In this document: piece by piece, positions 1-64,000 of the stretch
Layout of the letters: each line of letters starts with the position of its first letter
Position numbering within the stretch: position 1 is the stretch's first letter
Assembly: GCA_023955635.1 (NCBI GenBank)
Contig: JAMXHR010000017.1
Location: 310,001-374,000 of the forward strand
Reading direction: 5' to 3'
Length of the DNA: 64,000 nucleotides
From: Methanosarcina sp. ERenArc_MAG2
GTDB lineage: Archaea; Halobacteriota; Methanosarcinia; Methanosarcinales; Methanosarcinaceae
The notes under the pieces: model-generated
What the model was told of the DNA's origin: nothing
Seen by the model: the letters and a program-made list of their open reading frames with translations, nothing else
Database searches by the model: none
Translations under genes and position numbers: made by a program

Positions 1-27
1 CAGTTGTCTATCTTTATTTTTTTCTTA

Positions 28-600
28 TTAGTTCTCTTTCAGGCCTTTTCCTATTTTCCAGGCGGCTCCGGCATAGTCCCCCACTGCCCAGTAGCTGTTG
101 TCAGGCATGGTAAGGAGCAGGGGTTTCATTTTCTTAATATCGGGCTTCCCTTGAGTAAGGCACTGCTCTTCGGAATAAGCGGCAATAATTTCTCCCACAA
201 AAAAGTAGTGTGTTGGAAACTCTAAGGTTTCGACCAGCCGGCACTCAAGGTTCACAGTACACTTTTTGATCATGGGCGCTGTCCCTAACTCTCCGTAAAA
301 TATTTCAAACAAGTCGGATTTGTCAATCTTTTCCCCGGAGACAAGCCCGCAGTAATCGGTTTCTTTAATCATATCCTTTCCGGGAAAATTGACGCTGAAG
401 AACCCATTTTTCTTTATACCCTCTGGCGTGTAATGGGATTTGTGTACTCCCATTCCAATCATCGGAGGGTTTGCATTCACACGGCTGGCCCAGCCCAGGG
501 CCATGAAATTGGCTTTTCCTTTAACTTTTGCCCCGAGAAGGGTTACCGGCATAGGACAGACGAATACATTGTTATTGATCTTGATTTTCTCTGCCACCAT
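28..600 (-). CDS. Flavin reductase-like FMN-binding protein
   Basis: A 190-residue protein of the flavin reductase-like (DIM6/NTAB, flavoredoxin) family. These cytoplasmic proteins bind FMN in a split barrel and either reduce flavin with NAD(P)H or act as small electron carriers. The N-terminal stretch 'PMPVTLLGAKVKGKANFMAL' and the following 'ASRVNANPPMIGMGV' are the usual FMN-contacting strand and loop, and the C-terminal 'YWAVGD' is typical of the archaeal group. The length is normal and the ATG start sits at the very end of the conserved fold. No operon partner is close: the next gene on the same strand ends about 120 bases upstream. Substrate and partner cannot be read from sequence. Confidence 0.85.
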   Translation of the reverse strand: MVAEKIKINNNVFVCPMPVTLLGAKVKGKANFMALGWASRVNANPPMIGMGVHKSHYTPEGIKKNGFFSVNFPGKDMIKETDYCGLVSGEKIDKSDLFEIFYGELGTAPMIKKCTVNLECRLVETLEFPTHYFFVGEIIAAYSEEQCLTQGKPDIKKMKPLLLTMPDNSYWAVGDYAGAAWKIGKGLKEN

Positions 601-718
601 GGTACTTTTCCCCAGCCTATTTATGCATTCATATTACATCGAGTTTGATGGCGCGTTTTCAAAAAAATATATGGAAGTATAATTTGAAGAATGAAATCAA
701 TAAATTACAACTTTTTAA

Positions 719-1006
719 TCACAATTTTTTGTATACATTAATTTCAGTTTCTTTTTCAAGATATTCTGAAAGCAAAGGAAATATCTCTCTAAAATGATTG
801 GAGTTTAAGTGTTTATCCAGGCTGTTTTCATCCTTCCACTCTTCTAGCATAGTCAAAATTCCTGAATTCTCTAATTCCTGGTATATCCCATATTCTATGC
901 ATCCCTCTTCTTTTAATGATTCTCCAACAAGGTTTTTACATAAACCTATGAATTCTTGAATTTTTTCAGGTTTGACATTGTTTTTTGCAACAACTCTTAT
1001 CGTCAA
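719..1006 (-). CDS. Antibiotic biosynthesis monooxygenase (ABM) domain protein
   Basis: A 95-residue single-domain protein of the ABM/YgiN dimeric ferredoxin-like fold. It begins 'MTIRVVAKNNVKPEKIQEF', continues with the family's Glu/Cys-Gly segment ('EEGCIEYGIYQE') and the alpha-helical 'EEWKDENSLDKHLNSNHF', where the His belongs to the conserved W-x-(6-7)-H-xx-S/T-xHF motif. Relatives are cofactor-free quinol or polyketide monooxygenases or stress proteins that detoxify reactive quinones; in archaea the substrate is generally unknown. It stands alone between a flavin reductase-like gene and a nitroreductase, all on the minus strand, which suggests a small redox or detoxification neighbourhood, although the spacings give no proof of co-transcription. 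Confidence 0.85.
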   Translation of the reverse strand: MTIRVVAKNNVKPEKIQEFIGLCKNLVGESLKEEGCIEYGIYQELENSGILTMLEEWKDENSLDKHLNSNHFREIFPLLSEYLEKETEINVYKKL

Positions 1007-1275
1007 TAAATCACCAGCTTCTTATAAAACCAATTTTTCCTAAAATTCCCGGACTTCTATTAGCTTTTCTCTGCCAGGGATGTGTTGTGGGAAGGCTTTT
1101 TTGCATTTCCCGCATTCAAAACCTGAAAGCACGGCTCTGTCCCTCAAGCAGGCTATCATAGATAAATTTTGGTTCTCTTAAGACTCCATTTGCGGATTCA
1201 AATCTTTGGGATCTTCTATTTTGATATTCTTTTTCTGAAGCAGTACAGAGTTTCGATTTTGCCGGTTTTACAGCT

Positions 1276-1798
1276 TCATTTTTTCTTCTGACCGTACCTG
1301 TTGTGGTAAACTTTCTCTTCCCTGTACCGGTCCTGAGGTCCGGGGTTTGGGCAGGATAGCCTATAGGTACAAAAGCCAGAGGAATTACATGTTCAGGCAG
1401 CCCAAAAGCTTTCCTAAAACCTTCAATCCGATCCTTTATCGGATAGATTCCTGTCCAGACTGCTCCAACCCCGACAGCATGAGCTGCAAGCAGGAGATTC
1501 TGGGTTGCTGCCGAACAGTCCTGCACCCAGTATCCGGGAACTTTTCCTGAGTCGTGTCTCCGCAGATAAGGATTGCAAGGGATGCTTCCCTGCACATGCC
1601 AGCATAAGGGCTGAATGTAGGAATTTCTTCGAGGAGCTTTCTGTCATCAATAACAATGAAGACCCAGGGCTGGGAATTGACAGCAGAAGGAGCGCTCATT
1701 GCAGCCCGGAGCAGTTCAGTAACAAGCTCCTGGGAAACTGGTCGGTCTGTGTATTTTCTGATGCTTCTCCGAGTGTGAATTGCTTCAAGAGTATCCAT
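1276..1798 (-). CDS. Nitroreductase family protein, two apparent frameshifts
   Basis: An FMN-dependent nitroreductase-fold protein of about 174 residues. The start is the ATG at 1798 (MDTLEAIHTRRSIRKYTDRP), the usual N-terminus with the R-R-S-x-R-x-Y FMN-binding motif; an in-frame upstream ATG at 1846 would add 16 non-conserved residues. The middle (QDCSAATQNLLLAAHAVGVG) and the tail (EEKVYHNRYGQKKK then TGA at 1276-1278) are normal for the family but lie in three frames. Adding one G to the minus-strand GG near 1535 (giving KFPGYWVQDC) and one near 1332 (giving DLRDRYREEK) restores one continuous frame, so I regard it as an intact gene with two sequence errors. It reduces nitro- or quinone-type substrates with NAD(P)H; the physiological substrate is unknown. 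Confidence 0.8.
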
Positions 1799-1874
1799 AT
1801 CGATGTTTCCTATCCATTCTGAAAAGATTTGAGTGAGAAAACGCATCTCGAATTCTCCTCACTCTGCTCGTCTT

Positions 1875-2432
1875 TTACTTAAACAGGTTCATACCTGTAT
1901 TTTTCGCTTTTTCCATAAGTTCAGTATTGGCCTTGACTTCTCCGGGGGCGTGGTATCCGACTGCCACCAGGGTATCCTTTACTTCCATGCGCATAAAGTT
2001 GGAAATCTGCCCTCCGAACTCCTCATAAACACCTTTGAAAGCCATGGGTTCAGGTGCTCCCTGGGCTCCTATAATTACGGCTTTTTTCCCGGCAGGGAGG
2101 CGGGGAGAGAAGTCAGCGTTGATAAGGGAGTAGCAGCGGTCAAGGAAAAGCCGCATCTGGCCTGTGAACTGACCAAAGTAAATAGGAGAACCGAAGACAA
2201 CTCCGTCTGCTGATGCAAGTTCATCGAATACTTCCACAAGGTCGTCTTCAAGCTTGCATTCTTCGTGGTTCTTGCAGTAATCGCAGCCCTGGCAGCCTAT
2301 GTAGTTCATCTCATTGAGGATGAAGGTTCGGGTTTCAGCACCAGCTTCTGCTGCGCCTGTGAGAACCTGCTGGACAAGGACGTTTGTGTTTCCATTCTTT
2401 CGGGGACTTCCAACAATACCTATAACTTTCAT
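1875..2432 (-). CDS. Iron-sulfur flavoprotein (Isf-like NADPH-dependent FMN reductase family)
   Basis: A 185-residue flavodoxin-fold protein. The N-terminal 'GIVGSPRKNGNTNVL' is the FMN phosphate-binding loop of the NADPH-dependent FMN reductase family. It is followed at about residues 48-59 by a compact cysteine motif C-x2-C-x2-C-x5-C, the spacing that ligates the 4Fe-4S cluster in Methanosarcina iron-sulfur flavoprotein (Isf). 'VVFGSPIYFGQFTGQM' is the second flavin loop. Isf-type proteins are homodimers that pass electrons from ferredoxin and can reduce O2 or H2O2 in methanogens. The ATG at 2432 is preceded by GAGG at good distance. It diverges from the HxlR regulator at 2609, the usual arrangement for a regulator and its target. 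Confidence 0.88.
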   Translation of the reverse strand: MKVIGIVGSPRKNGNTNVLVQQVLTGAAEAGAETRTFILNEMNYIGCQGCDYCKNHEECKLEDDLVEVFDELASADGVVFGSPIYFGQFTGQMRLFLDRCYSLINADFSPRLPAGKKAVIIGAQGAPEPMAFKGVYEEFGGQISNFMRMEVKDTLVAVGYHAPGEVKANTELMEKAKNTGMNLFK

Positions 2433-2539
2433 TTTATTCTTGCCTCTTGTTCTTTAAACTGAATCTATCCTGAATTTATTTTTGAATTTATATCGGTTTT
2501 TCCTCTTTAAATATCTGTATTTATTGATCTGTAATTTGC

Positions 2540-2608
2540 AGCAACTATACTTATATACTATACATACAATCCGGATACTAACTAACAAAATGGATACTAT
2601 GTGAGCAT
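2540..2608 (+). promoter_or_regulatory. Divergent promoter region with GGATACTA direct repeats
   Basis: The spacer between the Isf-like gene and the HxlR regulator holds a TATA-like stretch (TTATATACTATACATA, about 2551-2566). Two copies of GGATACTA (2573-2580 and 2592-2599) lie 19 bases apart, just upstream of the regulator's start. The repeats are candidate binding sites for the HxlR protein; this is inferred from position only. Confidence 0.45.
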
Positions 2609-2959
2609 ATGGTAAGTGAGATACAAAACAGTAAACATTACCAGTGTCCTGTGGAAGCAACCCTTGAGGTAATCGGAGGCAAATGGAAGCCTATTATCCT
2701 CTGGCAGTTAAGAGCGGAAAAGCTGCGTTTTTCAGGGCTCCAGCAAAGCATGCAGGGTATTTCTCCTAAAATGCTTACGAAACAGCTGAGGGAACTTGAA
2801 GAAGACGGGCTTATTCTCAGGCAGGTTTATCCTGAAATCCCACCTAAAGTTGAGTATTCTCTGACCGATTTTGGAAAAACGATGCTTCCTGTTCTGGACT
2901 CTCTCTGCAAATGGGGAAACGAATATCTTGGCAGAGAATGTGTCCTGGGTAAAAAATAA
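2609..2959 (+). CDS. HxlR family winged-helix transcriptional regulator
   Basis: A 116-residue HxlR-type regulator. It carries the family signature near the N-terminus ('CPVEATLEVIGGKWKPIILWQL', with the Cys used for redox or electrophile sensing in several members), then the winged helix ('LQQSMQGISPKMLTKQLRELEEDGLI', 'PPKVEYSLTDFGKTM'). Length is normal. Members bind DNA as dimers and often repress or activate a divergent oxidoreductase; here the divergent neighbour is an Isf-like flavoprotein, so control of that gene is likely. The two GGATACTA repeats just upstream of the start are candidate operators. Confidence 0.88.
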   Translation: MVSEIQNSKHYQCPVEATLEVIGGKWKPIILWQLRAEKLRFSGLQQSMQGISPKMLTKQLRELEEDGLILRQVYPEIPPKVEYSLTDFGKTMLPVLDSLCKWGNEYLGRECVLGKK

Positions 2960-3310
2960 TTGTTCGGCAGAAAACGGATTCAGGATAAACAATGCTTATT
3001 CAACTGGCTGCCTTTCTTTCTTTGAGAAATTTGTTTCCGGTTAATTTCAGAAAGGTTCTAAAATAACAAACATTCACGCAATAAGTAAAAATAATTCCTA
3101 TTCCTGTATGTGGGTATCAGTACTGGATTCTGTTTTTACTTGATTCAGAGATATAACGAATTTAGAATATATTTGGCAATAGAAGAACTTAAAATATATT
3201 CAACAATATTTTCAAAACATTTAAAGTTTTGAAAGTTCAATTCATAAATTATTAGCAAGTTGGAAAGTCACTGAGAACTTGCAGGAATCGAAGAGATCAG
3301 GGTTAAGCGT
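2960..3310. other. Intergenic region, no gene seen
   Basis: The 351 bases between the HxlR regulator and the helicase are AT-rich. I see no convincing reading frame, tRNA or strong hairpin. The helicase promoter must lie in the 3' part, where 'TTTAAAGTTTTG' near 3219 is a weak TATA candidate. Confidence 0.5.
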
Positions 3311-5632
3311 ATGATGCAGAAGAACGGCTACATGAGGTATTTTACAAAACAAAGTTGCTACCCTAATCAGGCAGAAGCCATGGAGAAAATTCACTCGGCT
3401 CTCCTGCAGGAGAAAATCGTGCTTTTTGAGGGGGCATGCGGGACAGGCAAGACTCTGAGTGCACTTGCTCCTGCATTGAGTGTGGGAAAAAACTTAATAA
3501 AATCGTTATTATAGTCACGAATGTCCACCAGCAGATGGTCCAGTTTATAAACGAAGCAAGAGAAATCTCCCTGGGTAACAGCATAAAAACAATCGTTTTT
3601 AAGGGCAAGACCTCTATGTGCCCCGAAAACCTCGATTATGAGGAATGCAAGCTGAAAGGGGAAAATACCTATGATCTCCTTGACTTTGAGAGGGAAGTTT
3701 CTTCAAAGGAAAAAGAAATTAAGGACGCCTACGAAAAATACAAACGGACAAAAGACCCTACCCTTTACGCTTTGAGGAACGAGCTTGAAAAAGAACTCGA
3801 AGAAGCAAGGAAAAAAGCTCAGTCCCTGAGGAGCCGTTCCTGCCCAAAGCTTTATGAGGTACTTAAGTTTGAAGGAAATGAGTTTTCCTCCTGGCTCTTT
3901 TCCAATGTAAGGAGCCCTGAAGAAGTAATGGAATATGCAGAAGACCGGGATATGTGCGGGTATGAACTGCTTAAAAAAGAACTCAAAAATACCGAACTTC
4001 TTATCTGTAATTTCCATCATGTGCTCAGTGCCGAAATCTTCATGACTCTGCTTAAATGGCTTGAACGCGGCCCGGAAGACATTATTCTCATCTTTGACGA
4101 GGCCCATAATATCGAGGCGTCGGCCCGTTCACATTCTTCCATAATGCTCTCTGAACTTACCATTGAAAAAGCCCTTTCTGAAATCGGGGAAATCCCTGAT
4201 TCCGACAGCTCTCCTGTATTCGGGTCGGGAGCTGGCTCAGGAAACGGCATTCCTCTTGATCAGGATTATGCGGTCAGACTGTATGCGAAGAGGCTGTTTT
4301 CCTGCCTGCTGACCGCTCTCAGGGACTCATATGACTCAAAGTTAAAGTTCGGGGAAAGGAACAGGCTTGGAAAAAACTGGCAGGACATTCAGATAAGCGA
4401 CCCTTATGAACGCCTTGACATCCTGAAAGCTCGCTTTTTGCGGGACGCAAAAAAGAAGGATTTGCGGATGAAGAAAAGGTTCTGACCCAGCTGCGGGAAA
4501 TTGGCAAGTTCGGGGGCAGGCTGGAAGAGATTTATGCGGAAAACTACAAAAAGGGGCTTCTCTCGGTCCCGAAACGTTCCCAGATCCGGTATGTTGCTGA
4601 CTTTCTATCCTCTTACCTTGTACTTTCTGACAGGCAGAATTATTATCCGATTCTGAACGTGCGCAGGGACTTTAAAAGCGATAGGGTCGCCGGCAGGATT
4701 GAGCTTTTCACATGCATCCCTAAAAACGTGACCCAGCCTTTGCTTGATTCCGTTTATACTGCAGTGCTTATGTCAGCTACACTTCGGCCTTTCGAGATGG
4801 TCAAATCCACACTTGGCATCTCAAGGGAAGTGGAAGAAATTATCTATGGAACTACATTTCCCCAGGAAAGAAGGCTTACTCTTGCGGTTTCTATTCCCCC
4901 ACTTTTTGCAAAAAATCGGGACAGCTCCGAGACCCTTGAGAGTTTGAAAGAAACTCTGCTTGCGGCTGCTCTTGCATCAGCGGGCAATGTGATTATTTAC
5001 TTCCAGAGCTATGCTGAAGCGCTCCGCTATACCAAACTCCTTGAGCCTGAACTTTCCATCCCCATTTTCCTTGATGAAGTGGGGGTTTCAGCCCAGGAAA
5101 TCCGGGAGGAATTTTTCAAAATCGGAGAGCTGGGAGGAAAAGCCGTACTTATAACTTATCTCTGGGGGACCTTGAGTGAAGGCGTTGATTTCAGAGATGG
5201 TCGAGGCAGGACAGTGATTGTAGTGGGAGTCGGATACCCGGCTCTAAACGACAGAATCAAAGCAGTCGAGTCTGCATATGATACGGTTTTCGGTTGTGGG
5301 GATGGCTGGGAGTTCGCAGTCCAGGTGCCGACAATCAGGAAGGTCAGGCAGGCAATGGGAAGGGTAGTACGTTCTCCGGAGGACTTTGGAGTAAGGATTC
5401 TCCTTGATTCTCGCTACCAGGGTTCCCAGATGCGTAAACTCGGTAAATTTTCGGTATTTGACTATTTCCCACCTGAAGAAAAGAGAGAATTTATTGATGT
5501 GGCACCAAGGGATGTGGGAAGTCTCGTGGAAGAGTTTTTTGCGCACATCACGCCGAATAACCCCGAAAAAAGGAGCCGGAATCTCCGGCTTCAAGTCGGC
5601 TGGAGTTCGGGAGCCTTGCAGAAAAACTTTGA
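3311..5632 (+). CDS. XPD/Rad3-like (DEAD_2) Fe-S DNA helicase, three apparent frameshifts
   Basis: A superfamily 2 helicase of about 774 residues once three one-base deletions are repaired, each in an A run (3487-3492, 4449-4454, 5566-5571). Walker A reads GACGTGKT, the DEAH box is DEAHNIE, and helicase motif VI is QAMGRVVRSPEDFG. Between Walker A and the DEAH box lie cysteines in 'TSMCPENLDYEEC', 'RSCPKLY' and 'DMCGYEL', the pattern of the 4Fe-4S cluster of XPD/Rad3/DinG helicases. These enzymes unwind DNA 5' to 3' in repair. The restored C-terminus ends 'SRLEFGSLAEKL' with TGA at 5630-5632, 65 bases short of the convergent PKD gene; without the last repair the frame runs on into that gene, which is not credible. 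The start could also be the ATG at 3332. Confidence 0.83.
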
Positions 5633-5697
5633 AAGCAGGTTGTTCCCTCACTCAGTTTTTAAATTTGTTTTTTTGAAGACTCCTTCATTTTCTTTTT

Positions 5698-7868
5698 TCA
5701 GACTTTTGTCACTTTTATATAACTTGATTTTGTCTTGGTATTACTCCCTGCTGCATTACTTGCTGTCAGCTTTACCGTGTAAGTTCCTGCTGCTGAATAT
5801 TTATGCGTTGGACTCTTTACCATTGAACTCGTTCCGTCTCCGAAACTCCATTTCCATGAAGTTGGTGATCCTGTGCTGGTATCCGTAAATACGACATTCA
5901 GTGGTGCTTTTCCTGAGAGTGGAGAGCCCCAGAAGTTCGCAACCGGAGTTTGCGAAGTTGCGGTCACTTTTATATAATTGGATTTTGTTACCGTATTACT
6001 TCCTGCAGAATTGGTTGCCGTAAGTATTACTGTGTAATTCCCTTTTGCAGAATATTTATGCGTTGGATTCTTAGTTGTCGAAGTGGTTCCATCTCCAAAA
6101 GTCCATTTCCATGAAGTTGGCGATCCTGTACTTTTGTCAGTAAAGGCAACGCTTAATGGTGCATTTCCTGATGTTGGGGACGCAGAAACTGCAGCAACAG
6201 GTTTTGCTGATGTTGTTACTTTTATATAATTGGACTTTGTTACCGTATTACTGCCTGCAGCATTGGTTGCCGTAAGTGTTACTGTATAATTCCCCTTTGC
6301 AGAATATTTATGCGTTGGACTCTTTACAGTTGAACTCGTTCCGTCTCCGAAACTCCATTTCCATGAAGTTGGTGATCCTGTACTCTTATCAGTGAATGCA
6401 ACATTTAATGGTGCATTTCCTGATGTTGGGGACGCAGAGACTGCAGCAACAGGTTTTGTAACTCCTGTAACTGTTATATAATTGGATTTTGTTACCGTAT
6501 TATTTCCTGCAGCATTGGTTGCTGTAAGTGCTACTGTGTAATTCCCTTTGCAGAATATTTATGCGTTGGATCCTTAGCTGTTGAATTTGTTCCATCTCCA
6601 AAAGTCCATTTCCATGCTGTTGGCGTTCCTGTACTTTTGTCACTAAATGTAACATTCAAAGGTGCATTTCCTGATGTTGGGGACGCAGAGAAGGCAGCAA
6701 CAGGTTTTGTAACTCCTGTAACTGTTATATAATTGGATTTTGTTACCGTATTATTTCCTGCAGCATTGGTTGCTGTAAGTGCTACTGTGTAATTCCCCTT
6801 TGCAGAATATTTATGCGTTGGATCCTTAGCTGTTGAATTTGTTCCATCTCCAAAAGTCCATTTCCATGCTGTTGGCGTTCCTGTACTTTCGTCAGTAAAT
6901 GTAACATTCAAAGGTGCATTTCCTGATGTTGGGGATGCAGAAAATGCAGCAACAGGCTTTTCTGTTCCTGATTTAGAATTAACTAAAGGCAGGTAGTCAG
7001 AATAAATGCTGCCTGTTATATTTTTATATGCAGAATCGGATATTCCGTCTCCATCTTTATCCACTGCAGTTTGAGAGAATCCTGTACCATCAGGTCTTGC
7101 CCAGAAGTTGCCTCCTATATACGCTCCGCCTACAATATTGGTACCTGTTGTCTTTGTAGTACTGTAAACGTTTCCGATCCCGTTTTTAATAGTCATATTA
7201 GTATCATTGAAATAATTGTTGTAAATCAGATTACTATCACTTCTGGGACAGACATACAGACCATAAGCATTGTTGTTTTGAACGGTGTTGCCTGAGAGCT
7301 TGTTGCCGTCAGAACTGCCAACATGAATTCCACGACCATTATTAAATGCCGTATTCTCTGAGAGAGTATTGTCTGTAGCAGTCCCAAGAACAAACCCATA
7401 TTCTCCATCATTTGTAGCCGTATTCTTTGAGATCTGATTTCCTTTGGAGCGCAGGACATAGATTCCATAAGAGTTGTTCAAAAGTTTATTGTTTTCGATT
7501 ATACAGTTACTGCATGATGACAGACAGATTCCTGAGTAGCTGGATCTGGTTGCTCCCACAGTCTTAAACCCAGTTATTTTTATGTTGTTTCCCTGTAGGA
7601 AAAGTACATCGGCACCCGAACTTTTGGCTTTTATTATTGTGTTATCAGGGTTTCCGGATTCTGACCTTATTGTAATACCATTTTTGATTACTTTGATATT
7701 TTCGGTATATGTACCGGGTTTTACAGTTATTACGTCGCCTGAAGTCGAATTGTTCACAGCGGTTTGAATTGAATTTCCTGGCTTGACGATAATGTCAGAC
7801 GCAGCTCCGATACCCGATATTAACACTAAAATTAGAAAAGTTACTAACAAAGCGGTTAATTTTTTTAT
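5698..7868 (-). CDS. NosD/beta-helix surface protein with five PKD domains (copy 1), one apparent frameshift
   Basis: A secreted or cell-surface protein of about 723 residues. Order: signal peptide (LLVTFLILVLISGIGAAS), a right-handed parallel beta-helix of NosD/CASH type built from short N-rich repeats such as 'NKLSGNTVQNNNAYGLYV' over roughly the first 300 residues, then five PKD repeats, each with the W-x-W-x-FGDG core and the 'PTHKYSAKGNYTV' strand. One base is missing near 6544-6549 (CCCTTT where the sister repeats have CCCCTTT or CCCTTTT), which splits the frame. Family members are Methanosarcina envelope proteins thought to mediate adhesion or bind polysaccharide. The best start is ATA at 7868-7866, seven bases from a GGAGG; the first ordinary start is TTG at 7850, too far from it. 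It is a tandem paralogue of the gene at 8606-10525. Confidence 0.82.
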
Positions 7869-8322
7869 TCCAATTCCTCCGTCAATTAAAAGAAGTTTTA
7901 GGCAAGACTTCTTTTATAACTAGGTAAATGTTTTACACTGGATGCCCAAGTGAATTCACGAATTTGAGGGCATGTTCTTATTCAAAGAATTTATTTGCCC
8001 ACAGTAAGATTTTTCAGGTAAATCACCTTAACAGTGTGAGAATTAAAAATAAACTAATATAAATCTGCTGATTTTAACTGATTCTAAATATACTATCAAC
8101 TAAATAAATATTGATGTAGTTTTAATCTAACTGTAAGACAACATTTTAGTTTATTTAATTCAATTGAACATTTTGTTATTTTGAATTCGTATACTCTTTT
8201 TATTTACCAACTGATGGTTGATTTCTAAATAATCCGTAAATTCATCTCAAAAACACGCGTTAATTTCAATGTATAACCCGAAGTTGGGATTAAGAAGAAA
8301 AATGTGAGAAGAAACTGATTTC
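7869..8322. promoter_or_regulatory. Leader and promoter region of surface protein copy 1
   Basis: On the minus strand the leader has GGAGG (7876-7880), then a perfect hairpin with 9-bp arms AAAAGAAGT/ACTTCTTTT (7888-7896 and 7907-7915). The first 220 bases or so are nearly identical to the region upstream of copy 2 (from 10526), so the duplication carried its control region. No reading frame is supported in the remainder. Confidence 0.55.
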
Positions 8323-8518
8323 GTAACTATCCAGCCTACCAAAAATAAGTTGGTTGATCTCAATTTTGATGTAAGAGATACTTCTGATTATTTACTGATA
8401 AACAAATAAAAAAAGCAATCAATAGCCATCAATTAACGGAAACTAATTCAGATAAATTGGTCCATTGAATCTTATTAAGATGGCTATTGAGGTTATTTGC
8501 TCCAGGCTGAATAGTTAC
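8323..8518. mobile_element. MITE, 196-bp family, copy A
   Basis: A non-coding element bounded by terminal inverted repeats GTAACTATCCAGCC (8323-8336) and GGCTGAATAGTTAC (8505-8518), 13 of 14 positions matching. Inside is a second inverted repeat, CAATAGCCATC (8420-8430) and GATGGCTATTG (8479-8489). A second copy of the same length lies at 25226-25421, with compensating changes in the inner stem, and a terminus relic lies near 41154. No transposase with these ends is in the window. Confidence 0.75.
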
Positions 8519-8605
8519 CTTTTTATTCGTATTTCTAAGGGGTTCACTTTTCAGACATGGGATGAATCTTCTATTTAGTCAGTAAAACTGACTTTTATAG
8601 CGCGT

Positions 8606-10525
8606 TTAGGCTTTTGTCACTTTTATATAACTTGATTTTGTCTTGGTATTACTTCCTGCTGCATTACTTGCTGTCAGCTTTACCGTGTAAGTTCCTGCTG
8701 CTGAATATTTATGCGTTGGACTCTTTACCGTTGAACTAGTTCCGTCTCCGAAACTCCATTTCCAAGAGGTAGGCGATCCTGTGCTGGTATCCGTAAATAC
8801 GACATTCAGTGGTGCTTTTCCTGAGAGTGGAGAGCCCCAGAAGTTTGCAACCGGAGTTTGCGAAGTCGCGGTCACTTTTATATAATTGGATTTTGTTACC
8901 GTATTATTTCCTGCAGCATTGGTTGCTGTAAGTGCTACCGTGTAATTCCCTTTTGCAGAATATTTATGCGTTGGATTCTTAGTTGTCGAAGTGGTTCCAT
9001 CACCAAAGCTCCATTTCCATGAAGTTGGTGATCCTGTACTCTTATCAGTGAATACAACATTTAATGGTGCATTTCCTGATGTTGGGGACGCAGAGACTGC
9101 AGCAACCGGTTTTGCTGATGTTGTTACTTTTATATAATTGGATTTTGTTACCGTATTAGTTCCTGCAGCATTGGTTGCTGTAAGTGCTACCGTGTAATTC
9201 CCTTTTGCAGAATATTTATGCGTTGGATTCTTAGTTGTCGAAGTGGTTCCATCACCAAAGCTCCATTTCCATGAAGTTGGTGATCCTGTACTTTTGTCAG
9301 TAAAGGCAACGCTTAATGGTGCTTTTCCTGATGTTGGGGACGCAGAGACTGCAGCAACCGGTTTTGCTGATGTTGTTACTTTTATATAATTGGATTTTGT
9401 TACCGTATTACTACCTGCAGCATTGGTTGCTGTAAGTGCTACTGTGTAATTCCCTTTTGCAGAATATTTATGCGTTGGATTTTTAGTTGTCGAAGTGGTT
9501 CCATCTCCAAAAGTCCATTTCCATGAAGTTGGCGATCCTGTACTTTTGTCAGTAAAGGCAACGCTTAATGGTGCTTTTCCTGATGTTGGGGACGCAGAGA
9601 TTGCAGCAACAGGCTTTCCTGTTCCTGATTTAGAATTAACTAAAGGCAGATAGTCAGAATAGGTGCTGCCTGTTATACTCTTATACGCGGAATCGGAAAT
9701 CCCATCTCCATCTTTGTCCACTGCAGTTTGAGAGAATCCTGTACCATCAGGGTTTCCCCAGAAGTTACCTCCTTTATACGGTCCACCTACAATATTAGTA
9801 CCTGCTGTTTTTTTGATGCTGTAGGCGTTTCCGATCCCGTTTTTAATGGCCATATTAGCATCATTGAAATAATTGTTGTAAATCATATTACTATCGCTTC
9901 TGGGACAGACATACAGACCATAAGCATTGTTGTTTCTAACGGTATTGCCTGAGAGTTTGTTGCTGTCAGAGTTGCCGACATGAATTCCACGACCATTATT
10001 AAATGCCGTATTCCCTGAGAGAGTATTGTCTGTGGCAGTTCCAAGAACAATCCCATATTCTCCATCATTTGTAACCGTATTCTTCGAGATCTGATTTCCT
10101 TTGGAGCGCAGGACATAGATTCCATACGAGTTGTCTGAAAGTTTATTGTTTTCGATTATACAGTTACTGCATGATGACAGACAGATTCCTGAGTAGCTGG
10201 ATCTGGTTGCTCCCACAGTCTTAAACCCAGTTATTTTTATGTTGTTTCCCTGTAGGAAAAGTACATCGGCACCCGGACTTTTGGCTTTTATTATTGTGTT
10301 ATCAGGGTTTCCGGATTCTGACCTTATTGTAATACCATTTTTGATTACTTTGATATTTTCGGTATATGTACCGGGTTTTACAGTTATTACGTCGCCTGAC
10401 ATCGATTTTGTCACAGCGGTTTGAATAGAATTTCCTGGCTTGACGATAATGTCAGACGCAGCTCCGATACCCGATATTAATACAAAAATTAGAAAAGTTA
10501 CTAACAAAGCGTTTAATTTTTTTAT
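8606..10525 (-). CDS. NosD/beta-helix surface protein with four PKD domains (copy 2)
   Basis: An intact paralogue of the gene at 5698-7868, 639 residues if initiated at ATA (10525-10523), or 633 from TTG at 10507. It has the same signal peptide, the same parallel beta-helix with CASH/NosD repeats ('GNNIKITGFKTVGATRSSYS'), and four PKD repeats instead of five, ending with the divergent 'PVANFWGSPLSGKAPLN' repeat shared by both copies. GGAGG lies at 10533-10537, seven bases from the ATA; the next six codons encode KKLNA-type residues that complete a normal signal peptide n-region, so the ATA reading is structurally better. Role: exported envelope or adhesion protein by family. The difference in PKD number points to unequal recombination between repeats. 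Confidence 0.88.
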   Translation of the reverse strand: MKKLNALLVTFLIFVLISGIGAASDIIVKPGNSIQTAVTKSMSGDVITVKPGTYTENIKVIKNGITIRSESGNPDNTIIKAKSPGADVLFLQGNNIKITGFKTVGATRSSYSGICLSSCSNCIIENNKLSDNSYGIYVLRSKGNQISKNTVTNDGEYGIVLGTATDNTLSGNTAFNNGRGIHVGNSDSNKLSGNTVRNNNAYGLYVCPRSDSNMIYNNYFNDANMAIKNGIGNAYSIKKTAGTNIVGGPYKGGNFWGNPDGTGFSQTAVDKDGDGISDSAYKSITGSTYSDYLPLVNSKSGTGKPVAAISASPTSGKAPLSVAFTDKSTGSPTSWKWTFGDGTTSTTKNPTHKYSAKGNYTVALTATNAAGSNTVTKSNYIKVTTSAKPVAAVSASPTSGKAPLSVAFTDKSTGSPTSWKWSFGDGTTSTTKNPTHKYSAKGNYTVALTATNAAGTNTVTKSNYIKVTTSAKPVAAVSASPTSGNAPLNVVFTDKSTGSPTSWKWSFGDGTTSTTKNPTHKYSAKGNYTVALTATNAAGNNTVTKSNYIKVTATSQTPVANFWGSPLSGKAPLNVVFTDTSTGSPTSWKWSFGDGTSSTVKSPTHKYSAAGTYTVKLTASNAAGSNTKTKSSYIKVTKA

Positions 10526-10745
10526 TCCAATTCCTCCGTCAATTAAAAGAAGTTTTAGGCAAGACTTCTTTTATAACTAGGTAAATGTTTTACACTGGAT
10601 GCCCAAGTGAATCTACGAATGCGAGGACATGTTCTTATTCAAAGAATTTATTTGCCCATAGTCAGATTTTTCAGGTAAATCACCTTAACAGTGTGAGAAT
10701 TAACAATAAACTAATATAAATATGTTGATTTTAATTGATTCTAAA
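10526..10745. repeat. Duplicated leader region of surface protein copy 2
   Basis: Nearly identical to the sequence upstream of copy 1, including GGAGG (10533-10537), the AAAAGAAGT/ACTTCTTTT hairpin (10545-10553 and 10564-10572) and about 170 further bases. This shows that the duplication unit was gene plus control region. Confidence 0.7.
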
Positions 10746-10969
10746 TATAGTCTTTTACATATGCCAAATAGTGCTTCAGTGTACCTATTCGGGTAAGGCT
10801 CCACTTTATTAGTCTGATTGTAACCGTAAATCTGTCCTCTCTTTTCAAAAGGAAATAGCACATACATGAGCTCATTTTCGTGTGTTTGAGCAATGATCAG
10901 GTCAACCATGCCATGTACATTTTCGAACATCCTGGCAGCGGCAGACATCGAATACATCAACTTTCTCAT
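10700..10969 (-). CDS. Hypothetical protein, possibly a fragment
   Basis: An open frame of 89 residues that I do not recognise. The segment 'EEAMRKLMYSMSAAARMFE' and 'GMVDLIIAQTHENELMYVLF' have the helix-then-strand character of a real protein, and the frame stays open for about 13 codons upstream of the ATG before a TAG, which suggests that a longer gene has been truncated. Its 3' end overlaps the duplicated leader region of the surface protein, consistent with a break caused by the duplication. No ribosome-binding site is evident. It could equally be a remnant. Confidence 0.35.
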   Translation of the reverse strand: MRKLMYSMSAAARMFENVHGMVDLIIAQTHENELMYVLFPFEKRGQIYGYNQTNKVEPYPNRYTEALFGICKRLYLESIKINIFILVYC

Positions 10970-11166
10970 TGCTTCTTCACGAGTATTTAGCTGTACAGAA
11001 GTTTCCAGGTGTATTTTTTGACTCTAATAGTCATATATCATGGCTCTTTTACTCGCCTCTGTGAGAGGCAGTCTCCGTTGGATAGTTTCCAAAGATGGTG
11101 ACATGTAATATTGGACTACAGATGTACTGGACATGCAGGGATAAAAAAGAAAGAGTTGGTAATAAA

Positions 11167-11409
11167 GCCTGGAAAATTGATGAATATCATAGAGGACTAA
11201 AATAATTTTGTGAAGTAGAGCGATGTCAGGCGAGGGGAGATAATATGCAAAGAGCATATATTGTGATGACAATAAGAGCATTTCTAAGATTTGAAATAAT
11301 AATAAAAAACGGAATTATGTGGTTTGAAACAAACTGGAGCATTACAAGAAATAGTGTTAATCAATTTCTAAAAAGACAAACGTATTCCTTAGGGCTCGTC
11401 ACAAAATAA
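11167..11409 (+). pseudogene. Transposase C-terminal remnant (DDE, IS4-like)
   Basis: The plus strand encodes a recognisable transposase tail: WKIDEYHRGLKQ, a TAA where Gln or similar is expected, then CEVERCQARGDN, QRAYIVMTIRAFLRFE and SITRNSVNQFLKRQTYS before the stop at 11407-11409. More degraded matches with stops and frame changes extend upstream to about 11080. The end is cut by the left terminus of the ISAzo13-type element, so the younger element landed in the old transposase. Family assignment (IS4/ISH-like) is tentative. Confidence 0.6.
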
Positions 11410-12683
11410 TTTAATTAACTCACTCCATTCTTTGGTTTGAATGTGTAATTCCATTCTCCGTGAAACTCATCAAGTATAATGCCCAATTTTTCAACCTGTT
11501 TTTTTTCGATTTTAATTCCTGTTGGATACTTATTCGTGTCTAACATGCATTTTACTTCAAGCCCTTTTGATGTAGTTGTTGCTGCAATAAGGTTTACAAC
11601 TACTTCATAGCTTGTTAGTGGTTTTCCTCTCCAATTAAGAGTAATCTGGGAAAATAGTCTATGCTCTATTTTATTCCATTTACTTGTACCTGGAGGAAAG
11701 TGACAAACCGAAATCTCCAATCCGATTTCATCCGTTAATTTTTGTAATTCTGTTTTCCACAATTTTACTCTTGATCCATTGCTTCCCCCACAATCTGCAG
11801 TAATTAAAAGTTTTTTTGCATCAGGATATGATTTACACCCCATTAGATTCCACCATCTACGTATACTTTCAACTGCAAAAGACGCTGTATCATGATCTAT
11901 GCCGACGTTTACCCATCCCTCATTATTAGCAATGTCGTATACCCCATATGGATTTACCTTTCCCAGTTCTTTATCCTTAAAATCATATACATTGACAAGT
12001 ATTGGATCTTTTTTTGGACGCAATTCACGGCCAACATTCTTGAAATTTCCGATTAACTCTTTCTTTTTAGTATCTACTGAGATTACAGGCTGATGTTCAC
12101 CTTGAAATATTTTACATTTTTCACTTATATGCTCAAATTGTTTGTCACGATCAGGATGCTCAGTTCCTTCTATGGTTTTCTTATTCGCTTGTAAACTGTA
12201 ACCAAGCATGTGAAGCATATCCGCAACTCTTGTATGGCTTACTTTATGTCCGATATTCTGAAGTTCCCCTGCTATATTTCGAAGACTTTTACAAGTCCAG
12301 AGTAAAGGAGATTCCGGATCCCCACGACTTGTTGGTTCAATAAGTGCCTCAAGATCGGACAAAAGAGTAGGGTCTTTCTCAACAATCTTTTTACGACCTC
12401 CTCCAGGAGCACGTATTTTATTATCAGAAAGAGATTTGCCACTTTCCAGTTCAGTGCAACCTTTTTTAATTGTATTTTCAGAAATACCAGTTGCACGAGA
12501 AACTATGCTGATGTTGCCTTTGCCAATACTAAGCGCTTCTGCAGCTGCAAATAAACGTTTGCTTTTTTCATCAAGAAAAGGTTTTAGCAAGTTATATTTT
12601 TTGGAAATAATTTCCTCAAGCATATAGACCAAATAGGATTAACTTATATAAAAAAATACTCAATCTATTTTGTTACGAATACT
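11391..12683. mobile_element. ISAzo13-family insertion sequence
   Basis: A complete element of about 1.29 kb around an intact transposase. Its ends carry inverted repeats with core CGTCACAAAATA (11397-11408) and TATTTTGTTACG (12666-12677), 11 of 12 matching, with weaker similarity extending outward by about 8 bases on each side (exact borders uncertain by a few bases). It is inserted in the C-terminal end of an older transposase remnant. Confidence 0.75.
11415..12632 (-). CDS. ISAzo13 family transposase
   Basis: A full-length 405-residue DDE transposase. The N-terminal third is a helix-turn-helix region ('IVSRATGISENTIKKGCTEL') followed by the family's 'RAPGGGRKKIVEKDPTL' linker. Catalytic residues are visible in 'ISVDTKKKELIGNFKN' (first Asp), 'LLITADCGGSNGSR' (second Asp) and 'GTSKWNKIEHRLFS' (Glu), which is the ISAzo13 signature. 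It mobilises the surrounding element by cut-and-paste transposition. The frame is intact, unlike the other transposases nearby, so this may be the youngest insertion of the zone. Confidence 0.92.
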   Translation of the reverse strand: MVYMLEEIISKKYNLLKPFLDEKSKRLFAAAEALSIGKGNISIVSRATGISENTIKKGCTELESGKSLSDNKIRAPGGGRKKIVEKDPTLLSDLEALIEPTSRGDPESPLLWTCKSLRNIAGELQNIGHKVSHTRVADMLHMLGYSLQANKKTIEGTEHPDRDKQFEHISEKCKIFQGEHQPVISVDTKKKELIGNFKNVGRELRPKKDPILVNVYDFKDKELGKVNPYGVYDIANNEGWVNVGIDHDTASFAVESIRRWWNLMGCKSYPDAKKLLITADCGGSNGSRVKLWKTELQKLTDEIGLEISVCHFPPGTSKWNKIEHRLFSQITLNWRGKPLTSYEVVVNLIAATTTSKGLEVKCMLDTNKYPTGIKIEKKQVEKLGIILDEFHGEWNYTFKPKNGVS

Positions 12684-12710
12684 TAGTGTAAAAATTGTGA
12701 AAATTAAAAA

Positions 12711-12731
12711 GTTGCCTGCAAAGCAGGCAAC
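12711..12731 (-). terminator. Intrinsic terminator-like hairpin after the beta-helix gene
   Basis: A perfect 9-bp stem GTTGCCTGC/GCAGGCAAC with a 3-base loop; read on the minus strand it is followed at once by TTTTT. It lies about 90 bases after the stop of the minus-strand beta-helix gene and is therefore a likely transcription terminator for it. Confidence 0.65.
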
Positions 12732-12823
12732 TGCGTCAGTCCTATATGTTATTCTCAAACACATAACGTGGACCTGACTGTACTTAAGAATATACTTTCT
12801 TTTTGCAATATCAGTTAATGGGA

Positions 12824-13710
12824 TCAAGCGATCACATTATCATGAATATTTACATTGGTTTCTTTCGTATTTAGATGTACTATTCCAGGAGCAGCTAAAT
12901 CATGGAAATTGTTACCATAAACTTCTATGTTTTTAAGAGTTCCCTGTAATTCTAAGCCTGCATATCCACCGCCAGATGTGGTACAATCATTATTTGTAAA
13001 CACTCCATCGGCAACTGAATCAAATCTACAGGACGAATTAGTCCGGTTAATAAATTTACAATTCTTAACTGTAATGCCAGTTACGTGATAGGCATATATG
13101 CCGTCGTGACCACATTTGTTTACAGTTACTGTGTCTATCGTTACGTTGCTGGACTTTGAAATAAGCATGGCATCATTACATCCGTTCTGGAATGTAACAT
13201 TCTTAATTGTTAGCCCATTAACGCCTATGAATGTTGCCATGTTGTAGCAGGAAGTTCCAAGCTTAACACCAGAATAATAGTCACTCTGACTACCATCAAC
13301 AGTAAAGCCTTTTATTGTTACATCGGTTGCAGAATTGCCTTTAATCATAAGCATAGCTTTTTCTCTGCAATGCTGCTCTCGCGCCCACCCCATACAGGGA
13401 GTCCTGGGGCAAGTTTAACTGTTACACTGGAATCTCCTTCAAGGACCGTGCTGCTGCCGATCTTAAGAGAATCGCCTATAACATATGTGAATGGGCCTTT
13501 AAGGTGCACAGTTGTGCCTGGATTATTTGCTGCATCTTCAAGTGCCTGGTTAATTTGCACGTGATCTTCTTTTCCATCACAGTTGTAGTCTCCGCTTCCA
13601 TCTCCGGCAACAGTTATTGTTTTTGTGTCCTGGCCGCCTAATACAGCCGGTACGGTTGTTAAAATAAGGCAGGTTACTAAGAATAGGGTTCCTAGCTGTC
13701 TTTTTAGCAT
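12824..13710 (-). CDS. Secreted parallel beta-helix protein, one apparent frameshift
   Basis: About 295 residues after repair of one missing A in the minus-strand A run at 13358-13362 (giving SIAEKKAMLMIKGNSA). It starts with a signal peptide (LKRQLGTLFLVTCLILTTVP), continues with 'ITVAGDGSGDYNCDGKEDHV', where residues DGKEDHVQINQA form the first turn, and then parallel beta-helix repeats ('GLTIKNVTFQNGCNDAMLIS', 'VTGITVKNCKFINRTNSS'). Related Methanosarcina proteins are surface disaggregatase-like or polysaccharide-binding proteins; this one is short and lacks any extra C-terminal domain. The ATG is preceded by GGTGAT. A truncated duplicate of its first codons lies just upstream. Confidence 0.8.
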
Positions 13711-13792
13711 CGTATCACCTTTGGGTTGGGTTTTTAGAATTTGAGTTTACTCAAAAACTTTAGGGTAGTTGTATCTTTTTCCCAAAGCCAAA

Positions 13793-13851
13793 CGGTTGTT
13801 AAAATAAGGCATGTTGCCAGGAATAGGGTTCCCAGCTTCCTTTTTAACATC
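13793..13851 (-). pseudogene. Relic duplicate of the beta-helix gene start
   Basis: The minus strand repeats the first 20 codons or so of the adjacent beta-helix gene (MLKRKLGTLFLATCLILTTV-like) together with its ribosome-binding site and the preceding 'CCCAAAGG' leader, then breaks off. It is the remainder of a tandem duplicate whose body has been lost. Confidence 0.65.
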
Positions 13852-13936
13852 GTATTACCTTTGGGTTGGATCTATAGGGACTTTAAGTACAATCAAAATT
13901 TCATAGGTTAATTGTATACTTATTCCCAAAATTCTA

Positions 13937-14088
13937 TATTACGTACTCGTAATAGTTTTTTCCGAACTATCTAATAAGATCGATTCTGTACCTGGATCGA
14001 TTCTGTATGGGATTCGATTCTGTACCGAACTCTCTAATTAGGTCGGGTCTATGCTGTTATTCAAAATCTGTATTACGTCTGCGTAATA
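13937..14088. promoter_or_regulatory. Two perfect palindromes TATTACG-N4-CGTAATA
   Basis: Perfect 7-bp arms separated by 4 bases occur at 13937-13954 (spacer TACT) and at 14071-14088 (spacer TCTG). They are embedded in a longer degenerate direct repeat. Between them are three tandem copies of a unit containing TCGATTCTGTA (about 13979-14022). The arrangement resembles a pair of operators, or two hairpins, in the long region upstream of the beta-helix gene. Factor unknown. Confidence 0.5.
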
Positions 14089-14927
14089 TTTTTGAACCTA
14101 TCCAATTCGGTTCTCTGCGATTTATGTGGGCGGACACGTTGCACACAGAGTATCCACTCTCCAATCTCCTTCTAGGGACTGGTCATTGGAGGTGGCCGGA
14201 CATGAGAAGCTTTGACTTCTACAACTCAAAATTTGTTACTAACCATAGGATTTTACTCCTTCTGGTCAATACCTCCGGACTTAATAATCACGGCCTTTAG
14301 CCAGGCCAACTCGTCTTTTTAAAAAGTTTTCATTCACCTATCATTGAATTCCTGAGTTGACATCCAAGATCTACGCAGTCCTATTATAAAATATTTTTGG
14401 TATTTTTACACGAAAATTTATACAGTGCGTGTTTATTTTAGATTTTTACGGGTTTTTGAGGGTATGAAAAATAAGGATTTTGGGCAATTATTTTGTGAAT
14501 TTAAAGAATCCGAATTCTAAAGATAAAATATTTCCATTCTAAGCTTCCTGTTTATCCTCCCAAAAAGAAGTTTATAATCTACAAAGAAATTTTTTTCACT
14601 TACAACCTCATATCCGTATTCATGGACAGTTTGAAAAATACTATATAGAAAAAATTTTTCTTTCCATGATTGATTGGAGAATAGAGAATCGGAGCGAACA
14701 CAATAGTTTATAAAAATTATAAGGTGTTCTGTACGGATATTTGGGAAATTTTACGTAAGAAGAAACTTTCGAATTGGGAATTACTAAAAAAATAGACTAT
14801 GAGGTATAGAATCGGGGGTGAGAAAGGTTATTATGAATTACTTTATAAATATAGTACAGCAGCCCCTCATAATTAGTGGGTAACGAAAAATTGAATCGGA
14901 GGTAATGCTGGGATTTTTACCTCCCTA
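14089..14927. other. Intergenic region, no gene seen
   Basis: Long non-coding stretch between the operator-like palindromes and the IS630-type element. An open frame overlaps 14007-14300 but has no ribosome-binding site and no recognisable similarity. The remainder is very AT-rich with no clear structure. Confidence 0.5.
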
Positions 14928-16099
14928 GTGTCGCGAAAATTTAATTCTTTGTTAACTTTATAAGCTCTGAATCCCTTTACATCTTCATGCTTACTATTAA
15001 CCTTGAAGATCACGAGGTAAATTTCCTTCTTGACTTTGTGAGAAAAGGACATAAAAGTGCACGAGAAATCACCCGAGCACGTGTCCTCCTCCTTTCAAAC
15101 CAGCATAAAACAGGTACAGAGATAGCGAAAACATTAGGTATTTCCAGGAATACTACTTTTAATATCAGGAAACGATACGTTGAAGAAGGTCTTCTGAGTT
15201 CTCTTTTTGACAAACCACGACCTGGTCAACCTATAAAATACACCGAAAAACATGTTGCAGAAATAATTGCGCTCGCATGTACCAGTTCTCCCGATGGAAG
15301 CAAAAGATGGTCGCTTACACTGCTTACTGAAGAACTGAAGAAAAAAGAAGGATTTGAAACAATAAACAAAGAGAGCATCAGGCTTATTCTAAAAAAGCAA
15401 AACTAAACCCTGGTTAAGACGGATGTGGTGCATTCAGACGATTGATTCCGAGTACAGAAAGAGAATGTATGACGTTCTTGACCTATACGAAGAGGATTAC
15501 GACCCTAAAAACCCTATTATCTGTCTTGACGAGAAACCAAAGCAACTGCTTGGAGATAAGAGAATTCCCATTCCTATGAAGCCTGGAAGTCCAGAGAGGT
15601 ATGATTATGAATATATCAGGAACGGAACAGCAAACATATTCATGGCAGTAGAGTTCAAAGCAGGAAAAAGGGTGACTCAGGTAACCAAAAGAAGAACTAT
15701 GAAGGATTTTGCACAATTCGTGAAAATTCTCGTTACCGAAGAATATTCTGAAGCTGAAGTCATCCGACTGGTTACGGATAATCTCAATATACATAAAGAA
15801 AAGTCATTCTACGAAACATTCAGCGAAGAAGAAGCAAAAACAATTCTGGACAAGATAGAATTCCATTATACGCCAAAACATGCAAGTTGGCTTAATGCTG
15901 CAGAAATAGAGATCAATGTTATGGATATTGAATGTACAGGCAGAAGGATCGGGGATATGGAGACACTTACACACGAAGTGGATGCATGGACAAAGAGAAG
16001 GAATGAACATAAAAAGAAAATAGAATGGAAATTTACGAGGAAGAATGCGGACGAGAAAATGTCAAAGTATTATGTGAAATAATTAAATTGACAAGACAC
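14928..16099. mobile_element. IS630-family insertion sequence
   Basis: A 1.17-kb element with inverted ends beginning GTGTC (left GTGTCGCGAAAATTTAATT, right complement GTGTCTTGTCAATTTAATT) and a TA dinucleotide on each side (14926-14927 and 16100-16101), the target duplication typical of IS630/Tc1 elements. It encloses one transposase gene. Confidence 0.8.
14987..16082 (+). CDS. IS630 family transposase, split frame
   Basis: The first part (14987-15406) carries the helix-turn-helix region ('GTEIAKTLGISRNTTFNIRK') and linker 'DKPRPGQPIKYTEKHVAEII'. The second part (to 16082) carries the DDE core: 'PIICLDEKPKQLL' (first Asp), 'RLVTDNLNIHKEKSFY' (second Asp) and 'HASWLNAAEIEINVMD' (Glu). The halves are in different frames. 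Adding one A to the A6 run near 15389 and one T near 15402 restores 'LKKAKLKPWLRRMWC', a natural IS630 sequence, so sequence error is the simplest explanation; programmed frameshifting at the A run is the alternative. Confidence 0.8.
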
Positions 16100-16372
16100 T
16101 AGTAACCTAATTCAGTCCACTTGAATTCTCCGAAAAAATACAGAAAAATATTCAAGAAGAGCTGACTGGATTATTTATATGACTTAAAGAGTTAGTCTGA
16201 GATCAATGCACATAACTAACTTCAGAGAAAATTTACTAAAAGTTAGACAGATTCTCCTGGAATCCGGTGGTTATTTATCAATATGAGCAGATAGGGCTGA
16301 AATTTCAAGACAATTTTCCCGTCTATTCAGTTTCTTCTTCCCTTAGTCTTTTCACTCTCTCTGATACTAGTT
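16100..16372. other. Intergenic region, nothing seen
   Basis: AT-rich spacer between the IS630-type element and the convergent oxidoreductase gene; no coding frame or hairpin stands out. Confidence 0.4.
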
Positions 16373-17866
16373 TTACTCCTTTATCTTCTTCTCCAGAAGC
16401 CCGTAAACTGCAGGACTTTGAATTACTTCTCCTCTGGCACTGTAACGAGAACCGTGACAGGGGCAGTCCCAGGTTTTCTCAGCATCATTCCAGGTGACAA
16501 AGCATCCCATGTGTCTGCAGGCAGGATTTAATGTATAAAGTATACTCTGCGGGTCCCGGTATACTGCCACCTTTTCCTCTCCTTTTTCAATAACCATGCC
16601 CTGACCTGGTTCGATCATGGAGATCTCTTTTTGGACCGCGGATAGGGATACCTGTTGGGATCTTGAAGGATCATATACCTCAGTCCAGGGATTATCCCTG
16701 CCAAGAATCGTATCCGTGAGAATCATTGCTGCAGCAGTGCCTGTCGTCATGCCCCACTTCTGGAATCCGGTTGCCACATAGGAGTGCTCACTGTCTGGAG
16801 TAAGCCTGCCGATAATTGGCACGTTATCGTCAGACATGACGTCCTCAGTTGACCAATGATAATCAATAGATCGTACTTTATAAATCGATCTGGCCCAATC
16901 CTCAAGATGCCTGTAGTGCTCGTGTGTTGGATTTCCATTCCCTGTCGGGTGCCCATCGCCAACTACAAGTACCAGTTCACCTCCGTTTGCAGGCTGGGAG
17001 CGAAGGGATCGTCCAGGTTCTTCGGCATTGATAAACATCCCATCCGGGAATGTCTCATCAATACGCATTCCAAGTACATATGACATTGATTGGTACAGTT
17101 TTTTGTATGACCCTCCAGGCTTCTCTACAATAGGAAAATGAGTTGCCTGAATGACATTTTCTGCTCTTACCGTCCCACGATCAGTTTTTATAATCACGGG
17201 CTCTCCTCCTTCTATTCCCAGTGCCCTTGTTTTTTCAAAGATATGGCAACCATTACCCTGAATTTCTCTGGCAAGGGCACACAGGTACTTTCGAGGGTGA
17301 AACTGTGCCTGGTGGCTAAAACGAACTGAACCGTACGTTTCAAAAGGTAACGGCACGTTCCCTTCAAACGAGGCTGGAAGCCCCAGGTTCCTGGCTGCTC
17401 GAACTTCATCCAGAATCCTCTGTGCAGAATCTTCAGAACTCGCATAGACATATGCTGGCTTGTGAGCAAAGTCGCAGGATATGTCCCAAGAACGAACTAT
17501 ATACTCAATCTTCTCGATTGCCGCCTGGTTAGATTCGGCGTACTGTTTCGCCTGTCCTCTTCCTAATTCCGATATAAGTCTGTTATATATCAGGTTATGC
17601 TGGGATGTAATTTTTGCAGTTGTATAGCCAGTAACCCCTTTTATGATCCTGTCTGCCTCGATCACTGCGACGGATATTCCCGCTTGCTTCAAAAGAAAAG
17701 CCGAGGTAATTCCTACTATCCCTCCCCCAATTATCGCCACTTCAACGCGAATATCCCCTGGCAGAACAGGATAATTTGATCCTGGGGTTGTTGCCATCCA
17801 GTAAGATTCTGCCCTTCCAGGCAGGACGTAATTTGTTCCCCTCTGGTTTGCCATATCTTTCACCAT
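16373..17866 (-). CDS. FAD-dependent oxidoreductase with C-terminal Rieske domain
   Basis: A 497-residue two-domain protein. The N-terminal DAO/glycine-oxidase-type FAD domain shows the dinucleotide fold 'VAIIGGGIVGITSAFLLKQA' and the acidic end of strand two ('VAVIEADRI'). The C-terminal domain, about the last 100 residues, is a Rieske 2Fe-2S domain with the ligands C-x-H-x-G-C ('CRHMGCFVTW') and C-P-C-H-G-S. Such fusions occur in bacteria and some archaea and probably oxidise an amine or other small substrate, passing electrons through the Rieske cluster; substrate unknown. Start ATG at 17866; an alternative ATG lies four codons later. It stands alone, and a bacterial origin is plausible. 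Confidence 0.88.
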   Translation of the reverse strand: MVKDMANQRGTNYVLPGRAESYWMATTPGSNYPVLPGDIRVEVAIIGGGIVGITSAFLLKQAGISVAVIEADRIIKGVTGYTTAKITSQHNLIYNRLISELGRGQAKQYAESNQAAIEKIEYIVRSWDISCDFAHKPAYVYASSEDSAQRILDEVRAARNLGLPASFEGNVPLPFETYGSVRFSHQAQFHPRKYLCALAREIQGNGCHIFEKTRALGIEGGEPVIIKTDRGTVRAENVIQATHFPIVEKPGGSYKKLYQSMSYVLGMRIDETFPDGMFINAEEPGRSLRSQPANGGELVLVVGDGHPTGNGNPTHEHYRHLEDWARSIYKVRSIDYHWSTEDVMSDDNVPIIGRLTPDSEHSYVATGFQKWGMTTGTAAAMILTDTILGRDNPWTEVYDPSRSQQVSLSAVQKEISMIEPGQGMVIEKGEEKVAVYRDPQSILYTLNPACRHMGCFVTWNDAEKTWDCPCHGSRYSARGEVIQSPAVYGLLEKKIKE

Positions 17867-18381
17867 AAAAATCTGTAGGGGCTTTCCGCACGCTTTAGTC
17901 TTTTCTCATGGGAGTTTCCTTCACGAAGGCAATTGCCGGAGTTCACTCACGTTTTGCACAATTCCTTCTTTAAGATTCTCCCTTTATCTATTCTCAAATA
18001 TCTTCTGTGCCTGTTTTCAAATAGATTCCATGAAATTATCTAATTAAATCTTATAAAAATCAATAGTAATATTAACTCAGGTATTAGTGTAAGCAGATTA
18101 ATTAAAACAGAAATTGGAACCGAAAATCAGGAACATAGGACCTTTAATATTCAAATATTTAAAAAAATTCGAAGATTTCGGATAACAACAGATAGGTGTA
18201 GCCGAGATAAAAAGGTAAAATCCCTGAGATGAAATATGAGCTAAATCTCAAGTCAGGGAATTTCCAGGGCTTTTTTAAATGAAAAATTCAAGCTGGAGAT
18301 AGATCCAGAGAAAGATGCAATATCTTTCTGCATGATCTATTTCCAGTAAAGAGTGAATTCAAAGTATATTCCTGCACGAAT
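17867..18381. other. Intergenic region with hairpin
   Basis: Non-coding apart from an inverted repeat CCCTGA/TCAGGG with extended arms (about 18220-18256). Read on the minus strand this is followed by T-rich sequence, so it may terminate the DUF1699 gene upstream. The 3' part should contain the promoter of the Rieske-FAD gene. Confidence 0.45.
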
Positions 18382-18789
18382 TCAAGCAGGAGCTTCTTTG
18401 CTGATGATATAAGCAACCATTCCAGGGTTAAGTTTGCTTTCCCTTGAAATTTTTGCTTCGATATCCTCACTGGATTTACCTTCAGTTTTCATCTCCTTTA
18501 TTTTATCAGTCACTGAGGATGGAATATTGTAGTATTCGTTAATGTCCTTCCTGTGGCCCCAGACGTCTCCTTCGATAAGCTGGATTTTCTGCATCTCAAG
18601 GAACATTTCTATGGATTTTGAGACCGTACTCATGTAGGATTTAGGTAACTGAATTACATCGATTTTCGGGCAGGTTTCAACCAGTCCAAATATATCCTTG
18701 TTCGAAGGTCTGAAAGCCAGATGAACGACACGTTCATTCGGGTTAAGTGTAAAGATTTCTTCTCTTGAACTAACGACTCTGATTTTCAT
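18382..18789 (-). CDS. DUF1699 family protein
   Basis: A 135-residue protein of DUF1699, a family essentially confined to Methanosarcina and relatives. Visible hallmarks are the start 'MKIRVVSSREEIFTLNPNER', the 'VHLAFRPSNKDIFGLVETCP' block and the helical C-terminus ending 'PGMVAYIISKEAPA'. No biochemical function is established. It is cytoplasmic by composition, with no signal or membrane segment. The gene is isolated, with its own long upstream AT-rich region. Confidence 0.85.
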   Translation of the reverse strand: MKIRVVSSREEIFTLNPNERVVHLAFRPSNKDIFGLVETCPKIDVIQLPKSYMSTVSKSIEMFLEMQKIQLIEGDVWGHRKDINEYYNIPSSVTDKIKEMKTEGKSSEDIEAKISRESKLNPGMVAYIISKEAPA

Positions 18790-19211
18790 GTTTTTTCCCC
18801 ACTGTATAGTTTTTTTACGTTTTTACATTGATATAATCTACTTATACTGACTATAAATATTTATCTTACAGTCCTATTATTTTTTAAATAGTCCTCTGGC
18901 TCTTCTGCTTCTGCTAATTTTCTGAAATTAACCGAAAAAAGCCGACAAAAGTAAATCCCATTTTCTACAAATTGGTTTTATTCTTTGATTTGATTTTTAC
19001 TATTTTTCCAGTTATATTTTTTCCAAAAAACTGATTAAATTATTTTTCGTGTCTTTCTAATAAATACAGATTATAAATCGACTATCTCTTATTCTAAAAA
19101 ATGTTCGCTTCAAGATCGAAAAATTGTATTCTTAACTGTTATCTAAAGTTGAACGACTGAAAAGGAAGTTTAATGCGCTTTTAAATTCGAAAATAAGTAA
19201 TAAAAGAGAAG

Positions 19212-19254
19212 TGGGCCCGCTAAGATTCGAACTCAGAACCTCGCCATGTGAAGG
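19212..19254 (-). repeat. tRNA-Val 3'-half remnant 1 (attachment-site-like)
   Basis: Forty-three bases that match the 3' half of the tRNA-Val(CAC) gene at 28684-28757 (T arm, variable region, anticodon loop side) with three substitutions and one deleted base, in the same orientation. The match ends at the same point as in the other remnants (GTGAAGG, in the anticodon loop and stem). I interpret it as the displaced end left by an old integrative element. Confidence 0.7.
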
Positions 19255-19296
19255 CTTCAGCAACTTGAGACGTGATGCCAGTGATGATCTGACCAC

Positions 19297-19560
19297 ATAT
19301 ATCTGACTTTCCGCAGATGTCTTCAAAAAAATAACATTTTTCCTGTTATCGTTTTTGGAGAAATATTCGAAAATTTGCAGTTATTATCTTTACTGAAGCT
19401 TAAGAAAATGGCTGCTATAAGTCCTAAATGAAGGCAAAAGGTCGAAAGTTTTGGAAAAAATTCAAAAACAAATTTTGAGTAACCAAGTCGGTTTTCAGAA
19501 AAAACGATAGCAGGAAAAATTATGAAAATTGAAAGGACATCTGCGGAAAGTCAGATATAT
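19297..19560. mobile_element. Fold-back MITE, 256-bp family, copy 1
   Basis: Perfect 25-bp inverted ends, starting ATATATCTGACTTTCCGCAG at 19297 and closing at 19560. Inner arms also pair (CCTGTTATCGTTTTT with AAAAACGATAGCAGG-like sequence), so the whole unit can fold on itself. No coding capacity. Nearly identical copies occur at 32224-33922. Confidence 0.8.
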
Positions 19561-19826
19561 GCAATGCTTAAAAATTCCGAGTAACTCAATGTGATTGCAG
19601 ATGCAGAGGTTACGCATTATCTTACCTCATTCTTATCAAAGGTACCAAATATTTCAAATCTATTATCCTATTTATCTCCTTTCAGATGTCAAGGAAACTA
19701 CTATCTGAGGTCATGTTTTAATAGTATAACCCTCTCAGGACACATAATCTGCTAGCGCATAAAATAATTGCAATCATTACAAAGCAGTTGTTAGTTAACA
19801 AGCAGGAATAAGCAGGAAGTATTGTT
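19561..19826. other. Upstream region of pyrophosphatase
   Basis: No gene is seen between the MITE and the pyrophosphatase start. The AT-rich part around 19730-19800 must hold the promoter. Confidence 0.4.
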
Positions 19827-20324
19827 ATGACTGAACGACAGGTTGAAAGCGTACTTATCGAAATTCCGAAAGGAAGCCGGAACAAATATGAGTATGATAA
19901 GGAAAAGAAAGTGATTAAATACGACAGGATGCTTTTTTCTTCAATGGTATATCCATCGGATTATGGTTTTTTCCCGGAGACTCTGGCCCTTGATGGTGAC
20001 CCTTTGGATGCCATGGTTTTGACATGGGAACCTACATTTCCGGGATGTGTAATAGATGTACACCTTGTGGCATTGTTTGACATGGAAGATGATAAAGGAA
20101 GAGATCAAAAAATACTCTGTGTTCCAAAGAATGACCCTATGTGGAATTATATTGAGACAGTTGACCAGGTTCCGCCTCATCTATTTAAGGAAATCACTCA
20201 CTTCTTCCAAACTTACAAGAATTTAGAGGACAAACGAGTGAAAGTTATCGGTTGGAAAAGCCTCGAAACAGCAGTCACTATACTCGAGGAAGCTAAATCC
20301 CGATATATTGAGCAGAAGAAATAA
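19827..20324 (+). CDS. ppa: Inorganic pyrophosphatase, family I
   Basis: A 165-residue soluble family I pyrophosphatase, which hydrolyses pyrophosphate from biosynthetic reactions. The signature D-G-D-P-L-D ('LDGDPLDAMVLTWE') and the upstream 'MVYPSDYGFFPETLA' with the catalytic Tyr and metal-binding acidic residues are intact, and length is normal. The gene lies between two tRNA-Val remnants and so appears to sit inside an accreted block. A housekeeping-type gene in such a block is unusual and might be a second, acquired copy. A hairpin follows the stop. Confidence 0.92.
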   Translation: MTERQVESVLIEIPKGSRNKYEYDKEKKVIKYDRMLFSSMVYPSDYGFFPETLALDGDPLDAMVLTWEPTFPGCVIDVHLVALFDMEDDKGRDQKILCVPKNDPMWNYIETVDQVPPHLFKEITHFFQTYKNLEDKRVKVIGWKSLETAVTILEEAKSRYIEQKK

Positions 20325-20360
20325 TGTAATCTGTGGGTGTAATCAAGGAGTTATCATTTT

Positions 20361-20388
20361 GCTTTTACGTCTGGGGGGACGTAAAAAG
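20361..20388 (+). terminator. Hairpin after ppa
   Basis: A strong stem CTTTTACGTC/GACGTAAAAAG with loop TGGGGG, about 37 bases after the stop. There is no long T run, so termination is likely but not certain. Confidence 0.45.
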
Positions 20389-20479
20389 TATAATTGCCAG
20401 AAGGTATAATTTATTAAAATTGATATGAAATTTGTAAAAAATTAATGGATATTTGCAAAAATCTCTGTAAAAAGATAAG

Positions 20480-20523
20480 TGGGCTTGCTGAGATTCGAAT
20501 TCAGGACCTCTGCCGTGTGAAGG
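20480..20523 (-). repeat. tRNA-Val 3'-half remnant 2 (attachment-site-like)
   Basis: Forty-four bases matching the 3' half of tRNA-Val(CAC) with four substitutions, ending at the same GTGAAGG boundary. The following 230 bases (20524-20757) include a decayed plus-strand reading frame (AMYAPLLTSYPVNLSFSLNE, a TGA after 'VNALNNI', then 'AEHKNKFLSLFQSARKLDL') that I do not recognise and that may be the relic of an element gene. Confidence 0.7.
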
Positions 20524-20757
20524 CTGAAGCATGCGATGTACGCACCATTATTGACGAGCTATCCTGTAAACCTTTCTTTCTCATTAAATGAAGACTCAAA
20601 TCGCCAGAATATTGTTGAACAAAAAGTTAATGCTCTTAACAATATCTGAGCTGAACATAAGAATAAATTCCTGTCCCTATTCCAATCTGCTCGTAAATTG
20701 GATCTCGCAAACCCATAAAATGAAAAATCCAGAGTAAGGAACAGATGATTAATGTGC

Positions 20758-23035
20758 CTAAATGATACGAGTTTTTGATAATATGAGTCCTGCAATAATT
20801 AAGATTAAAACACAGAAATAACTCATATAAGTAGACCCTACATTCGGTACATCACTACTTGGAAATGATATATTCACATTTTCACATACAGTACCATAGG
20901 TTTGAGACTGTGCACGAATTCTCACAGTGTACGTATTTCCAAGATGATTAGTGACTATAAAAGAGTCAGTTACCACTCCTATAGGGTTACTTACGTTGTC
21001 ATTAGTACCTGAGATTCCAGAAGGTACAAATGTTTTCCCACTATTCATAGTACCCAATACAAAAGTCAGGTTGTTAGATTGTGATGAAGAATCATAATAG
21101 CTTGCATTAATATAAGCTGCTGTATTGTTTATCTGTTTAGATGTACAATTTGTACTAATCACAGTCTGCATTGCAGGTATTGCAGAGGTGTCACCTGCAG
21201 GTATTGTAATAGTATATTGATCCAAATTAGGTGTCACTTTTTTAGTGTACTTTTGTCCAGCTGGAGTAATTAATACAATTTCATATGTAACATCTTGAGT
21301 CAAATGGAAACTTACTCTACTGTCTTTATTTGCCCAAGCACAAAAATTCGGTTTTTCATTATTTGGGTCATTATTTGGGGTATAAATTTGAACTTCACAC
21401 CCAGGAATCTTTTCATTTGAATTAGTTAAAATCTCTAAATGTACATAGTGTGGCATACAATAATCAGGTGCTTTAGCCATTTTCAAATTCATTTCTGTGT
21501 TTGTACCTGTCACATTTACTGGTAATTCAGGACTGTTAAGATAGCCTGTTGCTGAAGCAGTTAAACAATATATTCCTTTTCCACTGTTCACAGTGAACTG
21601 ATAGAGCCCATCAACATCAGTAATTTGAGTCTCATTCCACGTATTATTTGATAATGTTACTACAGCACTCTGAATAGGTTGACCTGTAATTGCATCTGTT
21701 AAGTATCCAAATATACCAGAATTAACCGCACCCGATGTTTTACCATTTACTGTGAACAAACTTACAGGACTGCTGTATATCCATGAATTATGAATGTCAT
21801 CGTGTGCACTGATTTTTATGGCAAACGGTCCATTGTAACTTATTGGTACATTTGTAGATGTTTGTGAAGTGTTAAGACTATATATTAAGTGAGAAGGATC
21901 GAATTTTGATGTGCTGTTATATACATTGATAGAATAACCGGTTGCGTTTAAATATGTCCAGCTTACACTTACATATCCGTTAACAGTTGAAATTGTACTG
22001 CAATGGGTTGGAAAAGTAACAGAAGGGGCTACAGAACCATTGTAAACAGGTAAATTTCTTGTACCATTGTCTGCAACATACCCATAATCTTTTGTACCCC
22101 TGGAGCTGGAATAGGAGCTAGTTTCAGTATTGTCAGTTGATTTAATATTCATGCCATTAATTCCTTTATATATAGGACTGTTATAAAATATATTCTTTGA
22201 AACAGTACCTTTGCCTGAACAAGCCCCATCAGCTGGGTCTTGATAAATTGTATTTAATTGAAGGGTTGAAAATATATTGTTATGAATATTAAGGCCTGTT
22301 ACATTACCGCCCATTACTTCTACACCAGCATTACCAGAACCGGTATCAGTGTAGAAAGTATTCTTGCAAATTTGAACGTTTTTCGTATTATGGATTTTTA
22401 TGCAAGAATTTATAAAAGTGCCCCAGCAATTGTTATATATTGAAATTCCATCACCAGCTGACCATGCATCAAAACTGTCATGACCGGGTTTACACACCGT
22501 ATTATAAACTTGAACGTTGCTGGTATTTTTTTACAGTGAATAAAGTCCCCCATACTGTATTGCATTTTTAAGTCATGGATAACTACATTTGAACAGCCAG
22601 ATAAAAAACTCCTTTTTCATACTCCCTATATTTGTTGCTTGCTGCATGCATTTTACTTAAAGAACCCCAACCACCATCAATTAAGAAATTTGAAATTTCA
22701 ATATCAGAAATACCTTTACATTCAATAATATTTTGAGTTGCAAAATTAGAGACAGGATTGTCACAATAGATTACCGTCGCACCAATCCCATTTCCGTTAA
22801 GAGTTACCCCTGATTTCATGATTATGGGTGAACTTATATGAAATGTAGTTGATGCAAGCTGTATAGTGTCGCCTGAATTCGCTGATTGTATGGCAGCGTT
22901 AATAACATTCTGGTCGTCTGAGCCTGTAGGGTTAAAGGAAGTTCCTGGGCCCACCTCAATAATTGCACCTGAACAATTTGCTGAAGAAAAACATATAAAC
23001 AAAAATAGAGAAATAAAAAAATTAGTAGGTTTCAT
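20758..23035 (-). CDS. Large surface protein: beta-helix, carboxypeptidase-like and C-terminal membrane anchor; two apparent frameshifts
   Basis: About 759 residues after adding one base to each of two runs (22613-22618 and 22526-22532), which restores 'GVFLSGCSNVVIHDLKM' and 'HCKKNTSNVQVYNTV'. Order: signal peptide (NFFISLFLFICFSSANCSG); a pectate-lyase-like beta-helix with 'GTSFNPTGSDDQNVINAAIQ'; a fibronectin-like stretch around 'YVSVSWTYLNATGYSINVYN'; a carboxypeptidase-regulatory-like beta-sandwich ('GIFGYLTDAITGQPIQSAVV'); an unassigned domain; and a C-terminal membrane helix (YFCVLILIIAGLILSKTRI). ATG at 23035 follows a GTGAT ribosome-binding site. It is probably displayed on the cell surface to bind or modify polysaccharide. 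It lies in the accretion block between tRNA remnants 2 and 3. Confidence 0.8.
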
Positions 23036-23155
23036 ATTTATCACTAATCTTTCTATAGTTCCACTCTCTAATATTTCTTATGCTTGCTGCCTTGTTTTAT
23101 TATCAAAGTTAAAAGACAAGTTTTAAAATTAGTTACTAAGGAACGATTTAAATAA

Positions 23156-23894
23156 GGCATTGTTAACTAAACATAGTTAACTCTTTATTTCTGTATTTCA
23201 TCAATAGAAGAACCGAGTACTTTAGCATTTCAAGACTCTTCGTATAACACTTTGTCTTTCTTCTCAACCTTGCCAGAAAGTGCCTCAATATGCTGTTATA
23301 TCCTTCAACTGTATACGTTTCTGCTTTGGATTGAGTATGAATCGTTTCAGGAAGGAACTCTGCATATGCCCTCCAGTGATCTGTCATCACTTCTCCAATC
23401 TCTTTCTTCTCTAATTTTTCCCAGAGTAGTTGTCCAGTTTCCGTTCCTCTGCTACCAAAAGAGCAGTTGATGAACTTTTTCCCAACTCTATCAACAGCAA
23501 TCCAGATCCAGCAATATTTTTTTATACCGATGTAAGTATGCATTTCATCCATTTCAACAACAGATATCTCATTTTCACTTTTTAGATCCTCTAACCCCTG
23601 ACCAAATTTCTTTATCCATTTTTGGACAGAAACATGACTTACCCCTAAAAATCGTCCTATTGAGCGAAAGCCCAATCCTTCGAGGTAGAGTTGTAAAGCC
23701 TGTCTTTTTACAGAAGCGGAAAAAGCAGTTGATTTCAGCTCTACTGTATAGTTATAGCCACAATCAGAGCATTTGTACCGTTGACGCCCGCCAACTATGC
23801 CATTCTTTTTGTGACTGGAACTGTTACATTTTGGGCAATTCATGCAGAAATATAGGTTATAAGTATTATATATCTATTTTTATTTACCAATGCC
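23156..23894. mobile_element. IS1-family insertion sequence
   Basis: A 739-bp element with ends GGCATTGTTAACTAAA (23156-23171) and the inverted TTTATTTACCAATGCC (23879-23894). AAATAA occurs on both sides (23150-23155 and 23895-23900), a likely target duplication. It sits about 120 bases upstream of the surface protein gene, where it could separate that gene from its original promoter. Confidence 0.8.
23163..23843 (-). CDS. IS1 family transposase
   Basis: An intact 226-residue single-frame IS1-type transposase. It opens with a zinc ribbon ('NCPKCNSSSHKKNG', 'YKCSDCGYNYTVE'), then a helix-turn-helix ('LGFRSIGRFLGVSHVSVQKW'), then the DDE core: 'VVEMDEMHTYIG' (Asp), 'GEVMTDHWRAYAEF' (Asp), with the E/H region near 'TYTVEGYNSILRHFLARLRR'. 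It moves the surrounding element. Many IS1 elements make the transposase by frameshifting; this archaeal version does not need it. Confidence 0.92.
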   Translation of the reverse strand: MNCPKCNSSSHKKNGIVGGRQRYKCSDCGYNYTVELKSTAFSASVKRQALQLYLEGLGFRSIGRFLGVSHVSVQKWIKKFGQGLEDLKSENEISVVEMDEMHTYIGIKKYCWIWIAVDRVGKKFINCSFGSRGTETGQLLWEKLEKKEIGEVMTDHWRAYAEFLPETIHTQSKAETYTVEGYNSILRHFLARLRRKTKCYTKSLEMLKYSVLLLMKYRNKELTMFS

Positions 23895-24296
23895 AAATAA
23901 TATCAAGGGATTTGGTTGCCAGAAATGATTATTTGAGGAAATGGAACTATATATCAATTCCCAAACTGAAAATTTGAAGTTATATTTGTATCATTCATAA
24001 ACAAAAAATTCATTACTTGATTTGAAGTGCCATATCAACAATCGTTTGTTGTCTCTTTCTTACTCTAACTTTTTCTAAATGTCAATATGCTATCAGTTGG
24101 TTAGTATTTTGAGCTCGTTACCTTTGTGTAACCCTATATCTCGAATTTCAATTTTAGGAATGTAAATGAATAATGACCGGAGATATGCAAGTCTTGATTC
24201 TGTATGTCAGCAATAGTCCCGTAAACATGCCAGAACTTTAGTTTATTTCATTCAAAGGTTCTAATTATTTAAAGAAGAAGAATATTTTTAATAGGT
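23895..24296. other. Intergenic region, no gene seen
   Basis: About 400 AT-rich bases between the IS1 and the DUF6338 gene. No frame or hairpin stands out; the promoter for 24297 is presumably in the last 60 bases ('ATTATTTAAAGAAG' near 24265). Confidence 0.45.
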
Positions 24297-24893
24297 ATGT
24301 GGCAACCTGATAATTTATTTTCGTTTATAGTTTTCTTCATTCCTGGTTTTATAGCCTTAAAAATTTATGATTTAAAAGTACCAAGTGAAAGAAGAGATTT
24401 CTCAAAATCATTTATAGATGCAATTGTGTACAGTGGCATAAACTATCTAATTTTGTACTACCCGTTAATGAGTTTTATAGATACGCCCATCTTTTATCAA
24501 GAACATAAAGTTATAGTCCTCATTTGTTTTATTTTCGTAATTTTAATTATACCAGTTCTTTGGCCTATACTTTACTTAAAAATCAGAAGATGGAAACCAA
24601 TATCGAGTCGGATTCAGATTCCACATCCATTTCTAAGGCCATGGGATTTCTTGTTTGATAAAGGTAAACCTTTATGGATTATCGTTCATTTAAAGGATGG
24701 AAGATTAACTGGAGGACCATTTCAAGGAGATTCTTTCGCTTCTACCTATCCAGCTGAAGAACAAATATATCTAGAAAAAGTCTGGAAATTAGATGAAAAC
24801 GGAAATTTTCTAGAACCCTTAGAGAGATCAAAGGGTATAATAATATTAAAAGACGAAATTGCAGCAATTCAATTTTTTGAAAATGAGGTTTAA
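24297..24893 (+). CDS. DUF6338-like membrane protein
   Basis: A 198-residue protein with hydrophobic segments near residues 8-24, 45-62 and 68-92 ('VIVLICFIFVILIIPVLWPI'), followed by a soluble C-terminal half containing 'WIIVHLKDGRLTGGPFQGDS', the beta-rich region typical of the DUF6338 family. Membrane location is clear; molecular function is unknown. Its stop is two bases before the start of a small hydrophilic protein, so the two are almost certainly translated from one message. The pair lies in a block framed by tRNA-Val remnants, a context in which small membrane-protein modules are often anti-mobile-element or accessory systems. That role is inference. Confidence 0.75.
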   Translation: MWQPDNLFSFIVFFIPGFIALKIYDLKVPSERRDFSKSFIDAIVYSGINYLILYYPLMSFIDTPIFYQEHKVIVLICFIFVILIIPVLWPILYLKIRRWKPISSRIQIPHPFLRPWDFLFDKGKPLWIIVHLKDGRLTGGPFQGDSFASTYPAEEQIYLEKVWKLDENGNFLEPLERSKGIIILKDEIAAIQFFENEV

Positions 24894-24895
24894 TT

Positions 24896-25078
24896 ATGGC
24901 AAATAAAGAGCAAACGAAAAATAATCAAACGATACTCACTGGTGCAAAAGGACAAACAACCAATCAACAATTCACAATTGCGGGTGGTTATCAAGCTAAG
25001 GGAAAATTAGACCTGTCAAATCCTCCTAGAGTTGGAACGGGTATTCCTCCAAAAAATCTTCCACCTAAAACTAAATAA
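24896..25078 (+). CDS. Small hydrophilic protein coupled to the DUF6338 gene
   Basis: A 60-residue protein rich in Gln, Asn, Thr, Gly and Pro ('NQTILTGAKGQTTNQQFTIA', 'VGTGIPPKNLPPKTK'). It has no signal peptide or membrane segment and looks largely disordered. It begins two bases after the upstream stop, which supports it as a real partner gene rather than chance. I do not recognise a family. It may be a soluble companion of the membrane protein. Confidence 0.6.
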   Translation: MANKEQTKNNQTILTGAKGQTTNQQFTIAGGYQAKGKLDLSNPPRVGTGIPPKNLPPKTK

Positions 25079-25111
25079 GAATAAAACAGATTTTCTATTC
25101 AGAGAAATCAC

Positions 25112-25225
25112 TTGGGCTACGGTTTGCAGAAAAAGTTTTGTAAGATTTTGAGGGAGCACACTAGAGTCACACAACCCGAAGAAAAGTCTGATTTTGAAAC
25201 AAGAATTGAAGCATTCGAAAAAAAG
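25112..25225 (+). pseudogene. Possible truncated reading frame cut by a MITE
   Basis: An open frame from TTG at 25112 encodes 'GYGLQKKFCKILREHTRVTQ' and 'KSDFETRIEAFEKK', after which the sequence becomes the left end of MITE copy B and is no longer native. The composition looks protein-like, but the family is unknown. It may be the remains of an accessory gene interrupted by the MITE. Confidence 0.3.
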
Positions 25226-25421
25226 GTAACTATTCAGATACCTCAAATAAGCCAATTGATGACGATTTTGATATTTCGAAGATATGTAAATTCTAATCCC
25301 TGAATATGATAAAACAGAGTCAATAGCCAACAATTAAAGAAAAGATAGTTCCAAAAATTTGCCTATTAAATCTTAATCAAGTTGGCTACTGAGGTTGTTT
25401 TACCTAGGCTGAATAGTTATA
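25226..25421. mobile_element. MITE, 196-bp family, copy B
   Basis: Same length and layout as copy A (8323-8518): terminal repeats GTAACTATTCAG (25226-25237) and GGCTGAATAGTTAT (25408-25421), and an inner stem CAATAGCCAAC (25321-25331) with GTTGGCTACTG (25381-25391). Relative to copy A the inner stem has changed on both sides so that pairing is kept. Confidence 0.75.
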
Positions 25422-25454
25422 AAAAAAGTATATAAAACCTCTAAATCAGAAAAA

Positions 25455-25498
25455 TGGGCCCGCTGAGATTCGAACTCAGGACCTTCGCCGTGTGAAGG
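25455..25498 (-). repeat. tRNA-Val 3'-half remnant 3 (attachment-site-like)
   Basis: Forty-four bases identical to the 3' half of tRNA-Val(CAC) at 28684 except for one base, with similar flanking sequence (AATCAGAAAAA) beyond the tRNA 3' end. The match stops at GTGAAGG, after which a tyrosine-recombinase-like frame begins within two bases. It is the best preserved of the three remnants and probably marks the most recent integration. Confidence 0.8.
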
Positions 25499-25500
25499 AT

Positions 25501-25674
25501 ATGCATAGCGATTCTAATACTCATGAGCCAATAAATACTAACCTTAATGATTTTTGGCAAACATATGAAAATAGGTTCAATACATGGTTGAAACTCAAAG
25601 ATATCTCTGAGCGTACCAAGTAGAGCTATTTGAGTTCATTAACCCTATTTTTTAGGTGTTTGCCCTATTTTTAA
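25501..25674 (+). pseudogene. Tyrosine recombinase (integrase) N-terminal fragment
   Basis: Starting at ATG 25501, two bases after the tRNA match, the plus strand reads MHSDSNTHEPINTNLNDFWQ, then 'FNTWLKLKDISERTK', an in-frame TAG at 25621-25623, then 'SYLSSLTLFF' before a TAA at 25672-25674. This is the look of the SAM-like core-binding domain of archaeal and phage tyrosine recombinases. The catalytic domain is absent here. An integrase beginning at the attachment core is what an element integrated in the tRNA would leave. The TAG is either decay or a sense amber. Confidence 0.55.
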
Positions 25675-25728
25675 GGATTAGTCTCACCTCATCATCCTTG
25701 GTGAATTCGAATGCAGCTTTTAAGGTGT

Positions 25729-28138
25729 TTACTTTGGAGCTTCCCCAAGCATATAACAGTAAGTCTTTCCTTCAATTTTCCTGAGGATTTTTGCTTCAAA
25801 GTACAGCCCTGAGTACATTCGAAGAAAGCCCTCCTCATCAGTCTTGTAAAACTTATCTGCAACATTTGAGATTCCAGGCGACTTTGGCCCTCCAACGAGA
25901 ACAGTAAATAGTGTGTCTTCAGGAGCAAACTGCTCGGGCTTGAATTTCGTATGATGTATCCATTCCACCAAGCCCCCATGTTTTTCAAAGAACTGGATAA
26001 TGTGCATTGCACTAACACAATCATCCAGATTGGACACGACTGTGACTTTAAAAGTTCTGGGCACATCTGCTGCCTTTGAAGGTGTAGTTAGCACTTTATC
26101 GGTCTTTGCCTTCAAGTATCCTTCCAATTCTTTCCATTCCGGGGTTGCAGGCCATCGACTTTCCCCTCCTTTTACAGGGAAAATCTCATTCAACTTATTA
26201 TATGCTTCATCAGCCTTAGCTTCATATTCCGCCTTTTTACTTTTGTCAGCCTCTTCCTCAGATAATTTTGTTAAAGCGTGAGCACGTATTCGAACAAACT
26301 CAACTCGTCCAATATGACGGTACGCATCATCCATCCCTTTTTGCAAACACATCTTCTCAGCATCTTGGCATGCACTGACACATTTTTCATACTCACCAGC
26401 TCGTTGGTAGACCCATGTGCAATACTCAGTAAACCTTAGAGCCCAATCATTATTCCCCTCTTTAATGCAAGCCTCTGCAAGTTCCTTTGAAAGGGTTACA
26501 CATGTGTTATCGAACTTTCTGCCTACATCCTTCAACTTCAAGAACCTTTCTGAATCATCCTTAGGACCAAACCCATTTATCCAATAGGCAAAAGTGCCAA
26601 GCCAATCAGCTTTTCTCTTCCCAATTTTTAATTCTTCTTCAGTCTCTAACTTTTCAGTCCCGAATTGACTATAAACAATGCTAAGAATCTCTTCGAGGAT
26701 ATTTACTAATTTGTTGTCAGGTATTTCTTTATTATTCAACAAATCTATGATGTCTTTCTGAAATATATATTGCCGCTCTGGATCTTGCATCCTCTCTAGG
26801 TACTTAATGTTTGTAAGTAATTCTTCCACTTGATCCCATAACTTTCCTTCTATCATATATGGTAGCAGGTGAACCAAAGAGTCCAAATCAGTCCCTTCAA
26901 AGTCAGCCCCAATTCTATATTTGTAATGAGATAATATTGCATCGAGCCGTTTGTTATAAGTACTTCTATATTTATTTTTTAATAATTTAACAATATACTC
27001 CTTTTCAGTGTAATCTATGGGAGTTGGGCATTCTTTCCAATGTTCTCTTGAATGTACTTCCTCATAGTCTTCTTTCTTAAAAAGCCGCCATACTGGTAAG
27101 CCAGTACAATAGTCAATCCTTTCAATCTCTTCAGGATTTAGATTGGCCATTTTCTCAACATCTTCCAATTGATAGGGGTGTGGAAGTAGATTTATTGTTT
27201 GTAAAAAGGCACGTTCGTGTATGTCAATAACTTTCTTGTATCTGTCACCCCAGAAGTCTTCTATTTCTTTGGGAAGACCTTTTATTGTTTCTTCGGTTAT
27301 TTCGCTCTCTTTTTCTCCAAGTTCTTCTAAAGCCATTTTCATCAGTTGCGGCCAACCACCATATCTTTCCAAGAAGACATTTTGAATTGACTCTCTAAGT
27401 TTCCTTCGTGTATCATATTCCCTAATGAACTCCAAGCAATCATTTTTGTTTAATTTGCCGAGTTCCATGGTTTTAGCACACAGAGGTTTAGCGCATTTAT
27501 CCTGTAGCTCTCCATCTTCAATTGCTTCTATTACTGCATCTTTCGGTCTTTGGGCAATGACGAACCGCACCTTTGGTGGTATGCCTAGACTGTATATGTT
27601 CCGTAAAAAGGTATCAGCGCCTCAGGGCATTCTTTTTCCGGATCAAGAAGGATGATTATTTTCTGATTATTTTTTATCATATTGTCAAGTTTTGAAAGTA
27701 CACTGTGGAAGCGATAGACCAAGCTTTTATCATCATTTCCAGTACTATGCTGGTGCGTATCACGTATTTCTAGACATATTTCTGTTATGCCGGGAAGAAA
27801 TCTATCCAGCCCCATAATCCCAATTTTAAACCAATCAATTTCCTCTAACCATGGAATACGCTTTTTTCTTTAATCATCTCATTTAGAATAGTGATTAGCG
27901 GATAAACCTGCTCATGAAAATTGCTTCTTTCATCAACCTCTCGAGGAATTACATAATGCTCTTGTTCGTAGGCTTGCTTCGCCATTGCATGCAAGAGGGC
28001 AGTTTTACCCATGCCTCTGTCTCCGACTACCACCAAAAGTGGAGCACCCTTACCCCCTTTATTATTAGGTCTCATTCCTATGAGAAAATCATTGAATTCA
28101 TCCAGCTCTTTTTCCCTACCAAAAAATTTTTTATTCAT
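25729..28138 (-). CDS. STAND/AAA-type NTPase with helical repeat region and unassigned C-terminal domain; two apparent frameshifts
   Basis: About 803 residues after adding one base in each of two runs (27862-27867 and 27605-27609), restoring 'KEKKRIPWLEEIDWF' and 'ALIPFLRNIYSLGIPPK'. Walker A is GDRGMGKT (residues 39-46), Walker B is in 'QKIIILLDPE', and 'VRFVIAQRPKDAV' resembles the sensor Arg segment of Orc1/STAND modules. Residues of about 270-640 are alpha-helical TPR-like repeats. The last 110 residues ('FKVTVVSNLDDCVSAMHIIQ', 'TLFTVLVGGPKSPGISNVAD') form a separate alpha/beta domain that I cannot assign. The architecture fits signal-transducing STAND NTPases, which include antiviral sensors. 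The gene fills the block between tRNA-Val and remnant 3. Confidence 0.75.
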
Positions 28139-28260
28139 TAATAACTCTAAACCCTCCTTTTAGAATATATCTAATAATTACAGTACGTGTCTGACTTCAA
28201 TTTATAGAAATTAAATCTATTAAGATGTTGTTCTATTGCATTAGGATGACAATTCCATTA

Positions 28261-28439
28261 GGTTCTTCGCTATTTTGAGTGGGTAACTTGTATTTAGTCC
28301 ATAAATGTTGAAGTCGTATGTATAATATGTAGGAACAGTTGTTGTTGAAAATCACATTCAAACTTGATGTTTCTCTATTAAATCTGAATACTTTCTAACT
28401 ACTCAATTATTTTCGCTCCCTCCAAAATAGCGAAGAGCC
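28261..28439. mobile_element. ISL3-type MITE
   Basis: A 179-bp non-coding unit with ends GGTTCTTCGCTATTTTGAG (28261 on) and the inverted CAAAATAGCGAAGAGCC (to 28439), which resemble ISL3-family termini. TCCATTA is duplicated on both sides (28254-28260 and 28440-28446). No transposase for it is in the window. Confidence 0.7.
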
Positions 28440-28683
28440 TCCATTATTTAGTATCAATGATGATCTCCAGCGATAAATGAAACATTTTATGTATGTGGAA
28501 ATCGTCTGCAAAGATGCAGAGATTATCCCCCCATTTCACGAGGGAAAAAAGGCTTTTTTAGTTGTTAGACCAAGAGAGTTTAAACTATGAACCCTTAAGT
28601 CCACTTGAAAAGTGGGTCGAAACACTAGAAAAATAGCTATCACTCTTACAAAAATCAACATCAAAATAATCAGAAAAACCAGA

Positions 28684-28757
28684 TGGGCCCGCTGAGATTC
28701 GAACTCAGGACCTCCGCCGTGTGAAGGCGACGTCATAACCGTCTAGACCACGAGCCC
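28684..28757 (-). tRNA. tRNA-Val(CAC)
   Basis: A complete cloverleaf on the minus strand: acceptor GGGCTCG/CGGGCCC, D arm, anticodon stem with loop TTCACAC (anticodon CAC, decoding GUG valine), and T arm with GTTCGAATC. Discriminator A; CCA is not encoded. Its 3' half, from the anticodon loop outward, recurs at 25455, 20480 and 19212, which marks this gene as a repeatedly used integration target. Confidence 0.95.
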
Positions 28758-28992
28758 ATAGCTTGCATTTGAAAATTAATAAGGGTTAAGCAACCATAAA
28801 ATAGAAGTTCTTATGTATAAGCTTATCGCTTGTTAACCACATTCGGGGCTTCCCTGACATGTTATGTTATTATTTTTTATGTTTTTTCGGCCTGGTTTCC
28901 AGTCGGTTTATCTGAGTAATTTTTACATAGTCAATAAAGTAAATAAGTAATAACTGTAAATGACTATAGAAATAATTTAAATTAGGGTCAAA

Positions 28993-29755
28993 ATGATAGA
29001 ACTCATAAAAATCCTTTTCAGCATGCCCTTTTTGCTTTATTCGTGTTATTCGGACCTGGATTCCCGCAGGGTCTCAAATAAAGTATGGAAATACATGCTT
29101 ACTTCAGGGTCCGTGTTTGTACTCTATGAACTTTTTACAGACGGCGTTTCCCACCTTATACCTCTTCTTTTTTCGGGAATTATTGTTTTTACTGTAGTTT
29201 ATATTCTCTTCCAGCTTGGGGCTTTCGGGGAGGGGATGCAAAAGGGCTGATAGTGCTTTCCATCCTTTTTCCTTCCTACCCGGTTTTTAGTTTTTCAGGA
29301 AAAATGTATCCTCTGCTCGGGCTTCCTCCTGTAGGGCTTTTTACATTCACGGTCCTGGGAAATGCCCTTCTGCTGACGACCCTTGTTCCCCTCGGAATGT
29401 TCTGCTACAACCTCCTGCATTTCTCGCCTGAGATGGTCAAAACGCCTCTTTACATGTTTATAGGATACAGAACTGAGGTCTCTTCTCTGAAATATAAGAA
29501 ACATGTTGGACTGCTTGAGAGGTTTGAGCTTGACGAAAGCGGAAGTCTTAAAAAGAGTTTGCCCGGACAGGGCTTAATTTCGATGCAAACCAGAAACCAG
29601 AACTTGAAGAGTATCTGAAAAAAGGATTGATTGAAAAAGATATATGGGTTACTCCTGGCTTGCCGTTCATGCTTTCAATTACGGCGGGCTTTATAACTGC
29701 TGTCATTTCCGGGGATTTGATTTTTTATGCTGTCATGCGCCTGATGGTAGGCTGA
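28993..29755 (+). CDS. A24 family prepilin/preflagellin peptidase, two apparent frameshifts
   Basis: About 254 residues after adding one G at 29227-29230 and one G at 29570-29572. The first repair restores 'LGAFGGGDAKGLIVLSILF', which contains the catalytic G-x-G-D motif of the A24 aspartic peptidases; the other catalytic Asp is in 'CYSDLDSRRVSNKVW' near the N-terminus. Several hydrophobic segments indicate a multi-pass membrane enzyme. Family members cleave the short class III signal peptides of archaellins and type IV pilin-like proteins at the cytoplasmic face. The C-terminal membrane segment 'FMLSITAGFITAVISGDLIF' closes the protein. Which substrates it serves (archaellin or pilin) is not visible. 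Confidence 0.82.
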
Positions 29756-30033
29756 ATTAAGGGCTGAATAAGGCCGAATCGAATTATCTCCGAAAACTGT
29801 TATCTGATTTTTTTCTGTTACAGTTTCCTGTCCCTGGTTCCATTTATTTTTATCTGTTCCAGCCGATGCATGAGCTTCACCTGCAACACAGGATCCAATG
29901 GTTCTACAGGAACCACACGTTCTATACGAATTATTGGTTTTATCAGAATCACACGCTCTATCGGAATCACAGCATCTGCCGAATTCAGCAGCCTCTCTGC
30001 AGGTCTAAATCATGTTTATCTTTTAAATTATAT
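29756..30033. other. Intergenic region with alternating repeat
   Basis: Between two convergent genes. On the minus strand 29875-29985 reads as an alternating hydrophobic pattern ('VIPIERVILIKPIIRIERVV', 'PVEPLDPVLQVKL') without a good start, built from degenerate repeats of about 15-18 bases. It may be a short repeat tract or a small unannotated gene; I cannot decide. Confidence 0.3.
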
Positions 30034-30621
30034 TTACCTTTCTTGCACGACAAGCAGTCCGTAGAGAATTGTTTCCGGAACAGGTGGATTTTCAGGAGTG
30101 CCTTTTGCAATCCTTTCTTCAGGATAGCCGAGGTTTTCGCAGGTATAAAGTTCAGCTTCTATTCCCAGTTCTTTCAGAATATCTGCAACCTCAAAGGAGC
30201 CAAACGTCTCTTCAGGAAGTAAGAAGATATTTCTCCCGTTCTTCAGTTCCCGGATGAGTTCGGATTTCGCTGGCTCAAATTCCCTACCATGGGCTGTGAT
30301 TGCACATAGTTTAGTCAGGTTCACTTTCGTGCGTGCACATGCCACCTGCATTGAAGAAATCCCGGGAATCACTGTATCTTTTTCCCCTGCAAATTTCCCG
30401 AGCCCTGAAAACATAGGATCTCCTGTGGATAAGACTACTGCATCTGCTGGCAAGAGGTGAAGTGACTTATAGTCCTTAATTGGCTTTGCTTCACAGGTAA
30501 TATACTCCTGTGCGAGTTCAAGGGCTCTTTTTGCGCCATAAATTACAGACGCTTTCCTTATGGCCTTTATTCCTTCTTCCGTGAGCATTCCGGGCCCGAC
30601 TCCAACTCCTACTACAATCAT
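30034..30621 (-). CDS. cbiE: Cobalt-precorrin-7 (C5)-methyltransferase
   Basis: A 195-residue SAM-dependent tetrapyrrole methyltransferase of the CbiE type, acting in anaerobic cobalamin (corrinoid) synthesis. The N-terminal 'MIVVGVGVGPGMLTEEGIKA' is the conserved glycine-rich loop, and 'VVLSTGDPMFSGLGK' and 'VIPGISSMQVACART' are the substrate/SAM-binding motifs. Only the CbiE domain is present; the CbiT decarboxylase is separate in methanogens. cbiD lies just upstream on the same strand (117 bases), so the two are probably co-transcribed. The pathway supplies the corrinoid cofactor used by the methylamine methyltransferase system in this window. Confidence 0.93.
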   Translation of the reverse strand: MIVVGVGVGPGMLTEEGIKAIRKASVIYGAKRALELAQEYITCEAKPIKDYKSLHLLPADAVVLSTGDPMFSGLGKFAGEKDTVIPGISSMQVACARTKVNLTKLCAITAHGREFEPAKSELIRELKNGRNIFLLPEETFGSFEVADILKELGIEAELYTCENLGYPEERIAKGTPENPPVPETILYGLLVVQER

Positions 30622-30737
30622 TATCTTTTTTCCCCTTCACATGTTTAAGTCTTTTAAATTTCACTTTTCCCGTATGACTTTTAATGTGTAATCTCTTCAG
30701 CTTTTTCAGTTTAATTCTTCAGTTTTTTCGTTTAACT

Positions 30738-31751
30738 CTAACTTTTGCCGTCCATCAGGATAGACCCGTCTCTGTCAATTACTATGATTCTTGCGCCTTT
30801 CCCTTTCTCGATTGCCATCTCGAAGGCTTCTTTCAGGCGCTCGTGTTCAGGCGCTTTTTCAAGCATCTCGACGACAGTTACGTATCCGCTGTCTTCAAGC
30901 ATTCCCGGGTTTCCCCATTTAAGGACAAGGCCCGGAAGCCCGCAGATAATGATATCCCCTGATGCATGATCAAGACCTTCCGATATCCTGCTTCCGACCA
31001 TAACTACTGTATAATCAGGAAAAAGCATGTGAGAGTAACGCATTCCTATTCGGCCTGTAGTCAGGACCACCCTGTCTGTACAGCGGATAAGATCTCCTTT
31101 TGTCTCTCCGAGGTGGTCGTTCCAGGGTTCAACAAAACCCGTACTGCCGAGGATAGAAATCCCGCCTTCCACTCCTATCCTGCTGTTCAGAGTCTCCTTT
31201 CCGACCCTTTCCCCATCAGGAATTGAGATTGTAACCTCGGCTCCTTTCAGGCCCAGTTCTTCTACGGCTTCCTGTACTGCGGCTTTTATCTGTTCCATTG
31301 GTTTCGGGTTAATAGCCGGCTGGCCTTTAGGAACCTGGAGCCCGTCCCTTCTAACAATTCCTATGCCATTTCCCCCGTAAATTCGGACTTCTTCGGCTTC
31401 CCTGGCTTCACCCACAAACTCAAGCCCCCTGGTAATGTCGGATTCGTGGTCGTTTTGGATCTTTTTTACGACTGCATGCCCTGGAGAGGATTCGCTGACA
31501 TCAAGCTGGGCCCTCAGTCCTACAGGAGTCGGGACGGATACTCTATCGACCGTTTTCTTAAGAGAAAGGACAGCGGCTTTTGCAGCAGCACTGGCTGTAG
31601 TTCCTGTAGTGTACCCTCGTTTGAGGACAGACCCATCACTCAGAACCACAATCATTCCGGATGCTACTTGTGTTTCAAGTTCTTCCCTGGGCAGCCCGGA
31701 ACGGATAATCCATTCTTCAGGGATCTTGAAATTGTTAACAGGATCTATCAT
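30738..31751 (-). CDS. cbiD: Cobalt-precorrin-5B (C1)-methyltransferase
   Basis: A 337-residue CbiD, which methylates C1 of the corrin ring after ring contraction in the anaerobic cobalamin pathway. The family signature '[20 protein letters not shown]' near residue 45 and '[20 protein letters not shown]' are plain, and length is normal. It is followed by cbiE at a short distance. The N-terminal '[20 protein letters not shown]' is the usual Methanosarcinales extension. Confidence 0.94.
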
Positions 31752-32102
31752 GGAAGAATACTCGGAGGTTTTTTATTATAAATGTATTGACGTGAAAATC
31801 GGAAAAGAGCCCAATTGATTTTCACCCGAATTTTGTTTCTGGAGTTGTGACGTAATCGCAACAACACGGGGTTCATTTCGCTGCACTCCCCGAATTGCGC
31901 CTCGGGAGTACGCTGTCCTTCTCGCTGCGCTCAAGAGGACTAATTTACAAAATTACAGTTTTGCCATGTTTTTCGTGATTATGGTATCTTGCTTGGGTTT
32001 TTCCCTGCATATCTGTGTTTCTCGTAGTTATAAAACCTGTAGTTATTTAATTGAAAATATTTACATTTTAAACTATAATTGGGTTTATAAGTGTAATTAA
32101 TT
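31752..32102. other. Intergenic region upstream of cbiD
   Basis: Contains a GC-rich patch (31865-31940) with short inverted repeats around CTCGGGAG and CTCGCTGCGCTCAAGAGG, of a kind often seen between methanogen genes, then AT-rich sequence. No gene seen. Confidence 0.4.
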
Positions 32103-32221
32103 TAGGACGTACGCACTTGAAGTACCAAATCAACTGCAGTAGGCTTACAACTTTCTGAAATTCAAATTCTAAATCTGATGGTTATTGTGCTTGATTTTGA
32201 ATCTGAAGTGCGTAAGTCCTA
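32103..32221. mobile_element. Short MITE with TAGGAC ends
   Basis: A 119-bp unit bounded by TAGGACGTACGCACTT (32103-32118) and its near-perfect inverse AAGTGCGTAAGTCCTA (32206-32221). Non-coding; probably mobilised in trans by a full-length relative outside the window. It abuts the fold-back MITE at 32224. Confidence 0.65.
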
Positions 32222-32313
32222 TAACTGACTTTCCGCAGATGTCTTCAAAAAAATAACATTTTTCCTGTTATCGTTTTTGGAGAAATATTCGAAAATTTGC
32301 AGTTATTATCTTT

Positions 32314-33479
32314 ACGATGGTCCATCTTTATCCGATTGATGTTTTGACACACCTAAATTTCAATAGTTCCCTTAAAGTCCACTTTGATTCAATAATCCCT
32401 GCCTCTCTTGCCGGTGTATTTTTACATTCAACCCCTCTTTCATCTTTGTACCTTAATCCTCCATGACCTCTACAGAAGTTAAAATGTGTACAATATAACT
32501 TCATTTGATACTCTAACCATTCTTTCATTTTTGAAAACCCTATTGTTTTCCTTGAAACTCTGTTGTTATCCTGTCTAAAAGTCAGGTTTTGTCTTTCAAG
32601 TAAAGTTGTTGAGATTTCGCTTTGATCAATATCTTCTCCAAAGATGATCTTCTTCTCTACTTTCTCAAGTACCCCATTTTTTCTTGTTTTGACTACCTGT
32701 GCATACCTTAAATCATCAGAGGGAACGATTTTTGTTTTCTTTGGTCTTCCTTTTTTCCCAGTTCTTGGAAACTCGCTCAAAACTCCAAATTGTTTCAAAA
32801 GAGCTTCTCTATAAAAGTTCAACCCATCTGTGACAAAAACAGGAATTTTATCCGAAAGACGTTTATTAACTAATTCAACCAACTTGTCTGCAACATACTG
32901 TTTTCTTGGACCTATTAAAAAGTAAAGTATTAGCCTGCAACCTGGTACAAAAGCTACCCACATCCATGGCCCATCATCTTCGTAATCTTTCATCCGTGGA
33001 ACTCTTTTTTTGGATTATTACCCACAGTTCGTCCATTTCTATCTTTGGAACATCCAGGTTCTTCATCATAACATCATTTACTTTATCGCATTGTTCAGAT
33101 GCGCGAACTAACCATCGCTTTATACTGGCAGGTTGTACCTCTAAAACATCGGAAATGGCTTCAATGCTCATACCTTTCATAGACATTTTTAGAGCTAAAT
33201 CGATAGTTTTCTCATCTTTGCGAAGATCATGATAAAAAGTGTCTGTATGGTCACAAAAAGCTTTGCCGCAATGACGGCAAAGATATCTTCTTGTTTTTTC
33301 TCCACGGCTTATGTAAGTTCCATTTCCAATAACATTGCCTTGATCACTAAGACCATAGAGCTCACAGTCTTTGTTCGGACAGGAAACGTTAGTAAATTGT
33401 GGTGTTGGACCTCTTTTCCCCATAAGATATACATATAATTTATAATATATAATACCAATCGAATACAAATTGACCATCA
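32314..33479. mobile_element. IS1-like insertion sequence inside the MITE
   Basis: Ends GATGGTC (32314) and GACCATC (to about 33479) are inverted. The MITE octamer ATCTTTAC occurs immediately on both sides, a clear 8-bp target duplication that proves insertion into a pre-existing MITE. Confidence 0.8.
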
Positions 33480-33480
33480 T
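32328..33480 (-). CDS. IS1-like family transposase, split frame
   Basis: The N-terminal part carries zinc-binding cysteines ('NVSCPNKDCELYGL', 'YLCRHCGKAFCDHTDT'), a helix-turn-helix ('MSIEAISDVLEVQPASIKRW') and the first catalytic Asp ('KIEMDELWVIIQKK'). The C-terminal part (from 32993 down) carries 'IPVFVTDGLNFYREALLKQF' (Asp) and 'LLERQNLTFRQDNNR' (Glu). The two are in different frames around 32996-33011. Adding one A and one G in two runs yields 'QKKEFHGMKDYEDDGPW', a smooth join, so the break may be sequence error; programmed frameshifting, used by some IS1 elements, is less likely because the required shift is not -1. Confidence 0.75.
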
Positions 33481-33922
33481 CTTTACTGAAGCTTAAGAAA
33501 ATGGCTGCTATAAGTCCTAAATAAAGGCAAAAGGTCGAAAGTTTTGGAAAAAATTCAAAAACACATTTTGAGTAACCAAGTCGGTTTTCAGAAAAAACGA
33601 TAGCAGGAAAAATTATCTGACTTTCCGCAGATGTCTCTGACTTTCCGCAGATGTCTTCAAAAAAATAACATTTTTTCCTGTTATCGTTTTTGGAGAAATA
33701 TTCGAAAATTTGCAGTTATTATCTTTACTGAAGCTTAAGAAAATGGCTGCTATAAGTCCTAAATGAAGGCAAAAGGTCGAAAGTTTTGGAAAAAATTCAA
33801 AAACACATTTTGAGTAACCAAGTCGGTTTTCAGAAAAAACGATAGCAGGAAAAATTATGAAAATTGAAAGGACATCTGCGGAAAGTCAGATTATGAAAAT
33901 TGAAAGGACATCTGCGGAAAGT

Positions 33923-34231
33923 CAGCTATAATTCGTGAGTTTACTATAATAAAAGTAACTGACATCAAACTAACAGATGTAATTGATATTCAAAGTCGAA
34001 GCCGTAGAATTCCAGAGAATTCAGCTAAAAAGAGGTAGAGAATAATAAGCTATGTTTAAGAGATGTTTAGCCGATAGAAAGTGTTCAGCCACTAATTGAA
34101 AATAATTGGTAAATGATACGGAAAATTATTAAATTACATACAACAGTTATTGAATTACATATTATTAACATTTATTGGATTGTAAAAGGTTGTCCGGAAA
34201 TAAACAGATTACAGAATTTTAGAAAAGATGT
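33923..34231. other. Intergenic region, no gene seen
   Basis: AT-rich sequence between the nested MITEs and the G-rich patch. No frame, tRNA or hairpin stands out. Confidence 0.4.
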
Positions 34232-34363
34232 GGCATCATTCCTGGAGTTGGGGTTTTGTTTTTGTGGAAATTGGGGTTTTTCCTGAATTTTGGAACGATT
34301 GGGGTGCGTTCCTTGTTGGGATTTGGGGTTGGTGTGTGAAAAATAGCTTTGTGGAATGATGCC
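34232..34363. repeat. G-rich, GT-biased patch framed by an inverted repeat
   Basis: GGCATCATTCC (34232-34242) and GGAATGATGCC (34353-34363) are perfect inverse copies. Between them the plus strand holds four GGGG tracts and one GGG in TTGGGGTT-like contexts with almost no C, in an otherwise AT-rich genome. The patch could form a G-quadruplex. An open frame on the minus strand covers it, but its Pro/Gln-rich low-complexity product looks like a by-product. Confidence 0.5.
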
Positions 34364-34658
34364 TAATATAGGTATCAGTACTTGCCTGACACCCACTACT
34401 ACATCTTAAGTTATATTATATAAATGTATAGGAAACTCATGGCCGTGTTTTGATATAGAAGTACGTCGATTGATCGCGAATATATTGCCTATATTGCCTA
34501 TATATCCTCTATGTATTCTCTATATATTCATTTACGGCGCGCGTATTCTAATCGCAATGAAACAACTTTCTCTTCAAAATATGTGTTTATCTTACCTAAA
34601 GTATCCGGAAAACACGGGAAAAACCACACCGATTAATTTTCCCGAGTCCCAGCCAGTT

Positions 34659-36665
34659 TTACTGGATCCTTGCAAACATACGGTCCAGTTCTCCTTTCGT
34701 AAATGTGACTACAGTGGGCCTTCCGTGAGGACAGGAGTAGGGATTTTCAGCCTTTTTGAGCTGTTCTATAAGCTCTTCCATCTGCCTGGGATTACAGGCT
34801 GCTCCTCCTTTGATTGCTGCCCTGCATGCAAGGGTCTTGCAGACTTTTTCCGAAATTCCTGTATCCTTTTTAACTTTTCCTGAAGCTAGAAGGTCAGAGA
34901 CTACGTCATGGACAACTTCCGGATTCTCAAGCCTGCCGAAGACCTCAGGCACGAAGGTGACCACATAGGTATTATCCCCGAACTCCGAGATCCCGAAGCC
35001 GCACTCTTCCAGATAAGGAATGTATTCTTCCATGAGCACTTTTTCTTTAGGGGTAAGGTCTATGGTTACAGGAGTAATCAGCTCCTGCACCCTGGAATGT
35101 TTCATTCTCAAAACCTGCTCATAAAGAATTCTCTCGTGAGCTGCATGCTGGTCAATAAGCACAAGGTCTTCTCCTTTTTCAGCAAGGATATACAGTTTAG
35201 AGACCTGTCCTATAATCCGCAGGTCTTCAAGAGGGTCCGTATTTGGTTTTATTTTCGGCTTTTGCCTCTCTTCTTTATTTCTTTTTTCTTTTTCTTCCTC
35301 TCCGTCGTTCTCTTTTTCCTTCTCTCTTTTACTATCCTGCTCTTTTTCTCTCTGGATTTCCTGCGCCTCACCCTCTCCTGTAAAGTTCAGAAAGCGCTCT
35401 GATTTCTTTAATTTCCGTTCGGTATCTTTTACTGGATAGGTGTAGGTTTCGGCCTTTTCTCTCAAGATTTTGTCGCTTTCAGAAATCCTGGCTTTTTCCG
35501 AAACCTCTGTTTCCTTTCCAGTTACTTTTATTTGGAAGGTTTCCGGAGACTCTGATACCTGTAATCTGCCTGAAGAACCTGAAACTTCAAAGGTTTTCTG
35601 AGAAGCTCTGTCCCTTTTTTCCCTAATCTCGGGCACTAGAGCATGTTCGGAGAGAACCTTCTCAATCGCAGATGTGACTACGTTCCCAAGCTCTTTTTCC
35701 CGGCTGAAGCGAACCTCGGCTTTGCGGGGATGCACATTCACATCCACTTCTCCGGGATCAAGAATAAGGGAAAGTACTGCCACAGGATAACGTCCTTTTG
35801 GGATCTTGGTGTAGTATCCCTCGCGAATAGATTTACTGATACCTCTTGAAGCTACTGGACGGGTATTTACGAAAAGGAAAAGCTGATCACTGTCTCCTCT
35901 AGTGGTTTCGGGCTTTGAAACGTATCCCCGAATCTCAAAGTCTTCTGTCCGATATTCCAGGGGGAGCATTGAACGAGCGGTATCTGGCCCCAGAAGATTC
36001 ACAATACTCTTAAAAAGATCGCTTGATCCCGCGTTTCGGAGGACTGGCTTTCCTTCACTTAGCAGAGTAAAGGAAATATCTGGATTTGCCAGAGCAAGCT
36101 GCGTGACGGTATCGGTAATATGAGCAAGTTCCGTACGGTCACTTTTCAAGTATTTCCTCCTTGCAGGGGTGTTATAAAAAAGGTCTTTTAAATATACTGA
36201 AGTGCCTGGAGCCGCGCCTGCATCCGAGGTATCCAATACTTTTCCTCCATGGATTACTATCTTAGTGCCTGTAATTTCTTCCAGAGGCCGGGTAAGGATT
36301 TCCACCTTTGCAATGGCTGTAATAGAGGAAAGAGCTTCTCCCCTGAAACCCATTGTAGAAACAGTATCCAGGTCTTCGATCCGCGTGAGTTTGCTTGTTG
36401 CATGTTTTTTGTATGCAACAAGGGCATCCCCTCTACTCATTCCGCAGCCATTGTCCCGGACAAGAATTGAGTTTTTTCCTCCTTTTTCAACTTCGATCCG
36501 GATATCGGTAGCTCCTGCATCGATTGAGTTATCTATCAGCTCCTTTACTACGGATGCAGGGCGTTCTATTACTTCTCCTGCTGCAATTTTGTTTATTGTA
36601 TCCTTATCAAGGATTCGAATTTTATTTCCCTGTACTTTCTCCTTCACTTCAACATGTTCTTCCAT
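34659..36665 (-). CDS. mutL: DNA mismatch repair protein MutL
   Basis: A 668-residue MutL. The N-terminal GHKL ATPase domain shows 'INKIAAGEVIERPASVVKEL', 'ELIDNSIDAGATDI', 'DNGCGMSRGDALVAYKKHAT' and 'TMGFRGEALSSITAIAK'. A long charged linker of Glu/Lys-rich repeats follows (residues of about 400-480). The C-terminal dimerisation domain ends 'CPHGRPTVVTFTKGELDRMF', with the conserved CPHGRP. I see no DQHA(x)2E(x)4E endonuclease motif in full: 'DQHAAHERILYE' is present, so nicking activity is likely. mutL follows mutS in the same direction with about 110 bases between them. Archaeal mutSL is generally considered acquired from bacteria. Confidence 0.95.
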   Translation of the reverse strand: MEEHVEVKEKVQGNKIRILDKDTINKIAAGEVIERPASVVKELIDNSIDAGATDIRIEVEKGGKNSILVRDNGCGMSRGDALVAYKKHATSKLTRIEDLDTVSTMGFRGEALSSITAIAKVEILTRPLEEITGTKIVIHGGKVLDTSDAGAAPGTSVYLKDLFYNTPARRKYLKSDRTELAHITDTVTQLALANPDISFTLLSEGKPVLRNAGSSDLFKSIVNLLGPDTARSMLPLEYRTEDFEIRGYVSKPETTRGDSDQLFLFVNTRPVASRGISKSIREGYYTKIPKGRYPVAVLSLILDPGEVDVNVHPRKAEVRFSREKELGNVVTSAIEKVLSEHALVPEIREKRDRASQKTFEVSGSSGRLQVSESPETFQIKVTGKETEVSEKARISESDKILREKAETYTYPVKDTERKLKKSERFLNFTGEGEAQEIQREKEQDSKREKEKENDGEEEKEKRNKEERQKPKIKPNTDPLEDLRIIGQVSKLYILAEKGEDLVLIDQHAAHERILYEQVLRMKHSRVQELITPVTIDLTPKEKVLMEEYIPYLEECGFGISEFGDNTYVVTFVPEVFGRLENPEVVHDVVSDLLASGKVKKDTGISEKVCKTLACRAAIKGGAACNPRQMEELIEQLKKAENPYSCPHGRPTVVTFTKGELDRMFARIQ

Positions 36666-36773
36666 AATTCCTTTACTCCGTCCAGACCAGAAAATATCCT
36701 TTGAACATCCTGTAAAAATCCTTCAGATGCCCTTTAAAACCCATTAAAAACCCTTTAAATATTTTTGGTCCCT

Positions 36774-39477
36774 TTAATCGAGCAGCCTTTTCAATTCGTG
36801 GAGTTTATTCAGGGCTTCTATGGGCGTCATTTTTTCCACATTCAATTTTCTCAGAGCTGCTTCCACCGGATCAGACCTGCTCGCCTGTGCAGGATCTGCG
36901 CCACTTCCGGGGTCAAAAAGCATCATCTGTGTATAGCGTGCTGTTGCTTTGCTTTTTCTTTTTTTCCATTTTCGCTATCTTCGGCATCCTCAAGCATGTT
37001 TTCCTTTTCGAGTTCCTTGAGAATTTCGTTTGCCCTGTCGATAACCTTTTCCGGGACTCCTGCAAGCCTTGCAACATGGATCCCGTAACTCCTGTCTGTC
37101 GCCCCTGGTACGATTTTTCTCAGGAAGACGAGTTCATGACCTTCTTCTTTTACCGCGATATGATAATTTTTGACCCTTTTCAATTTCTCTTCAAGGGCTG
37201 TGAGCTGATGGTAATGTGTTGCAAATAGCGCCCTTACTCCGACTTTTCCTCTGTTATGCAGGAACTCCACAACAGATTTTGCAATACTGTACCCATCATA
37301 AGTACTGGTTCCCCTGCCGATTTCGTCAAGAAGCACAAGGCTTCTGGGAGTTGCATTGTTCAGGATATTTGCAAGCTCGACCATTTCCACCATAAAGGTA
37401 CTCTGTCCGCTTGCGAGGTCATCGAAAGCCCCTATTCTTGTAAAAACCTGATCAATAATCCCTATGGAGGCATGGGATGCAGGAACAAAAGAGCCTGCTT
37501 GAGCCATAATAGCTATGAGGGCAGTCTGGCGCATATAGGTGGACTTTCCTGCCATATTCGGGCCAGTTACCAGCAAAAACTGGTTTTCCTTGCAGTCCAT
37601 TTCGGTATCGTTGGGGACAAAACCTCCAGGTAGGGTATTTTCAACTACCGGATGTCTTCCATCCCGGATAAGGATCTTGCAGTCGTCTGTAAGCTGAGGT
37701 CTAATGTAATTGTTATTTTCTGCAACTTCAGCCAGGTCTGTAAGGACATCAAGAACTCCTATCCATTCGGCTGTTTCCTGGAGTTCTCTCGAATGGGTTG
37801 ATAGAGTCTGCGTGATTTTCATAAATATTTCGTATTCTAGAGCCTTTGATTTATCATTAGCTGTCAGGATAAGGCTTTCTTTTTCCTTGAGTTCAGGCGT
37901 GAAAAAGCGCTCTGCGTTTGCCAGGGTCTGTTTTCTTATGTAATCTTCAGGTACCTGGTTGCTGTTGGCATTGGTTATTTCTATATAATATCCAAAGACC
38001 TTGTTGTATCCAACCTTCAGGGACTTTATCCCGCTTTTCTCTTTCTCTTTCTGCTGAAAAGTTGCAATCCACCGCTTGCTGTTGCTGGCAATGTCCCTGA
38101 GTTCATCAAGTTCTGCATTGTATCCTGGCTTTATCATTCCCCCTTCCCTAACTGAGACAGGGGGCTCGTCAACTATTGCTTTTTCTATCATTTCAGCCAG
38201 ATTTTCAAGTTCCGAAAAGGCTGCAAGCCTCTCTGCAATCTCTTTTAATAGTCCAGACCCGATTTTTTCCATCAGGGAATCCCGGACAGGAGGTAAGGCG
38301 TCCAGGGATCTTTTTAGGGCTATGAGATCCCTTGCGCTTGAGTTTCCATATACTACTCTGCCCACGAGGCGTTCTATGTCCCTAACTTCTGAAAGCCAGT
38401 TTCGGATATCGTAGCGGAGCAGGGGGTTGCTGCCAGTTCTTCTACGGCATCGAGCCGAAGATTGATTTTTTCTACGGAAAGCAAAGGCTTTAAAAACCAT
38501 TTCTTCAGGGTACGGCTTCCCATAGGCGTTTTTGTGTAGTTCAGAATGCGGTAAAGGGAATTTTCGTCCCCATCATCTCGCACATTTTTCACGATTTCGA
38601 GATTGTGCAGGGTTACAGAGTCCAGGATCATAAACTCGGAATTCGAGTAAGTCCGCAGTGTATTGATATGAGTAAGGTCCCTCAGTTGCGTGGTCTGTGC
38701 GTATTCCAGAGCAGCCCAGGCGGAATACACTGCAAAATCCAGTTTCTCACAGCCCATGCCTTCAAGGGTTGCAACCTTGAAATGGGTTTTTAATTTTTCT
38801 CCGGCCTCCCCGGTTCCTGAAATCTCAGGGGCAAACTCCTGAATAATGGTCTGGTCTTTCAGCCGGCTTGCAAGGTCTGTATTTTTGTAAAGAGATGGGG
38901 GCAGAATACATTCTGCAGGGTGCATGCGGGCAAGTTCGCTCAGGAGCTTTTCGAAACTCTCCGAGTCCCGAAACTGTGTTGTAAGGAATTCTCCTGTAGA
39001 AATATCCAAGAAGGAGACTCCGATTTCTATTTCTTTTTCCTTTTCTGTATTTTTTCCGGACTTCCCAACTTCTTTTCCTGCGACTGCCATGAGGTAATTG
39101 TTTGAGGCGTCCGAAAACATTGAAGAATCAATTGCCGTGCCGGGCGTGACTACCCTGACAACTCCCCGCTTTACAACCCCTTTTGCCTGCTTCGGGTCTT
39201 CAAGCTGTTCGCAGATAGCCACTTTATACCCTTTGTTTATGAGCCTTGGCAGGTAAGTGTCGATAGCGTGGTAGGGTATTCCTGCAAGCGGCATTTTTTC
39301 CCCGGTTTTGTCTTTTCCCCGGGCTGTCAGTGTAATTTCAAGCTCTTTGGCAATCGTTTTTGCGTCTTCCCCAAAGGACTCGTAGAAGTCCCCCATACGG
39401 AAGAAGATCAGGGCGTCAGGATATGCCTGCTTGGCTTCATAGTACTGGCGCATTGCAGGGGTCATCATTTCAGTCAT
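36774..39477 (-). CDS. mutS: DNA mismatch repair protein MutS, two apparent frameshifts
   Basis: About 901 residues after adding one C in the minus-strand C run at 38422-38426 ('EELAATPLLRYDIRNWLSEV') and one A in the A run at 36959-36965 ('KATARYTQMMLFDPGSG'). The mismatch-binding F-x-E motif is in 'FRMGDFYESFGEDAK' near residue 30. The ATPase domain has Walker A 'TGPNMAGKSTYMRQ', the 'DEIGRGTSTYDG' Walker B and 'ALFATHYHQL'. The restored C-terminus, 'KMTPIEALNKLHELKRLLD', is the typical MutS tail. It forms the mismatch-sensing dimer that recruits MutL, encoded just downstream. Finding two frame breaks in such a gene is part of the case for systematic sequence errors. Confidence 0.93.
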
Positions 39478-39823
39478 TTTTTACTCACTGTAAGCCTTGA
39501 ATTGTTCTGGTGTAAAATTAGAATTGGTGTGTAGTATAGCTTCAAATCGGTTTCGAACTTAAATATCTACGCTTAATTAGCTTCGGATTCGCGCCCATGA
39601 AAAAAATAGGCAGGCACGGTAAAATTCACTCCATAATCTGTAACCATGGAAGGCATACTACTGAAGACACGGAAAGCACGGAAGAATTGTGTCTGTGTTT
39701 ATTTTCTCGTATTTTAAATTCTCTGAATACTTGTTAGTAAATACTATATCTTTATTAAAATCATCCTTCTTATATATAATTAACAATTCGATACTGTAAG
39801 GGATCTCAACGGAGGAAATTACT
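39478..39823. other. Divergent spacer of mutS and a small zinc-ribbon gene
   Basis: No gene seen. GGAGG at about 39811-39815 serves the TTG start at 39824. A tract of AT-rich sequence around 39750-39785 is the likely promoter of the zinc-ribbon gene. Confidence 0.45.
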
Positions 39824-40024
39824 TTGAATCGGGAAAAACTAATCGAAATCTGTCCTGTTTGCGGGAACGCAGATATCTACTATGAAGTTGGCGGGTATGC
39901 AGGCGCGGTCTATCACTGCAAGGAATGCGGGTATGTCGGAGCCTTTGTTATTGAAGCTAATGAGGAAATGATCGAGAAAATCAAGGAGAAGTATAAGCGC
40001 GAAAGAGAGGTGGGGAAAGAATAA
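39824..40024 (+). CDS. Small zinc-ribbon protein
   Basis: A 66-residue protein with two C-x2-C pairs, 'CPVCGNADIYYEVGGYAG' and 'CKECGYVGAF', forming a zinc ribbon, and a charged helical tail ('EEMIEKIKEKYKRERE'). Start TTG at 39824, seven bases from GGAGG. Similar small zinc-ribbon proteins are frequent in methanogens, with unknown function, perhaps nucleic-acid binding. It is divergent from mutS. Confidence 0.8.
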   Translation: MNREKLIEICPVCGNADIYYEVGGYAGAVYHCKECGYVGAFVIEANEEMIEKIKEKYKREREVGKE

Positions 40025-40388
40025 GCTTAGAGCTCATACCCAAATCAGTTTTATTCTCAATCAGTATGAGTTTCAGAAATAACTTTCATGATCAGAAATG
40101 TTGATTGATTATTCAGAATATGAGAATCAGAGAAGCAGTTTTGAGTTTTGAGACCAACGCTCCAATAAGTGAGTGCTTGCACTCGCTGCAAGTATGCCGT
40201 TTTTAGGCCATATCTTTAGGTTAACTTACCTTGTTTGACTGTATAAGAACCACTTTATTTTATTTTTGGTTTTTGTTTTCTTTTTTGCGCTTGCGCGGGA
40301 ATAAGTATTTATGAAACCATTTATTATATTGTATAGTGTATAAATAAAAATGGAATAACTACTATTTATTTAAAATCGGAGTGATACC

Positions 40389-40556
40389 ATGTCTGAAAAA
40401 GGTGATTGTATTTATATTAGGCATTATCATGAGCCTATTTATGGGATGGGCAGTCGGGAAGCTCAATGTTCTGTGAGTAAGCCGACTTGTTCTAAGATGA
40501 AAATGTATTTAGGTGAGTGTCCTCTGGAGTGTAATTCTTATTTCTCCAGAAAGTAA
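40389..40556 (+). CDS. Small cysteine-rich protein inside the inverted-repeat unit
   Basis: A 55-residue protein beginning MSEKGDCIYIRHYHEPIYGM with five cysteines (positions 7, 27, 34, 44, 48) in the C-terminal half pattern C-x6-C-x9-C-x3-C, suggesting metal binding or disulfides. It has a GGAGTGAT ribosome-binding site five to seven bases upstream and a TATA-like TATAAATA about 45 bases upstream, so expression is credible despite its size. No family recognised. Confidence 0.6.
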   Translation: MSEKGDCIYIRHYHEPIYGMGSREAQCSVSKPTCSKMKMYLGECPLECNSYFSRK

Positions 40557-40979
40557 ATCTTGTGACTGTCTTTGAAAAGCATCTGATGTCTTTGATGTGG
40601 TTGTCTCGTTGTTTTCCTGTCCTTGAAATGCTTGGAGTCCTCTTATAACTGAATATTAGGCAAAATAAGGGCTCACCAATTAACAATTGACTGGCTGCAT
40701 AAAGTGAAAACATTTTAGGATGAAAATTAAGACAAAGAATTCTATAATCACTTAAAGACAAATATCCTCATCTTTTTGAAGACAAGAATATTAAGTAACT
40801 GCAAAATATTATAGGATAGAACATGTTGTCATAGTAAGGTTCTGCAAGAGTCGAAAAGTCGATTTTTGATATACTTCGATTTCTTCTTATCCCGTACCCC
40901 TTCTATCCGGGGGAAATTAGAGATTGCTGACTTTCCCGTAGTGTATCCTGTCTGCGCTGCTTGTATGCTAGCTTCTTTT

Positions 40980-41020
40980 TTGTGATTACGTTTATATAGT
41001 TATTTGTAGTATTTTTCGGT
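40980..41020 (+). promoter_or_regulatory. TATA box of a possible leaderless transcript
   Basis: GTTTATATAG (about 40990-40999) lies some 25 bases before the GTG start at 41021. That spacing places the transcription start at or next to the start codon, which would give a leaderless message. Confidence 0.4.
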
Positions 41021-41134
41021 GTGTTTCTGAGCGATTTAATTGGTATGTCTTGGGCGGCGTTTTTTATTTTGTTTATTATCTCTGTTATTTTTGCTGTTGC
41101 TTGTTTGCTTGCTATGCGTAAGTTGATTAAGTGA
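41021..41134 (+). CDS. 37-residue membrane peptide
   Basis: From GTG at 41021 the frame encodes a short polar start ('FLSDLIGMS'), one strong membrane helix (WAAFFILFIISVIFAVACLL) and a basic tail 'AMRKLIK'. The topology resembles small membrane peptides of viruses or toxin-type modules. There is no Shine-Dalgarno sequence, but a TATA box at leaderless spacing precedes it. The codons are T-rich and unlike neighbouring core genes. Function unknown. Confidence 0.4.
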   Translation: MFLSDLIGMSWAAFFILFIISVIFAVACLLAMRKLIK

Positions 41135-41153
41135 TTTGAATTTTAAAAATATT

Positions 41154-41170
41154 GGTAACTATTCAGCTAT
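41154..41170. repeat. Terminus relic of the 196-bp MITE family
   Basis: GGTAACTATTCAGC matches the left end of the MITEs at 8323 and 25226; what follows does not. It lies inside the inverted-repeat unit. Confidence 0.4.
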
Positions 41171-41394
41171 CCAATAATCAATACTAAGAGCCGTAATTTA
41201 CATGGATTGTAACGTATATTAGAGAGCTGATCCCAAAACTCGAAATTCCGTCTCTGAATCTCTTATTCTGAATAATCAATCAACATTTCTGATCATGAAA
41301 GTTATTTCTGAAACTCTTGCTGATTGAGAATAAAATTGGTTTTGGGATGAGCTATATCAGTAAAGCTAATTATATATTTTTACATATGTTATTT

Positions 41395-41649
41395 CAGTCG
41401 AATACCCCGCAGCTTGCTGCGAGGATGGAAATTTTTGTTGGTGTTGAGCCGAAGTATTCTCCTTCAAGAGTAATGCAGATAATAAAAAGCATTACAGTAA
41501 GACCTATTTTTAAGCAATATCCTGGGATTATAAAACAGCTTTGAGGTGGTGAACTCTGGAGTGATAGAGGATATATTGGAACTGTAGGAGACTGAACAAC
41601 TTCCGATGTAATAAGAAACTATGTTGAAAATCAGGGAAACGAGGAATAA
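41395..41649 (+). pseudogene. IS200/IS605 TnpA remnant
   Basis: The last third of a Y1 transposase is recognisable: IFVGVEPKYSPSRVMQIIKS, 'FKQYPGIIKQL', TGA (where Trp is expected), 'GGELWSDRGYIGTVGD', TGA, 'TTSDVIRNYVENQGNEE' and TAA at 41647-41649. A hairpin CGCAGC-TT-GCTGCG at about 41411 resembles the subterminal hairpins of this family. Two in-frame stops and the missing N-terminus make it dead. Confidence 0.75.
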
Positions 41650-41692
41650 AAAAGCATATCAGCAAATGAGAATATTCGATTTTTAATAACCA

Positions 41693-41920
41693 CTAAAACC
41701 ATAGCGTTGGCGCGAACATACCCCGTTGCTTGCAGTTGGGTACGTCAGCGCAACTTTGATTGAATTTTTTTGGAAACAACTCTTTTAGTTGTGGTTGGGT
41801 GTTGCGAGAATATACGATAGTATCTTTATCGATGACGAAAGCAACAACATGGAAGGTCTGTATGTAAAAAAGCAGTAAGCTGCCACTCACTACTTTCCTA
41901 TAATGCTGAAGTTCAACCAT
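41693..41920 (-). CDS. Hypothetical protein, doubtful
   Basis: A 75-residue open frame (MVELQHYRKVVSGSLLLFYI and on) with no ribosome-binding site and no recognised family. It lies between the IS200 remnant and the PadR operon. It may be a remnant of a longer gene or a chance frame. Confidence 0.25.
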   Translation of the reverse strand: MVELQHYRKVVSGSLLLFYIQTFHVVAFVIDKDTIVYSRNTQPQLKELFPKKFNQSCADVPNCKQRGMFAPTLWF

Positions 41921-42087
41921 GAAATTGCTTTATGTTATGATGAATTTTTGAAGAAGTTTATGAGCAATATATAGCCCTAAGATAAATATGCATGCAGCAA
42001 ATATATTAACTGTGAAGAGTGTTTGCCTGCCAACCCATGCAATTATTAAAAAGACAGCCATTACGCCTCCGCCTATAGCTCCACCTA

Positions 42088-42627
42088 TTATGAACTTTTT
42101 GGCTTACTTTGATTATGCTTTTTTTCTGGCTTTAGTGAATTTCTGCCAATAACATGAACAATGAGAAAAGCAGTTACAAGGATGATAGCATAGGATAACA
42201 GATTACCGAGAGAAATAGGCATTTGAAAATTCAACTGTTGACCTGTCACCGCATTATGAATTAAGGCAATCGTTTCTTTGGAAATGACAATATGGATTGC
42301 TCCAAGAATGGATGTGGATAAAAGAAATGTATCAATAAAATCCAGGACTCGCTCTTTTTGACTTTTCTGTGGTAGTGCAGCTATCACTTCATCGCAGAAG
42401 GATTTGTAATCCCCGCCAATCAACGTTTTAATATCTTCGCCGCGTTCTTGCGCGGACAGGACCATTTGTAGCAAATCCTGCCTTACAACTTCCTGATTAT
42501 ATTCTGAAATGTTTGCCACACGCAGGTAGCATATCATATCGATCATGACAACGTTATTTTCTTTGGTTAACCACTTATCCAGTTCATTATTCTCTTGATT
42601 CAGCGTTTTTGTCTTAGTCTTCATCAT
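42088..42627 (-). CDS. DUF1048-like membrane protein paired with a PadR regulator
   Basis: About 179 residues from the ATG at 42627. The soluble N-terminal part ('EWLTKENN'-type helices, 'FCDEVIAALPQKSQKERVLD') resembles the HAAS/DUF1048 helical domain that travels with PadR regulators in Firmicutes. Two membrane segments follow ('FLLSTSILGAIHIVIS' and 'LLSYAIILVTAFLIVHVIG'). The start lies five bases after GGAGG, which itself overlaps the end of the PadR gene, so translation is coupled. Such pairs are common in low-GC Gram-positive bacteria, so transfer from bacteria is plausible. Function is unknown; membrane stress or export control is a guess. Confidence 0.65.
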   Translation of the reverse strand: MMKTKTKTLNQENNELDKWLTKENNVVMIDMICYLRVANISEYNQEVVRQDLLQMVLSAQERGEDIKTLIGGDYKSFCDEVIAALPQKSQKERVLDFIDTFLLSTSILGAIHIVISKETIALIHNAVTGQQLNFQMPISLGNLLSYAIILVTAFLIVHVIGRNSLKPEKKHNQSKPKSS

Positions 42628-42628
42628 T

Positions 42629-42951
42629 TTATCCTCCAATATGAAATAATTGATTTACAGCATGATTGAGCTCTTGCCAATTCTTTCTGAATGCCTCCAA
42701 TTCTTTTTCCCCGTCGGTGTGATGGAAAAATACTTGCGTTTTGGCCCAAGAGCCGACTCACGATATTCTGCTGTTATGAGATTGTTCTTTTCAAGGCGGA
42801 GCAGGAGCGGATAAACTGTGCCTTCTGAAATATCTGAAAAGCCATATTTCTGCAATTGCTGCGAAATTTCATAGCCGTAAGTTTCTTTACTGCTGATTAC
42901 TTTTAATATACAGCCTTCTAATATCCCTTTGAGCATTTGCGATGGTATCAA
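42629..42951 (-). CDS. PadR family transcriptional regulator, one apparent frameshift
   Basis: About 107 residues. The start is taken as TTG at 42951, seven bases after GAGGTG (giving LIPSQMLKGILEGCILKV, the standard PadR N-terminus); the ATG at 42936 is the alternative. The winged helix reads 'YGYEISQQLQKYGFSDISEG', 'TVYPLLLRLEKNNLITAEY', 'GPKRKYFSITPTG'. One missing G in the C run at 42709-42712 derails the tail; repaired, it reads 'EKELEAFRKNWQELNHAVNQ' and stops at TAA 42629, overlapping the ribosome-binding site of the next gene. PadR proteins repress their own operon, and a matching palindrome lies upstream. Confidence 0.83.
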
Positions 42952-42999
42952 TATGCTGCACCTCTTTTCGCACACTACATTTCATAGCAATATACGAGG

Positions 43000-43022
43000 A
43001 CTATCTTGCAATGCAAGGTAGT
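43000..43022. promoter_or_regulatory. PadR-type operator palindrome
   Basis: A 23-base near-perfect palindrome, ACTATCTTGCA-A-TGCAAGGTAGT, about 50 bases upstream of the PadR start. The CTTGCA/TGCAAG core matches the operator style reported for the small PadR subfamily. With TATA-like sequence a little further upstream (43025-43060), binding here would block initiation, giving autorepression. Confidence 0.65.
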
Positions 43023-43440
43023 TACACTATCAATATAAATGTATCTAAATGTATCGGTATATTGCTAATTTATTCGGTATTGTATCGATTTTTGTTGGAG
43101 GCATGTTTCACTCTGTTTTGTGAGGCCTTTATAAACTCCAGCAAAAGTCAAGGCAAATAACACAATGCCCCTTATCAAAAGTAACCACTAATGAAATAAC
43201 ACATAAGCAATGCATCCAAGAGCAAGAAACAAACATGCCACAATAATAGTCGTTTTTCTATGATTGTAACAAGCCATAGGCATCCCCCATCGGCTTGATT
43301 ACAATTTTCACTTATTAAATTTAGCATGGCTCTTTTCAAACAAGAAGAGAATCTGAAAATTGAACTAGAGAATAAATCAAAATAAAACAAGAATAGTACG
43401 CAATAGAAGGTAAGAGTGAAATTGCCATTATATAAAATTT
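43023..43440. other. Intergenic region, no gene seen
   Basis: Between the PadR operator and tRNA-Pro. AT-rich with no supported frame or hairpin. Confidence 0.4.
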
Positions 43441-43518
43441 TGGTGGGGCCGTTGAGATTCGAACTCAAGTCGCAAGACCCCCAGCCTTGCAGGATGGACC
43501 AAGCTACCCTACGGCCCC
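43441..43518 (-). tRNA. tRNA-Pro(GGG)
   Basis: Complete cloverleaf on the minus strand: acceptor GGGGCCG/CGGCCCC, anticodon stem CAAGG/TCTTG with loop CTGGGGG (anticodon GGG, proline), T arm with GTTCGAATC. Unlike tRNA-Val in this window, the CCA end is encoded (43441-43443). Confidence 0.93.
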
Positions 43519-43709
43519 GCAGAGTAAGTTGTGCTTTTTCAATGACAACTCTCTTTTTTGTTTGCCATCGTCAACTATTGTAATCAAATATGTAGTATAA
43601 ATGCATATCGGTAGAAGAAAATGTTGGTTTTCTGTTCATTGTTTTTTCAATTGTACTTTGACATTCTTATATGCAATTCGTTATCTGGTTTTTAGCAGAA
43701 TCTAATATA

Positions 43710-44333
43710 TCATGGTTTTTGAAAATCGGCTTCTGAAGGATTATTCAGTATACTTTTTGCCCGGAGAACTCTCTGGATGATAGTGATGTGAGAAAATATG
43801 GCTATTAATACAAGAGCCCAGCCCAGGAAACCTGAAAGAGCGCCCAGAGCTAGGATGACCATTCTTTCCGCGCGTTCGGCAACTCCAACGGACAACTTCC
43901 GGCAGCCTGCGGACTCGGCGCGGGCTCGAGTGTAGCTAACCAGAAAAGAGCCTATCAGGGCAAAACCTGCCCAGAGCCAGCCGTCAATTTGCAGAATCGG
44001 AGCGAAGATTAGCCTTCCGTTCACAGCGCCTGCTATAATGCCGAGAAACATCAGGCCGTCGGAATAGCGATCGCAAACCGAATCAAGCACGCCTCCGAAA
44101 GGAGTGATCCTGCCTTTTGCTCTTGCGACTCCTCCGTCAAGAATATCAAAGATCCCGCTGAAAAGGATCAAAATCCCGCCCGCAAAAGGCTTGCCCAGTG
44201 CAAATGCTGCTCCTGCAAACACGCTTACTACAAAACCCAGCAGAGTAAGGGTGTTTGGAGAAAGGGGTATTGAATGGGCAAGAGGAATTATCAGTTTTCT
44301 TGCGCTGTTTTTGAGGTCGTCGAATATTTTCAA
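43710..44333 (-). CDS. CDP-alcohol phosphatidyltransferase (archaetidylinositol phosphate synthase type)
   Basis: A 207-residue integral membrane enzyme. It has the CDP-alcohol phosphotransferase motif D-x2-D-G-x2-A-R-x8-G-x3-D-x3-D, here 'DILDGGVARAKGR', 'GGVLDSVCDR', with all acidic residues present, and about six hydrophobic segments. The archaeal member of this size and sequence type makes archaetidylinositol phosphate from CDP-archaeol and inositol-1-phosphate at the cytoplasmic membrane; archaetidylserine or archaetidylglycerol synthase is less likely on size. It is isolated from other lipid genes here. Confidence 0.83.
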   Translation of the reverse strand: MKIFDDLKNSARKLIIPLAHSIPLSPNTLTLLGFVVSVFAGAAFALGKPFAGGILILFSGIFDILDGGVARAKGRITPFGGVLDSVCDRYSDGLMFLGIIAGAVNGRLIFAPILQIDGWLWAGFALIGSFLVSYTRARAESAGCRKLSVGVAERAERMVILALGALSGFLGWALVLIAIFSHITIIQRVLRAKSILNNPSEADFQKP

Positions 44334-44576
44334 TCCCTTCTTTTTACTGGCTGCTTATATAGCATGATAGTATGGTTGGATATTAGCCTTATCTTTTTTG
44401 GAAAGGTCTTACTCCACACCTTTCTGACAGAATGGATGGCGGGGATAATGTGTCCAGAAAGAGACTTTAATAACCTCCTGTAAAAATAATTCCCTGTCAA
44501 GAAGGAGATCTTAATGATCCCTTTAAGGATAGAATAGAATAAGCCGGATGAGTTTAAAATGATTTGGAGTTGAAAA

Positions 44577-45725
44577 ATGGATATAGTAGAAACACACAGG
44601 GAAAAATGTACACAGTGCGGAAAGTGCCTTGAGGTCTGCCCTCGCTACGACGATCTTGATTTAATTAAAATTCTTTATGGGTATCTGGAAGGAAAATCGG
44701 AAATAGATTCCGACTCTCTGTTGCGCTGTCTGACCTGCGGGCTTTGTACTGATGCTTGTCCCGACAAGCTGGGAATTAAATTGCTTATTTCTCCTGCCAG
44801 GCAGAAATGGGTGAATGAAAATGGCCTTACTGACAGGCAGACAATGGTTGACCCTGATGCTGAAAACAATCTCTTTAAAAAAATTGCCGGAATGGATGAA
44901 ATTCCTACATACAAAGACGATTCAGGTTCTGTTGTGTATTTTCCTGGTTGCGCCGGAACCTTTATCAATAAAATTATGGCACAGGCTGCTGTTGTCCTTC
45001 TGGAAAAAGCAGCAGTTGATTATACGGTCCTGAACGGGGTTGAATATTGCTGCGGAGCAGTATCCGCAGGTTCCGGAGATCCGGGACCTATCCGCAGAAA
45101 CGGACAGCGCAATATCTCTGAAATCCGAAAAAGGGGAGCAAAAACTCTTATAACTGCCTGTCCCGGCTGCTTCAAAGCTTTTAAGGATATTTACCCGAGA
45201 ATATTTGGAAAGCTTGATTTTCAAGTTCTGCATATTTCCCAGTACCTTGAGCTTCTAATAAAGGAAGGTAAACTTGCTCCGAAGGCGGTCCTCAATCACA
45301 GGGTCTTTTACCACGATCCGTGCCATCTGACCAGAGGAATGGGGGTGTATCGGGAAGCAAGAAATTTACTTGAAAACATCCCAGGCACTGAACTTGCCAA
45401 CAAGACCCCTGAGAGTTCAGCCTGTTGTGGGTTCGGTGGTGGGGTAAGGGTTAATTATCCTTCCGAATCTCTGAAAGTGGCTTCTGACCGCTACGAAGCT
45501 GCAGAAAAACTGGGCTGTGATATAATAATCACTAATTGCGGAGGCTGCATGCAGAACCTTATTGAAGCCGGGAAGGACGAGAAAATTAAAGTCTTTGATC
45601 TTGCCGAATATCTTTCCCTGGCCTGTGGGATAAAATTAGAGCGAGAAGACACGAAGATGCTGGAACTCGTCAACCGGGCTTACAGCCTCTGCATTTCAGG
45701 TTACAGAGAATCCAATAGCTCATAA
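44577..45725 (+). CDS. HdrD-like (Fe-S)-binding protein with two CCG domains
   Basis: A 382-residue protein built like heterodisulfide reductase subunit D: two ferredoxin-type clusters at the N-terminus ('CTQCGKCLEVCP' at 11-22, 'CLTCGLCTDACP' at 51-62) and two CCG domains ('EYCCGAVSAG' with 'CPGCFKAF', then 'CCGFGGG' with 'NCGGCMQNL'). In HdrD the CCG motifs bind the catalytic 4Fe-4S cluster that cleaves CoM-S-S-CoB; paralogues like this one serve unknown thiol/disulfide or electron-transfer reactions, since the true hdrD pairs with hdrE and no hdrE is next to it. It lies directly upstream of the methylamine operon but 1.4 kb away. Confidence 0.85.
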   Translation: MDIVETHREKCTQCGKCLEVCPRYDDLDLIKILYGYLEGKSEIDSDSLLRCLTCGLCTDACPDKLGIKLLISPARQKWVNENGLTDRQTMVDPDAENNLFKKIAGMDEIPTYKDDSGSVVYFPGCAGTFINKIMAQAAVVLLEKAAVDYTVLNGVEYCCGAVSAGSGDPGPIRRNGQRNISEIRKRGAKTLITACPGCFKAFKDIYPRIFGKLDFQVLHISQYLELLIKEGKLAPKAVLNHRVFYHDPCHLTRGMGVYREARNLLENIPGTELANKTPESSACCGFGGGVRVNYPSESLKVASDRYEAAEKLGCDIIITNCGGCMQNLIEAGKDEKIKVFDLAEYLSLACGIKLEREDTKMLELVNRAYSLCISGYRESNSS

Positions 45726-45735
45726 TCCGTACTTA

Positions 45736-45866
45736 GAGCCTATCCGAAAAGTCAGTAATGCATGTTGAAAAGTCATAATAGGTCTGTAATATCAGAGTAC
45801 CCGTTCCGGTTTTGCAGATTGCATATTGTAAAAGTTATCGCGGGTAACCACTTTTCGGATAGGTTC
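45736..45866. mobile_element. MITE with GAGCCTATCCGAAAAGT ends
   Basis: A 131-bp non-coding unit with inverted ends GAGCCTATCCGAAAAGT (45736-45752) and ACTTTTCGGATAGGTTC (45850-45866). It is flanked by TTA on both sides (45733-45735 and 45867-45869), a 3-bp target duplication of the IS5 kind. Confidence 0.75.
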
Positions 45867-46041
45867 TTAATAACTCACATATCTTTTCTTTTTCGACTTT
45901 CTAATAGAAGCTCGACCAGGGAGAAATATTGCTATATAAATTTATCCTTTTTTCGGATTTTTAATCTGGAGGTTATCAAATTAGCTCTAAAAAATCCAGA
46001 TCTAATTTGACAATCGTTCTTTATGAAGATCTCCGATATGT

Positions 46042-46321
46042 ATCCTGCTTTCGGCAGGTCGACATTAAAAATTAGAATATTTTTCCGATACCGTTTTTGA
46101 ATATTAGCTAACTATATATTGGGTTTAAAGTTGGTTAACGTGTGGCTCAATTCCCACGACATATATAAGTACTGAATCATTTTTTCATTGAAGTTTTGTA
46201 TGAGAAATTAACAATTGGTCATATGTAAACCTAACAACTGCACACAATTATGGAGCATCATTTCAAAATCGCCATCAGTAAATCTATTGAAAATTAATTG
46301 TCGACCTGCCGAATGTAGGAT
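46042..46321. mobile_element. 280-bp element with TCGGCAGGTCGAC ends
   Basis: Inverted ends ATCCTGCTTTCGGCAGGTCG (46042 on) and, at 46299-46321, the inverse carrying two differences. The interior is AT-rich and non-coding. It is a probable MITE in the long region upstream of the methylamine operon. Confidence 0.65.
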
Positions 46322-46815
46322 GTATTCTTATCTCCAACCAGTTCTATGCTATCTTATTAGCAATCCAATCTAAGAAAATAGATACGTCCACAGTTAGTGA
46401 AAAAAAGAATAACTTTTTAAGTCAAAATTCTAATTTGAGATCCTCAATCTGGCAGTACAGAAGCTTTGCAAAAATAGAACGAGAACTTTCTAAAAACAAT
46501 CATATGTTTTTCTCGAAATATAAGGACCAGAATAATCCTCCTCTGGTTAAAAAACAGTAATATTTCCTTAATTAATTACATGGAACTAAATATACATAGC
46601 ATTTCCATTATTTACTATGCATTCGCCCCCTTAGTTCTTATGGCGGTCGTTCTTTTAATGTCATTCAAATAACTTTATAAAAATCACTTTTAAATATCTC
46701 CTATTTATATTTTGGGATTATTTCATTTTGTTTTCTTCCCAAATATACTCGTAAAATGCATCATATAGAAAATTATTTATAGAACCCTTAATTTTGTTAC
46801 AACTTTTTTACAAAA
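46322..46815. other. Intergenic region upstream of the methylamine promoter
   Basis: Nearly 500 AT-rich bases. I see no supported gene; short TATA-like stretches occur, but none is tied to a frame. Confidence 0.4.
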
Positions 46816-47144
46816 ATATTTATATGAGAAAAATGAACCTTTTACTGGAGACATCTGTAAAGATGAGTTAACAGACGGGATTTAAATGGCACTAAAAAAT
46901 ACTCCCTCTGCTAAAACACTCATGAACCCCACTCAAGATAATCATGAAAACTTCATGATTTCATTGTCTCACTTGTGGTGATCATGGTTCCCACCCATGG
47001 TGATCGTGAGTTTCTTCTTGTGCATCTCGTGGCTTTAAACGAAAGCCATGAGCTTGCAGCCCTGATATTCATGAATAATCGTGACAATCAGGGGAAGGGT
47101 TAAGACGTCTCTATAGTCTAAAAACTAAAACGGAGGATGCAATT
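46816..47144 (+). promoter_or_regulatory. Promoter and long structured leader of the methylamine operon
   Basis: A TATA-like AATATTTATATGA (about 46815-46827) precedes a leader of roughly 290 bases. The leader holds a perfect hairpin AATCATGAA-AAC-TTCATGATT (about 46940-46960), further TCATGA and CCATGG-containing palindromes to about 47070, and a 31-codon frame (46886-46981, MALKNTPSAKTLMNPTQDNH and on). GGAGG at 47132-47136 closes it. Long leaders with post-transcriptional control are known for Methanosarcina methyltransferase operons, so regulation here is likely. Confidence 0.6.
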
Positions 47145-47786
47145 ATTAGCAAAGAAGAGTTGCTTCAGGAACTAGCAGGTGCTGTAATCTCCTGCAAGAA
47201 GGACGCAGTACTCGCTGCTGTTGAAAAAGCTAAAGGAGAACTGGAACCTTCCGAAATAATTGAAAAGGGGCTCGCAGCAGGTATGAACGAAGTGGGGGTT
47301 CTATTTGAGAGGGGCAAACTTTTCCTTCCCCACGTAATGATAGCTGCCGACGCAATGACTGCAGGAGTTGCAGCCCTTAAGGATCTTATGCCTGAAGGGG
47401 CTTCAAGCTCGAAAGTTGGCGTTATTGTGAACGGTACGGTAGAAGGCGATGTCCATGATATTGGTAAATCCATTGTCTCCACCATGCTCCAGTCTGCCGG
47501 CTTTGAAGTATATGATATCGGCCGTGATGTTCCTGTCAAGAATTTTGTTGAAAAGGCAAAAGAAGTAAATGCTGATATGATTGGAATTTCCGCTCTTATG
47601 ACCACAACCCTTCAGGGGCAGAGGGATGTAATTGAACTCCTCAAAGAAGAAGGTCTTAGGGACAGGGTAAAGGTCATGGTAGGCGGCGCACCCGCAACCC
47701 AAGCCTGGGCTGACAAAATCGGTGCAGACTGTTATGCAGAAAATGCAAGTGAGGCTGTCGCAAAGGCAAAAGAACTGCTGGTTTAA
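47145..47786 (+). CDS. mtbC: Dimethylamine corrinoid protein MtbC
   Basis: A 213-residue cobalamin-binding protein that takes the methyl group from dimethylamine via MtbB and passes it to the CoM methyltransferase MtbA. The corrinoid base-off motif D-x-H-x2-G is '[11 protein letters not shown]' (His about 104), followed by the S-x-L and GG motifs 'GISALMTTT' and '[10 protein letters not shown]'; the N-terminal helical cap is complete. The conserved N-terminus [11 protein letters not shown] starts right after ATT at 47145-47147, eight bases from GGAGG, so ATT appears to be the start codon; TTG at 47160 would cost five conserved residues and lies too far away. First gene of the operon. The assignment as mtbC rather than mttC follows gene order and similarity. 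Confidence 0.88.
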
Positions 47787-47812
47787 ATCATTCTCATACG
47801 GAGGTTATAAAA

Positions 47813-49299
47813 ATGGCAAAAAATAATGCAGTTGCAGGACTTAACGCACTTAATGGCGTAGAATTAAATCTTTTTACTACTGACGAACTCAAAGCTATTC
47901 ACTACGCAACCATGGAAGTTCTTATGGACCCTGGTGTTCAGGTTTCTGACCCCGAGGCAAGGAAGATCTTCAAGGAAAATGGCTGTGAAGTTAACGAAAA
48001 GACTCAGATCGTAAAGATCCCTGAATATCTTGTAAGAAAAGCCCTTCAGCTCGCACCCTCTAGATTTATTCTCTGGGGCCGTGACAAAAAGAACAATACC
48101 GTCCAGGAATGCGGTGGCAAAGTACACTGGACCTGTTTCGGTACCGGTGTGAAGGTCTGCAAGTACCAGGACGGAAAGTATGTAACCGTTGACTCCGTCG
48201 AACAGGACATTGCAGACATCGCAAAACTCTGTGACTGGGCTGAAAATATCGACTATTTCTCTCTCCCCGTCTCTGCTAGGGATATTGCAGGCAAGGGTGC
48301 ACAGGACGTTCACGAGACTTTCACCCCGATCGCAAACACCTCAAAGCACTTCCACCACATTGACCCTGTCGGCGAAAATGTCGAGTACTACTGGGACATC
48401 GCAAAGGCCTACTACGGCGGCGACGGAGAAGAAGCCAGGAAGAAACCGATCTTCTCCATGCTCCTCTGCCCGACCAGCCCTCTTGAACTCAGTGTCAATG
48501 CCTGCCAGGTCATCATTAAGGGTGCCCGTCTCGGAATCCCGGTTAACGTCCTGAGTATGGCAATGTCCGGTGGATCTTCTCCTGTCTATCTTGCAGGAAC
48601 TCTCGTTACCCACAACGCCGAAGTCCTCTCAGGTATCACCCTCGCCCAGCTTGCAGTGCCCGGAACAAAGGTCTGGTATGGAAGCTCAACAACCACCTTT
48701 GACCTGAAGAAAGGTACCGCACCTGTTGGTTCTCCTGAACTCGGTCTTATCAGTAGCGCAGTCGCAAAGCTTGCCCAGTTCTATGGCCTCCCTCCTATGT
48801 AGCAGGTTCCTAGTCTGATTCCAAGGTCCCAGATAACCAGGCAGGCCACGAAAAAACCATGACAACTCTCCTGCCTGCTCTCGCCGGTGCTAACACCATC
48901 TACGGAGCTGGGATGCTTGAACTCGGAATGACTTTCTCAATGGAACAGCTCGTCATTGACAACGATATCTTCAGTATGGTCAAGAAAGCCATGCAGGGAA
49001 TTCCTGTCTCAGAAGAAACTCTCGCAGTCGAATCTATCCAGAAAGTAGGCATCGGAAACAACTTCCTTGCTCTTAAGCAGACCAGAATGCTTGTGGACTA
49101 TCCGTCCAACCCCATGCTCATCGACAGGCGCATGTTTGGAGACTGGGCAGCATCTGGTTCAAAGGATCTTGCAACAGTTGCACACGAAAAGGTTGTAGAC
49201 GTCCTCAAGAACCACGAAGTCAAACAGATCGACGCAGACCTCCTCAAGGACATGAAGGCAGTCGTGGACAGAGCTGACAAAGCCTTCAGAGGCATGTAA
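47813..49299 (+). CDS. mttB: Trimethylamine methyltransferase MttB, pyrrolysine-containing, one apparent frameshift
   Basis: Transfers a methyl group from trimethylamine to MttC; a TIM-barrel enzyme of 495 residues with pyrrolysine in the active site. One G is missing at 48799: 'LPPM' should be followed by GTA GCA GGT TCC TAG TCT GAT, that is VAGS[15 protein letters not shown]. With that base restored the sense amber at 48811-48813 is codon 334, exactly the known Pyl position, and the total length is the usual 495. The TAG that seems to end the first frame at 48800 is a by-product of the missing base. GGAGG lies nine bases upstream of the ATG. C-terminal '[20 protein letters not shown]' is normal. 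Confidence 0.95.
48811..48813 (+). other. In-frame amber = pyrrolysine codon 334 of mttB
   Basis: TAG in the context VAGS-TAG-SDSK, the established Pyl site of MttB. Decoded by tRNA-Pyl, whose pyl genes are not in this window. Confidence 0.93.
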
Positions 49300-49332
49300 T
49301 TACAGTATCAAGATATTTCAGGAGAGCTAAAA

Positions 49333-49983
49333 ATGGCAAACAAAGAAGCAATCATTGCGAAAGCAAAAGAAGCAATCACCGAATTCGATGATGAACTTGC
49401 AGCAGAAGTGGCAGAAGAAGCCCTTGCTGCAGGAATCGACCCTGTAGAGCTCATTGAGAAGGGCTTTACCGCAGGCATGGAAGAAGTCGGAGCAAAGTTC
49501 GAACAGGGTGCCCTTTTCCTTCCCCATGTACTCGCAGCCGCTTCAGCAATGAACGCAGGCATAGAAGTAATCAAGCCGGAAATGGAGAAGCGCAAGTCTC
49601 AGACCAAGAACCTCGGAACTGTCGTTATCGGGACCATCGAAGGCGATATCCACTCCATTGGAAAGGACATAGTATCTTCCATGCTTAACATTGCCGGTTT
49701 CAAAGTTGTGGATCTTGGAAGAGACGTTCCAATCAAAACCTTCGTCGAAAAGGCAAAGGAATTCAAACCCCAGGTTATCGCATCCTCCGCCCTCATGACC
49801 ACAACCATGGTTAACCAAATCCAGATCGAGGAGCAGTTGAAAGAAGCAGGGATCCGCGATCAGGTCAAGACCATGGTCGGTGGCGCTCCTGTTACCCAGG
49901 ACTGGGCAGACAAAATCGGCGCAGACATCTACGGTGAAAGCGCCAACGATGCCGTCAGCAAGGTAAAGGCAGCCCTACTCTGA
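49333..49983 (+). CDS. mttC: Trimethylamine corrinoid protein MttC
   Basis: A 216-residue corrinoid protein, partner of MttB. The base-off motif is 'GDIHSIGKDIV' (Asp105, His107, Gly110), and the downstream 'ASSALMTTTMVNQ' and '[20 protein letters not shown]' complete the cobalamin site. The N-terminal 'MANKEAIIAKAKEAITEFDD' is the MttC type and distinguishes it from the MtbC-like first gene. A GGAGAG site precedes the ATG; the gap to mttB is only 33 bases. It ends before a strong hairpin that may attenuate transcription into mttP. Confidence 0.92.
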   Translation: MANKEAIIAKAKEAITEFDDELAAEVAEEALAAGIDPVELIEKGFTAGMEEVGAKFEQGALFLPHVLAAASAMNAGIEVIKPEMEKRKSQTKNLGTVVIGTIEGDIHSIGKDIVSSMLNIAGFKVVDLGRDVPIKTFVEKAKEFKPQVIASSALMTTTMVNQIQIEEQLKEAGIRDQVKTMVGGAPVTQDWADKIGADIYGESANDAVSKVKAALL

Positions 49984-49995
49984 AATGGTTTAACT

Positions 49996-50040
49996 GCAGA
50001 AAGTGTACTCTGTGAATACATTTTCTGCCATAATTTTATT
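49996..50040 (+). terminator. Hairpin between mttC and mttP
   Basis: A 12-bp stem GCAGAAAGTGTA/TACATTTTCTGC (49996-50007 and 50017-50028, one G-T pair) just after the mttC stop, followed by TAATTTTATTTT. It probably reduces or ends transcription after the corrinoid/methyltransferase genes, which are needed in larger amounts than the permease. Confidence 0.6.
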
Positions 50041-50344
50041 TTGTGCAGTTTTTGCGAACCCATAGCTGCAGACATAATTTAACAGCTCTCGCAGGTCATA
50101 CCACTCACGGGAATATTATAAATCGACTGTCATTATATAGCAACTAGCAACTATCAGGAAATAATGGCAACTAAAAACGCAATTATCAAAAGCAGCTGAA
50201 AAATGACCGTTAAAAACAGAACATTGAAAATATTCCCGGAGATATGACGCCATAAGAGAGGGTTTTCAGGCTGTGGAATATGGACTGGGTGATACCCTTT
50301 CCTGAGGGAGTTCCACAGTATTCTGAAAAATGGAGGGAATTTTC

Positions 50345-51391
50345 GTGGATTTGAAAGCTTTAAAAAAACAGGAAAGCAAAAGAAAGATCAGCAAAGGGTA
50401 TATGTGGGCCCTTTTCTGTGCTGTATTCTGGGGTATCTGGTATTTGCCAGGGACCGTTGTCTGGGCGCTTAACCCATTTGATCAGATGCAGGCAGCTATT
50501 GCCGAAACAGGTGGAGATGGTACAGCTCTTGTTGTAACTGCTGTTCTTATTACGGCCTTTAATGCTCTAACAGTCATGCTTGCGCTGATGATCTGGAATG
50601 GAGTGCTTGGGAAATACGGAGAACTGGGCAGGACTCTGAAAGAATTTCATCCCTGTTCCAAGTGGTTCTTCCTTGCCTCAATCTTCGGTGGCCCAATCGC
50701 AATTCTGGGTTCTTTTATTGCTATGGGCTTTATCGGTGGGGCATTTGCAGCTGTTTCGGGTCTTCTTTACCCTGTAGTAGGCTCAATTCTTGCTTATTAC
50801 TGGTACGGAGAAAAGATCTCCAAAAGAGCAGCAATGGGCATAGGAGTCATAATTATCGGAGGCATTACGATCTTCGGCGGTGGGCTTCTTTCTGATCTCT
50901 CTTCAGGTAATGTTCAGTGGATAGGATATCTTGGAGGTTTGATGGCTGCTGCAGGTTGGGGAATTGAAGGTGCAATTGCAGGCAAAGGGCTGGATATTTC
51001 AGAGCCGGACGCCGGACTGACTCTTCGCTTCCTTGGAGAAAACATTATCTGGTGGATCATTATTGTTCCTTTGCTTGCACTGTTTGGTTACCCCATGTAT
51101 TCTTTTGCTCTCCAGGTCTTTGAACCTATGACCCTGCTGGTCCTTATCTTTGCAGGAATTACCTTTGGTTTCTGTTATGTCTGCTGGTACAAATCCTTCC
51201 CACTCATAGGGGTTGGAAGAGGCCAGGGCATCGGAAATCTTTACGGTCTGTGTTCCATTATCTTCATTTTCCTCTTCTTTGGGCAGGTCCCCCAATGGAC
51301 TATCCTTGTTGGAGGCACTCTCTGTGTTATTGGCAGTTTTGTCATGTTTACGGAAGATGCAAGTGCACTTGAAACTCTGAGAGGTGAGTGA
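50345..51391 (+). CDS. mttP: Methylamine permease MttP
   Basis: A 348-residue polytopic membrane protein with about ten hydrophobic segments ('WALFCAVFWGIWYLPGTVVW', 'GIGVIIIGGITIFGGGLL' and others), the putative trimethylamine transporter that always accompanies mttBC in Methanosarcina. The start is GTG at 50345, eight bases after GGAGGG; an ATG at 50330 in frame overlaps that site and is less likely. A TATA-like AATATTATAAAT near 50112 could give it its own promoter. Its stop overlaps the upstream edge of the next small gene. Confidence 0.87.
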   Translation: MDLKALKKQESKRKISKGYMWALFCAVFWGIWYLPGTVVWALNPFDQMQAAIAETGGDGTALVVTAVLITAFNALTVMLALMIWNGVLGKYGELGRTLKEFHPCSKWFFLASIFGGPIAILGSFIAMGFIGGAFAAVSGLLYPVVGSILAYYWYGEKISKRAAMGIGVIIIGGITIFGGGLLSDLSSGNVQWIGYLGGLMAAAGWGIEGAIAGKGLDISEPDAGLTLRFLGENIIWWIIIVPLLALFGYPMYSFALQVFEPMTLLVLIFAGITFGFCYVCWYKSFPLIGVGRGQGIGNLYGLCSIIFIFLFFGQVPQWTILVGGTLCVIGSFVMFTEDASALETLRGE

Positions 51392-51392
51392 A

Positions 51393-51689
51393 GTGATCGG
51401 AAACCGTCCTATCAAGTTCAGGATTCTGGAACTTTTCCTGGATGGGAAGGAATACTGGAACTATGAAATCGTTTCAAAGATACAGGTAGAGTACGGCATG
51501 AACAGTGGCTACGGCAGGGACAGCATTAACTTTGATATCATCGAACTGGCGTCCGGAGGAATGCTGAAGGATGTGGAGCAGAAAGTCGATGAAGAGGGAA
51601 TCTATAAAAAAGACTTCCTTCTGCACAAGTATGTGATCACAGACTTCGGAAGAGTCCGAGGCTCTGATGCCTGCCTCAAATATGTGTGA
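51393..51689 (+). CDS. Small winged-helix-like protein in the methylamine operon
   Basis: About 98 residues from GTG at 51393 (GAGGTG six bases upstream; the ribosome-binding site overlaps the mttP stop). The sequence 'RPIKFRILELFLDGKEYWNY', 'EIVSKIQVEYGMNSGYGRDS' and 'HKYVITDFGR' looks like a winged-helix fold with a C-terminal wing, so it may regulate the operon. I do not know a named family. Tight coupling to mttP suggests a role in substrate sensing or transporter control. Confidence 0.65.
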   Translation: MIGNRPIKFRILELFLDGKEYWNYEIVSKIQVEYGMNSGYGRDSINFDIIELASGGMLKDVEQKVDEEGIYKKDFLLHKYVITDFGRVRGSDACLKYV

Positions 51690-51703
51690 TTGGAGGATAA
51701 GAT

Positions 51704-51853
51704 ATGACACAAACCGCAGTAGCTCTAGAAGCTTATAATGCATACTGGGCAAATTCCTTCATACCTGCAGCAGATAGTATGTGGATGGTTTTGATCCTCA
51801 TTCTGGCGGTAATAGCCCTCTGGCAGGCCAGAACCTTCGTATCAAAATTCTGA
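51704..51853 (+). CDS. 49-residue single-pass membrane protein between mttP and mtbB
   Basis: From ATG 51704 with GGAGG eight bases upstream: a polar N-terminus (MTQTAVALEAYNAYWANSFI), one membrane helix ('MWMVLILILAVIALWQA') and a short basic end 'RTFVSKF'. It lies 14 bases after the winged-helix gene and 57 bases before mtbB. It is too small for most gene finders but has a perfect ribosome-binding site. A small subunit or stabiliser of MttP is a reasonable guess. Confidence 0.65.
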   Translation: MTQTAVALEAYNAYWANSFIPAADSMWMVLILILAVIALWQARTFVSKF

Positions 51854-51910
51854 ACCCCAAAACATAGCTTTCCAGATCTGATATTCTTAAAAATATAAGG
51901 GTGATAATAA

Positions 51911-53314
51911 ATGGCAACTGAATATGCTTTGCGGATGGGAGACGGTAAACGTGTCTTCCTTACCAAAGAAAAGATTTTAAGCGAGATCGAAGCCGGAACT
52001 GCAAATGCTGCCGATCTTGGCGAGATCTCTGCCCTCAGCGCAGATGAAATCGACAAGCTTGCAGAAATTCTCATGATGCCCGGCAAGGCTGTCAGTGTCG
52101 AGCAGGGTATGGAAGTGCCTGTAACGCACGACATCGGCACACTCCGGCTTGACGGAGATCAGGGCAACAGCGGAGTAGGGATTCCTTCCAGCCGCCTCGT
52201 TGGCTGCATGATGCATGAGAGGGCTTTTGGCGCCGACACAATGGAACTCGGACACATTGACTACAGCTACAAGCCAGTAAAGCCCGTAGTCTCAAATGAA
52301 TGCCAGGCAATGGAAGTCTGCCAGCAGAACATGATTATCCCGCTCTTTTACGGGGCAATGCCTAATATGGGGCTTTATTACACTCCTGACGGGCCATTCG
52401 AGAACCCTGGAGACCTGATGAAGGCTTTTAAGATTCAGGAAGCCTGGGACTCCATGGAACACGCTGCAGAACACCTTACAAGGGATACTGTCTGGGTCAT
52501 GCAGAAACTCTTTGCCTCCGGGGCAGACGGCGTCAACTTTGACACAACTGCCGCTGCCGGAGACGCTGACATGTATGGTACTCTCCATGCAATTGAAGCT
52601 CTTAGAAAAGAATTCCCTGACATGTACATCGAAGCCGGAATGGCTGGGGAATGCGTACTCGGTATGCACGGAAACCTTCAGTATGACGGCGTGACCCTTG
52701 CAGGCCTCTGGCCTCATCAGCAGGCTCCGCTTATTGCAAAAGCCGGGGCAAATGTCTTCGGGCCAGTGTGCAATACTAACACCAGCAAAACATCTTCCTG
52801 GAACCTTGCCCGTGCAGTTACCTTCATGAAGGCAGCTGTCGAAGCTTCTCCAATCCCCTGTCACGTTGACATGGGCATGGGGGTTGGCGGAATTCCGATG
52901 CTTGAAACTCCTCCAATCGATGCCGTTACTAGGGCCAGCAAAGCAATGGTTGAAATTGCAGGCGTAGACGGCATATAGATCGGGGTCGGCGACCCGTTGG
53001 GTATGCCGATTTCCCACATAATGGCTTCCGGAATGACAGGAATAAGGGCTGCCGGCGACCTTGTCGCAAGGATGCAGTTCTCAAAGAATATGAGGATAAA
53101 AGACGCAAAAGAATACGTGGCAAAGAAACTCAACGTCGACACAATGGACCTATCAGACGAGCATGTCATGCGTGAACTGCGTGAAGAGCTTGACATCGGT
53201 GTCATAACCTCAGTTCCTGGCGCTGCAAAAGGAATTGCTGCAAAGATGAACATCGAAAAGTTGCTCGATATCAAGATAAATTCCTGCAACCGCTTCAGAA
53301 AGCAGATCCGTTAA
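51911..53314 (+). CDS. mtbB: Dimethylamine methyltransferase MtbB, pyrrolysine-containing
   Basis: A 467-residue methyltransferase that demethylates dimethylamine and methylates MtbC. The frame is continuous except for TAG at 52976-52978, codon 356, the established Pyl position ('AGVDGI'-Pyl-'[14 protein letters not shown]'-type context). The remaining 112 codons run to TAA at 53314. Start ATG 51911 follows GGTGAT. The barrel domain shows '[20 protein letters not shown]' at the N-terminus. It is the last gene of the operon and is separated from its corrinoid partner mtbC, as in other Methanosarcina. Confidence 0.95.
52976..52978 (+). other. In-frame amber = pyrrolysine codon 356 of mtbB
   Basis: TAG with the coding frame intact on both sides, matching the known Pyl site of MtbB. 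Confidence 0.93.
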
Positions 53315-54093
<779 letters not shown>

Positions 54094-55706
54094 ATGGCTG
54101 ATACAATACACTGGGCAGACGTCATAGCCGAAGACGTGTTAAAAAAGAACTGCAAACATCTTGTAGCCACAGGCATCACTCCTTCTGGCCACATCCATAT
54201 AGGCAACATGAGAGAAGTTGTGACTGCCGATGCTGTTTATAAAGCTCTCATTGACAAAGGAGCTGATGCTGATTTTATATATATTGCCGACAATTATGAC
54301 CCTCTGCGCAAGGTTTACCCTTTCCTTCCTGAGAGTTATGCCGAGCATGTGGGAAAACCCATCTCTGAGGTCCCCTGCCCCTGCGGAGATTGCGCAAATT
54401 ATGCAGAGCATTTCCTGAAACCTTTCCTTGAAGCCCTCAGGCGCCTGGGCATCAATCCTAAAATTTACAGGGCAGATGAGATGTACAGGGCAGGCAGGTA
54501 CACTGAAGCAATAAAGACCGCCCTTGTAAAAAGAGATTCCATTGCAAAAATCCTCGAAGAGGTTTCGGGAAAAACCGTAGCATCTGACTGGAATCCTTTC
54601 AATCCCAGATGTAATGAATGTGGAAAAATTACAACTACGAAGGTTACGGCTTTTAATCTTGAGGCTGAGACCGTTGACTATGTCTGTGCCTGCGGGCACA
54701 CCGGAACCGTGCCAATGGCCGGGGAGGAAAGCTTACCTGGCGCGTGGACTGGCCTGCTCGGTGGAAGGTCTTAGGAGTGACAGTTGAGCCTTTCGGAAAA
54801 GACCATGCTTCAAAAGGTGGTTCTTACGATACAGGGAAGAGGATAGTAAGAGAAATTTACGGGCATGAACCTCCGTATCCTGTTGTATATGAATGGATAA
54901 TGCTTGGAAAGCAAGGGGCGATGTCTTCGTCTACAGGGGTCGTTATCTCAATTTCGGACATGCTCGGGGTTGTACCTCCTGAGGTTCTTCGCTACCTGAT
55001 CATCCGCACAAAGCCTGAAAAACATATCCAGTTCGACCCTGGTCAGCCTCTCCTTACCCTCGTGGACGAATACGAACGGCTCAGGATACAGTTCAGGGGA
55101 AATGATCCTTCTCTTGGGATTTTTGAACGGAGAATCTATGAACTTTCCAGGGCAACAGGTATCTGCCAGTCTGAGATTCCTTTCAAGCAGATGGTAACTA
55201 TCTATCAGGTGGCAAGGGGAGATTTTGATCGGATCCTGAAAATCGTACAACGCTCGGGTATTTCCACTGAAGATGAAAAGTGCATAAAGGAACTTGCAGA
55301 TAATGTTTCCGAATGGCTTGAACTCTATGCTCCTCCGTTTGCAAAATTTAACGTAAAAGAGAACGTTCCCGTGCAGGTAGCAACCCTGTCCGAGCTTCAG
55401 AAAGCTTTTCTTTCAGCCTTTGCAACCATTATTGAAACCAGAGGGGAAATCAGTGGGGAAGAATATCATATGCTTGTCTATTCCGCAAAAGACGAGGGTT
55501 CCGAACTGAACAGGCAGATTACGGAAAAGCTGAACACCCCTGTTCCGCAGGTGGATCAAAAGGATCTTTTCAAAGCTATTTACACCTCAATACTGGGGCA
55601 GAGTTCAGGTCCCAAAGCCGGATGGTTCCTATCTTCTTTTGAGAAGGAATTTCTGGTAAAAAGGTTCAGAGAAGCTTCGACCTATATCCCTGAAAAACGC
55701 GGATAA
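54094..55706 (+). CDS. lysS: Lysyl-tRNA synthetase, class I, one apparent frameshift
   Basis: LysRS-I of about 537 residues; charges tRNA-Lys. The HIGH-type motif is '[11 protein letters not shown]' near residue 35 and the KMSKS-equivalent is 'AMSSSTGVV'. Zinc-binding cysteines are seen in 'CNECGKI' and 'YVCACGH'. One C is missing at 54712-54713: restored, '[20 protein letters not shown]' joins the two frames. The start is ATG 54094 ([16 protein letters not shown]), with GGTGAGA upstream; the open frame further upstream is not conserved-looking. Methanosarcina species are known to have both class I and class II LysRS; the neighbourhood to pyrrolysine genes is noteworthy but probably fortuitous. 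Confidence 0.93.
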
Positions 55707-55708
55707 GT

Positions 55709-56388
55709 ATGGATAAATCGGAGACTCATAAACTCGCAGGTTCGCTGGGAAGCTCTGTAAAAGAGCATTTCCTCGCCTGGGACAAGGAATACGCCCACCT
55801 TAAATGGGGAGGGCCTGCATCTGTCAGGGACACACAGGTTTATCTCCTTCCCGGATCCAGGGTTCTTGATGCAGGTTCTGGAAACGGCAGATACCTGGGA
55901 GAGCTTGCAAGGCATTATACCGCAGTCGGAATTGATATTTCTTTAGTTGCCCTGCACAGTTCCAGGGTTCAGCTTGCAAGGAGCAGCAGGTTTGCAGAAC
56001 ACCTTGGGGCGAATCTCCATGATTTACCTTTTAAATCACAATCCTTTGACGGAGTTTTCTGTTATGGAGTACTTCAACATCTTTTTTCTGGAGAAAGGGA
56101 ATCCGCTGTTAAAGAATTCAAGCGTGTGCTCAAAAAAGGTGGTTTTGTCTTCTTTGAGGCCTTCGGCTGTGAAGATATGCGCTGCGGAGGAAAACCTTCG
56201 ATCCCTTTTGAAGAAAGAACTTTTGCCCGGCAAAACGGAATAATCTATCACTATTTTGCTAAAGAAGAAGTAAGGGATCTCTTCAAGGAATTCGAAACTA
56301 TAGAGCTGGAAAATTCACTAAAAGAAAAAAATTCAGGAGAGAAGCTTATATGAGGCATATGGTAAGAGGAATTTTCCGAAAAGCTTGA
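55709..56388 (+). CDS. Class I SAM-dependent methyltransferase, one apparent frameshift
   Basis: About 226 residues with the SAM-binding motif I 'VLDAGSGNGRYLGELA', acidic loop 'AVGIDISLVAL', motif II 'GVFCYGVLQHLF' and the 'FKRVLKKGGFVFFEAFG' segment. A missing T at 56346-56347 cuts the tail; repaired, it reads 'EKLYMRHMVRGIFRKA' and ends at TGA 56388. The pattern resembles Trm9-like tRNA methyltransferases, but the substrate is not certain. It starts two bases after the lysS stop, so it is co-translated with a tRNA-charging enzyme, which weakly supports a tRNA substrate. Confidence 0.8.
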
Positions 56389-56481
56389 ATTTTGTCTTTT
56401 CCAGAGGCATTTAATAACTTTAAATTCATATGCAGCCCATAGCTTTAGATATTCTCTGCCTTCATTCTGCGTTTTCATCTG

Positions 56482-56739
56482 TTATACGAAGGCCAGTTTC
56501 AGATAATTCAACACGATTATAACAAGTGCTCCGAAAATGCCACCTATTGCACAGATAAGAACTGCTATCCAGGTGATTGCGATTTGAAGTCCGAGCAATA
56601 TCTTTGCTACCATCAGGACTAAGACCCCAAGCACTGCATTTATTGCAAGGCTTGTGGCGGTCTTGAGTGCTTTATATAGCACTAAGGCTACTATAATTGC
56701 CAGAACAAGTACTAAAATTTCTATAATTCCAACTACCAT
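56482..56739 (-). CDS. BofA-like small membrane protein
   Basis: An 85-residue very hydrophobic protein of the pro-sigmaK processing inhibitor BofA family as found in archaea. Three membrane segments: 'EILVLVLAIIVALVLYKAL', 'INAVLGVLVLMVAKILLGL', 'WIAVLICAIGGIFGALVIIV'. The archaeal function is unknown, since sigmaK does not exist there. Isolated between convergent and divergent neighbours. Confidence 0.8.
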   Translation of the reverse strand: MVVGIIEILVLVLAIIVALVLYKALKTATSLAINAVLGVLVLMVAKILLGLQIAITWIAVLICAIGGIFGALVIIVLNYLKLAFV

Positions 56740-56887
56740 AAATCATAGTTAGGACTTCAACTTATTTATAATTATCATTGAGTTTTATAATGTAGTTGTG
56801 AACCTCCAGAAGATTCTATTACTATGCTTGAGCAGGACATTCAGCGTTTTTTTATTTGAACTGCAGGCTAATTTCAGGCTTCTTTCC

Positions 56888-57355
56888 TCAGAGAGCCTTG
56901 ATAAATTCAATAATAATTTTTTGAAGTGATGCTTTGTCCGGATATGTCCGTACCTCAAGTAAGGGGCCTGGATTTCCCAATACCATTGCCGAGACTGCTG
57001 CGTCCGGACTGTGAAGGCAGAGAACGGGAATTCCCTTGACAAGCGCCCTGCAGATTTCGTAACCTACACCTGTTGAAGGTACCGTAACTTCAGCAATTAA
57101 GGCGTCACTTCTCATAAGCAAACCCATATCCCTGATGAAAATCTCTTCTTCTGTCATTCTAATTTCTGTTTTTTCCAGCTCAGGGTCCGCAACGTGCCAG
57201 CTGAGCACCTCAACTCCTGCTTCTTCCAGAGTATCACACATAAGCCGGTATGTGTCAAGAAGTTGCCTTCCTCCGCGAATCGAGCCAGAGAGGAAAATTT
57301 TCGGACCTCGCTGTTCCGAAACTCTCATTTTCTCCATAATTTCCATAATTTTCAT
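56888..57355 (-). CDS. Nucleoside 2-deoxyribosyltransferase-like protein
   Basis: A 155-residue Rossmann-like protein of the nucleoside 2-deoxyribosyltransferase/DNPH1 family. '[20 protein letters not shown]' is the substrate-binding loop, '[20 protein letters not shown]' includes the catalytic-region Asp and Glu, and '[20 protein letters not shown]' is the conserved helix. Members hydrolyse or exchange the base of deoxynucleoside (mono)phosphates in nucleotide salvage or sanitation. ATG at 57355 gives 11 extra residues before the fold; a later start such as the ATG at residue 10 is possible. Confidence 0.83.
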
Positions 57356-57391
57356 CCTTCAAATCCGTTTTTTCCGGTACTTCCGGATTTT

Positions 57392-59931
57392 TTACTGCAC
57401 ACCCCTGAAATAATGCCCTTTAGTAAAGCCTTTCCCAAGGCTTTCACATTTTTCCGATTCCTGGTTTCCAGCCTCAAGATAGGTGTCAATTGCGTTCCTG
57501 TATTTCCCTGTCACTTTTCTTATTATTTCAGGATTTTCCATTCCGAGAGTCTCTATCCTGAGACTCGACACTCCGCTTTCGAGAAGTGCCGGAACATATT
57601 CGAGCATGCAGAGAGATCTTGAGTTAAGGAGATGCATCCTGCATTGATAATCCATGAGCAGGGGAAACTCGTAATTTTTCTCGTCTACGAGTGTAAGGTT
57701 CCCTGACCTGCACGGGGCACTGCACTGTCCTTTATCTTTTCCGAGCAGCCCTCCTGCAAGGCAATGTTCGGATTCCATCAGTTCAAGGCAGCCGTGGACA
57801 ACACATTCTGCAGGTCCACAAGGGGCGATGCCTTTAATTTCCTCAAGCGTCAGCTCCGGAGAAATTACAGCCATTTGAGCCCCTTCTTCCAAAAGAAGGG
57901 CAAAAGTGTGGCTGTTAAAGATATTCAGAGGGCTGTCTGCAATAAAAGGAATTTTCTCTGCTTTTGCGAGATCCAGTATCCCCAGGTTTGAAGCAAGGAC
58001 ACCGTCAGCTCCCAGTTTCCTTACACGAGAGAATATTTTTTCAACGGATTTCATTTCGGAATCTTTCACGATCTTTGGGGTGCTGAAATAGATTTTCCTG
58101 CCTGCATCCCGCGTTTCAGTAACAGCTTTTTCAAAAATAATGTCGAGATCCTTTGCAAAGCTTTCTTTTTGCCCTGCTGTTTCCGGCCTTCTGAAAAATC
58201 CTTCTCCGAAATAGATGCAATCTGCTCCGCCTGAAAGCGCTCCTTCAAGTCCTTCAAGGGAATAAACGGAAACCGAGAGTATCGGACGCATCGGAAGGTT
58301 TTCTGAAACATTTTCTTCTATTTTCTGTCCTTCCTTTTCTCCTGGTTCAGGGAGTTGTGGAGTATTGAGAGGTTTTAGCTTCCACCTGGAAATCCTCAGT
58401 TTTTCAAGCTGCTGAATTGCTTTTGTCCTCAGTTCGTTCAATTGCCCCATTGGAATAAAAATATCCCCGTCCATATTTACATGGAGTTCAGCCGCTTCAA
58501 AAAGTGTGTTTCCGAGTTTTGAGAGCTGTTTTTCTATCTGAACCTTTGAAGTAGGCTGCTTTTCTGCCTTCTCTACCAGATATTCGGATTCGATTGTTAC
58601 TATGTTCGAATCCCTGTCCTTTATCTCAAGTCTGACAGGCCTTCCTGATGCAATTGTTGAGGTGACGGATACAGGGATTTTAGGCTTCAAGCTTCCGGAT
58701 TCGCTTTCTTTTTGAGAGAATCCATAAGCTTTTTATCATGCGTCCTATACACAGTGCTTCCTGATTGTGCTCTTGAATCAAATGGGATTTCTATAATGTC
58801 TCCCTTTCCTGCACTGTATACAGGGCCCTTGCCGGTATACATTGAGGATATGATTTTTCCTTTGTCTTCGGGCCTGGTTTCGGCGTTTTCGACCATTATC
58901 CCGTCTCCCAGACGGAGAGGACGTGAAAGTTTTACGCGGATACGACTCGAAAGCCTGTCATACCCTACAACCTTGCCTGCCGGAATTCCGCGGTTATGGG
59001 GATTCTCCCGGCTTATGAGTTCCCAACGTGGATTTTCAAAAAAGTAACCTTGAGTAAAACCCCGATTAAAAAGCTGGGTGAGCGTTTCCTGTTCTTCTTC
59101 GGAAACAAAGTATCCTGCAGGATTTTCAATATACCTGTCAATCAGGTGGCTGTAAATCCTGACAACACCTGCCACATACTCCGGTCTTTTCATTCTGCCT
59201 TCTATTTTTAAAGATTCGATCCCGGCTTCTATAAGGGCCCCCAGGCCTGGAGTTGTGTTGAGGTCTTTTGGACTTAAAAGATAGCTTCCGCTTGTTTGGA
59301 TCTGTTTTCCTTCACAGTACAGTCTATATTTTTTGCGGCACGGCTGGGCGCAGTACCCTCTGTTTCCACTCCTTCCCCCTATGAGACTGCTCAGAAGGCA
59401 CTGGCCGGAATAGGAGATGCAGAGAGCTCCATGTATGAAGACCTCTATTTCAGTCCCGGTTTTTTCTTTTATTCGTTTTATTTCTTCAAGCGAGGACTCC
59501 CGCGAGAGTACAACTCTGTTGATTCCTAATTTTTTTACAAAATTAACTCCTTCGCTGTTATGCAGAGTCATCTGTGTGCTCGCATGCAGCGGAAGATCAG
59601 GCAGATATTTTCCTGCAAGGGAAATAAGCCCAAGGTCCTGCACGATAACTGCATCTGCCCCCATTTCTCTCAGACAGGACAGCAGTTTGAGGGCATTTTC
59701 CACTTCCCTTTCCTTAAGTAGAATATTTACGGTTACGTATACTTTTACGCCTCTGAGGTGAGCATAGTCAATTGCTTCTTCAAGCTCTTTCTCTGAGAAA
59801 TTCGAGGCATATCCCCTGGCACTGAAAGCCCAGGCTCCAAGATACACAGCATCAGCTCCGTTTTCTACGGCTGCAACAAGGGCTTCCATGCTGCCGGCTG
59901 GGGCAAGCAGTTCCGGTTTTTCAGGCTTCAT
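57392..59931 (-). CDS. U32 family peptidase with DUF3656, full-length (one apparent frameshift)
   Basis: A single protein of about 846 residues, seen as two frames that meet at 58687-58690. Adding one T there ('PEALKPKIPVSV') joins them, and fused proteins of this length are the rule in methanogens. The first half has the U32 signature: 'PELLAPAGSMEALVAAVENG' and 'EVFIHGALCISYSGQCLLSS' with the following 'GNRGYCAQPCRKKY' cysteines. DUF3656 follows, then a second U32-like barrel ('PAECVVHGCLELMESEHC', 'GQCSAPCRSG'). Bacterial relatives (RlhA, TrhP) act in prephenate-dependent RNA hydroxylation; archaeal members are probably RNA- or cofactor-modifying enzymes with Fe-S clusters rather than peptidases. 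Confidence 0.85.
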
Positions 59932-60184
59932 CAGATTGGATTAGAGCCCCTGTCCTTAATTAAGCTTTGGCATCCTCTCCCTGTCTGTATAGCTTGAATA
60001 TTTCTAAAAACTTCTGTGAAAAACAATTAATTATTAGAGTTTATAGAATCCGGCTTGAGACATCCTTTCCAATAATCCGGCAACTATTCTAAAATAATAA
60101 CTTTAGTGGTTTTGCAAAAATTATAAAATAGGGGTGAGTGAATTGAGAAGCTCAGGACGGAGCCTGAAGTTTATACTCCCTGGG

Positions 60185-60586
60185 TTATGCTTTCGGTCCG
60201 ATGATCCAGGTTACGATTCTCCTGTTTTTCTCATCTTTTGAGGCTTCGGAGAGCATCTTTCCATCGTGCATGTTACATTCACACGAATAGTTGATTTTAT
60301 CCTGCCTTGCCCCATATCTGAAGTGTATCTTGCAGTACCCTTCTGTGCACCCTATCCCGTACTTGACCCAACCCTCAATATCCGCTCCACCTTCGCAGCT
60401 TCCTTCGCATGCAATGAGTTCAAAGCTTTTTTCCTCATAAGATTCGATTTTCGCTGGAGCCTGGTGGCCCTTTTTGTATTTCCCTTTCTCTATTTTCTGA
60501 GCTTGAAGTACAAGATCCTCACCGGTATTGTTAAGGATCTTTAACTGCAATCCCTCAATAAGTTCCATATTTTCTGCTTCTGACAT
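60185..60586 (-). CDS. Hypothetical beta-rich protein
   Basis: A 133-residue protein with no family that I can name. It has eight cysteines or so in 'ELIACEGSCEGGADIEGWVK' and 'YGIGCTEGYCKIHFRYG' and a beta-strand-rich pattern, 'LQLKILNNTGEDLVLQAQKI' near the start and 'RRIVTWIIGPKA' at the end, reminiscent of aegerolysin or ET79-type beta-sandwich proteins, though this is impression only. No signal peptide, so it is probably cytoplasmic. Isolated, with its own upstream region. Confidence 0.65.
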   Translation of the reverse strand: MSEAENMELIEGLQLKILNNTGEDLVLQAQKIEKGKYKKGHQAPAKIESYEEKSFELIACEGSCEGGADIEGWVKYGIGCTEGYCKIHFRYGARQDKINYSCECNMHDGKMLSEASKDEKNRRIVTWIIGPKA

Positions 60587-60773
60587 ATTCTATTACCCCG
60601 ATAAATGAAGAATCCAGCTAGAATTCCTCATAAGAGATTGCCTCTAAGAAATAAAAACGTATCTCCAAATATAAGGAAGTGTGTCTGTAAAATGAATCCC
60701 TTAAAAGATAAAATCCGGAAAAGTATAGATCTTAAAAAATAATCCAGAAAATAAAGATCTAAGAAATATAAGT

Positions 60774-60870
60774 CGTGAGTTATTGATCAATTCCGAAAAA
60801 GCAAGTACATCTTTCGTATTTGAGGAACATGTAGAGAGATTCTTTTGCGTATGGTTTTCAATAACTCACG
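60774..60870. mobile_element. 97-bp MITE with CGTGAGTTATTGA ends
   Basis: Perfect 13-bp inverted ends CGTGAGTTATTGA (60774-60786) and TCAATAACTCACG (60858-60870). Non-coding. The ends look like those of a Methanosarcina insertion sequence not present in full here. Confidence 0.65.
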
Positions 60871-60888
60871 CCCATTAATGTTATTTAG

Positions 60889-60955
60889 ATCACCGTAACA
60901 TTTTTTTAATCATCGTAACATTTTTTAATCATCGTAGTATTTTTTTAATTATTAT
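60889..60955. repeat. Tandem repeat of about 20 bases
   Basis: Three and a half units of ATCATCGTAACATTTTTTTA with small variations, between the MITE and hisF. On the minus strand this lies downstream of hisF, where poly-A/T tracts might help termination. Confidence 0.6.
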
Positions 60956-61020
60956 AGTGGCATTTTTATCACTAGGATATTATTTGCCGGGATGTATTTT
61001 TTCCGACCCTGTTCCTGAAC

Positions 61021-61842
61021 TCAAAGCCTTACAGGAATTTTCCGGTCTCTCAGGTACTCTTTAACTTCTATTATTGAGTACTCCTTGAAATGGAAAATGC
61101 TTGCTGCAAGAGCTGCGTCGGCTTTTCCTATTGAAAACCCTTCGTAGATATGCTGAGGGTTTCCGACTCCTCCTGAAGCTATAATCGGGATGTCGAGCTC
61201 TTCGGAGAGTTTTTTTGTAATCGGCAGGTCGTAGCCGGCATACGTTCCATCCCTGTCCATACTTGTGAGCAGGATTTCTCCGGAGCCCAGTTCTTCCGCC
61301 TTTCTCGCCCACTGTACTGCATCAATTCCTGTAGCTTCCCTCCCTCCATAGATTACTACCTCATACCAGGCAGTAGTCCCGTCTTCAAGTTCCAGGACAG
61401 TCTTGTCAGGGTTATTCTTTATGTTATTATTTCGCCTGCAATCAATAGCAGTAACAATGCACTGGGCTCCGAATATGTCTGAGGACTCTTTGATGAAGTC
61501 AGGATTCTTGACTGCCGAGGTGTTAACCGAGACTTTGTCTGCCCCGGCCCTGAGAACCTGGCGGATGTCATTAATAGAACTTATTCCTCCTCCAATCGTA
61601 AGAGGAATGAAAACCTCGTCTGCAGTCCTTTCAATCACATCTATCATGGTTTCCCTCCCATGAACAGAAGCTGTGATATCCAGAAAAACAAGTTCGTCTG
61701 CGCCCTCTTCATTGTAGCGCTTGGCGAGTTCCACAGGGTCTCCGGCCTCTTTCAGGTCCACAAACTCCACACCCTTAACAACACAGCCGCCGGCTCTGTC
61801 AAGGGTTACATCAAGGCATGGTATGATTCTTTTTGTGAGCAT
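61021..61842 (-). CDS. hisF: Imidazole glycerol phosphate synthase subunit HisF
   Basis: A 273-residue TIM-barrel cyclase that, with HisH, makes imidazole glycerol phosphate and AICAR in histidine synthesis. Catalytic Asp residues are in '[20 protein letters not shown]' (residue about 11) and '[16 protein letters not shown]' (residue about 175); phosphate loops '[12 protein letters not shown]' and '[12 protein letters not shown]' are intact. Length is normal for archaeal HisF. No other his genes are in the window, as usual for methanogens, whose his genes are scattered. Confidence 0.96.
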
Positions 61843-62032
61843 CTAAGGGATAATAAATTTAACTGTTATTAAAAGCTTACCTAAATTAAGCCGTTAACGG
61901 TCTATCAGGTTTAACCTGTTAAAAAAAGGCAGTACACTTTAAAAAGGATTCAAAAAACAGCTCTCTGCAGGTAGAGGAATCAAGTTTCTTTGAATTGAAG
62001 TTTCAGGCCCGGGAAAAAGAGTTCTGTGTGCT

Positions 62033-62503
62033 CTAACCGAAGATATTCATCACACGTGCACCTTCAAGTCTGGACATCTCCACTTCGGAACCTTCAAGCA
62101 CCTTTTTTCGAATTCTTATCGGGGCACTTACACGCAGGGCAAGGGCAATACAATCGCTTGGTCTTGCGTCAAACTGCATGACGCTGTTGTCCTTTCTTAT
62201 CAGGAGCCGGGCGTAATAGATTTTGTCAACCTTTTCATCAATCAATACGCCCTCGATTTTTATATCTAACCGTTCGAAAATATTGATCATAAGGTCATGA
62301 GCCATGGGTCGGGGAGGAGAAACGTTTTTAAGCACGTTTCCTATTGAGAGAGCTTCGAGATGCCCTATGTATATGGGAAGCATGTTCCCTTCCATATTTT
62401 CAAGAAGTACCACAGGGGTCGGGTCTGTAAAAACATCGACTATATAGACATCTTTAACACGAATTTCCTCAAAGTCCTCATAAATGTCTACGCCCATACT
62501 CAA
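62033..62503 (-). CDS. DUF151/bifunctional nuclease family protein
   Basis: A 156-residue protein with the BFN (DUF151) domain: 'VLLENMEGNMLPIYIGHLEA', 'MAHDLMINIFERLDIKIEGV' and 'ARPSDCIALALRVSAPI', the last being the conserved A-R-P-S-D-A/C-hydrophobic motif. Plant and some bacterial relatives have nuclease activity; archaeal function is not established. ATG at 62503; a downstream ATG at residue 3 also fits. Confidence 0.87.
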   Translation of the reverse strand: MSMGVDIYEDFEEIRVKDVYIVDVFTDPTPVVLLENMEGNMLPIYIGHLEALSIGNVLKNVSPPRPMAHDLMINIFERLDIKIEGVLIDEKVDKIYYARLLIRKDNSVMQFDARPSDCIALALRVSAPIRIRKKVLEGSEVEMSRLEGARVMNIFG

Positions 62504-62609
62504 TAGAGTATTTCACACTTATTAATACCTTATTTAATTCTTTCATATTTATTAAAAAAGCGCTTACAGCTTTACTTCGGATTCTCTCGGATCTTAATTT
62601 TTTGCACTT

Positions 62610-63285
<676 letters not shown>

Positions 63286-63311
<26 letters not shown>

Positions 63312-63945
63312 GCTGACCTGAACCTTCCCCTTTCTTTCTGGCAAAAATTCGTTTTACGTATTTTGCAGGCACAACATCGCCTTTTCTGGACCTGAATGCC
63401 CCATCTCTCACCTTGATTTTGGTGATGAAAAGACTTATTCTTCCCACTCTTTCTTCTGCTCCAACAGTAAACTCATAATCTCCGGGAACACGCTTCTCGA
63501 TAACATCTGTTTTTTCAACACCCGACTGAGCGGAGAATTTTACAGTAATCTCATCAATGGCTCTACCCCATATTGTATCGACATCTTCTGCCTTAGTCGA
63601 TTGAACTCTTTTCTCTCCTACTTCAAGGGCAGTAATCAGGATAGGAACTACTACTCCTGTTTCTTCGTCATCTATAACCAGCTCGTCGTCTACCTGAAGG
63701 ACAGTCTCGGAATCCAGTTCAGTTTTATAGGTATTTGAAATATCCATCTTGCTGACTATAACCTTCAAACTGACTGCTTTTGGGGTTTTTATCTTCGCTG
63801 CATGTACCTGTCCGCACTCAAGGCAGCGAACTAACGGGCTCTGCCCTTCTTTCAGAACTGCATGCCCTACTTCTTCTTTAGGGGAACATGAGGGGCATTC
63901 AACTTCAATTTCTCTTGTCATGGTCTGATCAATAGATGGATTCAA
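63286..63945 (-). CDS. HVO_0476-type zinc-finger protein
   Basis: A 219-residue archaeal protein of the HVO_0476 family. The N-terminal zinc ribbon has '[20 protein letters not shown]' and '[15 protein letters not shown]', that is two C-x2-C pairs. The remainder is a beta-rich domain ('[20 protein letters not shown]') ending with a basic tail '[20 protein letters not shown]'. Function is unknown; the family is widely conserved in Euryarchaeota beside pcm. Its 3' end overlaps the pcm start by 26 bases or more, so the two are translationally coupled. Confidence 0.83.
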
Positions 63946-64000
63946 AATACTAAATACTTAACTTCTCCGGTGGTGTTTTTTCTGGAGGTGTTCTGAAAGG

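Follow-up and report, generated by a model that had tools for sequence, protein, structure and literature searches.

A conserved folded mRNA leader and an apparent AUU start codon in front of mtbC in Methanosarcina

In the window, a stretch of 64,000 nucleotides from Methanosarcina sp. ERenArc_MAG2, positions 46847-47144 are, as judged by sequence comparison and folding, a conserved folded mRNA leader, and the gene behind it, mtbC, seems to begin with AUU and not with AUG. The reading favoured here, to which a probability of roughly 45% is given, is that the 298-nt multi-helix leader acts in cis after transcription has been initiated, on translation initiation of mtbC and on mRNA stability, and that it is not a methylamine sensor. 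A long hairpin-rich stretch between a TATA box and mtbC had been described in a sequence-only reading of this DNA, and that observation as a whole was confirmed. The features are listed in Table 1.

Table 1. Features of the mtbC leader and the genes behind it (positions in the window)
Feature	Position	Strand	Basis or remark
TATA box TATTTATA	46817..46824	+	30 nt before predicted start
Predicted transcription start, first G of GGAGAC	46847	+	30 nt after TATA start
Structured 5' leader, 298 nt	46847..47144	+	homology, folding z, covariation
Proposed closing helix P1, GGAGAC 46847-46852 with GUCUCU 47107-47112	46847..47112	+	RNAalifold, 23 leaders
Hairpin P2, CAUCU-GUAA-AGAUG	46852..46865	+	93.6% of cells paired
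Helix P3, CAGA.GGGA / UCCC.UCUG, uORF start in loop	46872..46910	+	91.4% paired
Upstream ORF (uORF), 31 codons	46886..46981	+	only start codon at site conserved
Helix P4, ACUCAUGA 46918-46925 with UCGUGAGU 47004-47011	46918..47011	+	94.0% paired
Hairpin P5, AAUCAUGAA-AAC-UUCAUGAUU	46940..46960	+	
Hairpin P7, AUCAUGG / CCAUGGU	46981..47001	+	94.1% paired; two pairs double-changed
Hairpin P8, UGCA + CUCGUGGCUUU / AAAGCCAUGAG + UGCA	47021..47058	+	14 pairs, 6 double-changed, 80.8% of cells paired
Hairpin P9, 15-nt arms 47060-47074 / 47079-47093	47060..47093	+	folding, covariation
Shine-Dalgarno GGAGG	47132..47136	+	in 26/26 leaders
AUU start codon of mtbC, predicted	47145..47147	+	ATT in 26/26 leaders
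mtbC, dimethylamine corrinoid protein	47145..47786	+	NF041607, 384.7 bits, cut-off 350
mttB (amber/Pyl codon), two frames from 1-nt shift	47813..49299	+	TIGR02369 on both pieces; PYLIS_3
Second corrinoid protein gene, mttC by position	49333..49983	+	TIGR02370, 319 bits
mtbB (Pyl)	51911..53314	+	TIGR02368, 1066.6 bits; PYLIS_2

The gene mtbC is the first of a predicted operon mtbC-mttB-mttC-permease-mtbB, and a 4Fe-4S protein gene at 44577-45725 bounds the leader region on the other side. The permease was assigned by position and literature to a 353-aa frame after the second corrinoid protein gene, for which no NCBIfam match was obtained; a 101-aa frame lies between it and mtbB. Compared with L061 and L063, mttB lacks one base in a C run near 48792, and the split of its frame is probably an assembly error in the draft genome.

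In all 26 leaders compared, TATWTATA is located 29-31 nt upstream of a 5' end reading GGAGAC or GAGAC. In M. mazei, the transcript start of mtbC (MM_1687) has been mapped 414 nt upstream (Jaeger 2009, quoted in the accessible text of PMC3407599 and PMC11549558), and the Ribo-seq start precedes the annotated ATG by 138 nt or 46 codons (PMC11549558, accessible text). The MM_1687 5'-UTR is the same element as the leader described here, and L021, of the M. mazei type, carries it with 276 nt from the G of GGAGAC to ATT; 276 + 138 = 414. Within the first 50 codons of L021, ATG, GTG or TTG occurs just once, as ATG at codon 47, and 46 x 3 = 138, so that its ATT is the site of the published Ribo-seq start. 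Thus the two published distances, as quoted in these texts, coincide with the sequence-derived transcript start and the ATT codon in L021. This is the only locus of the 26 with both published primer sequences, its primer-to-primer distance being about 1044 bp vs 875 bp in the paper, and identity with the published strain upstream of the promoter is not implied. A transcript start close to mtbC had been named as evidence against the sequence-only reading, and the mapped M. mazei start is far from the gene according to the same two texts.

The leader DNA was matched in 27 of 59 genomes, namely 26 of the 30 Methanosarcina genomes (the own genome included) and one genome of a sister genus, in which the match covers 38 bases only. 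Among the four Methanosarcina genomes without the leader, three (G010, G017 and G023) were also without MtbC at E 1e-80 among the matches listed, and G011 has one MtbC with 84% identity. The length from GGAGAC to ATT is 273-301 nt in 24 leaders, 344 nt in L026 and 513 nt in L025; the last (genome G004) contains about 240 extra nt inside the P9 region. No Rfam match was obtained for the leader, whether at the gathering threshold or with E values up to 1. When the leader and two conserved motifs were searched in the own genome, one full match and otherwise short matches were found, and two of the short ones were inspected by eye. L046 (contig C10, about 223150-223350) consists of tandem repeats with AAAATGGCACTAAAAA around AAAATGGCACTAAAAACGGA, which resemble the uORF start of the leader and lie beside a transposase-like frame. 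L047 (contig C2, 225031-225073, minus strand) is a stray GCTAAAT..CTCATGAACCCC within a small hairpin, and no methylamine gene was seen in the 5 kb around it.

The palindromes noticed previously are present, with TCATGA at 46920, 46942, 46953 and 47069 and CCATGG at 46995. The claim that inverted repeats are much denser here than elsewhere held for CATG-type arms, of which the leader has seven; 1275 sliding 298-nt windows (including those overlapping the leader) average 1.03, and three of them reach seven. For 6-mer palindromes generally, however, the leader is only in the upper tail (11 vs a mean of 4.5; 30 of 1275 windows equal or better). The folding z of 46816-47144 is -5.05, with 0 of 100 shuffles as good, and that of the 150 nt at 46976-47125 is -8.97 vs a mean of -0.2 (sd 1.25) in 160 150-nt windows sampled over the 64 kb with 10 shuffles each, two of which fell below -5. 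Other strongly folding 150-nt windows are 43201-43350 and 33601-33750, with z about -5. Over the 26 leaders the mean z is -3.8, ranging from -1.5 to -8.2 (12 shuffles each).

Conservation of the stems across Methanosarcina leaders was implied by the earlier proposal, and the stems are indeed kept, with paired substitutions. RNAalifold predicted 54 pairs from 23 leaders, 12 of them double-changed in at least one row. The 5' domain, with a hand-drawn structure of 41 pairs in six helices including the weak P6, was evaluated in an alignment (A4) of 26 rows, 25 of them distinct, in which the P5 arms are misaligned in two rows of genus g21. Here 92.6% of cells are paired, and 12 pairs and 20 cells are double-changed vs 4.0 and 5.9 in shuffled alignments (0/500); the score is 0.146 vs 0.031-0.093 in slides, the slide by -3 giving 10 pairs and 15 cells. 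Additional pair types do not exceed chance in this domain, 96 of 500 shuffles reaching as many. For the 3' domain a covariance model was built and the sequences were realigned, because MAFFT alone misaligned P8 and P9. In the resulting alignment (A6; 25 rows, one antisense match, 27 pairs), which is therefore fitted to the structure, 78.8% of cells are paired, and 13 pairs and 25 cells are double-changed vs 6.7 and 10.6 after shuffling (0/500). The score is 0.163 vs 0.046-0.103 in slides, in which at most 44% of cells are paired. The slides by -2 and +2 still give 10 and 11 double-changed pairs vs 13, so the pair count alone does not discriminate, and paired cells and score do. Alignments A1 and A2/A6 are without L011, L025 and L026, A4 is without L025 and L026, and the A6 search is without L068.

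Among the individual helices, P3 has an A-U to C-G change in one row and P4 a C-G to U-A change in two, which are the g21 rows. P9 comprises 13 pairs, seven of them with double changes, and 76.9% of its cells are paired; its columns 73/82 are C-G in nine rows, U-A in eight, U-G in six and other in two. The core of P1 is invariant, with no compensatory change inside it, and the U-A to C-G change assigned to P1 by RNAalifold involves the base immediately preceding the predicted transcript start. P1 and P2 compete for C46852. The stretches around CTAAAA and GAACCCC are unpaired and largely conserved.

The 3'-domain model was built from Methanosarcina only. In 31 sources it found the g21 leaders L064 (E 0.0008) and L068 (E 0.0018), antisense matches also appearing from 0.0018, and it missed L025, L026, L074 and L118. 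In a search of 111 whole genomes of the family (E up to 0.01, strict filters), it matched exactly one place in each of 24 genomes, all of them Methanosarcina mtbC leaders, and no match was found in the four g21 genomes. The assignment of a leader to g21 is thus based chiefly on sequence and layout, i.e., on a GGAGAC or GGAGAT 5' end, CGGGAAG...ATGGCA, GCTAAAAACTTGTGAACCCC, hairpins and GGAGGATGCAATT-ATT in L064 and L068; inspection by eye of L074 and L118, in genus g2, showed no more than parts of the layout. With one place per genome in 24 genomes, nothing suggests a distributed ligand class; the stems covary, and no ligand pocket or aptamer was identified in them.

The 31-codon frame pointed out in the sequence-only reading exists, and every one of the 26 leaders has a start codon at transcript nt 35-42, which reads ATGGCA in 24, GTGGCA in one and a shifted ATG in one. 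The start mostly follows CGGGATTWAAA, resembling the start regions of some mtbC paralogues. By contrast, its length is 8 codons in three leaders, 12 in thirteen, 15 in three, 31 in two, and 19, 23, 25, 28 and 53 in one each, so that neither frame nor length nor sequence is conserved as would be expected of a leader peptide. A start which is kept while frame and length vary fits ribosome passage better than a peptide. The stops are TGA or TAA throughout, and the suggested link to pyrrolysine finds no support in them, with TAG at the end of 0 of 26 uORFs. For an attenuator of the leader-peptide kind, a bacterial-type scan of 46600-47200 gave no intrinsic terminator. Two translated sORFs were reported from Ribo-seq in the M. 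mazei leader (PMC11549558, accessible text).

The gap from GGAGG to ATT is 7-9 nt in all 26 leaders. In most of them a stop is present 6 codons upstream of ATT, and in 22 of 23 leaders the frame contains no canonical start between the upstream stop and ATT, the exception being L009 with GTG at -19. A conserved near-cognate codon at Shine-Dalgarno distance, with no canonical start there, is found in all 26 leaders, as expected of a gene with an infC-like non-AUG start. Among the matches listed, 127 distinct mtbC-family genes (L002, L008, L024, L067 and L120 excluded, and L127 and L128 also outside the count) start with ATG in 65 cases, ATT in 35, ACG in 25 and ATA in one, with one unclassified (L125). 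A perfect GGAGG precedes 60 of the 61 non-AUG and 18 of the 65 AUG genes among these; a probability for this contrast is withheld because the rows are related.

In related mtbC genes, ACG, AUU or AUA occurs at or next to the position of the Methanosarcina AUU. In the 63 places chosen from other genera among the matches listed, ACG was found in 15 of 16 genes of g3 (judged by shared contigs to be Methanococcoides) and in six of six of g24, and ATT in five of 27 of g5 (Methanolobus on the same ground), the rest of g5 having ATG. ATT is also found in all four g21 copies located before mttB (ATG in three other copies) and in the single g2 gene, and ATG in four of four genes of g25 and in one each of g4 and g7. 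Paralogous Methanosarcina mtbC genes mostly begin with ATG GCA, and a second copy in Methanosarcina sp. KYL-1 (L059) is an mtbC before mttB with ATG. ACG behind a perfect GGAGG was observed in L101, L104, L105, L107-L109, L111, L113, L223-L228 and L230-L244 (Methanococcoides and g24), and some ACG genes of these groups have a canonical codon further off, upstream or downstream. The Methanohalobium mtbC L117 has an apparent ATA start, and ATG is found in L116, its sister copy. On a quick tree, 10 start-codon changes were counted by parsimony, with 52 of 122 inner branches open, and the starred branches force only two changes, AUG vs the rest. As this tree is poorly resolved, separate non-AUG lineages are claimed, and no count of origins is given. 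The odd start codon is independent of the Methanosarcina leader, because in L094, L102, L105, L108 and L117 no homologous leader was seen by eye in the 460 nt upstream.

That mtbC starts at TTG codon 6, at ATG codon 47 or elsewhere is highly improbable, even though AUU start codons are very rare, TTG is present at codon 6 in many species, and L051 and g21 have an in-frame ATG overlapping the Shine-Dalgarno sequence 5 codons upstream. TTG is missing at codon 6 in L013-L017, L021, L022 and L025, and Methanolobus copies have ATG AGC exactly at the ATT AGC of Methanosarcina. Moreover, the M. mazei Ribo-seq start is not at ATG 47 but 138 nt upstream of it, and the reporter protein ran larger, as an upstream start 46 codons off predicts (PMC11549558, accessible text). 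As to the leader itself, it could be chiefly an mRNA stabiliser, with 5' end and body folded against nucleases and translation unregulated. The predicted transcript begins with a strand of P1, and 26 leaders fold strongly despite differing sequences; this account is nevertheless somewhat unlikely, since it leaves unexplained both the uORF start conserved in 26 of 26 and the largely conserved unpaired CTAAAA and GAACCCC stretches.

Alternatively, a repressor or an ArsR-type regulator might bind the TCATGA palindromes as DNA, downstream of the promoter, and the RNA structure would then be incidental. In the accessible texts, trimethylamine control acts at the transcript level with its repressor cited as a personal communication (PMC11549558), and the ArsR-type MM2441 is proposed to activate mtbC1 (PMC3510493). 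The arms, however, lie 4 to 78 nt apart and co-vary, with G-U pairs in use (P9 columns 73/82), which argues against a DNA operator because an operator needs neither; we consider this explanation unlikely. A methylamine riboswitch, leader-peptide attenuator or pyrrolysine sensor would suit a long structured leader upstream of methylamine genes and the reported sORFs, but is very unlikely. In the M. mazei reporter test, trimethylamine raised the transcript together with the protein; a riboswitch is excluded by the authors, for whom translational control, e.g., by sORFs, stays possible (PMC11549558, accessible text). The variable uORF and its stops and the result of the terminator scan also speak against these readings, as do the single full-length match of the leader in the own genome and the one model match per genome in 24 genomes. 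Of the earlier suggestion of a riboregulator or leader-peptide switch, therefore, an RNA-level element is likely, because the stems are conserved with paired changes and the M. mazei transcript start is far from mtbC, whereas the leader-peptide, pyrrolysine and methylamine-riboswitch readings did not stand. Regulation by methylamines most likely takes place at transcription, in line with the published work, and with induction at the transcript level the leader is most likely a post-transcriptional element.

In the favoured reading of a leader acting in cis on translation initiation and stability, AUU would render initiation on mtbC weak and selective, the perfect GGAGG would offset the weak codon, and the folded leader body would protect the transcript. 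As a possible further step, GUCUC (47107-47111) may pair in turn with GGAGAC at the 5' end, in P1, and with the Shine-Dalgarno GGAGG, a masked ribosome site alternating with a closing stem; through this swap, ribosomes starting on the uORF, which would melt P2 and P3, might alter access to mtbC. Folds constrained to P1 or to the anti-Shine-Dalgarno pairing are at most 2 kcal/mol apart in 18 of the 26 leaders and more than 5 kcal/mol apart in L013, L016, L017 and L022. In the ensemble of the window's leader neither is favoured (P1 probability 0.00, anti-Shine-Dalgarno pairing 0.02), 11 of 26 leaders have both below 0.15, and P1 dominates (0.92-1.00) in L013, L017, L018 and L022. The letters involved in the proposed swap hardly vary among the leaders. 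It is rather unlikely, though conceivable, that start-codon stringency is the control knob: in several lineages of Methanosarcinaceae, AUG would have given way to AUU, ACG or AUA after a perfect or nearly perfect Shine-Dalgarno sequence, tying MtbC output to the state of the initiation factors, and in Methanosarcina the folded leader, with its uORF ribosomes and the swap, would in addition gate the AUU.

The infC gene of E. coli, encoding IF3, has an AUU start behind a good Shine-Dalgarno sequence, as mtbC does, and is under post-transcriptional control. However, infC is autoregulated by its own product, whereas MtbC is a metabolic corrinoid protein, and we know of no feedback of MtbC on its own expression. 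The mtaCB methanol methyltransferase operons of Methanosarcina also have long 5' leaders on a substrate-specific methyltransferase operon, a likeness drawn by description alone; the 3'-domain model, by contrast, found one place per genome in the 24 genomes hit. The M. mazei mtbC leader was already called extended and structured, and tested, in 2024 (PMC11549558, accessible text). In their accessible parts, the published M. mazei accounts name neither AUU nor a covariation-supported structure nor the spread over genus and sister genus. "AUU" or "ATT" is absent as a word from PMC11549558, and neither "AUU" nor "MM_1687" occurs in the main text of PMC11456600. No report of an AUU start codon in Methanosarcina was found in the literature searched, which comprised main texts, few subscription papers and none of the papers that first described the M. 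barkeri genes.

Archaeal cis-acting leaders with a comparison-supported structure are few, and this one is located on a strongly regulated methanogenesis operon and already in use as an expression tool. If the AUU start is true, annotations made from the downstream ATG lack 46 residues, and a hidden N-terminal extension would be present in vectors designed from them. The occurrence in relatives of AUU, ACG or AUA at this site or directly beside it provides a natural, testable system for archaeal start-codon selection, and in Methanosarcina the AUU start may control the amount of MtbC made.
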